A model generated the notes under the pieces. The model worked only from the letters and a program-made list of their open reading frames with translations. It did not search any database and was not told where the DNA came from. A stretch of DNA of 64,000 bases from Basidiobolus meristosporus CBS 931.73 (lineage: Eukaryota; Basidiobolomycota; Basidiobolomycetes; Basidiobolales; Basidiobolaceae): NCBI GenBank assembly GCA_002104905.1, contig MCFE01000035.1:141624-205623 (forward strand), in the 5' to 3' direction. This document shows positions 1 to 64,000 of this stretch, one piece after another. The translations under genes and the position numbers were made by a program. The number at the start of each line of letters is the position of its first letter. Position 1 is the first letter of the stretch.

Positions 1-465
1 TGGTTGCAGAAGTTCGAGGGGAATGTGACGATCCTGGTTAGTTTGGCCAAATCAATTATGAACCGTTGGGCTTCGCTAACTCCTTGAATCTAGCCCAAAT
101 CCACATTCATGGATTATATCTATATTCTTCGAGACCCTGATCACCAAAGAATGGTCAATTATATCAACCAAGGCCAACGCAATACCTGGCCAAAGCTCCA
201 TATGATTGAGAACCGTATGCGCATCGAGAGAATCATCGAGCAAGCCAGAAACCGGATCAAGTTGGAAAGGTTTCGCACCCGCGGTGTAGATCCAAATCAG
301 TACGAGGCTTTGGCTGCGGATGGCTCCCATAGTGGCAGTGAAGGTGATGGAGCAGCTGGTGAGATCCGCGAGACGGTTGAATACATGGAAGACAATCAGG
401 TCTTCAGGTGGCAGCAAGAGACCACCGAAACCCACTCCGAGACCTCTTCCGATGACAGTGATTAG
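1..465 (+). CDS. C-terminal end of a patatin-like triacylglycerol lipase (Tgl3/4/5, SDP1 type), partial
   Basis: This is the 3' end of a gene that begins outside the window. Exon 1-36 and exon 94-465 join across a 57-nt intron (37-93; donor GTTAGT, acceptor AATCTAG). The joined protein begins W-L-Q-K-F-E-G-N-V-T-I-L-P and continues through a Tyr-rich segment to N-Q-G-Q-R-N-T-W-P-K-L. That arrangement (W/E-G-x-V-T-h-x-P, then N-Q-G-x-x-x-T-W) is the region after the patatin catalytic domain in fungal and plant storage-lipid lipases. Family members hydrolyse triacylglycerol at lipid droplets. The catalytic GxSxG and Asp lie upstream and cannot be checked. The last about 50 residues are acidic, Ser/Thr-rich and probably disordered. 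An AATAAA lies about 60 nt after the stop. The family call rests on about 60 conserved residues. Confidence 0.72.
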
Positions 466-1161
466 AAACGCTCTAATTCTCATTTATCTGCTTATTCTCT
501 CATCCATTTGTACTTTTAACATATGAATAAACGAGAACATGTGACTTCTTAAATCAAAACTCCCACCCTCGTGTTTCCCTGTGGCTCTTTTGTATTCCCT
601 CCCGTAGTGCAAGTAAGGCTTAAATACAAGTGGGTTCATAAGCAAATCAGCCCAGAAAATCCGGGATGGGCAAAGCATGTTTTCAGCCCGACTGATCGAG
701 ATACGAATGCTGGCTTCATGGCAAACCCAACACATATGCGAGCCGGTTCATTCTGGTACCGGTTTGCCTCCAATGGTGGCTCGGAAGGGTGAGAAATGAA
801 ATGCATACATGCAATGTGATCAAATCTACATTCTTGAAACTCCAATTATTATCCTTCTATAAATACTCCAACTGATCGCAATTTGCCATGATTAGAACGT
901 TTGTGACACATCTCAAATCTAACCAATTTTCTATTGATTTTTTGTATGAGAACCAGGTATCAAATCAAATTCATTGGTTTGGTCAATTGTTGCCCAGAGT
1001 GCTTCCTATCAAACATAATCCTTACCTATCACTTGTTACTGTAGTGTGGACTTTGGCCACTAACCCTTCTTTTTTGCCAAGCTTGGATTATACTTACTCC
1101 CCTTTAGCCCACTTCACTCCTTGAGACAGGTGTTTATAATTGTTTACGTTAGTGTGATCAT
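466..1161. other. Intergenic: lipase 3' end to Rho1 GEF 5' region
   Basis: No supported gene. It contains an AATAAA near 525 that fits the lipase 3' end and AT-rich sequence before the GEF start. The short open frames here lack codon structure or recognisable motifs. Confidence 0.5.
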
Positions 1162-4100
1162 ATGCCGTATACTTCAATTCCCAAACCGCCTGATTCCAGT
1201 GAGCTAGAAGATTTATCAGCTTCCACTCAATACTGGTCCTTGCGAGAAAAAGAAACACAAAGGAATCAACTGAGAAATAGTCACTACCGTGCGGGCCCTC
1301 CAATGATTCCTCCCCGTAACAATTTTCCGCAACAACTGCACGATCAAGTGATAACGCCGCGGCATGAGTACTGTGGAGTGGCTCTTCAACCATTTCAGCC
1401 TCATTCCCAATACGTAAACCACCAGGATGGATACAACTACTGGCATCAACAGAGTGACACTTATGGATATCACTCAACTCCAGACAGCAACCCGTATTTT
1501 CCCCAACCACAATACCCAGCAAGAGACACAGCTATCTATTATGGTCAGCCAGCTGAGATACCCCAGGGACGTTTCCAGGAAAACCCAGAGCCGCATTCTG
1601 GCTTCCCTTTACGGATGCCTGACCCGTCAGATTACATATCCCGCAACACCCTGGTACATTTCCCATCCGAAATGAATCCATGTTACCCGACAAGCTATGA
1701 ACATTCCGATTTTATGACAATCCCAGATCCTAGAGGTATCTTTCCTTTTTGATGTTTGACTCCAGCGTGGTTTCTTACCATCCTCCCAGATTACCAGATG
1801 TCGCTGGCTGATATCAACCCATACGACCCAACCCTATTGCCCATTGCACATGAAGGCTTGCTAAAAACCCTTCAGAGCAAACGCGACATCAGCCAATCCA
1901 ACGAATATCTCAATTGCTTCAGTGGCCACGAGATAGTGGTAAGTCTATTATGTCCAGCAAACAAGTTCTTGTAACCATTCCAACCAATTCTTGCCATTAG
2001 AGTGCAATTTGTGATGTTCTTGAAGTAGCCCAAAGAGAAACCGCTATGAAAATTGGCCGGTTACTTCAGGAAAATGAAGTCTTCCAGCACGTCAGCTCAA
2101 ATAACCGGATCTTAATGGATAATGATCAAGAGTTTTACAGGCTCTGCATCCTTGATGCTAAAGATGAGCCCAAGGCTGATTTGGTAGAAACCAGCGATTC
2201 TGGCCAACCTGTAGAAGACCAGCCAGTCCCTGAAGACAACCAGGAGCAGGTTGCATCTTCATTAGCCGAGCAAGCTGTGAATGACCAAGTACGAAACCAG
2301 AGATTCTCAAAGTGCTACAAAAAGACCTTCCTTTAACTTTCAATCCATATTACCCCAGCCGTCTGATACCCCGCTCTACACCACAACCAACGTTTCGAGA
2401 AAGCCTACTGAGCTGATTCGACAATCCGCCAACGAGGTAACTCTGCAGTGGCTATGTTCGAAGACTCTATGTATTTAATCTATCCTTGTTTAGTACGAGA
2501 GCCTATGGATAGCCTCTATCCCTGAGGGGATCATGGATACTCTGAGCGATAAAGAGAGAAGCCGACAAATCGCTATCTTCGAGATTATATATACCGAGGA
2601 GGAGTACCTCCGTGACCTGAAGCTGTATGATACGGTGGGTAACGCAACTCGCGGAATTAATGCGATTATTTATGAATTAACACTCATATTTTGTGGGATT
2701 CAATCTAGCTCTTTATCGAGCCACTGCGTGCCTCTCGAGTTTTTGGTAGCGATAAAGCCGAAAACTTCATCCAGGATGTGTTTGTCAACTACCGCGAGTT
2801 GCAACAGATTCATGAGGAAATCATAGCCATCCTAAAAGAACGCCAATCGCTGAATGCGATTATTGAGATGATTGGAGATATCATCGTTCAGTTTGTTGAA
2901 AGGTTTGAACCTTATGTTCACTTTAGCACCGGCTCCGTAAATTCCGGACGAGTTCTGAAGAATGAGCGAGCACAGTCTTCTGCCCTGGATGGCTTTCTGG
3001 AGGTCAGACTATCACCAGCCATCGGTCGAATAGCCAGATGTTGACCCACATGTTTATTCCAGGAATGTCAGAAGAGGCCAGAGGCCCGAAAGCTGCCTTT
3101 GGAGAGCTTCCTGTCGAGACCTAATTCAAGAATTGCTCGATATCCCTTACTCTTAGAACGAGTACTCAAGTACACACCGGAAGATAACGCAGACCGGGAA
3201 ATGCTAGCCAATGCCATCGATTCCATCAAAACATTCTTAACCCGACTCAATGAAGAAACGGGACGTGAAGAAAACAGGCTTAAACTACAGGAGATCAGAG
3301 ACAAAATTGAATTCAAGACCGATGACTGCATGGCAAGGAATACCTTGATCTTCCCTTGATCCATCCCCAGCTATTAACAACCATAATAGGACCTGAAGCT
3401 GGATGACAAGGATCGCCAATACATACGGGACGGTTTACTGAAGCGTTCTATAGGACAAAGCCTGAGGTTGATTCTGTTTGATCACATGCTCTTGCTGGCC
3501 AAAGACAAAAAAGCGTTCACCAATAGTAACATTACATATCGAGCTTACGTTAAGGTAGGGCCATCGACAATATGCTTACTAGAAACACCGACTGACCCTG
3601 ATTCTAGCCCATTCCGCTGGAGCTTCTGACTATCCAAATACACTCGGATAACTCGGACGCTGCAGGCGAGGAGTCCACCAAGAATTCGTACTGTTTTACC
3701 ATTACGGATTTGAGCAAGTGCGGAGGGTCCTACACTTTGATAGCTAGCTCGTTTGCAGAACGCAAACAGTGGGTGGATAAGATCCAGGAGCAAAAAGCCA
3801 AGCGCATGTACAAACAGCCTCGAATCTTTGAGATTGCTCGCGTTTCAGACCACGGGTTCGTCCTGGAAAAAACCGCGCTGTGCTCTTGCGTGTATTGTAA
3901 GCAGAATTACACCAGCCCGCAATGAGAAAACTTCACTAAATATATCATTAATAGCTACTCGTGAGGGCAGAAGAAAGATTGCTATTGGAACCATGGATGG
4001 TCTTTTCTCTGGATTCGAAGGGGATCCTGCTAGCTTCAGGAAAGTTCTCGACCATCCGCGAATCCACCAGGTAGAAGTCCTTGAGGAAATCAGAATGGTG

Positions 4101-5182
4101 GTTGTTCTCCAAGGTTTGATTATCACACACTTTCCTTACGTCCGACCACTATTACTAACCTCCACTCCCTACAGACAAGCTACTGTTGACTTATTCAATT
4201 GACATACTTGATAGTCCTGAGTCGTGGGCTAATCGTCAAAGTCAAAAACTGGCTTCACAAGTGAGCTACTTTGGTACTGGTCGCTGCGACGGCAAACTGC
4301 TGGTTGTGCTCATGAAGTTGAAAGGAATGAAATCATTCTTCAAAGTGCTAGAGCCAGTCTCGCTGCGAGAGAACCCAAAGATCAAAGGAAAGCTATTATG
4401 TCAACGTAATGGATTCGCACTCAGACTGTTCAAGGAATTTTATATCGGAGCTGAATCTTTCTCGGTTCAATTTCTGACCAAGAAACTATACGTGGTGTGT
4501 CCCAAAGGGTTTGAAATCATCAACTTGGAAGCACTGCACCTAAACAAGAGTAAGGCTCTTCACCCTTCGTGACTATATTTGAATACTAACCATTTGAAAA
4601 TCAGGCATCCCTGATCTCAGCGACGAGGCCCAATTCGGGTTCATCAATAGACGCGAGGAGTGTAAGCCACTGGCAATGTTTCCGCTTGACACCGAAGAAT
4701 TCCTTTTATGTTATAATGGTGAGACGAAGCCCTTTTGAGTATCATTCGTGGTAAACCTGCTAACAAGGATAGAATTTGCTATCCATTTGGATAAACTTGG
4801 ACGCCGCACGCGGCCCAACCTGCTGATCGAATGGGAAGGACGACCAAATCGTGTTGGTATGTACCTCGATGTTTGCCATGATATGGTCCAAGTTCATTGA
4901 GATTTCCGTTTCACAGCGCTATATGGACAGTACATTATTGCCTTCGACCCTTTTTTCATGGAGGTCCGTCACGCCGAGTCCGGGGAGTTGATTCAAGTAA
5001 TCAATGGATGCAACCTTCACTATCTCAACCCTGGCACACACAAAGACGGTGTTTATTTGAGAATGGAATCTTTACGTAACCACGAACATTACTTGTTCCG
5101 TCTTATCATGGCCGCCGCAGCTCAAGGAGAACCGGCACTATCTGCAGATTCATCATACAAGAAAATTGGCGCTGACGCCTAA
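1162..5182 (+). CDS. ROM2: Rho1 guanine nucleotide exchange factor, Rom1/Rom2 type (DEP-DH-PH-CNH)
   Basis: Fourteen exons: 1162-1735, 1790-1938, 2001-2288, 2359-2436, 2494-2634, 2709-3002, 3063-3332, 3390-3554, 3608-3896, 3955-4113, 4175-4549, 4605-4718, 4773-4856, 4917-5182. They sum to 3246 nt (1081 aa). Domains in order: a Pro/Gln/Tyr-rich disordered N-terminus (about 1-190); a DEP domain (about 230-285, F-S-G-H-E-I-V to F-Y-R-L); a DH catalytic domain (about 375-575, with E-I-I-Y-T-E-E-E-Y-L-R-D-L and R-Y-P-L-L-L-E-R); a PH domain (about 620-745); and a CNH (citron) domain (about 765-1060). This is the fungal Rom1/Rom2 layout. These proteins activate Rho1 at the plasma membrane for cell-wall integrity signalling and glucan synthesis. 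The intron at 3333-3389 has a GC donor. The first ATG in the open exon is taken as the start; an upstream 5' exon is not excluded. Confidence 0.92.
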
Positions 5183-5902
5183 CGCCCCATGTTTGCCGAC
5201 GCTTATCACCATTCCCTGTACATTCCCTATTCCGCACGATATTTTCCCATCTTGAATGAATCGTGGGCTAATTAATTTGTGACCAGAGCAAAAACCCAAT
5301 TTGAGTATTAATAAATAGGCCATCGTAGGACTGTTGAAACTTTCGAAACAGTAAACAGACACGTTATCTACTCAGAGTGGTATTCATGGTTGCGGAAATT
5401 TATTTACTGGCTGTGGAACGAGGTTTTATAGGCTCAATGCAATATATGTCTGCCTTGAACTTGGAGTGTTTTAGCAAGGGACATTTACGAAACAGAGCGC
5501 TGGGGAATCAATCGAACGGGAGGGCAGTTACCAAGAGAAAATTGAGGGTAAGGAAAGGGATTTCAAGAGAAAGCTAGTCCAACAAGAGTCACAATGTTTC
5601 CGGAGACCCGAACAAGGTATTCCCAGAGCTGGCTAGAAATGCATTTCTTCAGTTGACATCGTAAAAGCGAGGAATTTCCTGAAACATTACTGAACCTCCG
5701 AAACTTCGTGTTCATTAGAGCTTGATTGCCTAAAGTTATGCAAGCGTTGAGGCACCGCCATCAGCCAATCAATCCAAGCCTGAAAAAAATATGACCCAAT
5801 TTTTTTCATCACCAGCCTGGGTCAAGCATATAGGCAAGTTGACAGTCTCGGTTTGGAATTCTCTTTCTTTCGTTCTCTGCACACGTAGACGTTGAACTCA
5901 CA
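5183..5902. promoter_or_regulatory. Intergenic: GEF 3' end and eL33 promoter region
   Basis: No supported gene. An AATAAA at about 5310 fits the GEF 3' end. A pyrimidine-rich run (CTCTTTCTTTCGTTCTCTGC, about 5859-5880) lies just upstream of the eL33 start codon, as is common at ribosomal protein gene 5' ends. No specific operator is claimed. Confidence 0.4.
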
Positions 5903-6455
5903 ATGAGCCAACCTGTTCGGTGAGTATCATTTCGGCCTTTTCTTGACGGGATATATCGTATCGTAATAGATGGCCAAGACGCTGTAGCAAAAAGCCAAAT
6001 AATCGTCAGAATATCGAAAGAGTGGTAGAGTCCATCCATCTGATTTGCTAGGCTATAGGGACCATGAGCCACTCATACATATGCGATATGATTACCCCAA
6101 TGCTCGCTTAGACGAATCATGCTAACTTTTTTCCCTACTACTTGGCAGACTTTACTCTAAGGGCCGTGTCCTAGGCTTCAAGCGCGCCAAGCGTAACCAA
6201 AGAACCAACACCTCTCTTATCCAACTTGAGAACGTCGCCACCAAGGAAGATACCCAATTCTATCTTGGTAAGCGTGTTGCTTACGTCTACCGTGCTAAGC
6301 GCGAAATCAACGGCTCCAAGGTCCGTGTCATCTGGGGTCGTGTTACCCGTCCCCACGGTAACTCTGGTGTTGTCAAGGCTAAATTCCGCTCCAACTTGCC
6401 TCCTCACTCCTTCGGTGCTAGCGTCCGTGTCATGATGTACCCATCCCGTGTTTAA
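5903..6455 (+). CDS. RPL33: 60S ribosomal protein eL33 (L33/L35a)
   Basis: Two exons, 5903-5919 and 6149-6455, give 324 nt (107 aa), the normal length of eL33. The first exon encodes M-S-Q-P-V and part of an Arg codon. The second continues [13 protein letters not shown] and ends V-M-M-Y-P-S-R-V. The signature [13 protein letters not shown] and the [13 protein letters not shown] segment are those of L35Ae. It is a structural protein of the large ribosomal subunit. The intron of 229 nt sits just after the start codon and is three to four times longer than the other introns in the window; that placement is typical of ribosomal protein genes. Codon choice is strongly biased to C/T-ending codons, as expected for high expression. 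AATAAA follows at about 6504. Confidence 0.97.
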
Positions 6456-7578
6456 ATAACCTCCTATTATTCAACTTATAACATGAAGTCTTGACTTTGC
6501 TTGAATAAAACCATCAAATCTACATTACGCTCGCCCATATATACTAGGTTGGATGTTCCAACCAGCGAAAGTAGTATCTTGAGGTTGCATTACTCTAAGC
6601 GATCTTTCAACTTTCAGCGTTGTGTCAGCGAGAGGTTTACCTTGGTGGTTTTGATATTGCAAGGTCCGATCTGTGTTGGATTTATTTTGTAGAAGGCTAG
6701 TTGGCTGACGAGTGTTTCAATTGGAAATATCTAAGCCATGAGAATTTTGGGATCACAGAGGGTTTACCATGCCTGACAAGACAAGAGAGCGCACATAGAA
6801 GAGGTCACAAAGCCAAAAGGGTTTTATGCTATTTAATGATCACTTTAATATTTATTGGCAGTTTTCATTCAGTGGTGTTTCTGCAAACACTCACCTCAGA
6901 CCACTCTCACTTTATACCAAGGCAATTAGAGACAACCCCGCAGTATCTCCATATCGTATCACTGCGTGTCTGTTTATAATATCATGCCAGTATACGTGTG
7001 TACATAGTTTTGGGAGCAGAGTAGGGAGGTCAAACATGCAGGGATATTATACCAGCCAGAAAACACTAAGGATGGAATAAACCCAATCCCGGCCCGAGTC
7101 GGACCCAATCCCTCCTGTAGAAGACTCTCTTTTGGCAGTGTTACACTTGAATTCCAACCTGGCTTGGTTAAAAGGGCAAGAAGCAAGCGCTCCATCCGCT
7201 AACATTCAATTTCATGATTTGCTCCAGGTTGTGGAAGGGCCGCTCTATCAATGATGTTTGGAATAAAGCCAGTTGTGGCTATTTGAAAGAATCAGTAAAC
7301 AATAAATCATGTTACCCTAGAGATCTGTCAGATTTGCCAAGTATGAGTAATTTATGCAATATTTCTTTGGTTACTAATCAGAGTATCTTACGCAACTGGT
7401 GATGTCATCCAGGCCTTGCGTTGATACTAGTCCATGAAAATTTCCAATATGCCTCAAGCGTTCAATAGTGTTGACAAAGCCCAAGCTTTGTATCCTCCAT
7501 ACAGTACCATCTACGTCTACGAACGTTTTTGTATCCTTCGCTTCACCACACGTTTATTTCCCAAATTTAATCGATTCC
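6456..7578. other. Intergenic: eL33 to NPL4
   Basis: AT-rich, with no frame showing conserved residues or spliced continuation. No tRNA, terminator-like structure or repeat was recognised. It must contain the NPL4 promoter. Confidence 0.45.
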
Positions 7579-9915
7579 ATGGTATCGTTTTATTAGACAT
7601 GGTGAACACTTAATTCGGTCCAACCTAAACTTCTTTTCTCCATTATAATAAGCTCCTTCGTATACGGTCGTCTGAAGGGACAAGCAGAGTGCAGGTTGAT
7701 GGCTCTGAAGACATATCGAGTGCCATTATAAAGGTAGAAATACTTGTATGGATATTTGATATTCCTTGATTGGAACCCGGTGACGAACACGGTTTCGTTG
7801 GGTCGGTCGCTTACTCTTAATTATTGCCATGATAGCTCGCCGAGATTTTGAAGCATGACCCAAGCAGCATTGCTCTATCTGTCCGACCAGATTGTACTAC
7901 CCTACTTGCCACAAGCGGGGCCACTGTGGAGCAACTTGGATTAAAGTAAGCTTCTCTCACACCAGTGATCAAGTCTCAAGTCACCTTGAACTGTTTTCTC
8001 ACCAAATAATCAATTTTCAAAAGACACGGGGATATGCTATACGCACAAATCTCCAAATCTGCCGGGGAAGAGCAACCAAAGGAAAACGAGGCCTCTAACT
8101 CCTTCAAAAATGTCAGACAAGATGAGATCGACGACTATCTGGACAAGCAGGACGGACTTATAAAAAGAGGAAGAGACCCAAACTTGTCAGTAATTGCTCT
8201 TCGCGGTCAAATATTTGCCGTGACTGAATGTAGCTAACGTGGGTTTTTATTTCTAGCTGCAAGCATACTTATAACGGGATGTGCGATTATTGCATGCCTC
8301 TTGAGGTAAGTTAGTCATGCCCTATGGGCAATCTGTGAGAAATAATAATTCTAACTAAGCGACTTCCCAGCCATTTGATGCCAAGTATTTGGATGAGAAC
8401 AAGATCAAGCACATGTCGTTTCATGCCTACCTTCGCCAGTTGAACGTGCAGAACAAAAAGAGTGGCGCGAAATCATCATATTTACCACCACTAGAAGAGC
8501 CTAATTACAAGGTCAATAGGAATTGTAAAGGCGGTCACCCACCGTGGCCGGAGAGTATTTGTACCAAATGCCAGCCCAGTGCCATTACACTTCAAAGACA
8601 GGTACCAGAATGAAATTCAATCTTGGCTCTTGAGTATTTATTCATCTTACGTTCCTAATGTTAGGCTTTCCGAATGGTCGATCATGTAGAATTTTCGTCT
8701 GCAAGTTTGATTGATAACTTCATCAATTACTGGCGCTCTACTGGTTGTCAGAGATTCGGTTACCTTTATGGCCGCTATGAACCCTATAGCGAAGTACCCC
8801 TAGGTATCAAAGCCGTGGTCGAGGCTATCTACGAACCTCCCCAGACAAACGAGCCGGATGGCTTGACACTGTTGCTTCCGTGGAGCGAAGAGAAGTCAGT
8901 TGATGAGCTGGCCTCCAGGTGTGGCCTAGTGAAGGTATATAAAGAGCCTATGTGGCCCCAGTCACAATATTGTGTCCTTCCGAGCGAATACTAACCCTGT
9001 CACCTTAAGGTAGGGATGATCTTTACGGATCTCATGGATGACGGGACAGGACAAGGAAAGGTGGTTTGCAAAAGGCACATTGACTCGTTCTTCCTTTCCT
9101 CCCTTGAAATTACGTTCGCTGCTGCCATGCAAGCAAGCCATCCCAGCCCTTCCAAATGGAGCGCTTCTGGGAAGTTCAGTAGCAAATTTGTTACATGTGT
9201 CGTGTCAGGAAATGAAACGGGTGACATCGACGTCTCTTCATACCAAGTCTCCAATTCTTGTGTGGCCATGGTGGATGCGGATATTATCGAGGCATCGATC
9301 AAGCCCTCGATCATGCGAGTCAAGGAGGCCACCTCCACCCGATACATCCCTGAGGTGTTTTACAAATACAAGAATGAATACGGTGTCACTGTGAGTCACA
9401 ATGCCAAACCCAGCTTCCCCGTGGAGTATCTGTTGGTAAACGTTACTCACGGTTTCCCGTCCCAGCCGAACCCTCTCTTCACCTCCCCGACCCACTTTCC
9501 CATTGAGAATCGGACAGGACTTGAGGTGCAAGAGATCTCTACACTTAAAAATTACCTCACTTCCAGCCAAAATGTCCACGGGCTTTCTGATTTCCATCTG
9601 ATAGCATTCATCCAACAGATGAATGTCCTTGATTCCGGTGATATTAACCTTCTTTGCGAAGCGGCCACCACTCATACTGATGATGCTGCGAGGAAACTTG
9701 AGGGTTCTCCGGGATGGCAGACATTGTTTGCCATTCTAAGAGAAGCTGGTCACTCTCAGGGTTCGGGCGGGTTTGGTGGCGACGCGGGACATGGTTCCGG
9801 TAGCGGCGGTAGCTCTTCCGCCGCACAAGCCACCTGGGCCTGTCGACACTGTACATTTGTTAACACTTCTAATCTCTCCAGCTGTGAAATGTGTGGCTTG
9901 CCCAAGGACCAATAG
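7579..9915 (+). CDS. NPL4: Npl4, ubiquitin-binding cofactor of Cdc48/p97, with C-terminal NZF zinc finger
   Basis: Eight exons: 7579-7581, 7653-7733, 7836-7945, 8024-8185, 8257-8305, 8371-8601, 8665-8934, 9010-9915. The total is 1812 nt (603 aa). Order: a ubiquitin-like UBX-L domain (M-L-L-R-I-R-S to L-K-H-G-D-M-L-Y); the zf-Npl4 region with R-D-P-N-F-C-K-H and [20 protein letters not shown] and [12 protein letters not shown]; the MPN-like domain with [11 protein letters not shown] and E-A-I-Y-E-P-P-Q; then a Gly-rich linker and W-x-C-x2-C-T-F-x10-C-x2-C (about 577-603). With Ufd1 it recruits ubiquitinated substrates to Cdc48 for unfolding in ERAD and chromatin extraction. The last module is a RanBP2/NZF finger with the Thr-Phe pair used for ubiquitin binding. 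Animal NPLOC4 has it; yeast Npl4 lacks it. The first exon holds only the ATG. Confidence 0.95.
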
Positions 9916-10322
9916 ATTTCTCGGGGTCGCTTAACCTACAGTATTTACGTTTAAAACCATCAATAAATCCACCTTTTTAACTTCTGAAACGATACTTACG
10001 ATGCCTAGTGGAAGATTAGTAGCGAGAAGAGGAATTTGTGCAGAACATCATGCTGCTCAAGGGAGATTTAATCGAACCGGGGGAAATGCTAAATTTTACA
10101 AGAAACATGTTCGATGTCAGGTGGCGTACAGATAGCTGTTGTGTATGATGATGATAGTAATGAAACATGACGAAGCGGGGGGTGGGCGATGCGTAGTCTA
10201 GGTGATAGATAGAAAGTGAGATGGGTACCTTCGGGGCAGCCATTGCCGAAGTTTGAAAGGGAAAAACTGTACATATATGAGGCGTAGCAGATGAACTAAA
10301 TAAAGGTAAACTGTAGGCCAGG
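9916..10322. other. Convergent 3' regions of NPL4 and the receiver-domain gene
   Basis: An AATAAA at about 9963 fits the NPL4 3' end. No gene is seen on either strand. Confidence 0.45.
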
Positions 10323-10826
10323 CTATAGAGCGGATCCCATGACTGTACTGAGTGCTACACGTAGCTCGTCCAGTGTGACTGGTTTGCCGACGCATGCATT
10401 CATACCCACCTCCGTATAGCGCTTACGGTGCTCTTCCAAGTCGTTGGTAGTGATAGCGATGATAGGAATCCTCCTATTGGCATCTAAAACCTGGAATCGA
10501 CTGTATGGGTTTCTGATCTCCTGGGTCGCCTCGATACCAGTAAGTACTGGCATATCGATGTCAAGAAGAATCAGGTCAAAGTTGTAGAGGGATAAATATT
10601 CAAGTGCGCAGAGTGCAGATGTAGTCGCAAATGTGTACGTCACTATGTTGGTGAAATGCTTCTCAAGCATTCGAGTAACAATGCTAAGATAAATGCGGTT
10701 ATCGTCTACCACCAGCACACGCAGTCCTCCACCAGGCTCACGGGTAACTTCGGAATTTTCTACACGCGAGTAAGTGGCATCAACAGGGGTGGATGACGGA
10801 GGAGGGGCACTGACGCACATGACCAT
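10323..10826 (-). CDS. Stand-alone response-regulator receiver (REC) domain protein
   Basis: The protein is about 167 aa if it starts at the ATG at 10826-10824. The REC fold is complete. It has the acidic pair in L-R-V-L-V-V-D-D-N, the phospho-acceptor Asp in L-I-L-L-D-I-D-M-P-V-L-T-G-I-E-A, the Thr switch in I-I-A-I-T-T-N and the Lys in C-V-G-K-P-V. A fungal histidine-kinase phosphorelay should therefore be able to phosphorylate it. There is no attached kinase, HSF (Skn7) or long Ssk1-like N-terminus, only about 45 Pro/Ser-rich residues before the domain. Just upstream of the chosen ATG is a good acceptor (CTTTTACAG, about 10848), so the true start may lie in an earlier exon. The Ssk1, Skn7 or Rim15 identity cannot be assigned. 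Confidence 0.82.
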   Translation of the reverse strand: MVMCVSAPPPSSTPVDATYSRVENSEVTREPGGGLRVLVVDDNRIYLSIVTRMLEKHFTNIVTYTFATTSALCALEYLSLYNFDLILLDIDMPVLTGIEATQEIRNPYSRFQVLDANRRIPIIAITTNDLEEHRKRYTEVGMNACVGKPVTLDELRVALSTVMGSAL

Positions 10827-13038
10827 AATTAGAATACTGTAAAAGAACGACAGTAAAGGCAAGGTTGGTGTGAGGTTGCCCAAAAGAAAAGGTGCAAGAG
10901 ATTATTTCAAAAAGGATCCGTTTTTGTAGATATGTTTAATAGTGTAGTCCGAGGGGTGCTTAATATACGAACTTGGCAGTCCAAGAGCAGGCCAGAGTCG
11001 TACGAAAAGACGAATTAGCTGAATGGGTTTAAGGGCTATTGAGTGGATGATTATGTGAGACAAGCCAATTAAATTGGAAAGCGAGATAGATCGAAACCAC
11101 TTGAAGTGGGGGAATGTGGCCAAATCCAATCAATCCCTTGTCAGCATTAGGTGACTGAAGCCTAACCATTTTTAGTAGCATAGAGTACGATGGTTATTAA
11201 AGAAACTGAGCTGGCCAAGGATGGGTTAGGGTTAGATTCACTCTAAAACCATCTGGAAATAGAACCTTGCGCCTCGTCAGCTAAAGTCTTACATCCTCAT
11301 CCTTTGCGTGGTCGTTTTCTAGTTCCTACTTGTGCATTATACCCAATCGGCTGAAGCCCGCTGACTGACTACTTCCCCGATCAATATTTTACAATATTCA
11401 CTGTACTTATTGCTCGAGTCACCCTCTGAGATCCGACGGATTGAGGGGTCAACACCCTGGCACAATTCAGGTTAAACATTTCCCCGCTGAGATCTTACTT
11501 ACCTGTCGTCTTGCATGGTTATTGGACGGCGAATCAAACATTTAATTTGAATGGTAGCTCGATCAAGTTTCACCAATGAATAGCCCAGCATGGTTAGAAT
11601 GGGGTTAATTTTAAGATTGAGGTCTACTTCTTGTGCACTAGCCACTTGCTCAGGGAATTCAAGACTCGACCATGTGATGCACCCAAGGTCAACAAAGTTT
11701 TCATCTTGTTAATGGAGCCCATCAAGCGTGTAATCTTGGCAATTCATGTTATGTGTGTATGAGCAATACATCCATAACATAATTTCAATGGTGATCTAAT
11801 TTCACCTGAAAAATTCCAAGCCATTCTAGGCGTCTCATCAATGTCATTTACCAGCAAATCTATTGGCCCGGGGTCTGAAGCATGAATTGCTGTTGTCTGT
11901 CCCAAGTACGCTCCACCAAGTTCCTAGGGATTGGTCGAAATTTTTGTATGAATTGGATGATAGATGCCGAGCATCCAGTACCTAGATAGTTAGGTTTACA
12001 GGGTTCCACACAATATCCCACCTTATGTATGGGCTCCAATGGACCTAAACCATTGACTGTGTTACAGTGTAAGTTCAAAGTAGTCTATGCTTCCAATCTG
12101 AAGATGGTCCTTCTCCACTCCGTCGACCCGAATATTCCACAGATATGAAAGCATCATAGTACCTGCCGACGTGTGCATGGTTGTGATGTTCACATTCATC
12201 CTTGCTTATTCGTCAACATTACCATCCTAATTCTCTGTCTGCTGGCTGACACATCATCGACCCATTATTGTGCGGGCGCGGTTCGCTCGAACTTTCATTT
12301 CCACAAATCCATTAGTATCACCTACAATCGGAGCATCACCAGTACATCTAGGCTTTGAGATATATTGGGTGCTAGACTAGGCGGCAGTGTGTGTACTGGG
12401 GCGTTTCCCAATCGGGTGGGTGCAGTCGGAACCCAGCAAAGCTTAAGCCTTCATCCGATGCGACCAAGGCTTCAGGAATGACCTGGGTAACTGGTACACA
12501 AAGTTCCCCACCAAGCCCCGAGGGCTTCAGAGCCATTGCGGCCCATTTAATTTTGAGACCAGAAAACGAGGGTGAGAAATAATAGCATTTCATCTTCGGA
12601 AATTTGGTGATCCATCAATTCCAGGCAATGGTTATCGGCTATGCTGGGCTCTACCGGACTCGATAGTCAACCCGAGAGATCGAAGCTGATTGCCATGTCG
12701 TGCTCAATTTCCGTCATCAAAGTGGGTAAACTCTCCATACAAGTTGTCCTGACAATAGGTCATGATGGACTGACAACTTTCTAGTACTTGATGAGCCCCA
12801 ATAGGCTTTTATCTGAAACAAGTTGAGGCTATGGTGAGAGGAATAGGATCAGTTGGATTTCCAAGGTTCATTAGGAACAGCCAAAATGAGTAGATCATTT
12901 ATAAGACGCTACCCTCTGTTGGCTACGAGTGGCCTCGGAGTCTTGGGAAGTACGGAAGCTGGTGGTTTCAAGTATGGTTCCACCCTCCAAAAGCAAAAGT
13001 TATGCAGTCCCCTAGGGAATAGCCAATACCAGACAGTC
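10827..13038. other. Gene-poor region with no supported feature
   Basis: Moderately AT-rich sequence with stops in all frames and only short scattered open frames. I see no conserved protein motif, tRNA box or clear repeat. It includes the 5' region of the receiver-domain gene. Confidence 0.45.
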
Positions 13039-13043
13039 TAAAC

Positions 13044-13389
13044 TGTTGTAAAAATTTGTAATCGCACCTAAATATTCACCTTAGTCACTTAGATCATTAC
13101 CTACAAATCTTAGAGAATTCTGACCAAATTCCTTGTCGGGATTTACTTTGAATATCTTTCACCAAAATATTAGGTACCCAGAACATGAAATTTCTCAAAG
13201 TTGTCCAAACAGCCCCAAACTTTGCACACATGTTGTTGGGACCTTCCTAAACATATTCTACATGTTTTTTTTGCCAAGAGCATGTAAAAGTATAAATATT
13301 ACTTTTACATTCAATAAATCATTAAGTGAAAACCACACAATCTACTTTTTCTCCCAATCACTTCCAATATCTTCAAAACTCTTGCAACA
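13044..13389 (+). mobile_element. Solo LTR of a copia-type retrotransposon
   Basis: This 346-bp unit starts TGTTG and ends CAACA, a perfect 5-bp terminal inverted repeat containing the TG...CA ends of an LTR. It is flanked on both sides by TAAAC (13039-13043 and 13390-13394), a 5-bp target-site duplication. Its interior matches the unit at 53843-54192 over almost its whole length, including a TACATTCAATAAATCATT segment with a polyadenylation-type signal. No internal element sequence is attached, so it is a recombined solo LTR. The family is called copia because a related LTR adjoins a copia-type gag at 53 kb. Confidence 0.88.
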
Positions 13390-13394
13390 TAAAC

Positions 13395-14700
13395 AAGCCT
13401 GTGAGAAAATGTGTGTGCATAAATTCCTCTAATTTTCAATGGCAATAATTGTATTATGGTATGCGATCGGGCCAGCATCTCAATATAATTGGGTTTGGGA
13501 GGGTTTTAGAAGGCTCTTATTACTATAGGTGATTGATATGGTATCTACTTTGGTGTATAAAGCATGATTCCGGAATGAATATGAATACCCAGGAATCCAT
13601 ATCATGTCAAATACTATTCTCGGATACTTTTACGGCAACAGTGTCCAAAGTGCTGCTCATACAAACTACATGAAGCACGAAAAATTTTAAAGCCAATATG
13701 CAACCTTTACATTACATCGAGTCCATCCCAATTAGTAGTTGAGCTATCCCTAAAGCCTAAAGCTTAAGTGTCATATAATTGCAATTAGAGCAATAAATCA
13801 ATCATCATGGGAGACATCTAGAATAAACCTCAGCAGAGTCTGTACATATATCAGCAATTATCTTTGTCAGTAACAGGTTACAAAATGCAATCATTCTAAG
13901 ATTATGCACAAGGCAAGTGTAGTTGAAGCTTGGTGGCGACTTAGTGACAATAAAGTGCAGTATACACTTTAGATTGATGTCGAAATAATGTATTTATTCT
14001 TCAGGTAAAGCTTTGTAAACTGAATGATAGAATATGCGGATGAAGGTCATGAGAAGATATGTAAAAAATCCTTGAACAAATCAACAATATCAATGCCATA
14101 GTTCCAGAAACATGTACAAGATGGACTGTTGCCTATGCTCATTCCCCTGGCCAGAACTTTTCAATCACCCCGAAGTTAGCAGCAGTGGATATCTACTGAG
14201 ACTGTAGCCCCACTTTAAATACTGTGCAAGCCCAGCACCTTGGGAACCATGCTAAGGTAGACAATTACAGTATTTATTTTTCTTCTTCAGAGAGAATTTA
14301 CACTACAGATTTTGAAGTTATCATGGAGCTTATCACACCTGTGTCAAAACACTACTCCCTATATATCTCAAGGCACACTGAGATTTCGGATAACTGAGGT
14401 CTGGAAACTGTGAGTGGTTTGAAGCATTCTGAGAAAATCTATGATCACTTGATTGATAGGCTGCTATTTTCATTTCTTGCAGAGATATAAATGTTTGATG
14501 GATTCGAAGCATTAGCATATGTTTCTTTATGTGAAGAGCCAGCTGTTAACAGAAGCTTGAATACTCCATTCTTTCTATACTCTTATAGAAATCTACAATG
14601 GAAAAGGTAAGCATATGGTGTGAATACAGCTAAAACCATAGCCTCTAAAATCCCTCTATTCAAAAATGAGCTATATTGCAGAGGATATTATGTAATACAA
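13395..14700. other. AT-rich gene-poor region
   Basis: No gene or RNA is supported. Frames are short and full of stops. It is probably old decayed sequence. Confidence 0.4.
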
Positions 14701-14970
14701 ACTCTTAGTCATAGTTCACATATATCAAATGAGAATCCACTATGATAAGTGGTATTTATACTTCTACATTGTCTTGGCAAAGTAAGCTTATAGAATACAT
14801 ATAGGAATATTCCTGGAACGTGTTTGCGAAGTTTGAAGTCTTTTAGACAAGTGATCAAATTTTCATGTTTTGGGTACCTGATATCTCGGTGAGATATTAT
14901 ACTTCGTACACTAGGATCTAAGTGATAAAGTTCATATTTAGTATATAGGGGTAAACACAAATTTACAACA
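14701..14970 (-). mobile_element. Degenerate LTR, same family, minus orientation
   Basis: Read on the minus strand, this region starts TGTTGTAAATTT at 14970 and follows the order of landmarks of the solo LTR at 13044: the GTACCCA-type box, the AACATGAAAA box, the GCCAAGACAATGT box and the TATAAATACCAC box. Divergence is much higher than among the other copies. The far end (about 14700) is not sharply defined and no target-site duplication was found. Confidence 0.6.
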
Positions 14971-16881
14971 CCCGTAAGAGGTGTGAAAAGGCCGAAGGAC
15001 CATATAAAAAGATAGCAAAGAGAGCAGCAATCATTGGATTTTCACTTGGGAATAATAGGCCGTGCACTGGCACATGCATCACTAGGACGGATCCAGCTAT
15101 ATCACTAGCAATATACAATGATTGGGAACTCTATATGGATCTTTACATATCCATATTCTGTTTCTCGTAATATATTAGATGTACACAACTATGTAGCCAG
15201 TCGAAATCAATACATGATATAGATTTTCTACTTTATTGTGATCTACAAGTCCACTCTGAAAGCAAGTTTCTAATCTGAAAGACATCAGCCCCAATAACTT
15301 TGGTAGCTGATATGTAGTCATGTTGATAATAACTGTTAATATCTAGATCGTAGTCTGGATCCCAAACAATTCACCACTACTAGTTTGACTTGGAAAATAC
15401 CAAGTCGAGTAAGTATTGCTGCAAGCACCTCACAAACAAATCGGCACTATCAAATATCTACACAGCTGAGAAACCGTTTTGGAAGGAAACCAGTATCTCA
15501 CACAGACTTGACATTCATCGGTGGTTGTCGGTACATTTCCAAAGTGCTAGTGCCCTTCGGTCAAATCCAGGAATTTCAATAGGGATCCTCAGGAATGAAT
15601 AGGGAAATATCATGCTTATTGCTATATCCCAACTTCCATATAAATAGAATCTCGCCCAGGTCATCACTAAAACCTTCCTCTATTTCCCAATTATTAGTAT
15701 CACAACGAGCACTTAGTTTCAGTCTCGTAAAGTCACATAAATTGTAATCAGTTGCCATTCAAGTTCGCGAAATTAAAGTGAATACATGTTGAATATGACT
15801 AGAATGAATACCTAAAGAGTCCTGATATTAATGGCGGTTGCAACACAGCGAAATATTCAATGGCCTAAAAAGAGAGAAACTACCGCCAAGATGCAATTGT
15901 AAGCGAAGAATCACAGCTGCGCAGTGTACATTAGACCCTGATGATAATATCAAGGATCAGTGGTCTTATCTGGTAAGGGTAATGGGGCTCAGATGAGATT
16001 TAGGGTGCAGATTCAGTGATGCTTTATACAACCGAAATCAACGCACTGATTTTCACGCAAACATTTCTCCGTCATACGAACGATGGATTACCTTTGCTTG
16101 GTTGTGGATAATGATTATTTATGGCTCCACAAGTGAGCCTGATTACCTATTCCAAATTGATCAGTTGTTGTGGAGAACTCATTCGACTCAAATGTTCGAC
16201 ACGTCATTTCATGAGCATGCAGGGTACTCCACAAAGCATATAGAGTGGCTATATAAATCCAAGCGCCACCGTGTTACCAGTAACAACCATACCTGACCAT
16301 AGTTTAGATGCTTTACGATATTTTTGTTTTGCCTCCTATAGGACCAATAAACTCTTCTAGTTAAATTTTGGTAGTATGAAACATTCTAGGTATGTATCGC
16401 CTCGATAGCTTCAAGTGAAGACGTCTTATTTTTAGTAATTGTTGGTGATGGTATTAATGATCTGAGCGATATAGGAAAGTTTTTCTGATCGTGAGCTTGC
16501 TCCCAGTCACTCATCCCACTAAATAAGGTACACTACCATACTAAATAGTCAGATTGAATAGACTATCAACTATTCCAAAGTATATGTCAGCGTATATTTG
16601 ATATGAAAGCCTACTCTCTTCCAGTGAGCACCTGTGGCGTGAATTCTGTCCAAAAAGCACTCATTCAGTACCGTAGCGGATATCATAAAACTCGAATTGC
16701 TCTCGGATTTAACAAGAATCTCTTCTGATCATATAATTCGAAGAAAAGGCTAGTTGGTCTTCTGTTAGCTATCGTTCAAGGTGAGATCCTCAAGTGTTTA
16801 TACAAATGCACACTAGAATCAAAATTTAACCGGATTAGTTCTCCATATAGTTCTTTCCAGGTAGAAGTAGGTATAGAAAGT
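14971..16881. other. AT-rich region upstream of the T-box gene
   Basis: No gene is supported. At about 16782-16860 there is an intron-like segment (donor GTGAGA, acceptor TTCTTTCCAG) in line with the T-box start. It may be a 5' UTR intron, because the frame before it does not stay open. Confidence 0.4.
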
Positions 16882-18661
16882 ATGAAAATATCCAATCTTG
16901 TCTGCAAAGATACAAATTCGATTAACTCAGACCAGCAAAGGTAAGGGTTTGTATTTCAACTCTCACTGCAGCCACTCTAACTTTGTTCATCAACCATTCT
17001 TTTACATGTAGCAGTACTATAACCAGCAGTAAACTTGAGAATCTTAGATCAGAAGTCAGAAATATGAAAAATCTGCATACTGGAGACTTCCCATATAGTG
17101 AGCTTCAAAATTCCATAGATCCTAGGTAAAGTTATCAAGTAGAAATGGATTTCCCTTGCAATATCCCTATCATAAAACCATCCTCAACTCAATAGAAGGT
17201 GAGGGCTATTAAGATCTTTTCATTTGCTAATTTTCATTTTGATAAACCAGTGGCCCAGCTCCCTCCATCCAGAAAGCCTCTCCAGTGTTAAGCACACCTA
17301 TAGTAGAGCAACGTGGTGTTTTGTACCTAGAAGAAAGCAACTTATGGAAGCAATTCAACTCCATCGTCAATGAAATGATTATAACAAAAACTGGACGATG
17401 CCTTTTTCCTTCCCTTAAGTTTAAAGCAGCTGACATGGATCCATATGCACTTTACAAAATCGAGTTAGACTTTGAACAGATTTCTCCAGAGAGATATAAG
17501 TTCCGTAATGATGAATGGGTGGTAGTCAACAATGATCTTTCAAAGAGCCAGTCACAACCTTATTCCATGAGTGAAAAGAAGGGATCCAGTTTAGAATGCT
17601 ATACTACAAGAGAATATACTCATCCAGACTCCCCTCAATCAGGTAGGTCGTTGTAGATATATTGCACACTCGACGCTAGGTGATGGGCTAAAACGCTTGG
17701 ACAACTAGGAGCGTACTGGATCAAGAATGGGATTTCATTTACAAAAGTGAAATTGACCAACAGACTTGAGAGCTCTATGGACAACAAAGTATTGAATAAT
17801 AACTCTTTTATGGACTACCGCAGAAGCGCTTTTGACCCAGAGTTTGCGCTTCCAGATGGGTATTTCCCCCTGAAAACCTTTCATAAATACCAGCCGCGAG
17901 TGCACCTTATTAAACTTAATGAGGGAATTCAACCAGTGAGGACCTTTGCATTCGAAGAAGCAGCTTTTATTGCGGTTACTCATTATCAGAATAATGCAGT
18001 TAATCAACTAAAAAAGCAATATAATCCACATGCTAAGGGGTTTCGAGTGATTGAAGACGAAGACGCAAAGATATTCTCGGCGCGTTCACGGTCTTTGAAG
18101 CGTTCAATAGATTCCGAAGAAGCAAAAATACCTAAAAGATATATAGCACTTTCCACTTATGAAAAGTCTGAAGTTGAAGTGAACAATCAAAAGGTGCCCT
18201 CTGAACTGACAGTGGAATCTGAAAAGAAGCTTACCATTAAAGCTGATACGTACGGTTTAACGCCGTTCGATAAAGTGGCTTCAGTTATTCAGCTTCCACC
18301 ACCAACACCCACTATCACACTGTCAGCCACGCCATCAACTCTCTTCTCCCCACAGCAATATGAAAAGGCTGTTTTATCCAGCAGCTTTAGCAGCTATTGT
18401 ATTGCAAAGGCCCCGGCTACTTCGTACTCGAGCTATGCGCCCTCTAAGCAACATGACCTACCTTCCATTTCATCACACCAAAAAAGCAAAAACTCCGAAA
18501 CTCTAGGCTCCATTGTTCAATTGCCTCCCTTAGGAACGTCATATGAGGATCCTATCCTTTTAACCAGCAAGGTATCCTCTGCCGCAACATCTTTGTTACT
18601 GTTGAGTGATCGCCCACTTCATTTCAGGGAGACACGCAAAACACAAGGGTTTACAAACTAA
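16882..18661 (+). CDS. T-box family transcription factor
   Basis: Four exons: 16882-16940, 17012-17125, 17251-17642, 17709-18661. Total 1518 nt (505 aa). The T-box DNA-binding domain spans about 78-301. It opens with the E-x-x-x-L-W-K-Q-F and E-M-I-I-T-K-T-G-R-x-x-F-P segment, then Y-K-F-R-N-D-E-W-V-V-V, H-P-D-S-P-Q-S-G, V-K-L-T-N and F-H-K-Y-Q-P-R-V-H. It closes with F-I-A-V-T-H-Y-Q-N-N-A-V-N-Q-L-K, N-P-H-A-K-G-F-R. These are the DNA-contacting signatures of the Brachyury/Tbx superfamily. It is longer than the usual about 185 residues because of extra loops after W-V-V-V and after L-T-N. A basic patch (R-S-L-K-R-S, K-I-P-K-R-Y) follows. The C-terminal about 200 residues are Ser/Thr/Pro-rich, as in activation regions. 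T-box genes are absent from Saccharomyces and most fungi and are known from animals, close unicellular relatives and a few early-diverging fungi. Targets are unknown. Confidence 0.93.
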
Positions 18662-19106
18662 GTCAGAAGAACCCCGAGTGCCGAATTTCACCTTTACAAC
18701 TTGCGACCGAATGCAATTCAGTGGCCATCTTATATGCTCAAACGCTTGCATACTCTTTTAGTGATTCTAGGATATATTAGCGGGTTTATGTTATATGAAT
18801 GTAGACAACAGAACCATTTTTGTTCATCTATAAAATGCATAGAGGGTTTAGTTTCCTTTTCTGTTTAACAATTAAGCAAACATTCAGCAAAATTCAATAA
18901 TAAAGAGATCAGTTTGGTGTGTTTAAATGAATCCAAACTTGTCGAAGAATACACAATGCAAATATCCTAATCTGTATTGGGTACATAATGGTGAAGTCAT
19001 GGACCGTAAAATAGAATGTATCAATTATGACGTCACGATCTATGACTATGCCACACTCTTTAATAAGTTGGTCAAGTGTTTGTCCACTTGGAAACAATTC
19101 TCTACC
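18662..19106. promoter_or_regulatory. Intergenic with a perfect CRE-type palindrome before the FIT gene
   Basis: TGACGTCA at 19028-19035, the full cAMP-response-element/ATF-CREB palindrome, lies 72 bp before the FIT-family ATG. AATAAA at about 18898 may end the T-box transcript. The open frame continues upstream of the FIT ATG to 18927, but that part has no family similarity and is treated as 5' leader. Confidence 0.45.
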
Positions 19107-19952
19107 ATGAGTACCTCACTTACAGAACCTGAAAGTCACAAGCTGCGGGCCCGAGAAAAAAAGGTATTTGCCGACCAGAATATACAACAAGACCTGGCGA
19201 ATGCCTCCTCGTTGAGTCAAGGGCCAAGTAACTTCAGCTTTCAGCCATTTCAACCCATCGCCATGTTGTACATTGGAACTGCTGTACTGGGAAGTTTGGT
19301 GCAATACATTCATCCTGCCCATGAGTCCTATTTTTCCGACAAAAGGAATCTATTCAACACCGCGTTTGTCAAGTATGGTTGGGGTTGGACGTCCATACTA
19401 TATCTTCCATTTGTGACCATAGCTTTTGCCCGACTCGATATCAAGAAAGCCGCACCTTTCTGGTTTCGCTGGCTACTGGCTACATTGTATTGGTATTTCA
19501 TTACGCAAAACTTCGTGGGTCCTTCTATCACCGACCGTTTCTTCACTTGGTCTGGGGGTGCTTGCAGTATTGATGACGTACACGACTCTTTCACATGCAA
19601 AGTGAACGGAGGAAAATGGTCAGGAGGTCATGATATGTCAGGCCACTGCATGTTGCTAATACATGCATCCCTGTTTTTGTGGGAAGAGCTAAGAATCGGT
19701 TGGTTCAATACTAGACTGAATACTCGAATCAAAGAGCAGCTGTCGTCCAGATTACTCGGGATCGGGTTGATCGCCCTGTGGTTCCTTTGGTGGTGGATGT
19801 TACTGATGACCAATGTATATTTCCATACTATTAGAGAGAAGGTTAGCGGGGTGCTATTCGGATACTTTTATTGGATTGTGAGCTATGGGTTCGTCTTGCC
19901 ATTAACACCGTTCCCCGGAGTCCCAGCCCAGAACCTTCAAAGCTCTCTATAA
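19107..19952 (+). CDS. FIT-family (fat storage-inducing transmembrane) protein, Scs3/FITM2 type
   Basis: Single exon, 281 aa from the ATG at 19107. An upstream in-frame ATG at 18927 would add 60 unrelated residues. There are about six hydrophobic segments: L-Y-I-G-T-A-V-L-G near 50, then W-T-S-I-L-Y-L-P, F-R-W-L-L-A-T-L-Y-W-Y, the H-C-M-L-L-I-H-A segment, A-L-W-F-L-W-W-W, and a final pair. The diagnostic S-G-G-H-D-M-S-G-H block carries the first catalytic His, and the second His is in V-Y-F-H-T-I. FIT proteins are ER acyl-CoA diphosphatases needed for lipid-droplet budding and ER homeostasis; Scs3 and Yft2 are the yeast members. It is intronless, unlike most neighbours. AATAAA follows at about 20024. 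Confidence 0.9.
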   Translation: MSTSLTEPESHKLRAREKKVFADQNIQQDLANASSLSQGPSNFSFQPFQPIAMLYIGTAVLGSLVQYIHPAHESYFSDKRNLFNTAFVKYGWGWTSILYLPFVTIAFARLDIKKAAPFWFRWLLATLYWYFITQNFVGPSITDRFFTWSGGACSIDDVHDSFTCKVNGGKWSGGHDMSGHCMLLIHASLFLWEELRIGWFNTRLNTRIKEQLSSRLLGIGLIALWFLWWWMLLMTNVYFHTIREKVSGVLFGYFYWIVSYGFVLPLTPFPGVPAQNLQSSL

Positions 19953-21090
19953 TGATGTAATGGGGAGTAGAGTTAGCTGCTGCGTGAGTGCTTATCACTT
20001 TATCTGTATGCTGTATCATACTCAATAAAGCTTTTCCGGAGTCCAGAAGACAAGTGGATTAGAATTAAAGATCCAAGAATTCGAGGCTATGCTCAAATGG
20101 GGGATGGAAGCAGTGTTATAATCACAAATGTTTCCAAGTATCAAATATGATTAGGTAAAGAATGACATTAGCTTCAAGGCTAGCTGGTAAGACTACTGCA
20201 TTTACAAGGAGCAGATATCTCTGCGCAACATCAAATCTCACCGTTGCACGATGGAGGGACAACCTCTCGTAGAACAGAAGTGAGGATGAAAGCAGTGTTT
20301 TGCCTATATTGCCAGGTTATCCCGAACTAGTGTCCTTTCCTTGCTACGAAGTTGCTGCTGTGAATGGAGAGAGGTTTATAAAGTGTGGTGGGTTGTTCAA
20401 GTGATGAGAAGTTATGCTGTTTTCTGGACTAAGAGGTTCTCTGTTTTTCCTGACTACGAGCCTTTTTGCTCAGTTATTTCTTCATCTCTACTCGAATTTT
20501 TTAACAGTCTTCTAAAGGACGTCGGTTGATTCGATAAGCATCTTTCGGACACTAAGAGCAGAAAGGTAGAGAACATGGCAACTCTACAGAAGAAGGGGCT
20601 CAGGTTATATTAAATAGGAAAGTCATTCTACACATAGGATGTAACTGTGTCCAGGTAACAAGGTGGAGTAAAATAAGGATATGATGAGACACGCCTACAT
20701 GTCTCTACTCAACACTCAAATCTCATCATTTCTCGAAGAACTCCCAACCATTTAGACGTTCATTATAGTCAAGTGGTGATTGAATTCCAGAGGCATCTAA
20801 CAAACAGTCACCGAGCTTAATACAGTAAATAAACCTGGATTTAATCAAGTGGATTGATAAACAACCAACGCCAAAGCCAGGTGACTGATTGGTTGCCGAT
20901 GAGGTACCAATTTCAGTCACGCCTACCAAATTGTTTATCCAACAGGGATTTATTATTTTATTCCATCTGAGTAAACATCAATCTGTCCGTTTCATAGATC
21001 CCATTCCTTCACGGAAGCAAAAAAAGCCCACCACCTTGGGTGCAGGAATATAGCACAACAGAGAGTCAGTCCCTCCCCACCACCACGCAC
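19953..21090. other. Intergenic: FIT gene to checkpoint adaptor gene
   Basis: No gene or RNA is supported. The short open frame around 20341-20529 shows no recognisable motif and is not called. Confidence 0.4.
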
Positions 21091-24000
21091 ATGGCTGATC
21101 GCCGTCGTTTCTCTTTGAGTTCACCATTAGTAGAGTCCAGTGTGGCTCAGATTCAGGATACTCCCAATTTATTCCACTGTTCAGGTGTGGTAGAGAGGAC
21201 ACAATCCGAAAGAGCTGGTGTTGGTCTGTTCCAATGCCAGCGTATATCGGTCACCCCAAGCTCCATAGATGACCTGAGTTTGGATAGTTTGGACGCGTCG
21301 GAAATCGAATGTTCTATGAAGCCCTTTCCACCCAAACAATTCCCAAAGTTGACCTTGAGCTCGTTTCGTGAAAAAGAGGGAACAGCGGAAGTAAAGAAAC
21401 TGGTGAATTCCTCTCAAAACAAAGGTGGACTGCTGGCACCACTGCTTTCCTTGGAACGAATCACACTAACCCACACCCTATTTGCTTGACAGTCTCTTTC
21501 TCTACGAACACAAGACACCTGACGGGGCAATCGTTTTTGATTGATACCTTTTCTTCCGAAGACAACGACACTATCGAGCCAACCTGCCTTCCCTACAAAC
21601 GAGCGCTATTAACCTCACCAGATAGTGCGTTGTCAGGGTCAGCAAGGCTCAGTGAAACTCAAAATGGTAAACCATCTTCCTCTACCCAACTTCTGCCGTA
21701 GCCCACTCCTTTCTAAAGCTTTGCCTTACTTTGGGCCGCAGTGTCCCAAGCGATGAAAATGGAGGATGGCTCATTTGAGTGTATATCCGACACCATGTCT
21801 GATCAATCGATCGTTCACTCCACTCCCAAAAACTCCAGCTTGGAGCTCATCCCCGATTCTCACTCGGGACACAAAGGGAATTCTAAATTCGAAAGAAACC
21901 AGGAGATGTCCCCTCTCTCGTCAAGAGCGCCATACACCCCTCGTAGCCAAGACAGGGTCATTGTGTCTGAGACACCCGAGTCGGAATCTTCCCCATGTCC
22001 AAACAAATCGTCCGCCTCATCAGATCTGATTTATTCTAATACGATCGTTGCTTCACCAACCATCGCTGTATCTAAAGCTGAAAGAAATGGTTATGACGAA
22101 ATGGAAAAAGCGCTACCTAGAGAAAGCTTCCTCCCGAACAAGATTAAGCTACGAGGGACGAGGCAAGAAATCATCGACCCAAGTGTCAGCCCGAGTCACA
22201 TCCAACCGAGCACTTCTCACAAGAAATCCAATTTCAGCGTTGGTCCTACGGTCATCTCACAGACCCCCTCTCGGCTTTTGCGTAAACTGTACCGTAGAAG
22301 TGGAGGAAAAGATATGTTGCAAAATCGACTGAAAAGCCGCCTTAAGGCCCCTACATTGATCGGGAAGCGCTCCCTCAGGAATCTACCAAGCGGCACCCAT
22401 GCAGAAAAGCCCAGTCATTCACCTTCTGTACCCCAGAGCATCGCTCCACCCAAGACTTTGGAGGTTGTGCATCTGCCAGCAAATCCCCCCGACAAATCAG
22501 TTAACGCCCTTTCAGAACAGAATGAAGAGTTCCAAGAGCCTTCTCTTTCGGATAAACCTTGGATCGATTCAAGCAGTTTTCGGAAGCCTGGACGGCCCAG
22601 CCCTCCCAAACAAGAAGGAAACAACGAGCCAATGGACAAAGAGGACGCAATGCAGTTTCAAGTCGAGCTTCAGTACACATTTTCCCAGGACCATGATACA
22701 TCGGTCTCAGAGCTGGCTGAAGACTTGGATCGGTATCAAGCAGTGAGTGCCGGCAATGTGAGTTCCGGAGGCGTCACACCCCAGCCGAAGGCCAGCTCGC
22801 AACAGGTAAAAAGGGAGTGTGTGCCACTTGAATCGAAATTCCTTTTCAACAGCCAACCACATGCTAAATCGAGCGAATCCTCATCGCTCGAGAACGCAAT
22901 AGTCCACCGAAAATCCCCTCCCTCCGCCTCCGCCTCCGCCTCCACCCTCAAACTCACCGAGATTCCTATTCCGATTCTTCCAAGTCAGTCGGGGAGCTTC
23001 GATTCCGGTCAAGCCAGTTCTGTCAGTAAGCTTGAGGGCAACCTCTTGAAACGAGGAAAGTCGAGATCCAAAATCTCCGCAAATCCCAAACTGCCTCCAA
23101 GCGAAAAAGAATGCTCACCGCATGCTTCATTCGAGTCCTCATTCAACACGCCAACTGGCCATACGATTGATTTCATTCCGCCCTGTCCATCGTCAATAAA
23201 TCCTTCACAGAAGGCCAAGGAGCTAAACCCGCTAGATACCTCACATCCAGCCATTCCTTCAGCATCTAGCCAGCCTGTTCCTTCGCAGTCCGAGAATCCC
23301 TCATCCCCTACCCCTGAGGATAGTTCATCTAGAAAGTGCTCGACCGAATCTTCTTTTGACCATGATACCTCTTCTGCCTCATGGTTAGCCACAGCAGAGC
23401 CCTTAGGAAACTTGCCTGGAAGTGCCAAATCTAACCCGCCTCAATCGAAGCCGGGAAATAACGTTAAGGGCAAACATACCACCATATCTGCCGATATAGT
23501 GTATAGTAGTCAGAATTCCCAAGGTAGCCCGCTGGTCAGTAAAGTCCAGGATTCAGAGCAGCGTGACTGTTTTGCGAGACCGCAGTCGCCATCGAGAAGT
23601 ACCCCAAAGGCTCCACATGCGGTTCGGCCGAAAGAGGTCGTCCCAGATTCCTGTGATATCGTTGGCGACGAGACGTTGAGAATGCTTCCTTCACTAAATC
23701 CGGCATCGAGAAAGAGCTCCGTTAAAAGATGTAGAGAAGATGAAGAGGGTCCAGCGAGACCCTCGAAGCGAGGAAAGCCCGAAGATCCCGAGAAAATTCC
23801 CACGTGTGATGAATCGGTTGCGGCTCATGACGAAGATGAATGTTCGGTGGAGAGCAATCACGCCACCCGTGGCCCCTGCTCCATCACCGCTCGAATCACC
23901 TCTAGAGGCTCAGCCCTTATCACGCCCTCACCAACCCAAATCCCAAAGGCTGACACCAACATTGTCACCGAGGTTGCGGGTACCCAATTTCTCGCCACAC

Positions 24001-25763
24001 CACCATCATCAACACCCGCCGCCGTAAAGCTCGATGGACCTGCGAGTTGTTTGGAGCCTCCTACCCCTCATGGCCAGCCATCCAAGGAATCATATTCACG
24101 TAAGTGTACCATCAAAAGCAGAGACAGCCTACCAGAGTCATCATGTAGCGATAGTCGCCAGCCAACTACTGAGAAGGACAAAAGAGTAGGCAGAAGGGCG
24201 AAGAGCAAGGATGCCTCGTTCGAGAGGTTCTCTTCATCTTCTTCATCAGAAGATCCTCAGTTGCCGGCAAGCTATCAGGCCGATGAGCGAGTTTGGGCGA
24301 AATGGGAAGGGGACTCGCATTATTATTCGGCTACAGTCGTGGCGGCGGAGGCCACTGCGAGATACAAGGTGAAATTCGACGATGGTGATGAAGGGAGCTG
24401 CGAAATATCCTGCTTGCGCCCCTTGCTCTTGCTGAAGAACACCACGATCTTCGCGGTGAAGACGAAGCGACACATGTTCGAGGCGAGAGTGATATCTTCA
24501 AAGCCCAAAGAACACTACGAGATCGAATTTGTGGATTCCTCGCACGAGAGGCGGATTGTCCAGTCCAAAGAGATTATCCTGGATGAGCATATGCTCGCAT
24601 GTCTGGACCAAAAGGTAGATCGTTGGGAGGAGCATCGCGTTCTCCTGTGCAAACAACCCACCGAAAATGTAAATTCCTACGTCAGTGAGGACAAGCAGGG
24701 GGTCAAAGAAGGTAAGGCAAGATCGAGCTGGCTCGAGTCCAACATGGAATCTAACCTTGTGTTTAGAGCTTTTCAAGGGGCTTGGCTTCTTGATCACCAA
24801 CATACGGACCAACAACAGCGAGGAGAGGAAATGCGGCGGTGAAGAAAGCATTGAAGGTAACTGGTGAACCCAGCTTCTAGATAAATGGTCTCCTGCTTAC
24901 TCAAGTGCTGATGATAGGGAAATTTGTGGACGACTTCGAGAGAAGCAAAATCTCGGTGCTGATTAAGAAGCACGGAGGTGTCATCATCTCGGACTTTTCC
25001 GACGTCTACAGCGGCCGCGACAGGAATCCCAACCCCAAAGTTGCGGGGGATGTCAAGAAAGTATTTGTGATCGCCAGCAGCTCTAAACGGACCAAGAAGT
25101 ATCTTATGGCACTTGCCCTGGGGGTTCCCCGGGTCTCGAGTGTTTGGGTTGCCGAGTGCGCTAGACAGGTATGTAGCATGGAAGCCGTACCAAAGGGAAA
25201 ACAATTGACCGATTCATGGAAACATCCCAAACGCAGAACAAGCTACTAAACCACCAAGGATATCAGCTTTGTAACGGCTGGTCAAGGGAATTGAACGCCT
25301 TTGCGTCAAGTATATCCTCCGATCAAAACGACGGGCTGTTTAACCAAATGACCATGTACATCAACGGGAGCAACACATTCAGGGTAGGTATCGCTCAAGC
25401 AGGTGTTGGTGTGCTGCATGCTAACGATTCCAATGGGCCATCCATCAGTCCGACTGGGAGTCTACTCTTGAGGCCGGCGGGGCGTCGATCTTGACCAAAA
25501 AGACCCTCACGAACCCTTCGGTCAACCTGGCGAAACCGATCCTATGCGATTATGTGATCAGCGAAAAGGCCCCTACCAGCAAATTCCTCGAGACGGTAAG
25601 ACGTCGTCTGCGATGCGCAAACTACTTGAATTCCCCTGATGACGAGCAAGACATCTATCCCAAATTGGTCACCGCCGAATGGGCTGTGCAATGTCTGGTC
25701 AACCAGCGCTTGACTGGTTGGAATCGACACGAAGCCTACACGAAATGGGACCACCCGAAATGA
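21091..25763 (+). CDS. DNA-damage checkpoint adaptor with Tudor and tandem BRCT domains (Crb2/Rad9/53BP1 type)
   Basis: Seven exons: 21091-21424, 21493-21666, 21742-24711, 24767-24856, 24918-25168, 25237-25383, 25449-25763. Total 4281 nt (1426 aa). The first about 1010 residues are Ser/Pro-rich and disordered, with many S-Q and T-Q dipeptides, the preferred sites of ATM/ATR kinases. A tandem Tudor module (about 1012-1125) begins D-E-R-V-W-A-K-W-E-G-D-S-H-Y-Y and continues Y-K-V-K-F-D-D-G-D; it should bind methylated histone H4. Two BRCT repeats follow: L-F-K-G-L-G-F-L-I-T-N (about 1160-1285) and S-D-W-E-S-T-L-E-A-G-G-A-S-I (about 1310-1426, ending K-L-V-T-A-E-W-A-V-Q-C-L). This order is that of 53BP1, S. 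pombe Crb2 and S. cerevisiae Rad9. These proteins link damaged chromatin to checkpoint kinase activation. No FHA or other enzyme domain is seen. Confidence 0.9.
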
Positions 25764-25927
25764 TCCCGGGGGCCAAGGCGATGGAGGAGGGAATGGGTGC
25801 AGGCAAACTCTAGTAAATATTTCGGAACCTGGTGTAAATAGAATGATTCATCTGGATGGAATAAATGGCAGATTTATTTTTATTGCATGTATGGAGGTGG
25901 TTCTATACGGAGAGGGTCCGTGGTTGT

Positions 25928-27585
25928 TCAGGGTTGCTTCTTGGGATGCTTGATGCTAAGGCACCAGATGTCGAAGTACTCGCACACCTCATGAATCACT
26001 GAAATAGCAAAATGGGCGTAGATGACGATGGAATAGACCAAGGCCAGAAGGACATAGTGGTACTCGTACTCCATTGGGAAAAGGGAGTTCCTAGGTGAGG
26101 GAAATTGAATGCCTGGGGTGTAGGCTACCTAGGGGTTCGAGGAGACTTACCAGTTGAAATACGCGGGAAGTGAAGCGTTCAGCGAACCCAAGATTAGCGG
26201 AAGGTACACTCGATGGAAGAATGGGAACGGGGCTTTGGTAACGTGGGCAAGAATGATGCGGCCAACCATATATCCGAAAGAGCATCCGCAATACACCATG
26301 AATATGGTCAAGTGGCTGGTCACAATCGTTGGTGAAGCCAGCAACCAATTGTACACCAGTGCGACAGTTCCAATAAACGGCAGAAGTCCCATCAGCGCCA
26401 CCGCTGGTGACTTGTTGTTCTTTCTTGCCGATCCGACAACATTGATGATACTAAAAGCAAGATTAGAATCCAGCGAGCCGATGCGATTGGTGTCGTGGCA
26501 CTAACCTATTGACGACGTTGCTGCCAAGTATGATCATCGAGAGTACGTTGAGGAATACGTTGGTAGGGTAATCAGGGATCCAAGTCAACGCGTCAGGTGC
26601 CAGCCCAAGAACCTGGCGCAAGGGCAATCTCCAAAAGGCTGAGCCGCCTTCTATGTGTAATGTAATGCTATCTTAGAACTGCTCAATTCCGTAGGGAACC
26701 GACTGCCCCATCACTTACCTAGCAGCCCGGTTAAAATGAATAAGCTGACAAGCATTACGATTCCCTCCACTGGACCGCTGAAGTAGCCGAGATAAAGAGT
26801 TCCGGTATGGTACTCCTCCCAAGTCGAAAGGTAGAAGTTGCTAGTTGCTATGAAATCGTCAGCCGCTATTGGATCTACATTCAGATTGGATATCGGCTAC
26901 TTACTGGAAAGAAGTGTTACCGCCGTCATCCAGGATTGACCTATTCCCAACACAGATGCGGAAACAATGGTCCCTAACTATGGAGCATGGTGAGCAGATC
27001 TAACAGTATCTCCTCTTGAACTAGGAACTTACTGCAGTGTTTAATGCGTCACAGCCTACGTTGAGAACAGTCAATAAATTTTTCAATGACCAAGAGTATG
27101 GAGCCTACTACCGTGGTCGAACATTTCGCCCAGAGGTCCGGAAGTCCCGGTGCGTCGGGCCTGTTTACCATCAATAGCGTCAAGAGACGCGTAAACCCAG
27201 AGACCGATAGCGTAGCTAGAAAGTGTGTGAGAACGCCGCGCGTTGAACAAGTGCTGTGAGTGGAAAGTACATACGTGAAATACACCCAATTCGGAACCGG
27301 CTGACTCAAAGTCGGATCCAAAATCATGACAGTAAGGAAATTCACGATAACACACGAGAAGCCGAGGAGTGTTATGAGGTTGGGCCTAAATACAAAAATA
27401 CACGTTGGAACTAGCACTACACGTAGAAGAGAAACAGCGAAACCCTACGCCATCCACATTGGGAAAAACTCCACCAGTCTTGTCCAGTATGCTTGCAGCA
27501 CATACTTGGATAGAAGAGATTTGTCAACACCACTGTATCGGTAATTCGACAAGTTCTTGAGGTACTGTTTCTGTATGTACGGCAT
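25928..27585 (-). CDS. EPT1: CDP-alcohol phosphotransferase: choline/ethanolamine phosphotransferase (Cpt1/Ept1)
   Basis: Nine exons on the minus strand: 27585-27449, 27385-27275, 27215-27112, 27055-27033, 26977-26905, 26847-26719, 26650-26506, 26450-26151, 26090-25928. Total 1185 nt (394 aa), the usual length. The CDP-alcohol signature DG(x)2AR(x)8G(x)3D(x)3D is complete across exons 3 and 4 (D-G-K-Q-A-R through G-E-M-F-D-H-G-C-D). The N-terminus ([12 protein letters not shown], then P-N-L-I-T-L-L-G) is that of the Cpt1/Ept1 family. Several transmembrane helices follow. The enzyme transfers phosphocholine or phosphoethanolamine from the CDP form to diacylglycerol in the ER, the last Kennedy-pathway step. 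Choline versus ethanolamine preference cannot be read from sequence. Exon 4 is only 23 nt. It ends tail to tail with the checkpoint adaptor gene, 164 bp away. Confidence 0.93.
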
Positions 27586-28039
27586 TCTGAGCGAGCTTCA
27601 AGGTGTAGTTGCTCCTTCGACAACTTGCACAAAGCTTTCCCGGAATGAGCTAAAATTGGAATGTGGATTGGATTTTTTTGTCTGTGTACATATTCGAACC
27701 AATGACTCGCATGGGGGTATTGATCATATTCCCGGCTCCAATGAACTATCATATGATCGCACATTGACCAATGAGTACGAATGAAATAGAGTTCAAAACC
27801 GCTACCACAGTTGGCTAGATATCATCGCACAAAGGGGAATGGCGTCGCAGGTTTCTGCATACGCAAACAACCAAGTCCTTGGGTACCCTCCGAAGGCTGG
27901 CTTTGTTTTTTCTCAAGTTTGGAAGTACGCGGGTTACACGTGGTAAATAAACTGTTGGACTTATTGAAAAGACCCGACCTCGAGTATGGGCGGTTCGTTT
28001 AGGTATTTTCTTCCTGCGACATAGCCAGGATTGTTGGAC
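27586..28039. promoter_or_regulatory. Divergent promoter region between EPT1 and KEX2
   Basis: 454 bp separate the two start codons, so both promoters must lie here. No other gene is seen and no specific factor site is claimed. Confidence 0.5.
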
Positions 28040-30464
28040 ATGCGGCACTCACCACCAATCACCGCTTTTTTCTTGGCGTACTTTTCGACGACGTTGGGCT
28101 GGGATCTGGTAAGGCAAAATCATCAGGAGCACCATTATTATGCTATACATTCCACCGCTCCGGTAGAAGTGGCTCAGCTGTTGGCCCTGGTGCACCACGG
28201 TCAAATCGGAGAGCTGGAGAACTACCACCTTTTCTCCTGTCCAAAAATGGGGGAGCACGAGGATCCAGTCGGTCAGCAGGTCGAACAGTTGCAAAAGCTT
28301 CGGTCTGAGGGCCAGCTGGAAAAGCGTTCTTTGTCTGCTTTGTCAAGCATATCTTCACTGGAGAAACAAATACCTCGACTTCGAAGCAAGCGAGGCTTAA
28401 TTCCTCCTCCTCCTCACAGCGCAGCTATTTTTCGCAATAGAACTGCACCCAACAATTCGTATTTGGAAGATCCCATGTTCCAAAAACAATGGTTCTTGGT
28501 ATGTATTTGATGTTGCATAGTGGCTAGAAGCCAGCTAATGTCCCGTTGTTTGCCATAGCATAACAGTGCCAAGAACGATATCAATGTGACTGGTGTATGG
28601 GAGCAAGGTATCACGGGTAAGGGAGTGGTGGTGGCAATACTGGATGATGGACTGGACATGTACAATAAGGATCTCGCGAGCAATTACGTTAGTGTTTCTT
28701 CAGAAAGTCCGCTGACTCGAACATATACTGATGGTTGCGGATTAGTTTGCTGAGGGCTCGTTTGACTTCAACGACCATGTCAGTCAACCAAAGCCTCGCC
28801 TGTCGGACGACTACCACGGCACCCGTTGCGCCGGGGAGATAGCCGCGGCGAAAAACGACTTTTGCGGGATCGGGGTAGCGTATGAAGCGAAAGTGGCCGG
28901 TAATCCAGAGCATGCCAGTGAGGTGGGATTCGTAGTTGCTGATGGTTGATATTAGGATTGCGGATATTGTCAGGGAAGATCACTGACACTGATGAAGCGC
29001 TGGCCATCAATTATCAATACCAGAAGAACCAAGTATATTCTTGCAGTTGGGGGCCTCCCGACGATGGCAAATCGATGGATGGCCCCAAGGGGTTGATCTT
29101 GTACGCTCTCATGAATGGGATCCAAAAAGGACGAGGTGGGAAAGGAAGCATCTTCATTTTCGCATCCGGGAACGGCGGGTCCCACGATGACAACTGCAAT
29201 TTCGACGGATATACCAACAGCATCTACACCGTGACCATTGGGGCTATCGATCATACCAACTCCCATCCATACTATTCCGAAAGCTGTGCTGCACAGCTGG
29301 CGGTGTCCTATAGTAGCGGGCAAGGTAACTCCATAGTACGTATTTTCAGTATCGGATCAGTAGTACATCTCAGCTAGAACTCAGCCCTCCCCTACTTCTA
29401 CAGTACACCACCGATGTTGGCCCTGCGAGTTGCTCCAACTTGCATGGAGGGACATCGGCTGCCGCCCCCTTGGCCGCAGGAATCATTGCTCTCGTGCTTT
29501 CCATTCGGTAAGTAGGGCAAGCACGGAACGAGGAGATGGCCCGTACTCACTTCTCCTGTTTTCATAGCCCGGATTTGCATTGGCGAGATATCCAGCATCT
29601 TTGCGTCCAGACTGCAGTTCCTGTATCGCTGAAAGATGACGACTGGAAACCGACCACGGCTGGCCGACTATTCAATCACAAGTTTGGTTATGGAAAGCTT
29701 GATGCCTACCGAATGGTGGCAGCAGCAAAAACATTCCAATCGTTGGGCTCCCAAATTCGCCTGGAAACCCCTATTCAGGTGGTCAGAAAGAAGATCCCTC
29801 AGGACGAGCATGGCGTCAACAGTACAATCGAGATCACCGAGACAGAGACTGACTCTCTCCAACTTCGTGTACTAGAACACATCACTATTCGTGTGAACAT
29901 CAATCACTCCAGACGAGGCGATCTGGAGGTGTATCTCATTTCCCCAAACCAGGTTGTCTCACAACTAGCCGCCCGCCGTAGACTCGATGAGAACAAAACT
30001 GGGATAATCAACTGGACGTTCATGTCAGTCAAGCATTGGTAAGCTATGATATGCTACTCAGCATCCAGGTCCATCCATTGACATTGCCACACAGGGACGA
30101 GTCGCCAATAGGGAATTGGACACTCCAAGTGATTGACCGGGTGAACCCCAATGCGGGTGGGGATTTTCTCGATTGGGCCATCATCATGTTTGGGGTCGAA
30201 TCGAATCCAAATCTCAAGAATCGGGTAGCAATTGCCAAGGATCTTACAGCGGGGGTCACAGTGGTATCCCCTACGGACGTTAGCCGGTCCTTGGCACTGA
30301 ACATTTTCGCAGTGCTTGGCGTTGTGGGAATCGCATGCTTGATTGTAAAAAGATCCCAAGAGAGAGGTTGGTACAGAGAAGTCACGCCTGAATGTACCAC
30401 GGACGAGGCTCAATCAACCAACGAGAGTACAAATCGATTGTTAGAAAGTAGTCCATCCGGCTGA
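28040..30464 (+). CDS. KEX2: Kexin, calcium-dependent subtilisin-like proprotein convertase
   Basis: Seven exons: 28040-28498, 28559-28687, 28746-28899, 28956-29335, 29404-29507, 29568-30038, 30095-30464. Total 2067 nt (688 aa). The ATG at 28040 starts a signal peptide (A-F-F-L-A-Y-F core). A prodomain follows with two Lys-Arg sites (E-K-R-S and S-K-R-G) suitable for self-processing. The catalytic triad is intact: Asp about 182 in I-L-D-D-G-L-D, His about 220 in Y-H-G-T-R-C-A-G, Ser about 392 in H-G-G-T-S-A-A-A-P, with oxyanion Asn in A-S-G-N-G-G. A P-domain ends about 600 (G-D-F-L-D-W). A single transmembrane helix ([14 protein letters not shown]) and a cytosolic tail with a Trp-Tyr follow, as in the late-Golgi yeast enzyme. 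It cleaves secreted precursors after dibasic sites. The Ser/Thr stalk before the helix is short. Confidence 0.95.
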
Positions 30465-30709
30465 GAGAGTACGGCACTCTACCCGTATCTTCGTAATTTC
30501 CGAAAGAATCAACCGCACCTACCAGCATGATGGAGCCGTGACAAGCATCATCAGACGTGGGAGAAGTGGGTTTCAATTGGAGCCGCTGTGCACGGAGGAA
30601 TTGAGCTTTAATGGCAATTCTTCACATTATGTAACATACTTGACTCATTATGTCCAATCGTATATTATACTAGAAACAATTAAATGTACAGTCATTTGAT
30701 ACAAAGAAA

Positions 30710-31721
30710 TCAGCCCTGTGCTAAGGGGGATGTTAGTTTCACCTGAGACTGGGAGTCGTCCACTTCAGTAACTTTATTTTCATCGTCAGCATCGATGAAT
30801 CCAAGCTCAATTGATTGCTTGTCTGGATCCTCCATGTTGACCACGAAAGTCCTTAGTGGTTTGGCGTTGCGCGAAGTGTGGTCATCTGAGGAGCCTCCGC
30901 TACAGCTAAAAGCATTCGGCCTCAACCTGGACGTGAGCCCTTCGTACAACAACTTCGAATAGATACTCCCTGGGAGGGCCTGAAGGTGAGCGATCACGAC
31001 CACGATACATATCTACCGATTACTTACAGAATAGCGTCATGGACATAACTGCGAAATATCCCTGCCAGAGGCTGTTTCCTAGCACGCTGGTCAAGCCGAG
31101 GAATTGCAAGAGCGAGGCGATGGCAAAGTACGCCACTCCGTCTCTCTGTAGCGCTTCCTTGATGCGTAATTTGAAATCCCGGGATCTTCTCAGGCTGGAT
31201 AGGGCGAAGTAGAATAAACAGAGGGCCAAAAGACCCATGTCCACCAGCCCCGTGGCCTGTATGTTGATTTGAGGTAAGCTTAATTGGCATAGTGGCTCGC
31301 TGTGAATGTCCAATGCTATCAACGTGGGCGCCATCAAAGAGATCTTGACCAAGCTAAAGACGCCTCCGATAAGAATGATCACTTTGGACTTGCCGTATAG
31401 TGCGTACGCCTTTAGAACCAGTAGCCACCCTACAGAGGCTGAGGAAAGGTAGTAGAATACGATGTTTAGATACGTGCCCAGTACACAGTCCTGATCAAGC
31501 ATTAGTGAGTGCAGCACATTGCTCAGGGTAGCAATAAACCCCAGGGCGGACTGAAACAAACAGACCATATGACTGAAGCTTCGTTTCTGCCGTACCAGTA
31601 GTAGAGAATTGTAGGAGGTACTCCAAAAAACAATCAGCGAAATGGAATTCACCACCAGGTGAACATTTGTCTGATAGAACAGCTCACGCTCCGCCGTGTA
31701 CTCATGCGAGGGATCGGCCAT
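30710..31721 (-). CDS. Seven-helix membrane protein of unknown family
   Basis: Two exons, 31721-31028 and 30969-30710, give 954 nt (317 aa). The intron (30970-31027) uses donor GTAAGT and the acceptor CTCCCAG; an AG ten bases earlier gives the wrong frame. About seven hydrophobic helices fill residues 20-235, with an outside N-terminus predicted by the charged loops. A hydrophilic C-terminal tail of about 80 residues is Ser/Asp-rich. This outline fits a fungal GPCR-like receptor, but no family motif (Ste2, Ste3, Gpr1, PQ-loop, rhodopsin) is recognised. Transporter or scaffold roles remain open. It is convergent with KEX2, 245 bp apart. Confidence 0.7.
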
Positions 31722-32448
31722 GGTTTCGTAGTCAATAGCTATCTGTTGGGTAAATGCTCTCCTTTCAGAGGTTTCTTGGGCTGAGGTTTACACGGAAGGA
31801 ATATTGTGGTGGTGTATAGTTGCCAAGACTGCTCGGCTTGGGCGCTTTTAAATCAATTGCTCTGTGGTACTAGTATATATGGATTGATGAAATGGGAAGG
31901 GGATATGGGATGATGCGGGCGGGGGGTGAGCCTACTTCCGCCCGCTTTGGTCGAAAATCCAACCACCCAATATATGTGGAGTAGGGAGCATTGGACTGTT
32001 TGTGTGCAAATCAAGCATATGATGGATCACTCTCCCTTAAAAGCGCTGCCCATTTAGTAACATGCAAATCACGATTTCCAGAAATAGCTGGTTCATATTG
32101 AATCGCCTATCAATATCAAGATGCCTTCATGTAGAGTGGTCATTGCCTTACTTCATCCCTAACCAGTCCAACCGGTTCTTGTGCCATATAGTTTGGTTCC
32201 TAGAGTCTGAGCTATTTTATTTGTTTGCATTATCAACAATCCATGGTAGCGCCTACTCAACGGCACTATGCAAGAAAATAGACCAGCAGAAAGTGCTCAA
32301 ATGGTTAAGCAAACAGACCAGCTTATGGATGCTTAGATACTTACCCGAAGGAGCCGAGAGGTACAAGTAATCTATAGTTGGGTTGAGGCTGTACATTCAA
32401 ATCAATGTCTGTATAAGTGATGGTGCAAATCGATTGGTACTACATTGT
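31722..32448. other. Intergenic: membrane protein promoter side to CENP-C 3' end
   Basis: It holds the upstream region of the seven-helix gene. A 102-codon plus-strand frame (32062-32370) is present but lacks any recognised motif and is left uncalled. Confidence 0.4.
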
Positions 32449-34535
32449 CTACACTGCAGCAACCGTTTCTCGAGCTTGTGTAAAGAATAGCCGGGTTTCC
32501 TTGGAACTGACATTCTCGAGTTGGTATTGATTGCCTATGAAAATAAGCTCAATTAGGTTTCACCATATTACACTGGGATTCAATCGTTCTCTGACTAACC
32601 TCTAGGCACGTGGAACTGGCCTCCTGCGGATATTACGAATCTAGTAGTATGAACGGTCACTCTGCAGGCGCCGGATATCACAAAAAATACCTGATACAAT
32701 GGGTGAGCTTATGCTTCGAATGGATCTAACTCTCCTCCAACACTTACCATGGCACTGTCGCCGGAATTCCTCTTGGGCTTCATTCCATTGCATTGTAGCT
32801 TAATGATACCTGAGGACATGAAGTCTTGCTCGCCAAATGTCTTTTCGAACTCGAATGTTTGATTCTTTACGGGCTTGGTGACGATCATATCCTTTGTTAA
32901 GCCGACAACTAAATTGACCAACTTAGAGAAGGGCCTTTACACCGTCTGATGCTAGTAAAATTACCTTGATTGACCACTTCCTGCGTGTACCAGTCGACAA
33001 TGGGGATTTCGTCGATGGGCTCGTCATTGTACTCATCTTCTTCACTTTCCTCGGCGACTATCACCCGCTTGACATTTTTCTTTTTATTGGACCTCTTGGA
33101 CAGTGCCCGGTGCTCCACGGGAATTGTCACGACCTCCTTGACTACAGAAACGACATTGGGCCCTTTGCAAAGAATCAACACAAACATTCGTGTTTGCTCT
33201 ACAGCGTATGCAACCCTACCTGACTTTCGACGACCGTATACAACTCTCTCGTTTCGCCAGAAATCCAATGGCTTGACTTTGGTTCTTCCACTTCTTCTGA
33301 CACCTAGATTGATGTTTAATGAGCCGGCTGTTCTTGGGAAGAAGATGGAACGTACTCACCGATATCGTCTTCTTCGCTTAACGGGGCTCGACTCGAGGGT
33401 TTTGTTCTGACTACTGCTTTCTTTGTAGCAGGCTTGGGGGCGGCTCTGGCTTTTGGCACTATGTTGGCAGTAGGTTAGAATAATGCTTGAGAGATTCGCT
33501 GCTTAGACAGCCGATCCAGTACCTTGCCTGACGCCAGCTGACTTCGGCGGAGAAAGTCGTCTGTGTGGCTGGGACATCTCAGAGTCACTCTCGTGCATAT
33601 CCGGAACATCTTCATCAGATTCTTGGGAGATCTCGATTACTTGATGAGAGCTAGTGGCGAGGTTGGAATTGTCGAAATCATCATCAAGGTCGAGATCTTC
33701 GTCGAACCTAGGACTCTGCTTCAATACAGAAAGGGATTCATCAGGTCCGGAGAGTACAGAGCTTTCCATTGATTGACTCAGACGACTTGGTGTGTCGAAA
33801 TCGTGGCTGGCAAACACTTGAGATAGAGGCTTGTCGTGATACGAATTGGGCGTGCTGGTGACCACCGAACGATATAAGGATGCGGATTTCTTGTTCGCAG
33901 TAATATCAGGCGATTCCATACTATCCTCGAAAATGTGGTGGGGTCTCTTTACGGAGTTGGCACTGCGATTGGCTGGCCTGGGACTTGGAGATTCATGTGG
34001 ATGTTGCTTGACAAAAGATACTGGGCATACCGAGAGGAGGTTAATGTACTACCAGCGTGAAGATCATTCCATTCGAGATATATACCTGACGATTGTTCAG
34101 AATACGCAACTCCGCTCTCTTGGGGGTAGAAAAGTCGAAACAATAATTGTTAGAACTGTGCTCAACACATGTCCACGAAATAGCCACAAACCAGCTGATA
34201 ACTCCATGTCACCGGAATCCCCGAAGGTCGAGTCCAGGTCAGCTTGTTCCTCATGGGTAGTTCGACTCTGCGCGTGCACCCTTGGAATCACTCGCTCCTC
34301 CGCCTCCTCTTCCGAACTTTCAAAGAAGTCGTCAATATTGTCCAGGCCATCTTCGTCTTGCAGGATGTTCTTTCGAATAAGAACACCGGTCTTCCTGTCA
34401 CCGAAAAAAGAAGTTCAGTCGGCAGCTCTACGTAATTTTGGAGCAAACCAAATCTGCTTACCTTCCTCGTACACCGATGTCGGTGAAATGGTTTTCGCGC
34501 TTCTGGCGCTTCTCTCTCGGCTTGACAGAGTTCAT
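32449..34535 (-). CDS. MIF2: Inner-kinetochore protein CENP-C/Mif2
   Basis: Ten exons on the minus strand: 34535-34462, 34394-34203, 34116-34086, 34006-33523, 33458-33360, 33303-33220, 33162-32965, 32908-32748, 32690-32600, 32534-32449. Total 1500 nt (499 aa). The N-terminal Mif2 block (about 18-52) reads D-I-G-V-R-G-R-K-T-G-V then D-E-D-G-L-D-N-I-D-D-F-F. An acidic Ser-rich middle follows. The CENP-C motif about 307-321 is F-W-R-N-E-R-V-V-Y-G-R-R-K-S-G, which binds the CENP-A nucleosome. The C-terminal cupin dimerisation domain (about 405-495) has V-F-F-V-I-S-G and G-G-Q-F-H-V-P-R-G-N-Q-Y. It should bridge centromeric nucleosomes and the outer kinetochore. The intron at 33163-33219 is 57 nt with no stop, so the frame also reads through; removal brings S-G-P-N-V-V together, as in homologues. 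Confidence 0.93.
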
Positions 34536-34913
34536 ATTGGGTTAGCTGTAGGTGCACTTAGTCGAGGATGGTTCACTTTGGTGTTGGAAGCTGTATTTGC
34601 CGCAAGGATAAGCTCGAGCAAGAGTGTCAGTATGTTAGGTCTTAACTCGAAGTAATGGAGTTTATCAATGGAATTCATTTCAACGTAAATAAATCATTCC
34701 ATTGGTGAGATGGAAACAATAATATTGACATCGAGTGAGGCCTGATTATTTGATCTATATCGCCAGCATGATGGATAAATAATTGGCATACTTTTATTAC
34801 TAATACAGGTAACATTTATACAAAGATTGGCTTGCAACTTAACCAACAAATCACAAGTGCATTCTATAACTTGGATTCTGTTGCCGGGGTATTTCGGTGA
34901 CTTCCTTGCTGAA
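34536..34913. promoter_or_regulatory. Intergenic: CENP-C upstream region and Net1-like gene 3' end
   Basis: 378 bp, AT-rich, between the CENP-C start codon and the stop codon of the next minus-strand gene. Nothing else was recognised. Confidence 0.4.
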
Positions 34914-37403
34914 TCAAGCATCTCTAGCTAGTTGGAATAGGGCTGACTTGCGCTTGTTTCTACCTTTTGATTTCTGGCCTGCCAGTCGAACATTGAATTG
35001 AGGTGTTTTGGCAACCGATTTCTCGGTATCACTATCACTATCGTCAGAGCTACTGCTGTCACTGTCATCTGCTTGCTCTTCCTCCGAGGAGGAAGATGAG
35101 GCATCCATAGGTTCTGTGCGATGCTTAGAAATAGAAGGGGCCACACCACCAGCAATAGCTGAAGTTTTCGCCGCCAAATTGCTTAGCTTCGCTGATGCGG
35201 CAATTTGCCGAAGGGAGGAGAACGCGGGGTTTTGATAAGGAGTATACATCTGTGACGCTTTTGAGATGCTCGTGTTCGGAGTTGCCACACTGGCTGGTGT
35301 TTTCTTGGGAGCTGTGTCGTCATCAGAAGAGTCATCGCTGCTAGAGCTACCATCCGAACCACTATCAGAGCTGCTTGCAACCGGCTCTGGAGTCGGTTTC
35401 CCACTATTTGATTTAGCTGGAGTAAGCACCGAGTTCGTTGGGGTCTGTTTGATCGACTCTTTGCGAACCGGAGTGCTTTGAGCAATCACTGGCGACGCAG
35501 TACCACTATTCACCCTGGTTAACGCGGGTGATTTCTTGCTGGGCATAATAACCGGGGGAACGCGTGATTGTTGTGGCTCTCTGAGGTCTCCATCTTCATC
35601 CTCATCTTCATCAGCACCAAGCAATAAACGTCCCATCATACGACCAGCCTCAACGCCAATAGCATCTCTCATTTGGACCCCGTAGGTACTAGTATGCTTA
35701 TTATCCATATGTGGGTCAGAATGCACAGGAGTAGGAGTTTGAGGAAGCATAACTGGATTCACTACTTTCATTTGAACTTGCTCTGTAGCAGTGGTATCAG
35801 CTTTTGCTTGTGCCCCAGTCTTGTTGTTTTGCGTCTTGTCGGCAGATACAGTTTTCTTATTATTTACCTTGGTTGCTTGGGGTGAGGGTGGTGATCCAGC
35901 GCTTCCGGTTTCTTGACCTCCGGTAGCAGCAGCATTAACCACGGCTTTCTCATCAACCCTCGTCTCCGTAGCGGTGGGCACTTTGTTGACGGTAGGCTTC
36001 GGATTCACTTTTGGAGAGGCGACAGCTTCGGTTTTGGCTTTTTTCTGAAGGTTCGTGGGCTCCTTTTTTGAGTTAGGCGCCTCAGGTTTCGAGGTACCAT
36101 TACTCACAGGCTGATGTGACTGCTTTTTCCCAACTTCACCTTTGGCTGGCTGTGAAGCACCAAGTAGCTTCTCGTTTCCTTTGGATGCTTCAGTAACGTT
36201 GTTTCCTGTAGTCAATTTACGTTTGTTACTCTCAGTGGGTTTTTCATTCTGTCGGGATTCCTCAGCAGTCTTGGTACTGCCGCCCTCGACCACAGTGTCC
36301 TTTTGTCTCTGATTCGATTGTACTTGCTGTTTGGTAGTATTCGGTTTAGGCTCGTTGGCCTTCACAGCTGGAGAAACTTGTGGTGGAGTGTTCTTCGCAT
36401 TTTTACCTTTCGCTTGCGTCTCTACCTTTTGTGACGGTTGTACTGGTTGGGCTTTGTTGGTGGCAACACTTGCATTTTTCTTCTGCGTTTCCTGATTTGG
36501 TTGCTTCTTGGGTTGATCTACGATGGCAGAAGCACCACTCTTAGGTGCAGCTTTTGTTTGTGACTGCTTGTTATTTTGGGCTTCAGCCTTCTCGGTACTC
36601 TTCTTTGTTGTGGCTGGAGTGTTTTTCTGGGTTTGGGGTGTCACATTTCCAGGCTGATTCGATTTCTCCTTTGGCTCAACATTGTTCACAGCCTGCGGGC
36701 CATTGGAAATCTTTTTCGATATGGTATCATTTTGAGGGACTTTAGGAGAGTTTTCTACATCCATTGGGGTGGCCTCGGTATTTGCAGCATTCTGATTCTT
36801 CTTCTTGGCTTTCTTCTTCTTTGGTTGTGGTTCAGGTGTTTGCTTGGCCACAGTAGCATTATCGCCAACAGGACTATTTGGATTAGGATTCGAAACGGTT
36901 TGCTTGTCTGTATTATTGATCAGAGCTGCTTCGTTTTGGGACTGTTTTCTCTTCTTCTGCTGCTCAGCGCTTGGACTTGGTTTGTTCGAAACTGGGGCAA
37001 CATTGGGTCCATTCTTATTCATTGGGTTGTTAGCAAGGACTGCGTAGACAACATTGCTCTCATCAAATACTTCGGCGACGTGGAAATCATCATCAAGCTC
37101 GCACAAGGAAGAATCGCGAAGGCGGGCGACAGTGGTACAACTAAGTAAGGGTTGAAACGCAAGTTAGAATTATTGAAGATATCCCCTACACACCCGCGAT
37201 TGGCATTACCTGCTATTGGGGTACAATTTCGCGAACATATTTTCAATCTTGCGCCTTACACTCAAGAGGGAGGCGTTACCCTCAGTGAGTAGGAGAAACC
37301 GCTTGACAGGGTTAACCGACCAATCTTTGACCAGCCTCTCCTCCTCAACATTTACGATGTTAACCTGAAGCTTGAATCTCTTGGAAGCTTTGGCTGTAGA
37401 CAT
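34914..37403 (-). CDS. Nucleolar protein with Net1/Dnt1-like N-terminus and long low-complexity tail
   Basis: Two exons, 37403-37210 and 37140-34914, give 742 aa with a 69-nt intron. The first about 115 residues form a compact domain: K-L-Q-V-N-I-V, F-L-L-L, I-E-N-M-F-A-K-L-Y-P-N, then L-R-D-S-S-L-C-E-L-D-D-D-F-H-V-A-E-V-F-D and N-V-V-Y-A-V-L. This matches in order the N-terminal ubiquitin-like domain of the Net1/Tof2 and Dnt1 nucleolar proteins. Those anchor Cdc14 and Sir2 at rDNA in yeast. The remaining about 600 residues are Lys/Gln/Asn/Thr-rich with several acidic Ser clusters (S-S-S-S-E-E-E, S-S-S-D-D-S) alternating with basic runs, as in Nopp140/Srp40-type nucleolar proteins. The C-terminus is basic (K-G-R-N-K-R-K). 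Assignment rests on the N-terminal domain only. Confidence 0.68.
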
Positions 37404-37633
37404 GTTCGTACTTCCTGAAGAAATATGGGGTAAAGGCCAGAGTTTTTGCACAGCCCAACTTTTTTATTGGAGTCTGCCTGAAGGAGTTATTTTTCTTTTT
37501 CAACTTTTATCCAAGTTCAATCACGCATTCCATCAGATCATCTAGGGATTTTTTCACTCCGTCATTGCGAGTATTAAGGCTAAGAAAATCACAATACCAG
37601 ATACCAAGTGTTCCCATTCCACGTTGGTGCGAA

Positions 37634-37975
37634 TTAAACAGAATGGGATGGATTTATGTAGGATTGGCGGATTGCCGGCCGTAAAGGTGGGCTTCTATGA
37701 GGAGTTATCGTGGGACCCTCAGGCCTGACACAGTATATATGTACCATTGGGGTACACAATAAAGGTATAATGATTTTCTCCATTAAACGGATATCCATAT
37801 TCCTTGGATTGCCACGAAACATGAGAATCCAGGAACCCCCCAAAAGTAGTGCTGTTATTTTGACACTGCTTCCGGCTTCAACAACAAATGGCACTTGTGT
37901 ATTGTAGATAGATACAAATGGATCGGCTGTCCCTTTGACCTCGATCCTTGATATCATACACAGCCCTGTGAGCAA
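37634..37975 (-). pseudogene. Possible remnant of a Kre9/KNH-type secreted protein gene
   Basis: An open minus-strand stretch of about 110 codons ends at a TAA near 37634. It contains A-D-P-F-V-S-I-Y-N-T-Q-V-P-F-V-V-E-A-G-S-S-V-K-I and F-R-G-N-P-R-N-M-D-I-R-L. This resembles the N-terminal domain of Ser/Thr-rich GPI-anchored proteins (P-x-x-x-x-x-x-x-x-A-G-x-x-x-x-I then W-x-G-x-P-x-x-x-x-I-x-L). No signal peptide, Ser/Thr region or GPI signal is attached. Further upstream (about 38005-38180) a frame encoding L-D-K-L-L-Y-N-E-N-V-E-N-W-K-E-K looks coding and may join through an intron near 37965-38024, but I could not build a full gene. Confidence 0.3.
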
Positions 37976-39582
37976 CGCGTATTACACTGAAGGGGCTTCA
38001 CCCATTATGCTAACCTTGAGGTACGGCAGGCAACCATGCCCAACCATTCGTAGCGTTCCAGCGCCTTCTCCTTCCAATTCTCCACGTTTTCATTGTATAA
38101 TAGTTTGTCTAAGTCAGGGATCTCAACGCCCCCCAGCATGCTTTAAGAGAATGTTGAATAGACTGTCTTGGCTTCAGAGTAATTGCAAAACTTAAGCTCT
38201 GCGCATTCGCCAGCTGGACAAAAGATTGGCGATCACTACATGAGAGCACAGGATAAAATGCGTCTATTTAGAATACCAACAGGATTGAGTGCTTGAATGA
38301 GAAAAGCGTGGGTGCCTGCGAGAGAAATGCCCAAAGCGCCATTTGATTCTCTCGTAAAATTTGTGGCCAGGTAATATGTCAGCTTAGAGATCGACCGTTA
38401 CCACTAAACACATCATTCAGTATCAATCCAAGATAATTGCAAGACAACGCATCCTACTGTAACGATATCCCATGGATCCAAACTTGGTTAGGGTGCCGAT
38501 AAGCCCAAGTTGTTCGTAGGTGTCTTTACCTAGTGCATTATGCGTGAGGGCTGTACCAGAGCATAGGTAGGGAACACTCGATGAACCTCCAGAACTTACG
38601 GGAGAAACTTTTGACAGTTTTTATCGTTTCTAATATGGGAATGGAGAAGCTTGGGTTGAATAAAACAACTCAATCATAACTGTGCTTCGTAGAAAACTCA
38701 GTTTTCAGAATGTCTTGTAGTAGCCCTGAACTCGCAGGCACTACGTCAGGCGCAAAAATCGTCACTTAAAGAATGAAAAATCTTGTCGAGATTCCCGTAA
38801 TCGAAACTGCCATCCCAAACACTGGAGGAAGTCGAACGCCACGAAACCAACAAGAAAATTCAATTACCTCAAGATTGAATTGACGTTGCACAATAAAAGT
38901 GCTGCGACAAGATTTTGAAGAGTTGGAGTAAGTCAAGAGCAACTTTGATTTTGGTTATGGTACGGCAGGTAAACGACTCATGTTGGCCACTGGTTCAGTG
39001 TCGACCTGGTAAACGGAAAATATATTCGTACCTATGCACGATATCACATTGAATTTTTTTTGTTGACAATCAGTCGAATATATTGAAGATTCGGGTTAGC
39101 CTGTGACCATGTTTGAAATCAATGCATCTAGTGTGTATGCAAAGGCCAAGTGAATTTGTTGAATACGTAATAATGAATTTGTTTACCGCTCAAATGCGGC
39201 CCGTAATCAATGTCACCAATGTTGTTTAACTTCACGATGCTCTACGCACTATTCAAGACGTTGGACTAAACACTAACCGTATCCATCAACAATTAAGGAA
39301 TTAAAAGCTACAAAAATTGATCAAATTGATTTACGGAGTCTATATTCGGTCCAAGAGCCTTTCACTAAACCACCCTTTCTATTTAACTGCTGTATTTCGC
39401 GACTTTAGAGTAAGCGTGAATCCGAATAATCTGTGGCTCATTAAAGTTCTATTTAAAACAACACCAAAACATAGGTACTGTCTCGCTTACAAGACGATTC
39501 TTTGTTGACGAATCGTCAAACTTACATTACTGATTTTTGTCTAACACAGAGGTTATACTTGACGTCTACCCAACTTCTTATG
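37976..39582. other. Intergenic, with possible coding remnants at its left edge
   Basis: Apart from the fragment noted at 38005-38180 I see no gene, tRNA or repeat. The right part is the upstream region of the next plus-strand gene. Confidence 0.35.
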
Positions 39583-42091
39583 GATTCCTCAGACTCACGG
39601 CTTCCCGAATCGCCGAGTACAACCATCCATCCTCTGGAAGTATGCCACCCAAACGATGAGCATGATGTCGACGATGCACACGGCAGTAAGAGTGCTTCGC
39701 AACACACCACAACCGATGCCCCATACACTCATACAAAACTCTCAGGCCCAACACTTTACTACAAAGGAAATCCCGATGTTCAATACTTTGACTCGCGAGT
39801 ACTGAATGATTTCTTCCCCAACCAAGACTTCACCGCTGCCGATCAATTGTTCGACGGAAACAGTTACAAAGGGATTTTTATGGAAGCAAATAGACTTTTA
39901 TACATACTATACGACTGGGCTGTGGCCTTCGACAGGAGACTGAATACCTCGTTTCCAAGCTACAGCACACTAAAAGTACTTAGTATATGGTCGGCCGTTT
40001 TCGTCATGGATGCCATCATTCCTGCGGATTTTAGAGTCGAATGGGGGCTCGCATCCTTGATGTCAGCCGTGGCGTGTGTCAAGGCCTACCAAGCATCTCC
40101 CTCGATATCACTTGCGCTCATCCTCTTTTTGCTTTTCATGGATATCATGATCTGGACTGTAGTCCATCCATTGTTAGATAATGTGGCTCTATATGTTCTG
40201 GCAGATTCTTCGTTTTACTTGTCGATAGCCAGTAGTATTCGAGGGCTCGATTCGTTGTCTTGGCTGATATGTCTTGGGATCTTCTCGGTCGATTTATACG
40301 GAAGATCACTTGGCCCCGCAAGCGGCACTTTATTCGTTCCTATTCATGCTGTGAGCTATGGTGTGTATGTTCTCGCGGCTGAAACGCTATGTCAGATTAT
40401 GGAATGGAAGAACCACCGAATATCTTCGTCTGATATTAGCGTAGAGGAGTCTTACTTGAACCAACGATCCCGTCACCAGTTCCTTCGCATCAACGGCAGT
40501 CATGAGACGGATTCCCAGAGCAACGCGGCCCATCGGACCCAAAAGTATTCACCCCTTCGGAAGCCCCGGAGAATACCCGGCACTATCCGACAACGGCACA
40601 GTGCAGCCCCGGCCCCTATCAGCGATCCAGCCTTTCTCAAAGACGCCAAAAGTGGGAAACAGTCTTCAGATTCTCTTATACGTACCTCGCACGGAGAAGA
40701 AATCCCCAACAGTTTTGATCTATGTATTTCTAGAATCACTCCAGTCTCTGTCACTTTGTATTGGATCCTGCCTGAAACGATCTTACATACTTTGGGTGCC
40801 TCAGGTAAGGCACACGGAGATGATCACAGTCCAGTACCTACAAAAGTATCTACATCTGTCTCGGAAGAGCCAAAAGAAAAGAGCACGGAGAGCAGTTCTT
40901 CTGGAACCTCCGAAGCGGTTGATGGCCCTAGCACTGCAAACGCCTCTATATTGCCCATAGAGGTCAGCAGTATAAAGATCAGGGTCGACAACATGCTCTG
41001 GCAGGACGTTGATGTTAGCGTCGAAGAAGCCAACGCTACTATTCAAGGGCTCAACCCCATTACTGAATACGAAGTCACCATCACTATCATGGGGTACAGA
41101 AGTGCAATATGCCGCTTCTGTACCTCGCCCTCGACTGGTAAGCTGATCTCAATGTCTGAGCTCGCTTCTAGTTAGCACTATCTGACGAATTTGCGTCTTT
41201 CCACAAACAGGTATAGCGGACCATCATGTCGCCACCACAGAAGCACCCATTGTCGAGCCCAAAATAGAAACACATGCCGAGGACGAAAAGAAACCCCGGT
41301 TACCTGATGAGCCCGATCGCTACGCACTCTACCAAACGCTCACGTCCGAATTGAACTTCGAGAAGCAGCAGAAAAAGGAGGCTCTGCTATCTTTAAAGAA
41401 GTTGAAGCGTGATCTTCAGAAGTCCGAAGCACAGCTTCGTAACGAAATCGAGATTCTAAATCGCAATCTCGCCAAATCCAACGCGATGGACGTCCGTTCC
41501 AAGTCGCGAATCCAGTTTCTTCAAGAGCATCTTCGGCAAATGGACGCTCATTCGAAATCGGTAGTCGAGGAGATCGCAGCCGTGAAGCTGGAACAGGCGG
41601 AGATACGTAACCGTATCATCAAAGCTGGTGAAGAGGCGAATGCGTGTAGACAACAACTGAAAGAAGTTGAAAAAGAACTTCAAAAAATAAGCAACGAACA
41701 CGCCAAACAATTGAAGGAGATTCAAGCCAAAAACCAGAAATTGTCTGCCACCCATAAAGAAATCAAAAGCAAGATCCAGGCAATACAAGATACAGAAATC
41801 GTGAACCTTCGGAACCAACTCTCGCGTATCGAAGGGGATATTGCTAATGCATTGACACGCCGTACCGAACTAGCAGCCCGTGAGGATGAAATCTTTGACG
41901 CAGAAAAGCGCACCATTCAAACATATGAGGCAGATTGTAGATTGCTCCGACAAGAAATAGCAGAGGCTGAGAAGCGGGTAGTGATACTTCGAGCAACTAT
42001 GGAAGACGAGGTTAAGTTTGTTAACCAACTGACTATTGAATGCCAAAACCTCCACTCGGTTCAAGCAAGATCGAGAGCCGATTCACTTTGA
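39583..42091 (+). CDS. Membrane protein with fibronectin-III-like domain and long coiled coil (possibly AcrB-like)
   Basis: Exons 39583-41137 and 41211-42091 give 2436 nt (811 aa). The ATG at 39583 (M-D-S-S-D-S) is preferred over an earlier in-frame codon at 39502 with no supporting features. Layout: an acidic/polar N-terminus; a block of about six hydrophobic segments at about 105-280; a basic linker; an FN3-like fold about 385-515 (I-T-P-V-S-V-T-L-Y-W, then I-Q-G-L-N-P-I-T-E-Y-E-V-T-I) interrupted by a Ser-rich loop; then a coiled coil about 560-800 rich in Glu/Lys/Gln with heptad leucines. This resembles fungal AcrB-type ubiquitination-network proteins, which have N-terminal membrane segments and a C-terminal coiled coil. 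I recall that family only in outline, so the name is tentative. The function is unknown. Confidence 0.72.
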
Positions 42092-43624
42092 GTCGTTTGT
42101 CATCTTGTAGATGATTTCTTTCGCTTGTACACAACAAATTGGAGCACTTAACCCATCCCCCGGTTGTTGTTTGCTTTTCAAGCTGAAAACCCGTGCATAA
42201 ATTTTGTCAAATAAATTTCAACCATTCGGAAATTTTCATTCACTTGCTCTCTGAGAAAGTACCTTATCAGTATGCTGGACATCATGGACGAACTGCTACT
42301 CATACTCAAATTCGGTTCTATTTATGGCTATTCGACTACTTGTTTTAGTAGAGAGAAACGCTGGGCAGAGATCACAAATAGGTGATTAGCACCGGTACAC
42401 ATGAATCCGTTCCAACTTGATCCTCTATCGACTTTCGGCCAGTCTGGTGATCTCGGCGATAGCCGAGTCCACCGACAATCGTCGATCCAACAATTACTGG
42501 TGACGAAATTATCTGTTGGGCTATAATCCAAATCCTGTATGATTGAAGTGTAAAACAATATAAATGCATCACTTATTTCTTTCTTATTTCATTAGTTTTA
42601 AATTAAGGGTCATCGGAGAGGATTTCTAATTCTGAAGACACAGGGTGTTATATAAGGGCAGCAAAAATGCCTCAATCCATCTAGGTGTTGGTATTTCAGA
42701 TGGACCCATCTAGAAATGTAAATCCCCACCTCTTGAAGGCTTAATATATTGATGCTTATTAGTCTATTTTAGTTTGACTCATATCTGAACATACTTTAAG
42801 ACCACCACTCACTTGTATTTAACACAAATCCGAGTGGTTGTGACTGATGGGCGGCAGAAACCAATAGCGTAAAGCTCTCAACTATCAACTGATGGAGAGA
42901 TTAATGCTATTGGTTAGATTTCACATCAGCAAATCCTCCCAAGTTAATCAGCTGGGATCAGTGTGATCAGTTCAGATTGGTCCTTCAGCCAGCATAATAT
43001 GAATGTTCCGTTGCAACGCATGGGATTAGCGTTATGAATGCAATGAATAGAGAATAGGATGTTGTTAATATACGCACACTCAGCCGCGAAATGTTTATTT
43101 GCCATCAACACACCCACAGGAGAAATCAACATCAACTCTACGCGTGTCTATGCCACTTAGATGATGACCAGCCTGAAATAAATCTAACGCTAAGACTGGA
43201 GAGCACTGATCCTTTCCAAATTAGCAGCAGCGGAGGGCATCCGCCTCTAGCAGTCTAGTTCGAGTGAATATCACTGAATATGAAATTCAGTTAGGAAAAT
43301 AAGTCAATGCCAATAAGAATTAACAATCGTTTGCGGAAATAGTCCAATCCCAAATGGAATTAAAGGGATCAATAGAAAATCTCCTTTAGCCTGATCCCTT
43401 GAACCGATTGATGTTCGATCCTCTCCTGCCAACAATGCACTTCTTATGCTTACCAATTATTTAGGCTGTGTGTAACATCGCATCCTATATATAAAGCCGA
43501 TGTTTATGGAGCAACAATCATCAATTCAATATTACTTCATAAGCTTGAGTTTTTCTGGGTTTTCGCTTTTCGTGGCGCTTCTACTCCACTAAATCCTACA
43601 CTTCGCTACAACATATACACAAAG
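42092..43624. promoter_or_regulatory. Intergenic with TATA box for the copper ATPase gene
   Basis: TATATATAAA at about 43486-43495 lies about 130 bp before the ATPase start codon and is the best TATA box in the window. The rest of this 1.5-kb stretch is AT-rich with no gene. No canonical Mac1/Cuf1-type copper element was recognised. Confidence 0.45.
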
Positions 43625-46600
43625 ATGATCTCCACTTTCACAGTCAGCGGGATGACCTGTTCTGCCTGCGTAAACGCTATCGAGTCAGCTCTGAAAAAAC
43701 GTGCTGGCGTCAAACCCGACTCAGTCTCTCTCTCCCTTCTTACTGGCAAGCTTGTGCTTGAACACGATGCAAGCCTCATCACAACGGCTGACCTTTCCCA
43801 AAACATCGAAGATCTCGGGTATGATGTACTTGACTCGTCATACGAAGAGAACGAGGCAGCCAATGACGATACTGCCATCTCGATGGACGGGGATGCCGAG
43901 AAGATGACGACCCATCAAAGCAATGACAAAATGGAAAATGCCATTAATACCAAAAAAGAGGTCAAGAAAGTCAGTACCATTCGACTGATACTATCTGAGG
44001 ATCCAGCTTTTACTACAGCCTCACGAAATGTTGATACCCTTAAAGAGCTACTCTTATCAAAGGACGGTATCACTTCGATTTCGCTTTCTCTAAGGAACAA
44101 TGGCAAGGCTACGGAAACAAAGGCTTCAAAGGTCTACAAATCCCTGTATATGAGCAAGTTCAACCGAACAGCAGGGATGAACAAGCCGGAGTACTCGCTT
44201 ACAATCCAGCACCAGGGGCATACTATTGGTATTCGCTCGCTAATTACCATCTGTAAAGAACAAGGCTATCTGGCCAAAGTTCTTACAAATAACTCCAACC
44301 AAAACGTAAATCTTCAGGCGAGGGCCCAGGGAGAAATCCGCAAAGCTCGTAAGAAATTCCTCTTCTCCCTGATATTCGCTATACCAGCATTTGTCATTTC
44401 TATGGTGATTGGAATGTTCCTTCCATCGGACAATGCCGCTTATCTCTTTTTCAAGCAAGACATTTTTGGATTGGAGGGCCTTGGATTAGGCGCCTTCATC
44501 ATGTTTATACTCGCAACAATCGTACAATTCACTCTCGGAATCCCATTTGTACAGCATGGTTACAAGTCAATTGTCCGCGCGAAAACTGCCAACATGGATG
44601 TATTAGTTGCCCTTGGGACATGGGTTGCTTACATCGCATCCGTTGTGAACATTATCGTCAAAATCGTAACCCCTTCTGAGCACATGGATAGCCATATGGA
44701 TACGCACAACATGGATTTCTTCGAAACGTCCATTTTTTTGATTACTTTCATCCTGCTCGGAAAGTACCTTGAAGCCTTCGCCAAAGAGAAAACCGTCGAT
44801 GCCATGGTAAAGCTGACGAACCTTCAACCTGAAAGAGCTATTCTTGTGCATTTGATGGAGAACGGAGAAGTAGAGAAGGAAGAAGAGCTGCCTCTAGAGT
44901 TGATTCAAGTAGGCGATATTTTGAAGGTCAATGCTGGCGGACGCCTTCCATGCGACGGTGTGATTGTTCGCGGATCCACTGCAATAGATGAGTCCATGCT
45001 AACAGGAGAGCCAGTCCCTGTGCCCAAAGATGTTGAGGATGAAGTGACTGGCGCCACCATCAACCAAAGCGCAACTATCTTTATGAGAGCAACACGTGTT
45101 GCATCGGACACAACCCTTTCGCAGATTATAGACCTCGTACAGTCGGCACAAGCCACTAAATCCCCACTAGAAGCGCTGGGCGATCGTATATCCCACTTCT
45201 TTGTCCCAATCGTCGTATTTCTGGCCATCCTGGTGTTCGTCATTTGGATATTGCTAACTCATTTTGGCCGGATTCCGCAAGACTGGATCCCAATGAACCA
45301 GGGCAACGTGTTGTTTAGTTTATTCTTTGGATTGTCGGTCTTAGTGATTGCGTGTCCATGCGCGCTGGGCCTTGCTAGTCCAACTGCCGTCATGGTGGGA
45401 ACTGGAGTAGCTGCCAAGTACGGTATCCTTATCAAGGGTGGTGGTGATACCATGGAACGTGCAAGTAAATTTGATGCAGTTGTTTTCGACAAAACTGGCA
45501 CCTTGACATTGGGGAGACCAGAGGTGGCTTCCGTAAAAAGCTTAGGTTTCAACGACGCGGAAGCCAGCGATTGGATTCAAAAAGTAGCTCAACTCTTGGC
45601 CTGCTCCAGCGATCATCCATTGTCCAAGGCAATCTCGAAATACACGCAGGCCAATGGAAACCTTGATAAGGTTTCGATTACCTTGGAGTCGGTGAAGGAA
45701 GTCCCCGGAAGAGGCCTCATGGCCGAAATCTCCACATCATATATTCCAAAGGCATTGGTGTCAGCTCTCGGCTTAGATAGAAAGAATTCATCAGGAGCAC
45801 TTCGGTTCTCGGTTGTTTACGGCAATGAAAATTGGATGACCCAGAACCAGTGCGAGTATCCAGCCACTATATACTCACCGCTGATTCGCGCAGAGTTGGA
45901 TAAACACCAATCTGAAGGTGGGACGCTTGTTATGCTCGGCTTCTCTCTATTGGGTTCGGCGAATGACCTGAAAGAAAAATCCCCTCTACAACAGAATGGC
46001 CACGTTTTGGGCTATTTTGTTCTGGCCGATATTATCCGCGAAGAAGCGAAGAGCACTATCGACGCCCTTAAGAAACAAGGCAAACAAGTGTGGATGATTA
46101 CGGGTGATAACGAGCTGACCGCCAAATCTGTAGCTGGTAAATTGGGGATTGAGAACATTCTGGCGAATGTACTTCCGGAACATAAAAAAGCCAAAGTGCA
46201 ATGGCTCCAACAGCAGCCTATCCAGAAGGTCAATCCCGACCCAAGCCCATTCAGAGCCCGCAGCCGATTCTTCCGATGGAAGGTTAGTCCCATGCAGCAA
46301 GCTCCAACAAAACGGATGCTAGTTGCTATGGTTGGTGATGGTATAAACGACTCACCAGCCCTGGCTCAAGCAGACATAGGCATTGCTATGGGCGCTGGCT
46401 CAGATATTGCACACTCGGCAGCTCAGGCGGTTCTATTGCGCTCAAGACTCGATGATTTGATTATCCTGTTCTCCTTGTCGAAGAAAATCTTCAACCGAAT
46501 CCGATACAACTTTATTTGGGCTTTTGGGTACAACGTTCTCGCGATACCTGTGGCTGCCGGAGTGTTCTTCCCAATCTTTAAGGTTGCGCTGCCACCTCCA

Positions 46601-46684
46601 CTGGCCGGGCTCCTGATGATTGGCTCTAGCCTGAGTGTACTCAGTTCATCTTTAGCCTTAAAGCTCTACAGACCTCCCAAATGA
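43625..46684 (+). CDS. CCC2: Copper-transporting P1B-type ATPase (Ccc2/ATP7 type)
   Basis: A single 3060-nt exon encodes 1019 aa from an ATG preceded by a TATA box. One classical heavy-metal-associated domain has G-M-T-C-S-A-C at 9-15. A second HMA-like fold (about 115-220) lacks the Cys pair. The core has eight predicted membrane segments, an actuator T-G-E-P motif (M-L-T-G-E-P-V), the copper-binding C-P-C in A-C-P-C-A-L-G, the phosphorylation site D-K-T-G-T-L-T, the S-D-H-P-L nucleotide-domain motif and hinge G-D-G-I-N-D-S-P. All catalytic residues are present. It should pump Cu(I) into the late secretory pathway to load cuproenzymes such as multicopper ferroxidases. Yeast Ccc2 has two CxxC HMA domains; this one keeps one. 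The absence of introns in a 3-kb gene is unusual here. Confidence 0.95.
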   Translation: MISTFTVSGMTCSACVNAIESALKKRAGVKPDSVSLSLLTGKLVLEHDASLITTADLSQNIEDLGYDVLDSSYEENEAANDDTAISMDGDAEKMTTHQSNDKMENAINTKKEVKKVSTIRLILSEDPAFTTASRNVDTLKELLLSKDGITSISLSLRNNGKATETKASKVYKSLYMSKFNRTAGMNKPEYSLTIQHQGHTIGIRSLITICKEQGYLAKVLTNNSNQNVNLQARAQGEIRKARKKFLFSLIFAIPAFVISMVIGMFLPSDNAAYLFFKQDIFGLEGLGLGAFIMFILATIVQFTLGIPFVQHGYKSIVRAKTANMDVLVALGTWVAYIASVVNIIVKIVTPSEHMDSHMDTHNMDFFETSIFLITFILLGKYLEAFAKEKTVDAMVKLTNLQPERAILVHLMENGEVEKEEELPLELIQVGDILKVNAGGRLPCDGVIVRGSTAIDESMLTGEPVPVPKDVEDEVTGATINQSATIFMRATRVASDTTLSQIIDLVQSAQATKSPLEALGDRISHFFVPIVVFLAILVFVIWILLTHFGRIPQDWIPMNQGNVLFSLFFGLSVLVIACPCALGLASPTAVMVGTGVAAKYGILIKGGGDTMERASKFDAVVFDKTGTLTLGRPEVASVKSLGFNDAEASDWIQKVAQLLACSSDHPLSKAISKYTQANGNLDKVSITLESVKEVPGRGLMAEISTSYIPKALVSALGLDRKNSSGALRFSVVYGNENWMTQNQCEYPATIYSPLIRAELDKHQSEGGTLVMLGFSLLGSANDLKEKSPLQQNGHVLGYFVLADIIREEAKSTIDALKKQGKQVWMITGDNELTAKSVAGKLGIENILANVLPEHKKAKVQWLQQQPIQKVNPDPSPFRARSRFFRWKVSPMQQAPTKRMLVAMVGDGINDSPALAQADIGIAMGAGSDIAHSAAQAVLLRSRLDDLIILFSLSKKIFNRIRYNFIWAFGYNVLAIPVAAGVFFPIFKVALPPPLAGLLMIGSSLSVLSSSLALKLYRPPK

Positions 46685-47168
46685 ACTGGCGCTATAGCGT
46701 AGCTTCAATTCACCCAAATGAACTGTTGCCAGAGCGTAGCCTCAAATATATATTTGGATATCATATACTCATTATAGCTTCGAAGCCTATCACTAACCAC
46801 GTGCAAGATCTTGTAAACTAGATTGTACATGCAAATAAATAAGTTCATCTAATCTACGCAACCTATTGCTCACCCCGGACATCCTTTTTGACACCCGCAT
46901 CGTTATCTGCATACGAAATGTCTCCAGTGTACACTCTCCAAAACCCCATCCTGGCAATCTGGAAGGCATATCGAGATTTGTCCTCCCATTCAGTCAACAA
47001 ACAAACAGTAAGCCTATGTCGAGGTTCACTAATCGGCCAATTTAATTCATGTTGCGTAAATAGAAACAAAACTCGTGGATATGTGGATATGTGATGTGAG
47101 CTATCCGTGAGATTAGTTGATATTAATTAGATGATTGAAATGTTGCATGGTACTACTACTGGAATATG
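46685..47168. other. Convergent 3' regions of the copper ATPase and the S28 peptidase
   Basis: No gene is supported. A short repeated motif (AATTCACCCAAATGAACTG-like, about 46680-46725) sits just after the ATPase stop. Confidence 0.35.
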
Positions 47169-48652
47169 TTACAACATCCACTTCTTGAAGGATTCGACCT
47201 CGCTCTTTCTGACATCCTTGAGTGACTTGGAGTCGAAAGGAGAGTCAGAGCCGAGATCGGTGCAATGTGATCCCTTCTCGATAACGAAGAGAGGGTTAGC
47301 TGGCTTGCTGGTGCGCTTAGGAGCATAAGGAGAGTTGACAGAGAGTTTTCTCCAGGGGTCGATTTGTCCATCAGCGTAGAAGATTCTGGAGGTGCGGACG
47401 TTCCATCCCTTGTGTTTGCGGTTGAATTGGGCGATACTAGGATTCATCTTTCTACCAAATATCTTCTCGCAAGCTCCCAGTTGTTGCTTCAAGTCGCAAT
47501 ACTTGGAGCGAACGCGGGGGAGCTTTCCACGGGGAGCGGTCTGGAAATAACCAAGCTCGAGGCAGGTTTGCCAGTACCAGCCCTTGGTATCGTCATGGGC
47601 AAGGTTCTTGCGCATGCCGTCGTAGTCATAAAAATGAAGGGAATCGGGGCCAGTGACCTGGTTGCGGATATAATCACCCCAGACCTTGAGTTTCTCAGGC
47701 ATTGTCTTGGCAAAAGCGAATGGGCTACAGAAGGCCTCGAGAGGATCCACCTTGGCTGGCTTGTAGTATTGAACAAGTCCGGAGAGAATATCGGTGTAGG
47801 CAAAGGCGAAATCAGCATTGTCGGTGATGTTTTGAAGGCCAAAGGCAGTCTTAATCTTGAGGATATCTTTTTTGTTACCCTTGTCGAGTACGGAATCAAT
47901 ATACTTGGTGACCTGATGCAGATGCTCAGCACAAGGAATAGCCTCGGTCAAGGTAAGGTCGTATTCATAGAAGTCGGCCTTGGCTTGAACAGGGCCAGAG
48001 GAAGCCAATGCGGCATGAATGAGCTCAGGGTACTTTTGACGTCCCCATGAAGCTTGAGCTCCGGCGTAGGAACCACCAACAAGGGCCCACTTAGTTTTGG
48101 CGGTAACGCCCTGATACTTGAATTTCTTGATGAAGTTAGCAAAATCGGCCAAACCCTGATCGACAGTCAGGTATTTCATGCCCTCAAAGGTTGACTTCGC
48201 AGTGGGGAGCGACTTGCCATAGTAGCGATGCTCTAAACTGACCATCAGGCCATGGGTAGCTTCAGCAAGGTTGCGAAGTTGACCACCACCAACAGGTCTT
48301 GCGGGGCCCTCACCAGGAGAGTATACTGGGTACAGAGGTTAGCACCGAGGGTCGAAGAGAAATAACATCAAAAGGAGGAAGACTCACAATAGACCGGGCC
48401 ACCAGGCTTGAAGTAAGTGCTATTCACGAAATAGCGTTGCTTGAACACGGATGTTTTACGTGCGAAGTGGTCGATCTTCTGGTCAAACCAGTGCTCGGGA
48501 AGTGCTGTGGGATCTCTGGCCAAGATGTGAGGAATGCTTTGAATCCAGTCTTCGCCCTCAAGTTCAGCGTGGTGTCTCTTGATATGGACAGCACTGGTTG
48601 CCGAAAACAATGCCAAAGAACCAAAAATAGTCAAGCACGCTTGTATCTTCAT
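47169..48652 (-). CDS. Secreted serine carboxypeptidase of family S28 (lysosomal Pro-X carboxypeptidase type)
   Basis: Exons 48652-48388 and 48325-47169 give 1422 nt (473 aa). A signal peptide (C-L-T-I-F-G-S-L-A-L-F) ends near A-T-S-A. Then come the family opening W-F-D-Q-K-I-D-H-F and Q-R-Y-F-V-N, and G-G-P-V-Y followed by G-E-G. The nucleophile is Ser about 174 in G-G-S-Y-A-G; the Asp is in D-G-Q-I-D-P-W and the His in K-G-S-H-C-T-D-L. The triad is therefore complete. S28 enzymes remove residues after proline in acidic compartments or outside the cell. Codon use is strongly biased, suggesting high expression. A TATAAATA lies about 50 nt before the ATG (48702-48709 on the minus strand). A long open frame on the opposite strand (47364-48050) is judged a shadow. 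Confidence 0.94.
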
Positions 48653-51302
48653 TGCCTAGATAGATGAGGGAGATGATGGTGCTGATGCATCCCCCAGAGT
48701 TATTTATACATCGTTCAACTGGGGTGACCTGCATCACCCATCACTAGTATGCTCCATTTCGATCAACCAATGGAGCATATATCACAACTGCAACAAATCA
48801 ACTGCATGGAACTCTTTCATGGCGTGTTACCGAATTTCTCAAACCACCATCGAGGGCCAGCAGCCTTCGTAGCACAATTCCCATGTCCAAATGTGACTTC
48901 TTGGGACTCGGGCTAGCATAGCATTCCCAATCCTGAGGATTTCATATCCAGCAAGGTCATGTGGGCTTGCAGAGGATGAACACCAGAGCATTAGGAATTA
49001 CTCAATCGACTACCAAACCTGGTAATTGGCCAAATCCCGCTTCCCCGAGCAACTGCCAGTGGTCGATTGTTGATGTTACTGTTGATGTGATGCTTACTGA
49101 AGCAATTAGAGTTAGGCTTCGGATGAGATTTTGCAGTCATGTTGAACATTAGTCATGATGCGATGGTTTGGTGGTTTGGTCGAATTTCCCAATGTATTCG
49201 GGTCAAATCCCAATCAGGCTTTGCGTCCGCATGCTGACTGTTGTTTTGAAAACATGTTCACACGCACGAAAATCCCCAGCGCCGCTGATTCTATCGCTGA
49301 CCAGTTGCCCACCCAATATCATCCGATTCAGTGGAGATCCCGCCTATTATCATCAAGACGAAAAGTTTGAAAATACCCTTGCCGTGGGAGAAATGCTCGC
49401 CATTCGAAAATAGGAGAAACTTGACCAATTTAACGAAAGCTATCTCTTTCTGGTACTTTTGGGAACTAATGTAACCTACTGATCAGATGATCATTCCGAG
49501 GATCGTACTGTTTTCCGTGTTTAGCCTCAACAATTACTGCTTGCGATTGCTGATGTAAACCATGCCCAGGTGCCTTGCTTGAATATGTTCCGACCTTTCT
49601 TCGCTTTAGACTTTAAGAGCGATGCAGCAGCAATGGTCATATGACACCGCCTCTTATCAGCCATCAAAGAAGACCCTCGGCTTTTCTTAGTTGACACCAA
49701 TCGATTTGGAGCATACAAGAGTTCAGCACATGCCGTATATTGCCTTGAATACTTGTATTTCCCACGTTATGCCTGTGTAATGGTCTACGCCAGGTTACCA
49801 CCCTACTGCCCTGTTCTAAAGGTGAGGGTCATGTTACTGAATCTGTGAGTACAAGGATTTATGAGCTTTGGAATACTCCATATGGGTCAATATAGATTAT
49901 TCATATCGGGATATTACTTACCCATGATTATTCCACATGCGTGACTATTGTTTTCTATAGAAAAATATCTTAATCGATCTCATACGGTGGGAATCCAACT
50001 ATTTTAGTCCGGACTCCGCGGAGTAAACTTAGTCTAGACACTCCTACGAGATACCGGCATCCCCTTATTATCTGTTTCTAAATGCTCTATGTACACAATA
50101 TACACGCTATCAGTCTTTAGGCAAACCGCATCAGTTGGATAAATGTTCCCTGATTCTTAACTGATCGCTATCAAAAAGCAGTTAATTGACCAAGTACTAT
50201 AATGGAGATTTCATTGATCAATGGCTAATAAGACTTTTGATACCAACCGGTGTGCAATAGGAAACTCAACTTGGTAAGTTGATCAAGCCCCTTCTGGCCC
50301 GTATACTATGATTTCATCGTGCTCTTCTCTTGTAAGCTATTGAGTAACAATAGTATATAGTAACGTGGAGCTTGATAAAAGTATTAACTAGAAAATGCCA
50401 GGAAAGGGTACAGAGCATTATCAGCATACTTCGGGGGCTTTTAAATGCTTGGCAAAATTTTGCTTTCCATATCTTCATAAATTGGAAGAGTTACATAACA
50501 ATCATCCGCGCCTTGGCTTGTTGATATTTACCAAGTTGCCTATATTAGCATCAAAATTACTCATGCCGCCCAAGTTTTCGCATGACATTATTGGAATACA
50601 AATCAAGTCGTGTAAGTTGTCAATAATTCCATACTCGTTCAGTTTGTTAAAATCTCATAGTTTAGTCTAACACCCAAATAATGCATATATTGCTAGATTC
50701 TGTTCAGTAGCTTAATAAATTACGAATTATAGACTTGATTATGTCAAGCTTCTGTTTACTGATTGCCCATTTGGGAGTTGATAGACTAGAGACCTACTCA
50801 GTGAGATACTGAGATGGTGAAGTTACCAATGTTGTCAAAATATGAATAGTCTGGCGCTAAACACGTAGAATTAATGTCAAATAACTAATAGCATTGACAC
50901 GGTCAGAGTTTCCTCAATATATTGTTAAAATTGGTGTAGTAACTGTATCAAAACTACTTTATTCAAACTATCCACGAGTTGAGTACTACATTTGAGTGGT
51001 TATATTGCAATATATTTGATGGTAAGTAATAGATATGCCATTTTCTTAACAAAAGGTACCAGTTACCAGCATTCAGATGCTCCATTAGGAGCAGCCAAGC
51101 AATACATCCATGCAATTTGTAATTAATACTCAGGCATGAGAGTTACACTTAATTCCAGCTCATACAAACTAGACTATTATTTTGAGAGTCTAGGCAAGGT
51201 TGGAAGCAATTGAGTGGACTAAAGGGTTATGTTGTAATTACTTGATGGTTTATTGAATTCAGAAGTGACAACTATTCAACAATAGTAGGTGGAATATGTT
51301 TA
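48653..51302. other. Gene-poor region
   Basis: It begins with the S28 gene promoter and becomes AT-rich from about 49.9 kb. An open frame of 91 codons at 50395-50670 has no recognised motif and is not called. No tRNA or intact element was seen. Confidence 0.4.
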
Positions 51303-51815
51303 TTAAGGCACCAAGTGCTGTAAGAGTTTTGGACATATTAGCAGTGATTGGGAGAACAAGTAGATAATGAGGTTTTCACCTAATGATGTGTTGAATGTAA
51401 TAGTGGTATTTATGCTTTTACTTGGTCTTGGCAAAAGAACTGTGTAGAATATGCTTAAGAGGGTCCCAAGAATGTGTGCAAATTTTGGAGCTGTTTGACA
51501 GCTTAAAATATTTTCTCCAAAACATTGGGTACCCAGAACATGAAAAACTGTTGGGGCACAACCGGGAATTTGGCCAGAATTATCCAGGACTTGGCATAAC
51601 AAACACGTAGAATAGGTTAAGGATGGTCCCAAGAACATGTGTGCAAAGTTTGGGGCTGTTTGGACAACTTTGAGAAGTTTCATGTTCTGGGTAAATATTC
51701 CAAGTAAATCCCAACAAGGAATTTAGTCAGTATTCTCTAGGATTTGAAGGTAATGATCTAAGTGACTAGGTTAGGTGAACATTTAGGTGGAGTTACAAAC
51801 TTTTACAATAGTAAT
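51303..51815 (-). mobile_element. LTR copy with internal duplication, minus orientation
   Basis: On the minus strand this follows the family LTR from TATTGTAAAAG (about 51810) to CTTACAGCA (about 51310). The central block (GTCCCAAGAAyrTGTGTGCAAA through the GTACCCAGAACATGAAA-type box) occurs twice, at about 51450-51550 and 51625-51700, separated by unrelated sequence. It is either a tandem partial duplication or one LTR broken by part of another. Clear target-site duplications were not found. Confidence 0.65.
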
Positions 51816-53048
51816 TACTCAATTGACAACACCAAGGCAATGTGAGCAAAGCTTGGGGGTTTTTGAGCAGCCAATTAAACTCAGATGTTCAGGGTGCCTG
51901 CCATTTTGGAGCAGGTATTTTAAGCAAGTCCAAACAGAGAGTTTGAGGTGAAAGTAGGATGTTCATATGCCAAGATCCAAGTAGCAAAGTTTATGTGAAA
52001 ACTAATGGTTGAATGCATATTCTACTGCATATGCATTAGCACTTGCTGGGAAGTTAGAAATGAGATAAAACCCTGTGCACTGTGTTATGCTTCACATTAA
52101 GCTATGGTATATAATGATGCAATGAAGATATATGCACTTGGTGTACTCATGATATCAAGGTAGCATTGAAATTTTTGGCAGAATGCTAACAGGCAATAGC
52201 AATCATTCAGAATGGCTCATAGAATGTAGCTTTAATAGAGTAATTGCAAAGTTACCAAAATTTTCCCAGATTCCTATGTCAGAGAACTGGCATGTTTGCA
52301 ACAGTCATTGTCAAGTCAAGTAGCTCCTGATTCACTAACACACTAAATTGAGTACTCAGTTATACAAGTGGCTACAGAGATAAACTATATCAATGCTATG
52401 AGCAATAGCAAACAAGTATGCTTCTTTGCCTGGTGTCCTAATGACAACATACATGGCATAACCCATTGCAGCATACTATTGTAACCTACACAGTGTTTAG
52501 CCATGAGTAGTCTAGTACTTCTATGTATTAACAAACAAATATCCTGCCTTCCTCAAACACCCTTGCAAACAGTTAAGTTGCAACTAAGCCAATTTAACAT
52601 ATTTAGTCTAACAAAGGCTCTACAAATAGCACTAAGCTACTGTACAAAGGTCAGCAAAAATACAGCTAGGGCTATACCTACATATTAGGAACCAGACTTT
52701 GAGAGTATGCTTGAGCATAACACTACATAATGCCTATATGTTTTATCATACACTCTGCTTGAAGTATGAGGCTTTGTTGCTAACTTAAGCAGTTGTAAAA
52801 ATATAAATGTCACTTGTGTGATAAAGCATTAGTTGTAAATACCTAGCTAACCTGAAACCACACATAATTCTAGATTTCCTGATCCTCAAGTTACATGTAC
52901 CAATTTGTAATACATATTGCAGTCTGCTGTGCATCAACTTTAAAAAAAACACTGGACCAAAATACAAATTGCATGATTCAATGTACAGAGTAGTGACACT
53001 AAATCTTTAATGCTGAGTTCCTTGTGCCTTGTTAAATGCAAGTTAGTT
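51816..53048. other. AT-rich decayed sequence
   Basis: The part at about 51830-51960 still shows traces of the same LTR (GCAAAGCTTGGGGG, then GTTCAGGGTGCC). The rest shows no gene. Confidence 0.35.
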
Positions 53049-53313
53049 CTTATACTTTTACATAGCCAAGACAAAAAAAACTTGGGCTGTTTGGACATAC
53101 CCAGAACATGAAAATTCTTGAAGTTGTCCAAACAGCCCCAAACTTTGCACACATGTTCTTGGGACCTTCCTTAGCCTATTCTATGTGTTTTTTATGCCAA
53201 GACCAGGTAAAAGTATATATACTACTTTTACATTCAATAAATCATTGAGTGAGAACCACATAATCTACTTGTCCTCCCAAGTCACTTCCAATATTGCCAA
53301 GACTCTTATAACA
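53049..53313. mobile_element. Inverted LTR fragment fused to a forward partial LTR
   Basis: 53049-53096 matches the family LTR in reverse (TTATACTTTTACATAGCCAA, then CTTGGGCTGTTTGGAC). At about 53097 it switches to the forward LTR from its ACCCAGAACATG box onward and runs to TTATAACA at 53313. The forward piece is therefore a 5'-shortened LTR, joined at an inverted break point. Confidence 0.7.
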
Positions 53314-53317
53314 TGAT

Positions 53318-53842
53318 ATGAACCCAAGCTGTCACTCTGTAGTGTCCACTACTGCTATTACTGGAATTTCTCCCTCTGCTGAAAAGTTGGATGGATCTAA
53401 CTACCAAGTGTGGAAGGTGAAGATGAAGATCTGGCTACAAGAAAGAGGCATTTGGGATATTGTCATGGAAGAAGAGTGCCCTCCTGAAAACATGGGAGAA
53501 AAAGCCCTCAAGTACCAGAAGAAAGAACAAAGTGCCTTTAACTGCATTTGCTTTAATGTCAAAGACAAATTGCCAATTCAATGCTCAAGAGCAAAAACAG
53601 CCAAGAATACCTGGAAGGCATTAGAAGACACCTACCAGTCATTTCCAGCTGCCAAGAAAATGTATCTGAGAAAAGAAATTCTTTAATATAAAGATGCAGC
53701 CAGGAGAAGAAATGAAATATGTAATTAACAAAATTACCTTGCTGGTGGATGAGATGCAATCTGTGGGTGTACCAACTACTGGAGAGGATATGATAGTAAC
53801 CATCCTGAATAGCCTGACAGACAAGTTTCAGGGCCTTGTATC
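53318..53842 (+). pseudogene. Copia-type gag fragment, truncated
   Basis: It begins 4 bp after the partial LTR. The first 122 codons include S-A-E-K-L-D-G-S-N-Y-Q-V-W-K-V-K-M-K-I-W-L, the opening of Ty1/copia gag (DUF4219/UBN2), then T-W-K-A-L-E-D-T-Y. A TAA stops it at 53686. The following bases still resemble gag (I-L-N-S-L-T-D-K-F-Q-G-L) in another frame until an LTR begins at 53843. No protease, integrase, reverse transcriptase or RNase H remains. It is an internally deleted, non-coding copy. Confidence 0.82.
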
Positions 53843-54192
53843 TGTTGCAAAAGTTTCTAATTGGACCTAAATATTTACCTAAATCAGTCACTTAGATCAT
53901 TACCTTCAAATCCTACAGAATACTGACCAGATTCCTTGTTGGGATTTACTTAGAATATTTTCACCAAAATACCAAGTACCCAGAGCATGAAAATTCCCAG
54001 AGCTGTCCAAACAGCACCAAACTTTGCACACATATTCTTGGGCATTTTTTGTAGCCTATTCTATGTGTTTGTTATGCCAAGTCCATGTGAAAGTATAAAT
54101 ACTACTTTTACATTCAATAAATCATTAAGTGAAAACCGCATAATCCACTTGTCCTCCCAATCACTTCCAATATCTCCAAGACTCTTACAACA
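53843..54192 (+). mobile_element. Full-length LTR adjoining the gag remnant
   Basis: 350 bp from TGTTG to CAACA, collinear with the solo LTR at 13044-13389. It starts directly inside gag sequence with no polypurine tract. The bordering 5-mers (GTATC left, CTATT right) do not match. This suggests deletion or recombination joined gag to this LTR. Confidence 0.8.
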
Positions 54193-55917
54193 CTATTAAC
54201 ACCTAAATCCATATATGAGTTTAGTAATTTAGACCCTGGTCTAAGAGACTTCCATGCTAAGGTCTACCTGGAATACTTCACCAAAGTATCTAGTACCAAT
54301 ATCATGACAATCTGTCCAGAAGCCTGTAAGCACTTGCACCTGCTGATCAAGCCTTCCTTATGATATACCCTAAGAAAAAAAACTCAGAAAAGGCCAGCAA
54401 AATACCATCATAATATAAACTGAATACCAAATTTCTCAACATCTATATTGTTAGCTGATGGGCAGGCATGCAAGCAAATTCTCCTGGAGGAGACTAGTCT
54501 AACTAGCATCCATTCCAAATTTGGTAATTAGCTGCCAATTGCTTCCATCAGAAATTGCATTTGAGATTTTGAACCAAAAACACAAGCTGAACACCAGCAA
54601 AATACCATTAGAATACCAGCTGAATACCAGCTGAAAATCAGATGAATTCCAAGTTTGAGACTTTTCATAGGGATAAATGCAACCCTCATATTGAATGAAT
54701 CCCTGAATGATAACATCATGTTTTATTAGCTTGTTCTATTGGATCCAATATCACCAAAGCCTTAACAGTAGCTTAATGGTGTTCATCACGTCTGCTGATG
54801 ATGTTAACCTCTGAGATCCCTTCCTATATTCCACAATATATTCAACATTTATTGTTATGCAGTTGAGTGCAAATTTAAATGCAAAATGTTAAAAATAATT
54901 AGTGAGCTAACCAGTTGTGTATATCACTACCCAGTGTTGTGTGTTGCAAAGTATATTCAGAGCAACTATTCTCATGTACAAATATAACCAAAGCAATATC
55001 GCAATGAAGAGAGAAGCCAGATCAAGTGATCTTATACTGCAAGTTGGTACTGTTGCTGCCATCAATTTAACTGCATATACTACGGGGTGGTAGTGAATGG
55101 AGGGGGTAAATTTGTGAGAAGCCAAGTATATGATCATACTCCGAAGTGAGCTGATGATACAACCAAGGGAGAATGGTCCAAAGTTTAAGAAACAGTAGCA
55201 TGGTACATTTCCCTTGCAAAAACCATGAATACATTCTCGCGGTTAGAAGATTGAATGATTACTGGTTCTTCAGAATTGTGGAAGCTTCGCAATGATGAAA
55301 GGCCTTAAACTTAATTTCCTCCTAGTTTGCTGGAGATAGTACCAAGATATACAAGTAAGGAATATTTCTGATACAAATGGTGGTGGCCGCCCTGCTCTGC
55401 CCAACGTGCTCCCGAGCCAACCAATCAACAAAAAAATCATCTTCTAAACGCGACGCAATGTGCATTTGAAAGACTTCTTTGATCTTTAGATAATTTCACC
55501 AACCTGCAGGCTCACAGTCTGTGCTTGACCTCAAGGAACCCTCCTCTATGCTTATGTGGTAAACCTGCAACAAGGGAATGCCGTGCATCTTTGGATTGCC
55601 ACGAGGAACGAATCAGCATAGAATATTACACTACGAGAATTCTCTCATAAATATCATATTAAGAAATCTGATCTTCCAGCGTTGGTTGGGACGTATGGAG
55701 ATGGCTAGCCTACGGAAGATAACGAGGATTTGTAACGAAAGTGAGAACATTGAGAATCAGTATGATACATTGATTCCTTTCAAATGCAACGTTTCAATGG
55801 AACTGTGACCGAGTCCGATGGCCGGAAATTTCCTCTAGCGTCGAATGGATAAATAATGAACCTTCCCCAGGCGAGGATGTTTTTTGCCCAACCTTGCACC
55901 TCAATCGGAAACCACTC
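54193..55917. other. Gene-poor region with weak LTR traces
   Basis: Segments at about 54240-54330 and 54400-54670 show faint LTR landmarks and a short imperfect direct repeat (CAGCAAAATACCAT at about 54398 and 54597). A match to the Kre9-like fragment (TTGGATTGCCACGA, 55590) hints at another remnant. No gene is called. Confidence 0.35.
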
Positions 55918-56660
55918 ATGAATCCGGAAGGCAGAACGCTCCTGTGGTATCTATGGCTAACGGCGATAGGCGTTCATGCAGAATTCTCGATCACTAGCCC
56001 GATAGGCGCCTCTTGGGAGATTGGTGCCTCGAATATCATTTCTTGGTGAGTTACCCATCTTGACCAAGAACCAGACCGCGTTTAACCGTCAACTTGAATG
56101 CTAGGCAGGAAATCGATGGGCAACCAAGCCCATCCATGATCGATCTCCATTTGATGCAAGGGTCACCAGCTAGCCTGCAACTAATCGCAAACATAGCCAC
56201 TGCAGTGGATACCAAGTCTGGCCAGTATGCATGGACGATTCCGAAGAACATCAAGCCCGAGGCAAACTATGCTATCCAAGCTAGCGAAGGGAAATTTGTG
56301 AGGTACAGCCCGTTCTTCGAGATCATTGGCCAATCAAACATCGAGGAAATCGATGAGAACAGCGAACTAGGTCTCTCCAGCCCAACCGATCTTGAGACCC
56401 CATCACTTTCATTGGCTGCTACACCTACACCAACTAGAGAGTCCCCGCAAGCCAAAGCCCACTCCTCAAGTATAAATAAGCTCAATGCTAGCGGTAGTTC
56501 TACCCTCCTTCCGTCTAAGACGGCAACATTGAGTGCGAACGCTACCAAGGCATCCCGGGCAACATCCAAATCCGAAGGGGCATCCCATTCGAACAACAGT
56601 TGGGCCATTCTAATCATGGCAGTCTCCTCTTTGGGCCTCTCACTGCTGCTGTGGCCGTGA
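55918..56660 (+). CDS. GPI-anchored Kre9/KNH-type Ser/Thr-rich cell-surface protein
   Basis: Exons 55918-56045 and 56105-56660 give 684 nt (227 aa). A signal peptide (L-L-W-Y-L-W-L-T-A-I-G-V-H-A) leads to F-S-I-T-S-P-I-G-A-S-W-E-I-G-A-S-N-I-I-S-W. This is the start of the Kre9/KNH N-terminal domain (I-T-x-P, G, I-x-W), continuing to about residue 135 (S-G-Q-Y-A-W-T-I-P, F-V-R-Y-S-P-F-F-E-I). A Ser/Thr-rich stretch of about 70 residues follows. A hydrophobic C-terminal helix (I-L-I-M-A-V-S-S-L-G-L-S-L-L-L-W-P) without a tail is a GPI-attachment signal. It should sit at the plasma membrane or in the wall. Kre9 relatives affect beta-1,6-glucan, but many family members have no known role. Confidence 0.82.
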
Positions 56661-56974
56661 CCGGGTTTTAAAATATTGCACTATTTATTCACGCTATCAT
56701 TAATAAATTACACTTGATTAATCTGAAAGCCTGCATCCTACCGGATTAACCAGGGTACCGCATTTGTGATATATTTGGAGTAAACAAGCATGAAGTTTGA
56801 TGTTAGCGCATCTTCACACATGGCCTCTCTGAAAAAACCGTTTCATCATGAAACTGTGGCTTAAACGCGATGACCTACGGAGATTTCTTTGGAATGGCTT
56901 CGGTAGTTTCATGTCAAGTTGTCTTTTATAGCCCTGTCTCGACAAGCATCCCTTGCAAAAGCGGTCCTGGAAGA
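56661..56974. other. Intergenic between the GPI protein and the DUF4203 protein genes
   Basis: It contains AATAAA near 56702 for the upstream gene and the next gene's promoter. Nothing else was seen. Confidence 0.4.
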
Positions 56975-57887
56975 ATGAACACTCCTTTGATGAGATATTC
57001 CCCTCTGCTCTTGGGGCTGCTGGTGGTTGCGGCCCAGGACTCATCAAACACTAATTTAACCTCTCTTGAGCCCTCGCCACAGGCAGGGGAGGGTAAGTAT
57101 GCATTTGAATCGATGTGATTTGATTTTCATTAATCCTGAATGTAGTGGAGAGTGTTCGAACCACTCTTGATCCACAAACTAGCACTGTTGGCGTATTATC
57201 CATTCTCATTGGGTTCCTCTTTTGCTTCTTCGGAAAGCGCCTTTTTAGAATCGTTCTCTTTGTCACTGGATTCGTAACCTTCAGTAAGTGGCAAGTGAAT
57301 TGTCCAGAAGGCCTTGGCCAACTAAGTCGTATAATCAATTTTTAGGCTTCGTGACGTTCCTCGTCTGTAGTCGCTTCTACTCACAAGGGGTCGAACCTAG
57401 TCACGGCTTTCCACAATCCACGCTATTTCTGATCATTGGCTTACTGGCGGGAATAGCAGGTGGATTCCTATTCATGTGCTTATGGCAGGTTGGTGCAGCT
57501 ATGGTAGGCGGTATGCTAGGTTTTTGCATCGCCATGACCATCTTATCACTGTCAAGCGAGGGGTTGATTCGTAGCGAGGTAGGGAGGTTGATCTTTATTG
57601 CAAGCTTTGTTATTGTCGGCATGATACTGGTATCGTTCTATGAATCAGACATAGTGATTATTGGAACGGCTTTTGCCGGCGCCTACCACATTGCCATGGG
57701 TGCAGATGTATTTATCCAGACAGGGTTTACCCATACAATCAAGTCATTCTTGGGTGGCTCAACACATCTTGCTTACAAAGCAACCGCAGCAGTCTATGGA
57801 GTACTTGTGTCTATGCTTTTGGTGTTTGGGCTGGGACTGTACGTACAATATAGTAGCCAGCGTCGAATACTCGTAGTGAAAGGCTGA
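56975..57887 (+). CDS. Polytopic membrane protein with DUF4203 (TMEM198/TM7SF3-like) domain
   Basis: Exons 56975-57092, 57146-57283 and 57346-57887 give 798 nt (265 aa). A signal peptide (P-L-L-L-G-L-L-V-V-A-A) is followed by a short Ser/Thr-rich outside segment. Then come about seven hydrophobic helices rich in small residues (G-F-L-F-C-F-F-G-K-R-L-F, G-L-L-A-G-I-A-G-G-F-L-F, G-T-A-F-A-G-A-Y). The G-K-R-L-F-R opening and Gly-zipper helices are typical of DUF4203. Members are membrane proteins of poorly known function. The tail ends in basic residues. Confidence 0.75.
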
Positions 57888-58329
57888 ATACTGAAATAAA
57901 GTGCAACCAAGCCATGTCTATGAAAGGAAAGTGGGGGAGGGGAAAATATGCAGTGCCCAATACGGCTAAATGACCCAGGTTTGCCACAATTAAAAAGAAA
58001 TCACGAAACCCCCCATTCTACATCAGCCCGGCCAACGATTGCATCATAATAAAGATTCTTGTGTAACGGTACCGTCTGATGACTGTGATGAGAGCTGAAT
58101 ATTGCTGTTTCCTGAGTGCATGACGTTTATTGAGCTCATCAGGAATCAATATGTCTTTAAATGAGTGGCCAATGGAAGGAGAGCGAGGATTTTCCAACTT
58201 CCCCATCGGGATCATACCGGATGCTTACGGAGGTGGAGTGTACAGTGGGCAATGAATTATGACGATAAGTGATATATACAACGGGGCTTGGTGAATGTAC
58301 AGCTTGAGGTGAGGAGTCAGGAAAATTTG
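57888..58329. other. Convergent 3' regions
   Basis: AATAAA at about 57895 ends the DUF4203 gene. No gene is supported in the rest. Confidence 0.4.
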
Positions 58330-59336
58330 CTAGATTTTGCGAAAATATTCCAACTCTGCATCATCCCAACTAAAGAATTTTCCATGAAACTGGTCTGGAA
58401 CACCATCTCTCGCTAGCTTTGCGAGAACAAAACCAACTTCATCCGGTTTCACCAGAATGTTATTGTGTTTCATCGATACAAATCCATTGTAATCGTTTCT
58501 TGACATATGCTTGGATCCTACGGGAACAATTAGGCCTGTGTCAACCTGATAATCGCCGATTCACTCTAATTACCGGTTTCTCGAATCAAGCGTTGGAAAT
58601 CAGTGTCCACTGCGCCAGGATGAATGGCTGTACAGCGCACTTCAGGCTCCTCAATAGCTAGACAGTATGAGAACATATTCAACGCCGCCTTGGAGCTGCC
58701 AATCTATTAGATGCGTATCTAGTGTGATTTGGGGAGGGGTATAACTTACCAGCAATAAGCTGCCCATCCAGGAAATGCAATCATGGCTGCCCCTGAGCTA
58801 ACCATTACACAGTTTCCTCGGGATTTTCGAAGTTCAGGCAGTGCCTTCTGTACCAAGCTCACCACAGAGAAAAAATTCAGCTCAAACAAACTGCATATTC
58901 CAATGGCTAAATACAGTGCTGATAGACAGTGGCTTGAAATACACCCTACCTTCTCCATTCTGCTTCTTTGATGTCGGCTAGGCTTTTGATAGGGTCGATC
59001 ACTCTGATAAGGATAGGCATTTCAACATAGTTGGTAGGCACTCTAGTTCACCATATACAATACTAACCCTGCGTTTAGGATAATACTATCAATTCTACCA
59101 TGCTTCGCAATGGTGTGGCTTACAACTCGCTCCAAATCTTTCTCCAAAGCTAAATCCGCCACTATATAAGAGTAGTTTGCTGGAAAAGTGGTCTCAGCCT
59201 CTATAGTTCGTAGCAAATGTTCGGTACGTGCAACACTGACGACAAAGGCGCCTTGTTCTAGGGCTTCTAAAGTAACGGCACGCCCAATTCCCCTTGAAGC
59301 TCCTGTAACTACAATTACAGGAGGCAAGCTAGACAT
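58330..59336 (-). CDS. Short-chain dehydrogenase/reductase (sepiapterin-reductase-like)
   Basis: Five exons on the minus strand: 59336-59068, 59003-58950, 58890-58750, 58695-58574, 58517-58330. Total 774 nt (257 aa), standard for the family. The Rossmann cofactor loop is T-G-A-S-R-G-I-G-R (about 10-18), then N-A-G-V about 90. The catalytic Ser is in M-V-S-S-G-A-A and the Tyr/Lys pair is Y-C-C-S-K. H-P-G-A-V-D-T follows. The basic residues after the second strand (A-R-T) suggest NADP. The overall pattern, including the final K-P-D-E-V and G-K-F-F-S-W, resembles the yeast YIR035C/YIR036C and sepiapterin reductase group. The substrate cannot be inferred. It is the last conventional gene before the telomere. 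Confidence 0.9.
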
Positions 59337-60104
59337 GACTGCTCAGTCTCTACTGGAGATTGCTTAACACTTCAATGCGCAAGGGTAACAAGAAATTAGC
59401 AGGGAATGAAGGTGAGCTCGAGATTGGTATATATCGAAGAAGTCGATGATTAAGAAGAAAATATACTAAATAATGGGCCCTCACTCTTATAAAGGTCTGC
59501 GATGGAAGGTACAATGATAACCCTACAAGATCCCCATTCATCGATTTGCATCTTATAGGATGCAGGCTCGTGATACATCAATACAGGGTCGTAAATAATA
59601 CAATTGGTGAGTAATGAATGATGTCATGAGTATATAAATATAGCAATGAAGATATAATTAGTCGCCATGTGGAGCGAATAATGCTGATCGGGGACAAGGA
59701 GTATCTCATTTTAAGAGTAGATTATTAACGGCTTAATTTCCTTTCTTAACCTGGAAATATGGTGAAATAGTTTTCGTTTTTAGAATATTCAGGAAGATAT
59801 CACAGGATTCCTTCTGAACTGTTCTCAGCCTCAATCACTAGGGTTTCATTGTGGGCTCGTGCACTTGAACCTAAATCAACATCTTCAGCAAATAATCTCT
59901 GGCTTGAGTCTCACGTACAATGCTACTAAACGATCAACCAATCTCCATGCTTATACAGCATTCCACTGCTTGTATTGCGTTCATGGACAAAAGCGCTACT
60001 GTCATACCTAATATCGTAACTGTCCAATGGAAACCACTTCGGGTGTCTGAGCTTCAAGAGATCCATCTTGTTACACTATAAAAAACCACGCGATGAAGGC
60101 ACAT
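59337..60104. other. Last unique sequence before the telomeric retroelement array
   Basis: AT-rich upstream region of the dehydrogenase gene. Toward 60100 it has no gene or repeat. It ends at ...GCACAT, immediately followed by GGGTTAGGG, the first telomere-like seed. Confidence 0.5.
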
Positions 60105-61900
60105 GGGTTAGGGGGGGAGACAGTCACCAACAGGTGAAATCTTTATTTCAGTTGAAACAAAGAAGCCAGCGCTACTGTTGTAGCTTTGATACAAGAGTGT
60201 GTAGCTGAGGGGAATTTGTAGGTAAGTTAATAAGAAGTGATGATAGTTCTTCAGTGCTCAAGACACTGTTCAGTGGGAAGGGGGGTAGCAAGAGAGGTAA
60301 GAATGACTTGTGAACAACATTAATGAGGGGAATGTGATAAGGATTGATATTCATCATAAAGGGAGTGTGCTGCTGCAGATATTGCTGCCAAAGGTCTGTC
60401 AAGTACTTCAGGTAGGCCAGCTTGGGTTTTTCTGACTCCAGAATATAATGAGCAAACTTCTTGACTTCAGGATCTCCAAGTATAGTTCTCCAGCAGGAGC
60501 CAGGTGTTGTGTGGTGTGTTCTCTTCCAGGCCTTAATCAGTGGGTTGTTGCAGTTGTGAAGTCTGAGGTATAGTCTGGTTCTAAGGTAGAGAAGTCTGAT
60601 CTTATAGGGCATAAACCCAAAAGCACCAAGAATAGCATGTCTGTAGGGGCATTCAGGCAGATGAGGCACCAAGGAGGTAATGCACCATACGGCAAACTTG
60701 TCAAGCTTAGTGCAGTCTCTAGAAGTAAGAGAGAGAAGTGGTAAGCTAAATTCCAGGACAGGGAAGACAAACTGCTTGAGTAGAAGGAGGCAGCTGGGAG
60801 CTGAAGTTGTAGGAGGAGTAACAGCCAATAGCTTGTGGAGTGCCTGTCTTGCCAGGGTAATTCTCTTCTTCAGGTGTGCTGCAGAGTCTAGTCCAGTAGG
60901 AAGGAAAGGAAAGCCAAGATATGTGGCAGAAACCTGAGCAGGTAGAGTGGAGTTCTCCAAGTTGATGGGAGAGCCCAAAGGTACTGTCTTTGCAATGGAA
61001 AGCTGGAGATTATTCTTCTGCAGATACTGGTGGATGGTCTGGGAGTCTTGTTGCACATTGGAGGAGGATATTCTGATGTCATCAGCAAAGAGAGTAACCA
61101 GGCAGTCAGCTGAGAGTCTTGGGAAATCATTCAGGAAGATGGCAAACAGTATAGGACCAAGCACCGAGCCTTGAACCACTCCATTAGGAACTGAGAACAC
61201 AGCTGATTGCTCACTTGGGTGCAGAATTCTTGCTTGTGGATCCAGAAACAGAGACCTGACAAGGATGGTGAGAGAGGTACTGGAGAAGCATTGCAACTTG
61301 GACCAAAGCAGATTTCTGTCAACTGAATCAAAGGCCTTAGTAATATGAAACAGAACAGAGGGATACTTGCACTGGAGAGAGTGATCTTGGCTAAGTATGA
61401 CTGCATATTCCAAGGAGAGGCCAGGAACAAAGCCAAACTGTGCAGGATGAAACTTGAGGGAGTCAGAGTAGAGCTCCTGAGCAAGCAGAAGCTCAAACAC
61501 CTTTCTGCAGGTGGGCAGCAGAGATATTGGCCTGTAGGAGCTAGGATCCAGGTGCTTTCCTTTACCCTTGTACAGTGGCAGAACATTTGCAAAGGACCAT
61601 TCCTCAGGAGTAGAAAGCTGGGCTGAGCATTGCTGAAACAGTGGAAGCAGAAGTGCAGACATGGCCTTGGTACTAGTCTTCAGAAGCTCATAAGAGATTG
61701 TGTCCACACCTGGAGCAGTAGAGTTGGGAAGCCTCTTGAGCACATTATGGATTCTCCTTTTATCAAGTGCAAGTGGGATGGGCACAGTCTTGAAGTCAGG
61801 ATGAAAGCCAGGAGTTGAGTACTGCTTTGTAGAGAAGAAGATGTTAGCCAGCTGTTCTGTTGAAGGTAACTTCCTGGAAGAGGGCCTCATTGCCCTGTAG
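60105..61900 (-). mobile_element. Telomere-associated non-LTR retrotransposon, copy 1 (5'-truncated)
   Basis: On the minus strand this element runs from about 61900 to a 3' end at 60114. The 3' end reads AATAAAGATTTCACC, TGTT, GGTGACTG, then a C-run and TAACCC. On the plus strand the left border is GGGTTAGGGG and the right border is again AGGGTTAGGG. The coding part is only the reverse-transcriptase region and C-terminus; the expected endonuclease and 5' UTR are missing. There is no poly(A) tail and no target-site duplication. Copy 4 is nearly identical over about 1.27 kb. Confidence 0.85.
60172..61889 (-). pseudogene. Non-LTR reverse transcriptase ORF, 5'-truncated, catalytic Asp changed to His
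   Basis: About 570 codons are open, from M-R-P-S-S-R-K (61889) to the TAA at 60172. Reverse-transcriptase blocks appear in order: N-V-L-P-L-Y-K-G-K-G, Y-R-P-I-S-L-L-P, motif A, G-V-V-Q-G-S-V-L-G-P-I-L-F, motif C F-A-D-D, and L-Q-L-S-I-A-K-T. Motif A should read F-D-I-x-K-A-F; here it reads F-H-I-T-K-A-F, because the codon at 61345-61347 (minus strand) is CAT. Copy 4 has GAT at 63801-63803. The first metal-binding Asp is therefore lost and this copy should be inactive. After the RT is a Cys/His-poor C-terminal region of about 230 residues. No RNase H or endonuclease domain was recognised. The clade is uncertain. Confidence 0.85.
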
Positions 61901-62487
61901 AGGGTTAGGGGGAGGAAAGTCACCAAGTGGTGAAATCTTTATTTACTTATGACAAGTATCTAAAGAAGCCAAGTTAATCTGAAGTAATTCCTAGAAAGCT
62001 AGGTCTGAGAGATATCTTCCTGGTAAGCCAGGTCTGAGAGTTGAGAAGCTGAGTGGTACTATATTTCCTAGTTAGCTAGGTCTGAGAGAGGTTTCCTGGA
62101 AAGCCAGGCCTGAGAAGTGAGAATCTGAATATATCTGAGCTGAGAGAGGTTTCCTGGAAAGCCAGGCCTGAGAAGTGAGAATCTGAATATATCTGAGCTA
62201 AGTTATACTGGTTTGCGGTAGCTGAATTGTGGCCGGAATGGCCAGTAGACTGGGGGAACTGAGAGGAATTTCTGGGCGATCACTGGCCAAATTTACTAGG
62301 CAAATCTGGCCAATTAGCATTTCAAGGATTTCAGCCAATCAGAGCCTTTACTTTGCCCGATGGTTGATCAAGCCATCTCCCAATGAGCACACATCAATTT
62401 ATTAATCAAATTTTGCTGGATCCAGGATTTGAACCCACAACCATGGGTATGGAAGGGTTAGGGATAACCACAAGGCTAAGTGTTCTT
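61901..62487 (-). mobile_element. SINE-like element with tRNA-like head and LINE-type telomeric 3' tail
   Basis: About 585 bp between two GGTTAGGG seeds, minus orientation. The 5' end (about 62487-62415) has tRNA-like Pol III boxes: an A box TAGCCTTGTGG (62479-62469) and a B box GGTTCAAATCC (62435-62425), spaced as in a tRNA. The T-arm pairing is poor, so it is a tRNA relic rather than a tRNA gene. The body contains five tandem hairpins (61990-62166). The 3' end has AATAAAGATTTCACC, ACTT, GGTGACTT, a C-run and TAACCC, the same design as the adjoining LINE. It has no open frame. The shared tail suggests it is mobilised by the LINE reverse transcriptase. Confidence 0.75.
61990..62166 (-). repeat. 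Five tandem hairpin units inside the SINE-like element
   Basis: Each unit is a 5-bp stem and 4-nt loop. Starts: 61990 (CCTAG AAAG CTAGG), 62019 (CCTGG TAAG CCAGG), 62067 (CCTAG TTAG CTAGG), 62095 and 62153 (CCTGG AAAG CCAGG). Each is followed by TCTGAGA or CCTGAGA. The last two units are an almost exact 58-bp direct duplication. The fourth stem pair changes A-T to G-C together. Confidence 0.85.
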
Positions 62488-62560
62488 GGTTAGGGGAGGG
62501 AAAGTCACCAAGGTAGGTGAAATCTTTATTTGATTTCAGACAAGTCTAACTACAAATTTA
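62488..62560 (-). mobile_element. Retroelement 3'-end remnant (copy 3), about 70 bp
   Basis: It starts on the plus strand with GGTTAGGGGAGGGAAAG, followed by the family hairpin (TCACC AAGGTA GGTGA, 62505-62520) and AATCTTTATTTG. It then ends within 40 bp at ACAAATTTA, just before the next GGGTTAGGG. It is a severely 5'-truncated insertion of a LINE or SINE relative. Confidence 0.75.
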
Positions 62561-63852
62561 GGGTTAGGGGGGGAGACAGTCACCAACAGGTGAAATCTTT
62601 ATTTCAGTAGAAACAAAGAAGCCAGCGCTACTGTTGTAGCTTTGATACAAGAGTGTGTAGCTGAGGGGAATTTGTTGGTAAGTTAATAAGAAGTGATGAT
62701 AGTTCTTCAGTGCTCAAGACACTGTTCAGTGGGAAGGGGGGTAGCAAGAGAGGTAAGAATGACTTGTGAACAACATTAATGAGGGGAATGTGATAAGGAT
62801 TGATATTCATCATAAAGGGAGTGTGCTGCTGCAGATATTGCTGCCAAAGGTCTGTCAAGTACTTCAGGTAGGCCAGCTTGGGTTTTTCTGACTGCAGAAT
62901 ATAGTGAGCAAACTTCTTGACTTCAGGATCTCCAAGTATAGTTCTCCAGCAGGAGTCAGGTGTAGTGTGGTGTGTTCTCTTCCAGGCCTTAATCAGTGGG
63001 TTGTTGCAGTTGTGAAGTCTGAGGTATAATCTGGTTCTAAGGTAGAGAAGTCTGATCTTATAGGGCATAAACCCAAAAGCACCAAGAATAGCATGTCTGT
63101 AGGGGCATTCAGGCAAATGAGGCACCAAGGAGGTAATGCACCATACTGCAAACTTGTCAAGCTTAGTGCAGTCTCTAGAAGTAAGAGAGAGAATTGGTAA
63201 GCCAAATTCCAGGACAGGGAAGACAAACTGCTTGAGTAGAAGGAGGCAGCTGGGAGCTGAAGTTGTAGGAGGAGTAACAGCCAGTAGCTTGTGGAGTGCC
63301 TGTCTTGCCAGGATAATTCTCTTCCTCAGATGTGCTCCAGAGTCTAGTCCAGTAGGAAGGAAAGGAAAGCCAAGATATGTAGCAGAAACCTGAGCAGGTA
63401 GAGTGGAGTTCTCCAAGTTGATGGGAGTGCCCAAAGGTACTGTCTTTGCAATGGAAAGCTGGAGATTATTCTTCTGCAGATACTGGTGGATGGTCTGGGA
63501 GTCTTGTTGCACATTGGAGGAGGATATTCTGATGTCATCAGCAAAGAGAGTAACCAGGCAGTCAGCTGAGAGTCTTGGGAAATCATTCAGGAAGATGGCA
63601 AACAGTATAGGACCAAGCACAGAGCCTTGAACCACTCCATTAGGAACTGAGAACACAGCTGATTGCTCACTTGGGTGCAGAATTCTTGCTTGTGGATCCA
63701 GAAACAGAGACCTGACAAGGAGGGTGAGAGAGGTACTGGAGAAGCATTGCAACTTGGACCAAAGCAGATTTCTGTCAACTGAATCAAAGGCCTTAGTAAT
63801 ATCAAACAGAACAGAGGGATACTTGCACTGGAGAGAGTGATCTTGGCTAAGT
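62561..63852 (-). mobile_element. Telomere-associated non-LTR retrotransposon, copy 4, capped by the telomere
   Basis: Minus orientation. The 3' end is at 62570 next to GGGTTAGGGG, with the same AATAAA, hairpin and C-run as copy 1. It is nearly identical to copy 1 for about 1.27 kb. The reverse-transcriptase frame is open from about 63850 to its TAA at 62628 and keeps motif A F-D-I-T-K-A-F and F-A-D-D. It is cut within the RT upstream of motif A, at GGCTAAGTA, where telomere repeats begin. It therefore lacks the N-terminal half and cannot be autonomous. Confidence 0.88.
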
Positions 63853-64000
63853 AGGGTTAGTAGGTTAGGGTTAGGGTTAGGGTTAGGGTTAGGGTTAGGG
63901 TTAGGGTTAGGGTTAGGGTTAGGGTTAGGGTTAGGTTAGGGTTAGGGTTAGGGTTAGGGTTAGGGTTAGGGTTAGGGTTAGGGTTAGGGTTAGGGTTAGG
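63853..64000 (+). repeat. Telomere, (TTAGGG)n
   Basis: About 24 repeats of TTAGGG on the plus strand up to the window end, so this is the right-hand chromosome end. The first two units are imperfect (GGGTTAG, TAGG, TTAGGG). One 5-nt TTAGG variant lies at about 63930. Confidence 0.97.

What the first reader, a model, noticed from the sequence alone, without database searches (positions are those of the whole stretch)
60105..64000. A head-to-tail array of telomere-seeking retroelements forms the chromosome end
Seen: four retroelement copies lie in the same orientation, 3' ends toward the centromere. Each begins on the plus strand at GGTTAGGG (60105, 61902, 62488, 62561) and the last is capped by TTAGGG repeats. 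None has a poly(A) tail or target-site duplication. Known: HeT-A/TART (Drosophila), SART/TRAS (Bombyx) and MoTeR (Magnaporthe) attach to or insert in telomeres. Inference: these elements use the telomeric G-strand 3' end as primer, pairing it with the TAACCC at the RNA 3' end. Repeated rounds alternate with telomerase healing, which explains the 5' truncations and the short seeds.
Basis: partly seen in the sequence, partly recalled or inferred. Interest (0 to 1): 0.92.

Follow-up and report, generated by a model that had tools for sequence, protein, structure and literature searches.

The report
Retroelement trio stacked onto chromosome ends
In a fungus that very probably is Basidiobolus meristosporus, chromosome ends carry head-to-tail stacks of three kinds of copy-and-paste elements that share one RNA tail and are joined to the chromosome through a scrap of telomere repeat, a fungal parallel to the retroelement telomeres of fruit flies, although this genome also has a telomerase-like gene.

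Summary
The last 3.9 kb of the window holds four retroelement copies in one orientation, each joined at its RNA 3' end to a short TTAGGG seed, then a TTAGGG cap at the contig end. They are not one family. Two are 5'-truncated copies of a non-LTR element (LINE) with an APE-like endonuclease and a reverse transcriptase. One is a full-length SINE-like element. One is a 70-nt tail of a third family whose longer copies encode only an ORF1-like protein. All share a 3' hairpin and a UAACC-type end.
Tests: of the first 100 of 631 LINE tails, the 40 in contigs of 40 kb or more all point their 5' end to the nearer contig end, within 20 kb; 97 of 116 junctions hold TTAGGG (control 2 of 2399); 0 of 53 adjacent pairs look like insertion into an element; 11 of 12 capped ends examined carry an element.
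Best reading: element RNA is reverse-transcribed onto exposed G-strand ends and telomerase re-caps them. Priming is inferred. Known fungal telomeric LINEs (MoTeR, FoTeR, Cnl1) belong to a clade with another endonuclease type. The APE-type element with ORF1-only and SINE-like partners is a new variant; my searches found no published description.

The parts
60105..61901 (-). LINE copy 1, 5'-truncated (about 1.8 kb of about 4.5-4.6 kb); RNA 3' end at 60105, truncated 5' side at 61901
   Evidence: reference coordinates 1-1792, 99% identity
60172..61901 (-). C-terminal part of LINE ORF2 (reverse transcriptase, RVT_1). The open frame listed by the tool runs on to 61938, inside the next element
   Evidence: PF00078, E 1.6e-23
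60105..60117 (.). proximal junction seed GGGTTAGGGGGGG joining the LINE 3' end to subtelomeric sequence
   Evidence: the long match of the flank 58605-60104 elsewhere in the genome is 73% identical
60124..60137 (-). 3'-terminal hairpin UCACC-loop-GGUGA of LINE copy 1
61902..62487 (-). full-length SINE-like element, same 3' hairpin tail (61920-61933), no long frame of its own noted
62425..62435 (-). pol III B-box-like GGTTCAAATCC near the SINE 5' end (consensus recalled)
62468..62478 (-). pol III A-box-like TAGCCTTGTGG near the SINE 5' end (consensus recalled)
   Evidence: ARAGORN and Rfam found no tRNA here
62488..62557 (-). 70-nt 3' tail fragment of family C, the ORF1-only element; hairpin 62505-62520
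62558..62573 (.). seed TTAGGGTTAGGGGGGG between family C fragment and LINE copy 2
62567..63853 (-). LINE copy 2, 5'-truncated (about 1.3 kb), hairpin 62580-62593
   Evidence: reference coordinates 1-1287, 99%
63852..64000 (+). terminal TTAGGG array capping LINE copy 2; end of contig C591

Best explanation
The end of this contig is a stack of telomere-attaching non-LTR retroelements in a fungus that very probably is Basidiobolus meristosporus. An APE-type LINE supplies reverse transcriptase. Its enzyme recognises a 3'-terminal hairpin and UAACC-type end that are shared with an ORF1-only element and a SINE-like element. When a chromosome end has lost its telomere tract, or has only a few bases of it, the exposed G-strand 3' end pairs over a few bases with the RNA 3' end and primes a cDNA, which becomes the new chromosome end. 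Reverse transcription or later erosion often stops short, leaving a 5'-truncated copy. Telomerase then adds TTAGGG to the exposed end, and the next round starts from a shortened seed. Shown by sequence: families, shared tail, orientation, end location, telomeric seeds, truncations, caps, purifying selection on the two ORFs tested. Inferred: end priming, use of the LINE enzyme by SINE and ORF1-only RNA, alternation with telomerase.
For: Whole-genome strand counts agree: (TTAGGG)5 6978:73, LINE tail 588:43, SINE tail 357:19. Of the first 100 of 631 LINE tails listed, 40 lie in 24 contigs of 40 kb or more: 40 of 40 point the 5' end to the nearer contig end, 40 of 40 within 20 kb, 35 of 40 within 10 kb. 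SINE tails in such contigs: 21 of 21 (contig length known for 60 of the 100 listed of 376). 33 of 33 contigs with both LINE and SINE tails have them on one strand, C291 left out because it has LINE tails at both ends. 97 of 116 distinct 3' junctions have TTAGGG within 25 nt; control 2 of 2399. Of 66 neighbouring element pairs, 53 have a gap of 60 nt or less; in 50 of these the next element starts at its own 3' end and 0 resume the proximal element; by reference length 39 proximal elements are truncated and 14 full length. Telomere-phase tracts at 35 truncated junctions are 3-23 nt, median 6, against 136-233 nt at 11 capped loci, two of them the same end. Microhomology of 2 nt or more at 16 of 35 junctions against 19% by simulation, 3 nt or more at 10 of 35 against 6%. 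11 of the 12 contigs first listed with a long perfect telomere array carry an element. TERT RNA-binding domain present. ORF1-only protein related to LINE ORF1, pairwise E 1e-22. Nonsynonymous to synonymous ratio 0.34 for the ORF1-only ORF and 0.46 for ORF2; SINE control frames 0.77-1.30, not significant.
Against: No reads, no transposition assay and no RNA ends were available, so priming is unproven. One TTAGGG per junction could be copied from the element RNA itself, so it is not by itself proof of a telomeric target; only longer tracts add to it. The endonuclease domain is kept apart from an E-to-D change, which argues that nicking matters. Repeats tend to end contigs, so end location alone is weak evidence; orientation carries the weight. 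19 of 116 junctions lack TTAGGG (11 have TAGGG, 8 neither), and at least one of the 116 is not a true tail. 10 of 35 truncated junctions have 1-13 unmatched bases before the telomeric tract, and microhomology of at least 1 nt (19 of 35) is near the simulated 47%. 9 of 100 LINE tails and 4 of 60 SINE tails, all in contigs under 20 kb, do not point to the nearer contig end. Two of 34 LINE bodies in contigs of 40 kb or more are internal (C558, C726). One telomere-capped end (C58) has no match to the references in its last 2.9 kb. A decayed ORF1-only copy (L003) has stops and indels, and L002 has a 1-nt deletion.
Confidence: 0.72

Rival explanations
1. Nick-primed insertion into telomere repeats: the LINE endonuclease cuts the G-strand in or at the base of the telomeric array, reverse transcription starts at the nick, and the short distal part is lost or replaced. 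This resembles MoTeR, FoTeR and SART1.
For: An APE-like domain is present with the Asn, Tyr, Asp-x-Asn, Asp and Ser-Asp-His positions kept (positions recalled). FoTeR authors argue for target-primed integration, and MoTeR insertion leaves interstitial telomere tracts.
Against: Random nicking in arrays of about 23-39 repeats would leave longer proximal tracts than the median of 6 nt seen. SART1 needs at least three repeats (PMC7265360 passages), while most seeds here are about one repeat. The catalytic Glu position is Asp in the three family members that cover it, against Glu in 27 of 27 other homologs with a letter there (31 homologs chosen of 120 listed, 28 of them outside this family).
Confidence: 0.3
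2. Spread of ready-made end arrays by recombination or break-induced replication between chromosome ends, with few actual retrotransposition events.
For: Two internal arrays (C558, C726) have, on or near their distal side, sequence that is the inverted proximal flank of another end (99.4% to L003 over 502 nt, 97.4% to L062 over 538 nt), as expected for end-to-end fusion or exchange. MoTeR ends rearrange in such ways (passages).
Against: Truncation points and junctions differ from locus to locus: 116 distinct junctions and 53 pairs. Purifying selection on ORF2 and on the ORF1-only ORF implies recurrent activity of coding masters.
Confidence: 0.2
3. Template jumping: one priming event copies several RNAs in a row, so a head-to-tail array arises at once, and the TTAGGG between elements is copied from RNA 3' ends, not made by telomerase.
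For: Full-length SINEs are repeatedly followed by just GGTTA and the next tail; inter-element tracts are close to one repeat.
Against: Some tracts are 17-23 nt, longer than one repeat; truncated copies dominate (39 of 53).
Confidence: 0.15
4. Artefact: repeats accumulate at contig ends because they break the assembly.
For: 1311 contigs; at least three contigs end inside a LINE without TTAGGG (C236, C3, C1257).
Against: Uniform orientation relative to the end, TTAGGG caps beyond the last element, and 11 of 12 capped ends with an element.
Confidence: 0.02

Closest known systems
MoTeR1/MoTeR2 of Magnaporthe oryzae
   Same: 5' end toward the telomere, truncated copies, short interstitial TTAGGG tracts, a second element sharing the 3' end, internal relics (PMC7367193, abstract and passages); telomerase present (PMC8381367, one passage)
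   Different: MoTeR1 has a C-terminal restriction-like endonuclease and groups with CRE elements (PMC12857005 section 14 part 1 and section 18); here an N-terminal APE-like domain and no CCHC motif in ORF2. Partners here are an ORF1-only element and a SINE-like element.
FoTeR of Fusarium oxysporum and Cnl1 of Cryptococcus
   Same: fungal, telomere-associated; FoTeR has the 5' end outward and 5' tandem repeats
   Different: restriction-like endonuclease clade; FoTeR 3' side has typically 3-7 telomere repeats against a median of about one repeat here
HeT-A, TART and TAHRE of Drosophila
   Same: head-to-tail array attached to chromosome ends, with a gag-only element beside reverse-transcriptase-bearing elements (mostly recalled; abstracts in listings)
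   Different: Drosophila lacks telomerase; here telomeric seeds, TTAGGG caps and a TERT domain, and a SINE-like member is added
SART1 and TRAS1 of Bombyx mori
   Same: telomeric LINEs with an endonuclease in ORF2 and telomere-like RNA annealing proposed (PMC7265360 passages; APE type recalled)
   Different: SART1 inserts inside arrays, needs at least three repeats and uses poly(A); telomeric copies are reported as full length (PMC4700185 passage)
LINE/SINE pairs with a shared stringent 3' tail (for example eel UnaL2/UnaSINE, recalled)
   Same: SINE borrows the LINE 3' hairpin
   Different: those insert at many genomic sites (recalled); this SINE lay near contig ends in the places examined

Membership tests
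Non-LTR retrotransposon (LINE) | RVT_1 reverse transcriptase ORF, 5' truncations, common 3' end | tested here: met
APE-type LINE | N-terminal Exo_endo_phos-like domain with catalytic residues | tested here: inconclusive
   PF14529 E 3.5e-4 but below its curated cut-off; recalled catalytic positions kept except Glu to Asp. The predicted model is poor, mean pLDDT 49.6
CRE clade / MoTeR-FoTeR-Cnl1 | C-terminal restriction-like endonuclease with CCHC motif | tested here: not met
   no CCHC pattern in ORF2; Pfam shows only RVT_1 and APE-like domains
SART/TRAS (R1 clade) | insertion inside long telomeric arrays, poly(A) end | tested here: not met
   inter-element tracts 3-23 nt, no poly(A) seen
SART/TRAS (R1 clade) | RT phylogeny in the R1 clade | not tested
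   no labelled clade references were at hand
HeT-A/TART type telomere array | head-to-tail array on chromosome ends, 3' ends inward | tested here: met
HeT-A/TART type telomere array | replaces telomerase | tested here: not met
   TERT RNA-binding domain and TTAGGG caps present; telomerase activity not tested
SINE | short, non-coding, pol III head, LINE-derived tail | tested here: inconclusive
   shared tail and A/B-box-like motifs, but ARAGORN and Rfam find no tRNA
Penelope-like telomeric elements | PLE-type RT without endonuclease | tested here: inconclusive
   solved-structure matches include LINE-1 ORF2 and an APE-like domain is present, which speaks against it, but no Penelope reference was compared

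The most novel reading that the evidence does not exclude
A fungus has convergently built a HeT-A/TART-like end-maintenance consortium on top of telomerase: an APE-type LINE, an ORF1-only (gag-only) element and a telomere-confined SINE all use one hairpin-UAACC tail so that one enzyme can extend exposed chromosome ends. As far as my searches show, this would be the first SINE known to live by attaching to telomeres and the first gag-only telomere element outside flies, a natural intermediate between telomerase telomeres and retrotransposon telomeres.
Probability: 0.4. Interest if true: 0.87.

Novelty: new variant of a known kind. Interest (0 to 1): 0.75.

Why it matters
The fungal telomeric LINEs in the papers I saw come from one clade with restriction-like endonucleases, and gag-only telomere elements are known to me only from flies. 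A lineage with a telomerase-like gene in which 11 of 12 examined capped ends carry such elements would show how retroelements can share end maintenance with telomerase. It would make the transition to telomerase-free telomeres testable in a culturable fungus.

Tried and rejected
Rejected: insertion into existing elements (0 of 53 pairs resume the proximal element); CRE-clade membership (no CCHC); a claim that the endonuclease is lost (positions kept except Glu to Asp). A flank comparison of C558 with C236 was first taken as a possible terminal deletion, but the shared stretch is family C sequence, so it was dropped. The first ORF2 selection run (ratio 0.76, 32 pieces) included four pieces lying partly or wholly outside ORF2; without them the ratio is 0.46 (28 pieces). 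The ORF1-only run with the decayed L003 copy gave 0.63; without it 0.34.

Led nowhere: the AlphaFold model of ORF2 from six sequences was poor, so no fold search was done. The PDB profile search with the endonuclease part gave two matches at E 1.1 and 1.8. ARAGORN and Rfam found nothing in the SINE. A flank search for alternative end states of this chromosome found only matches of 78% identity or less. RT clade not assigned. The 12 telomere-capped contigs are the first listed, not a random sample.

Literature, all in the held library. No Basidiobolus telomere-element paper; no telomeric SINE or gag-only telomere element outside flies noticed (listings only, apart from papers cited as read in part).
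Full report
What is there. Window 60105-64000 is the end of contig C591, 205,623 bases long, in an unnamed 89.0-Mb assembly of 1311 contigs. Reading inward from the tip there is a TTAGGG array (63852-64000), a 5'-truncated LINE (62567-63853), a 70-nt tail of family C (62488-62557), a full-length SINE-like element (61902-62487) and another 5'-truncated LINE (60105-61901), then a flank whose one long match elsewhere in the genome is 73% identical. All four have the RNA 3' end inward. Window 1-60000 has no match to the tail pattern and window 1-60100 no BLAST match to the three reference families.

Organism. The closest named proteins are from Basidiobolus meristosporus CBS 931.73, and the contig length given for one of them (117,348) equals that of C473 here. 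I therefore take this to be that species; it is an inference.

The LINE. Long copies are about 4.5-4.6 kb (the chimeric reference used for matching is 4528 nt). ORF1 has a CPNC...CKC zinc-like motif. It is followed in the same frame by UGA CUA and ORF2 (6 of 6 copies that cover the site). ORF2 has an APE-like stretch (PF14529, E 3.5e-4, below its curated cut-off) and RVT_1 (E 2.6e-25). Recalled catalytic positions are kept, except that the usual Glu is Asp in this family: 3 of 3 members covering it, against Glu in 27 of 27 other homologs with a letter there (31 homologs chosen of 120 listed, 28 of them outside this family). Most LINE segments examined are 97-100% identical to the reference, a few older ones 71-96%. 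The 28 pieces of ORF2 compared give a nonsynonymous to synonymous ratio of 0.46 (102 synonymous, 146 nonsynonymous distinct changes, Fisher p 8e-10).

The partners. The SINE-like element is 524-586 nt, has pol III A- and B-box-like motifs near its 5' end (consensus recalled), and is not recognised by ARAGORN or Rfam. Family C is about 1.0-1.1 kb, with a varying number of tandem 101-bp repeats at its 5' end. It encodes a 242-aa protein with 30% identity to the C-terminal part of LINE ORF1 (pairwise E 1e-22); Pfam finds no domain in it. Between five copies and the reference copy its ratio is 0.34 (31 synonymous, 36 nonsynonymous, p 1e-5); one of the five has a 1-nt deletion, and a sixth, decayed copy (L003) was dropped, with which the ratio is 0.63. 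The three SINE frames as controls give 0.77-1.30, none significant. A relative is listed for B. ranarum, whether from a gag-only or a full element is unknown. All three families, and a fourth tail seen in L002 and L077, end in a hairpin UCACC-loop-GGUGA followed by a C-rich UAACC end; 2, 13, 9 and 2 of 200 shuffles fold at least as well as the LINE, SINE, C and fourth tail.

Location. Exact tail counts on the two contig strands are 588:43 for the LINE, 357:19 for the SINE and 6978:73 for (TTAGGG)5: contigs tend to be stored with the telomere on the right, and the elements follow. Of the first 100 LINE tails listed (of 631), 40 lie in 24 contigs of 40 kb or more. All 40 point their 5' end to the nearer contig end, all within 20 kb, 35 within 10 kb. 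Over all contig sizes 91 of 100 do; the other nine are in contigs under 20 kb. For LINE bodies (40 scored of 794 candidates, the window copy included) it is 33 of 34 in contigs of 40 kb or more, with 32 of 34 within 20 kb; the exceptions are C558 and C726. For the SINE it is 21 of 21 in such contigs (56 of 60 over all sizes) and for family C 6 of 6 (11 of 11); contig lengths were known for only 60 of 100 and 11 of 42 listed places. 33 of 33 contigs with both LINE and SINE tails have them on one strand; C291, with LINE tails at both ends, was left out. In both internal exceptions sequence on or near the distal side of the array is the inverted proximal flank of another end, which suggests old end-to-end fusions.

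Junctions. Of 116 distinct 3' junctions, 97 have TTAGGG within 25 nt, 11 TAGGG only and 8 neither; at least one of the 116 is a chance match inside an element. The control is 2 of 2399 pieces of window 1-60000. One TTAGGG could be part of the element RNA, so only longer tracts point independently to telomere. Of 66 neighbouring element pairs, 53 have a gap of 60 nt or less; in these the next element starts at its own 3' end in 50, and none resumes the proximal element; by reference length 39 proximal elements are truncated, 14 full length. 108 of 109 matched segments share the majority orientation of their locus; some loci overlap, so segments can count twice. At 35 truncated junctions the telomere-phase tract is 3-23 nt, median 6; it shares 2 nt or more with the truncated element in 16 (19% by simulation) and 3 nt or more in 10 (6%), but 1 nt or more in 19 is near the simulated 47%, and 10 have 1-13 unmatched bases before the tract. 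Terminal arrays at 11 loci (10 ends) are 136-233 nt. Of 12 contigs first listed with a perfect 162-nt telomere array, 10 have an exact LINE or SINE tail, C47 is a LINE capped directly, and C58 has no match to the references in its last 2.9 kb.

Mechanism. The one-sided junctions, short seeds, varied truncation points and microhomology fit reverse transcription of element RNA onto exposed G-strand ends, with telomerase re-capping; a TERT RNA-binding domain is present in C880 in two stretches, one with a stop codon inside, the gene itself not traced. The retained endonuclease keeps nick-priming open. Template jumping could explain tandem full-length SINEs. Use of the LINE enzyme by the other two families is inferred from the shared tail.

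Comparison. MoTeR (PMC7367193: abstract and passages) and FoTeR (PMC12857005: abstract and outline, section 14 part 1, sections 18 and 19) show that fungal telomeric LINEs with outward 5' ends are a known kind, but with a restriction-like endonuclease. SART1 (PMC7265360: passages) inserts inside arrays and needs at least three repeats. The Drosophila array (mostly recalled) is the closest match in architecture. PMC4700185 and PMC8381367 were seen in passages. I found no Basidiobolus description in searches of the held library; two reviews were seen in passages only (PMC10386755, PMC8588673), and one of them states that Basidiobolales genomes are rich in transposable elements.

Noticed in passing
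L003:4338-4340 (minus strand), and the same site in L004, L006, L007, L076, L078: ORF1 and ORF2 are in one frame separated by a single UGA followed by CUA, a context recalled as favouring stop-codon readthrough; present in 6 of 6 copies covering it.
   Followed up: partly
L079:1297-1308 (LINE 5' UTR), window 62458-62463 (SINE head), 5' repeat of family C in L078: Each family carries a TTAGGG-like stretch close to its 5' end (TTAGGGTTAGGG in the LINE, GGGTTAGGG in the SINE, GGGTTAGG in family C); possible telomerase seed or binding site.
   Followed up: no
G000:C351, C505, C561, C110 and others: Family C copies have from one to about a dozen tandem 101-bp repeats at the 5' end, like the 5' VNTRs of FoTeR.
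   Followed up: no
L002 (reversed) about 3505 and L077 about 2496: A fourth tail family (GATCATCACC..GGTGA) lies in the same arrays; by eye its body resembles family C and it may be another ORF1-only element.
   Followed up: no
whole assembly: 7051 (TTAGGG)5 matches, with 21, 22 and 36 in the three arrays fully listed, suggest a few hundred telomeric contig ends, so many small chromosomes or many alternative end states.
   Followed up: no
G000:C558 about 95-99 kb and C726 about 55-60 kb: Internal arrays of these elements with the inverted flank of another end on or near the distal side, as in chromosome end fusions.
   Followed up: partly
G000:C217 (L069): A helicase-like frame (motif seen by eye) and another large frame next to an array of these elements in a 13.8-kb contig, reminiscent of telomere-linked helicase genes.
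   Followed up: no
window 58400-59340: A short-chain dehydrogenase-like gene lies about 0.8 kb inside the first element (recognised by eye, not searched).
   Followed up: no
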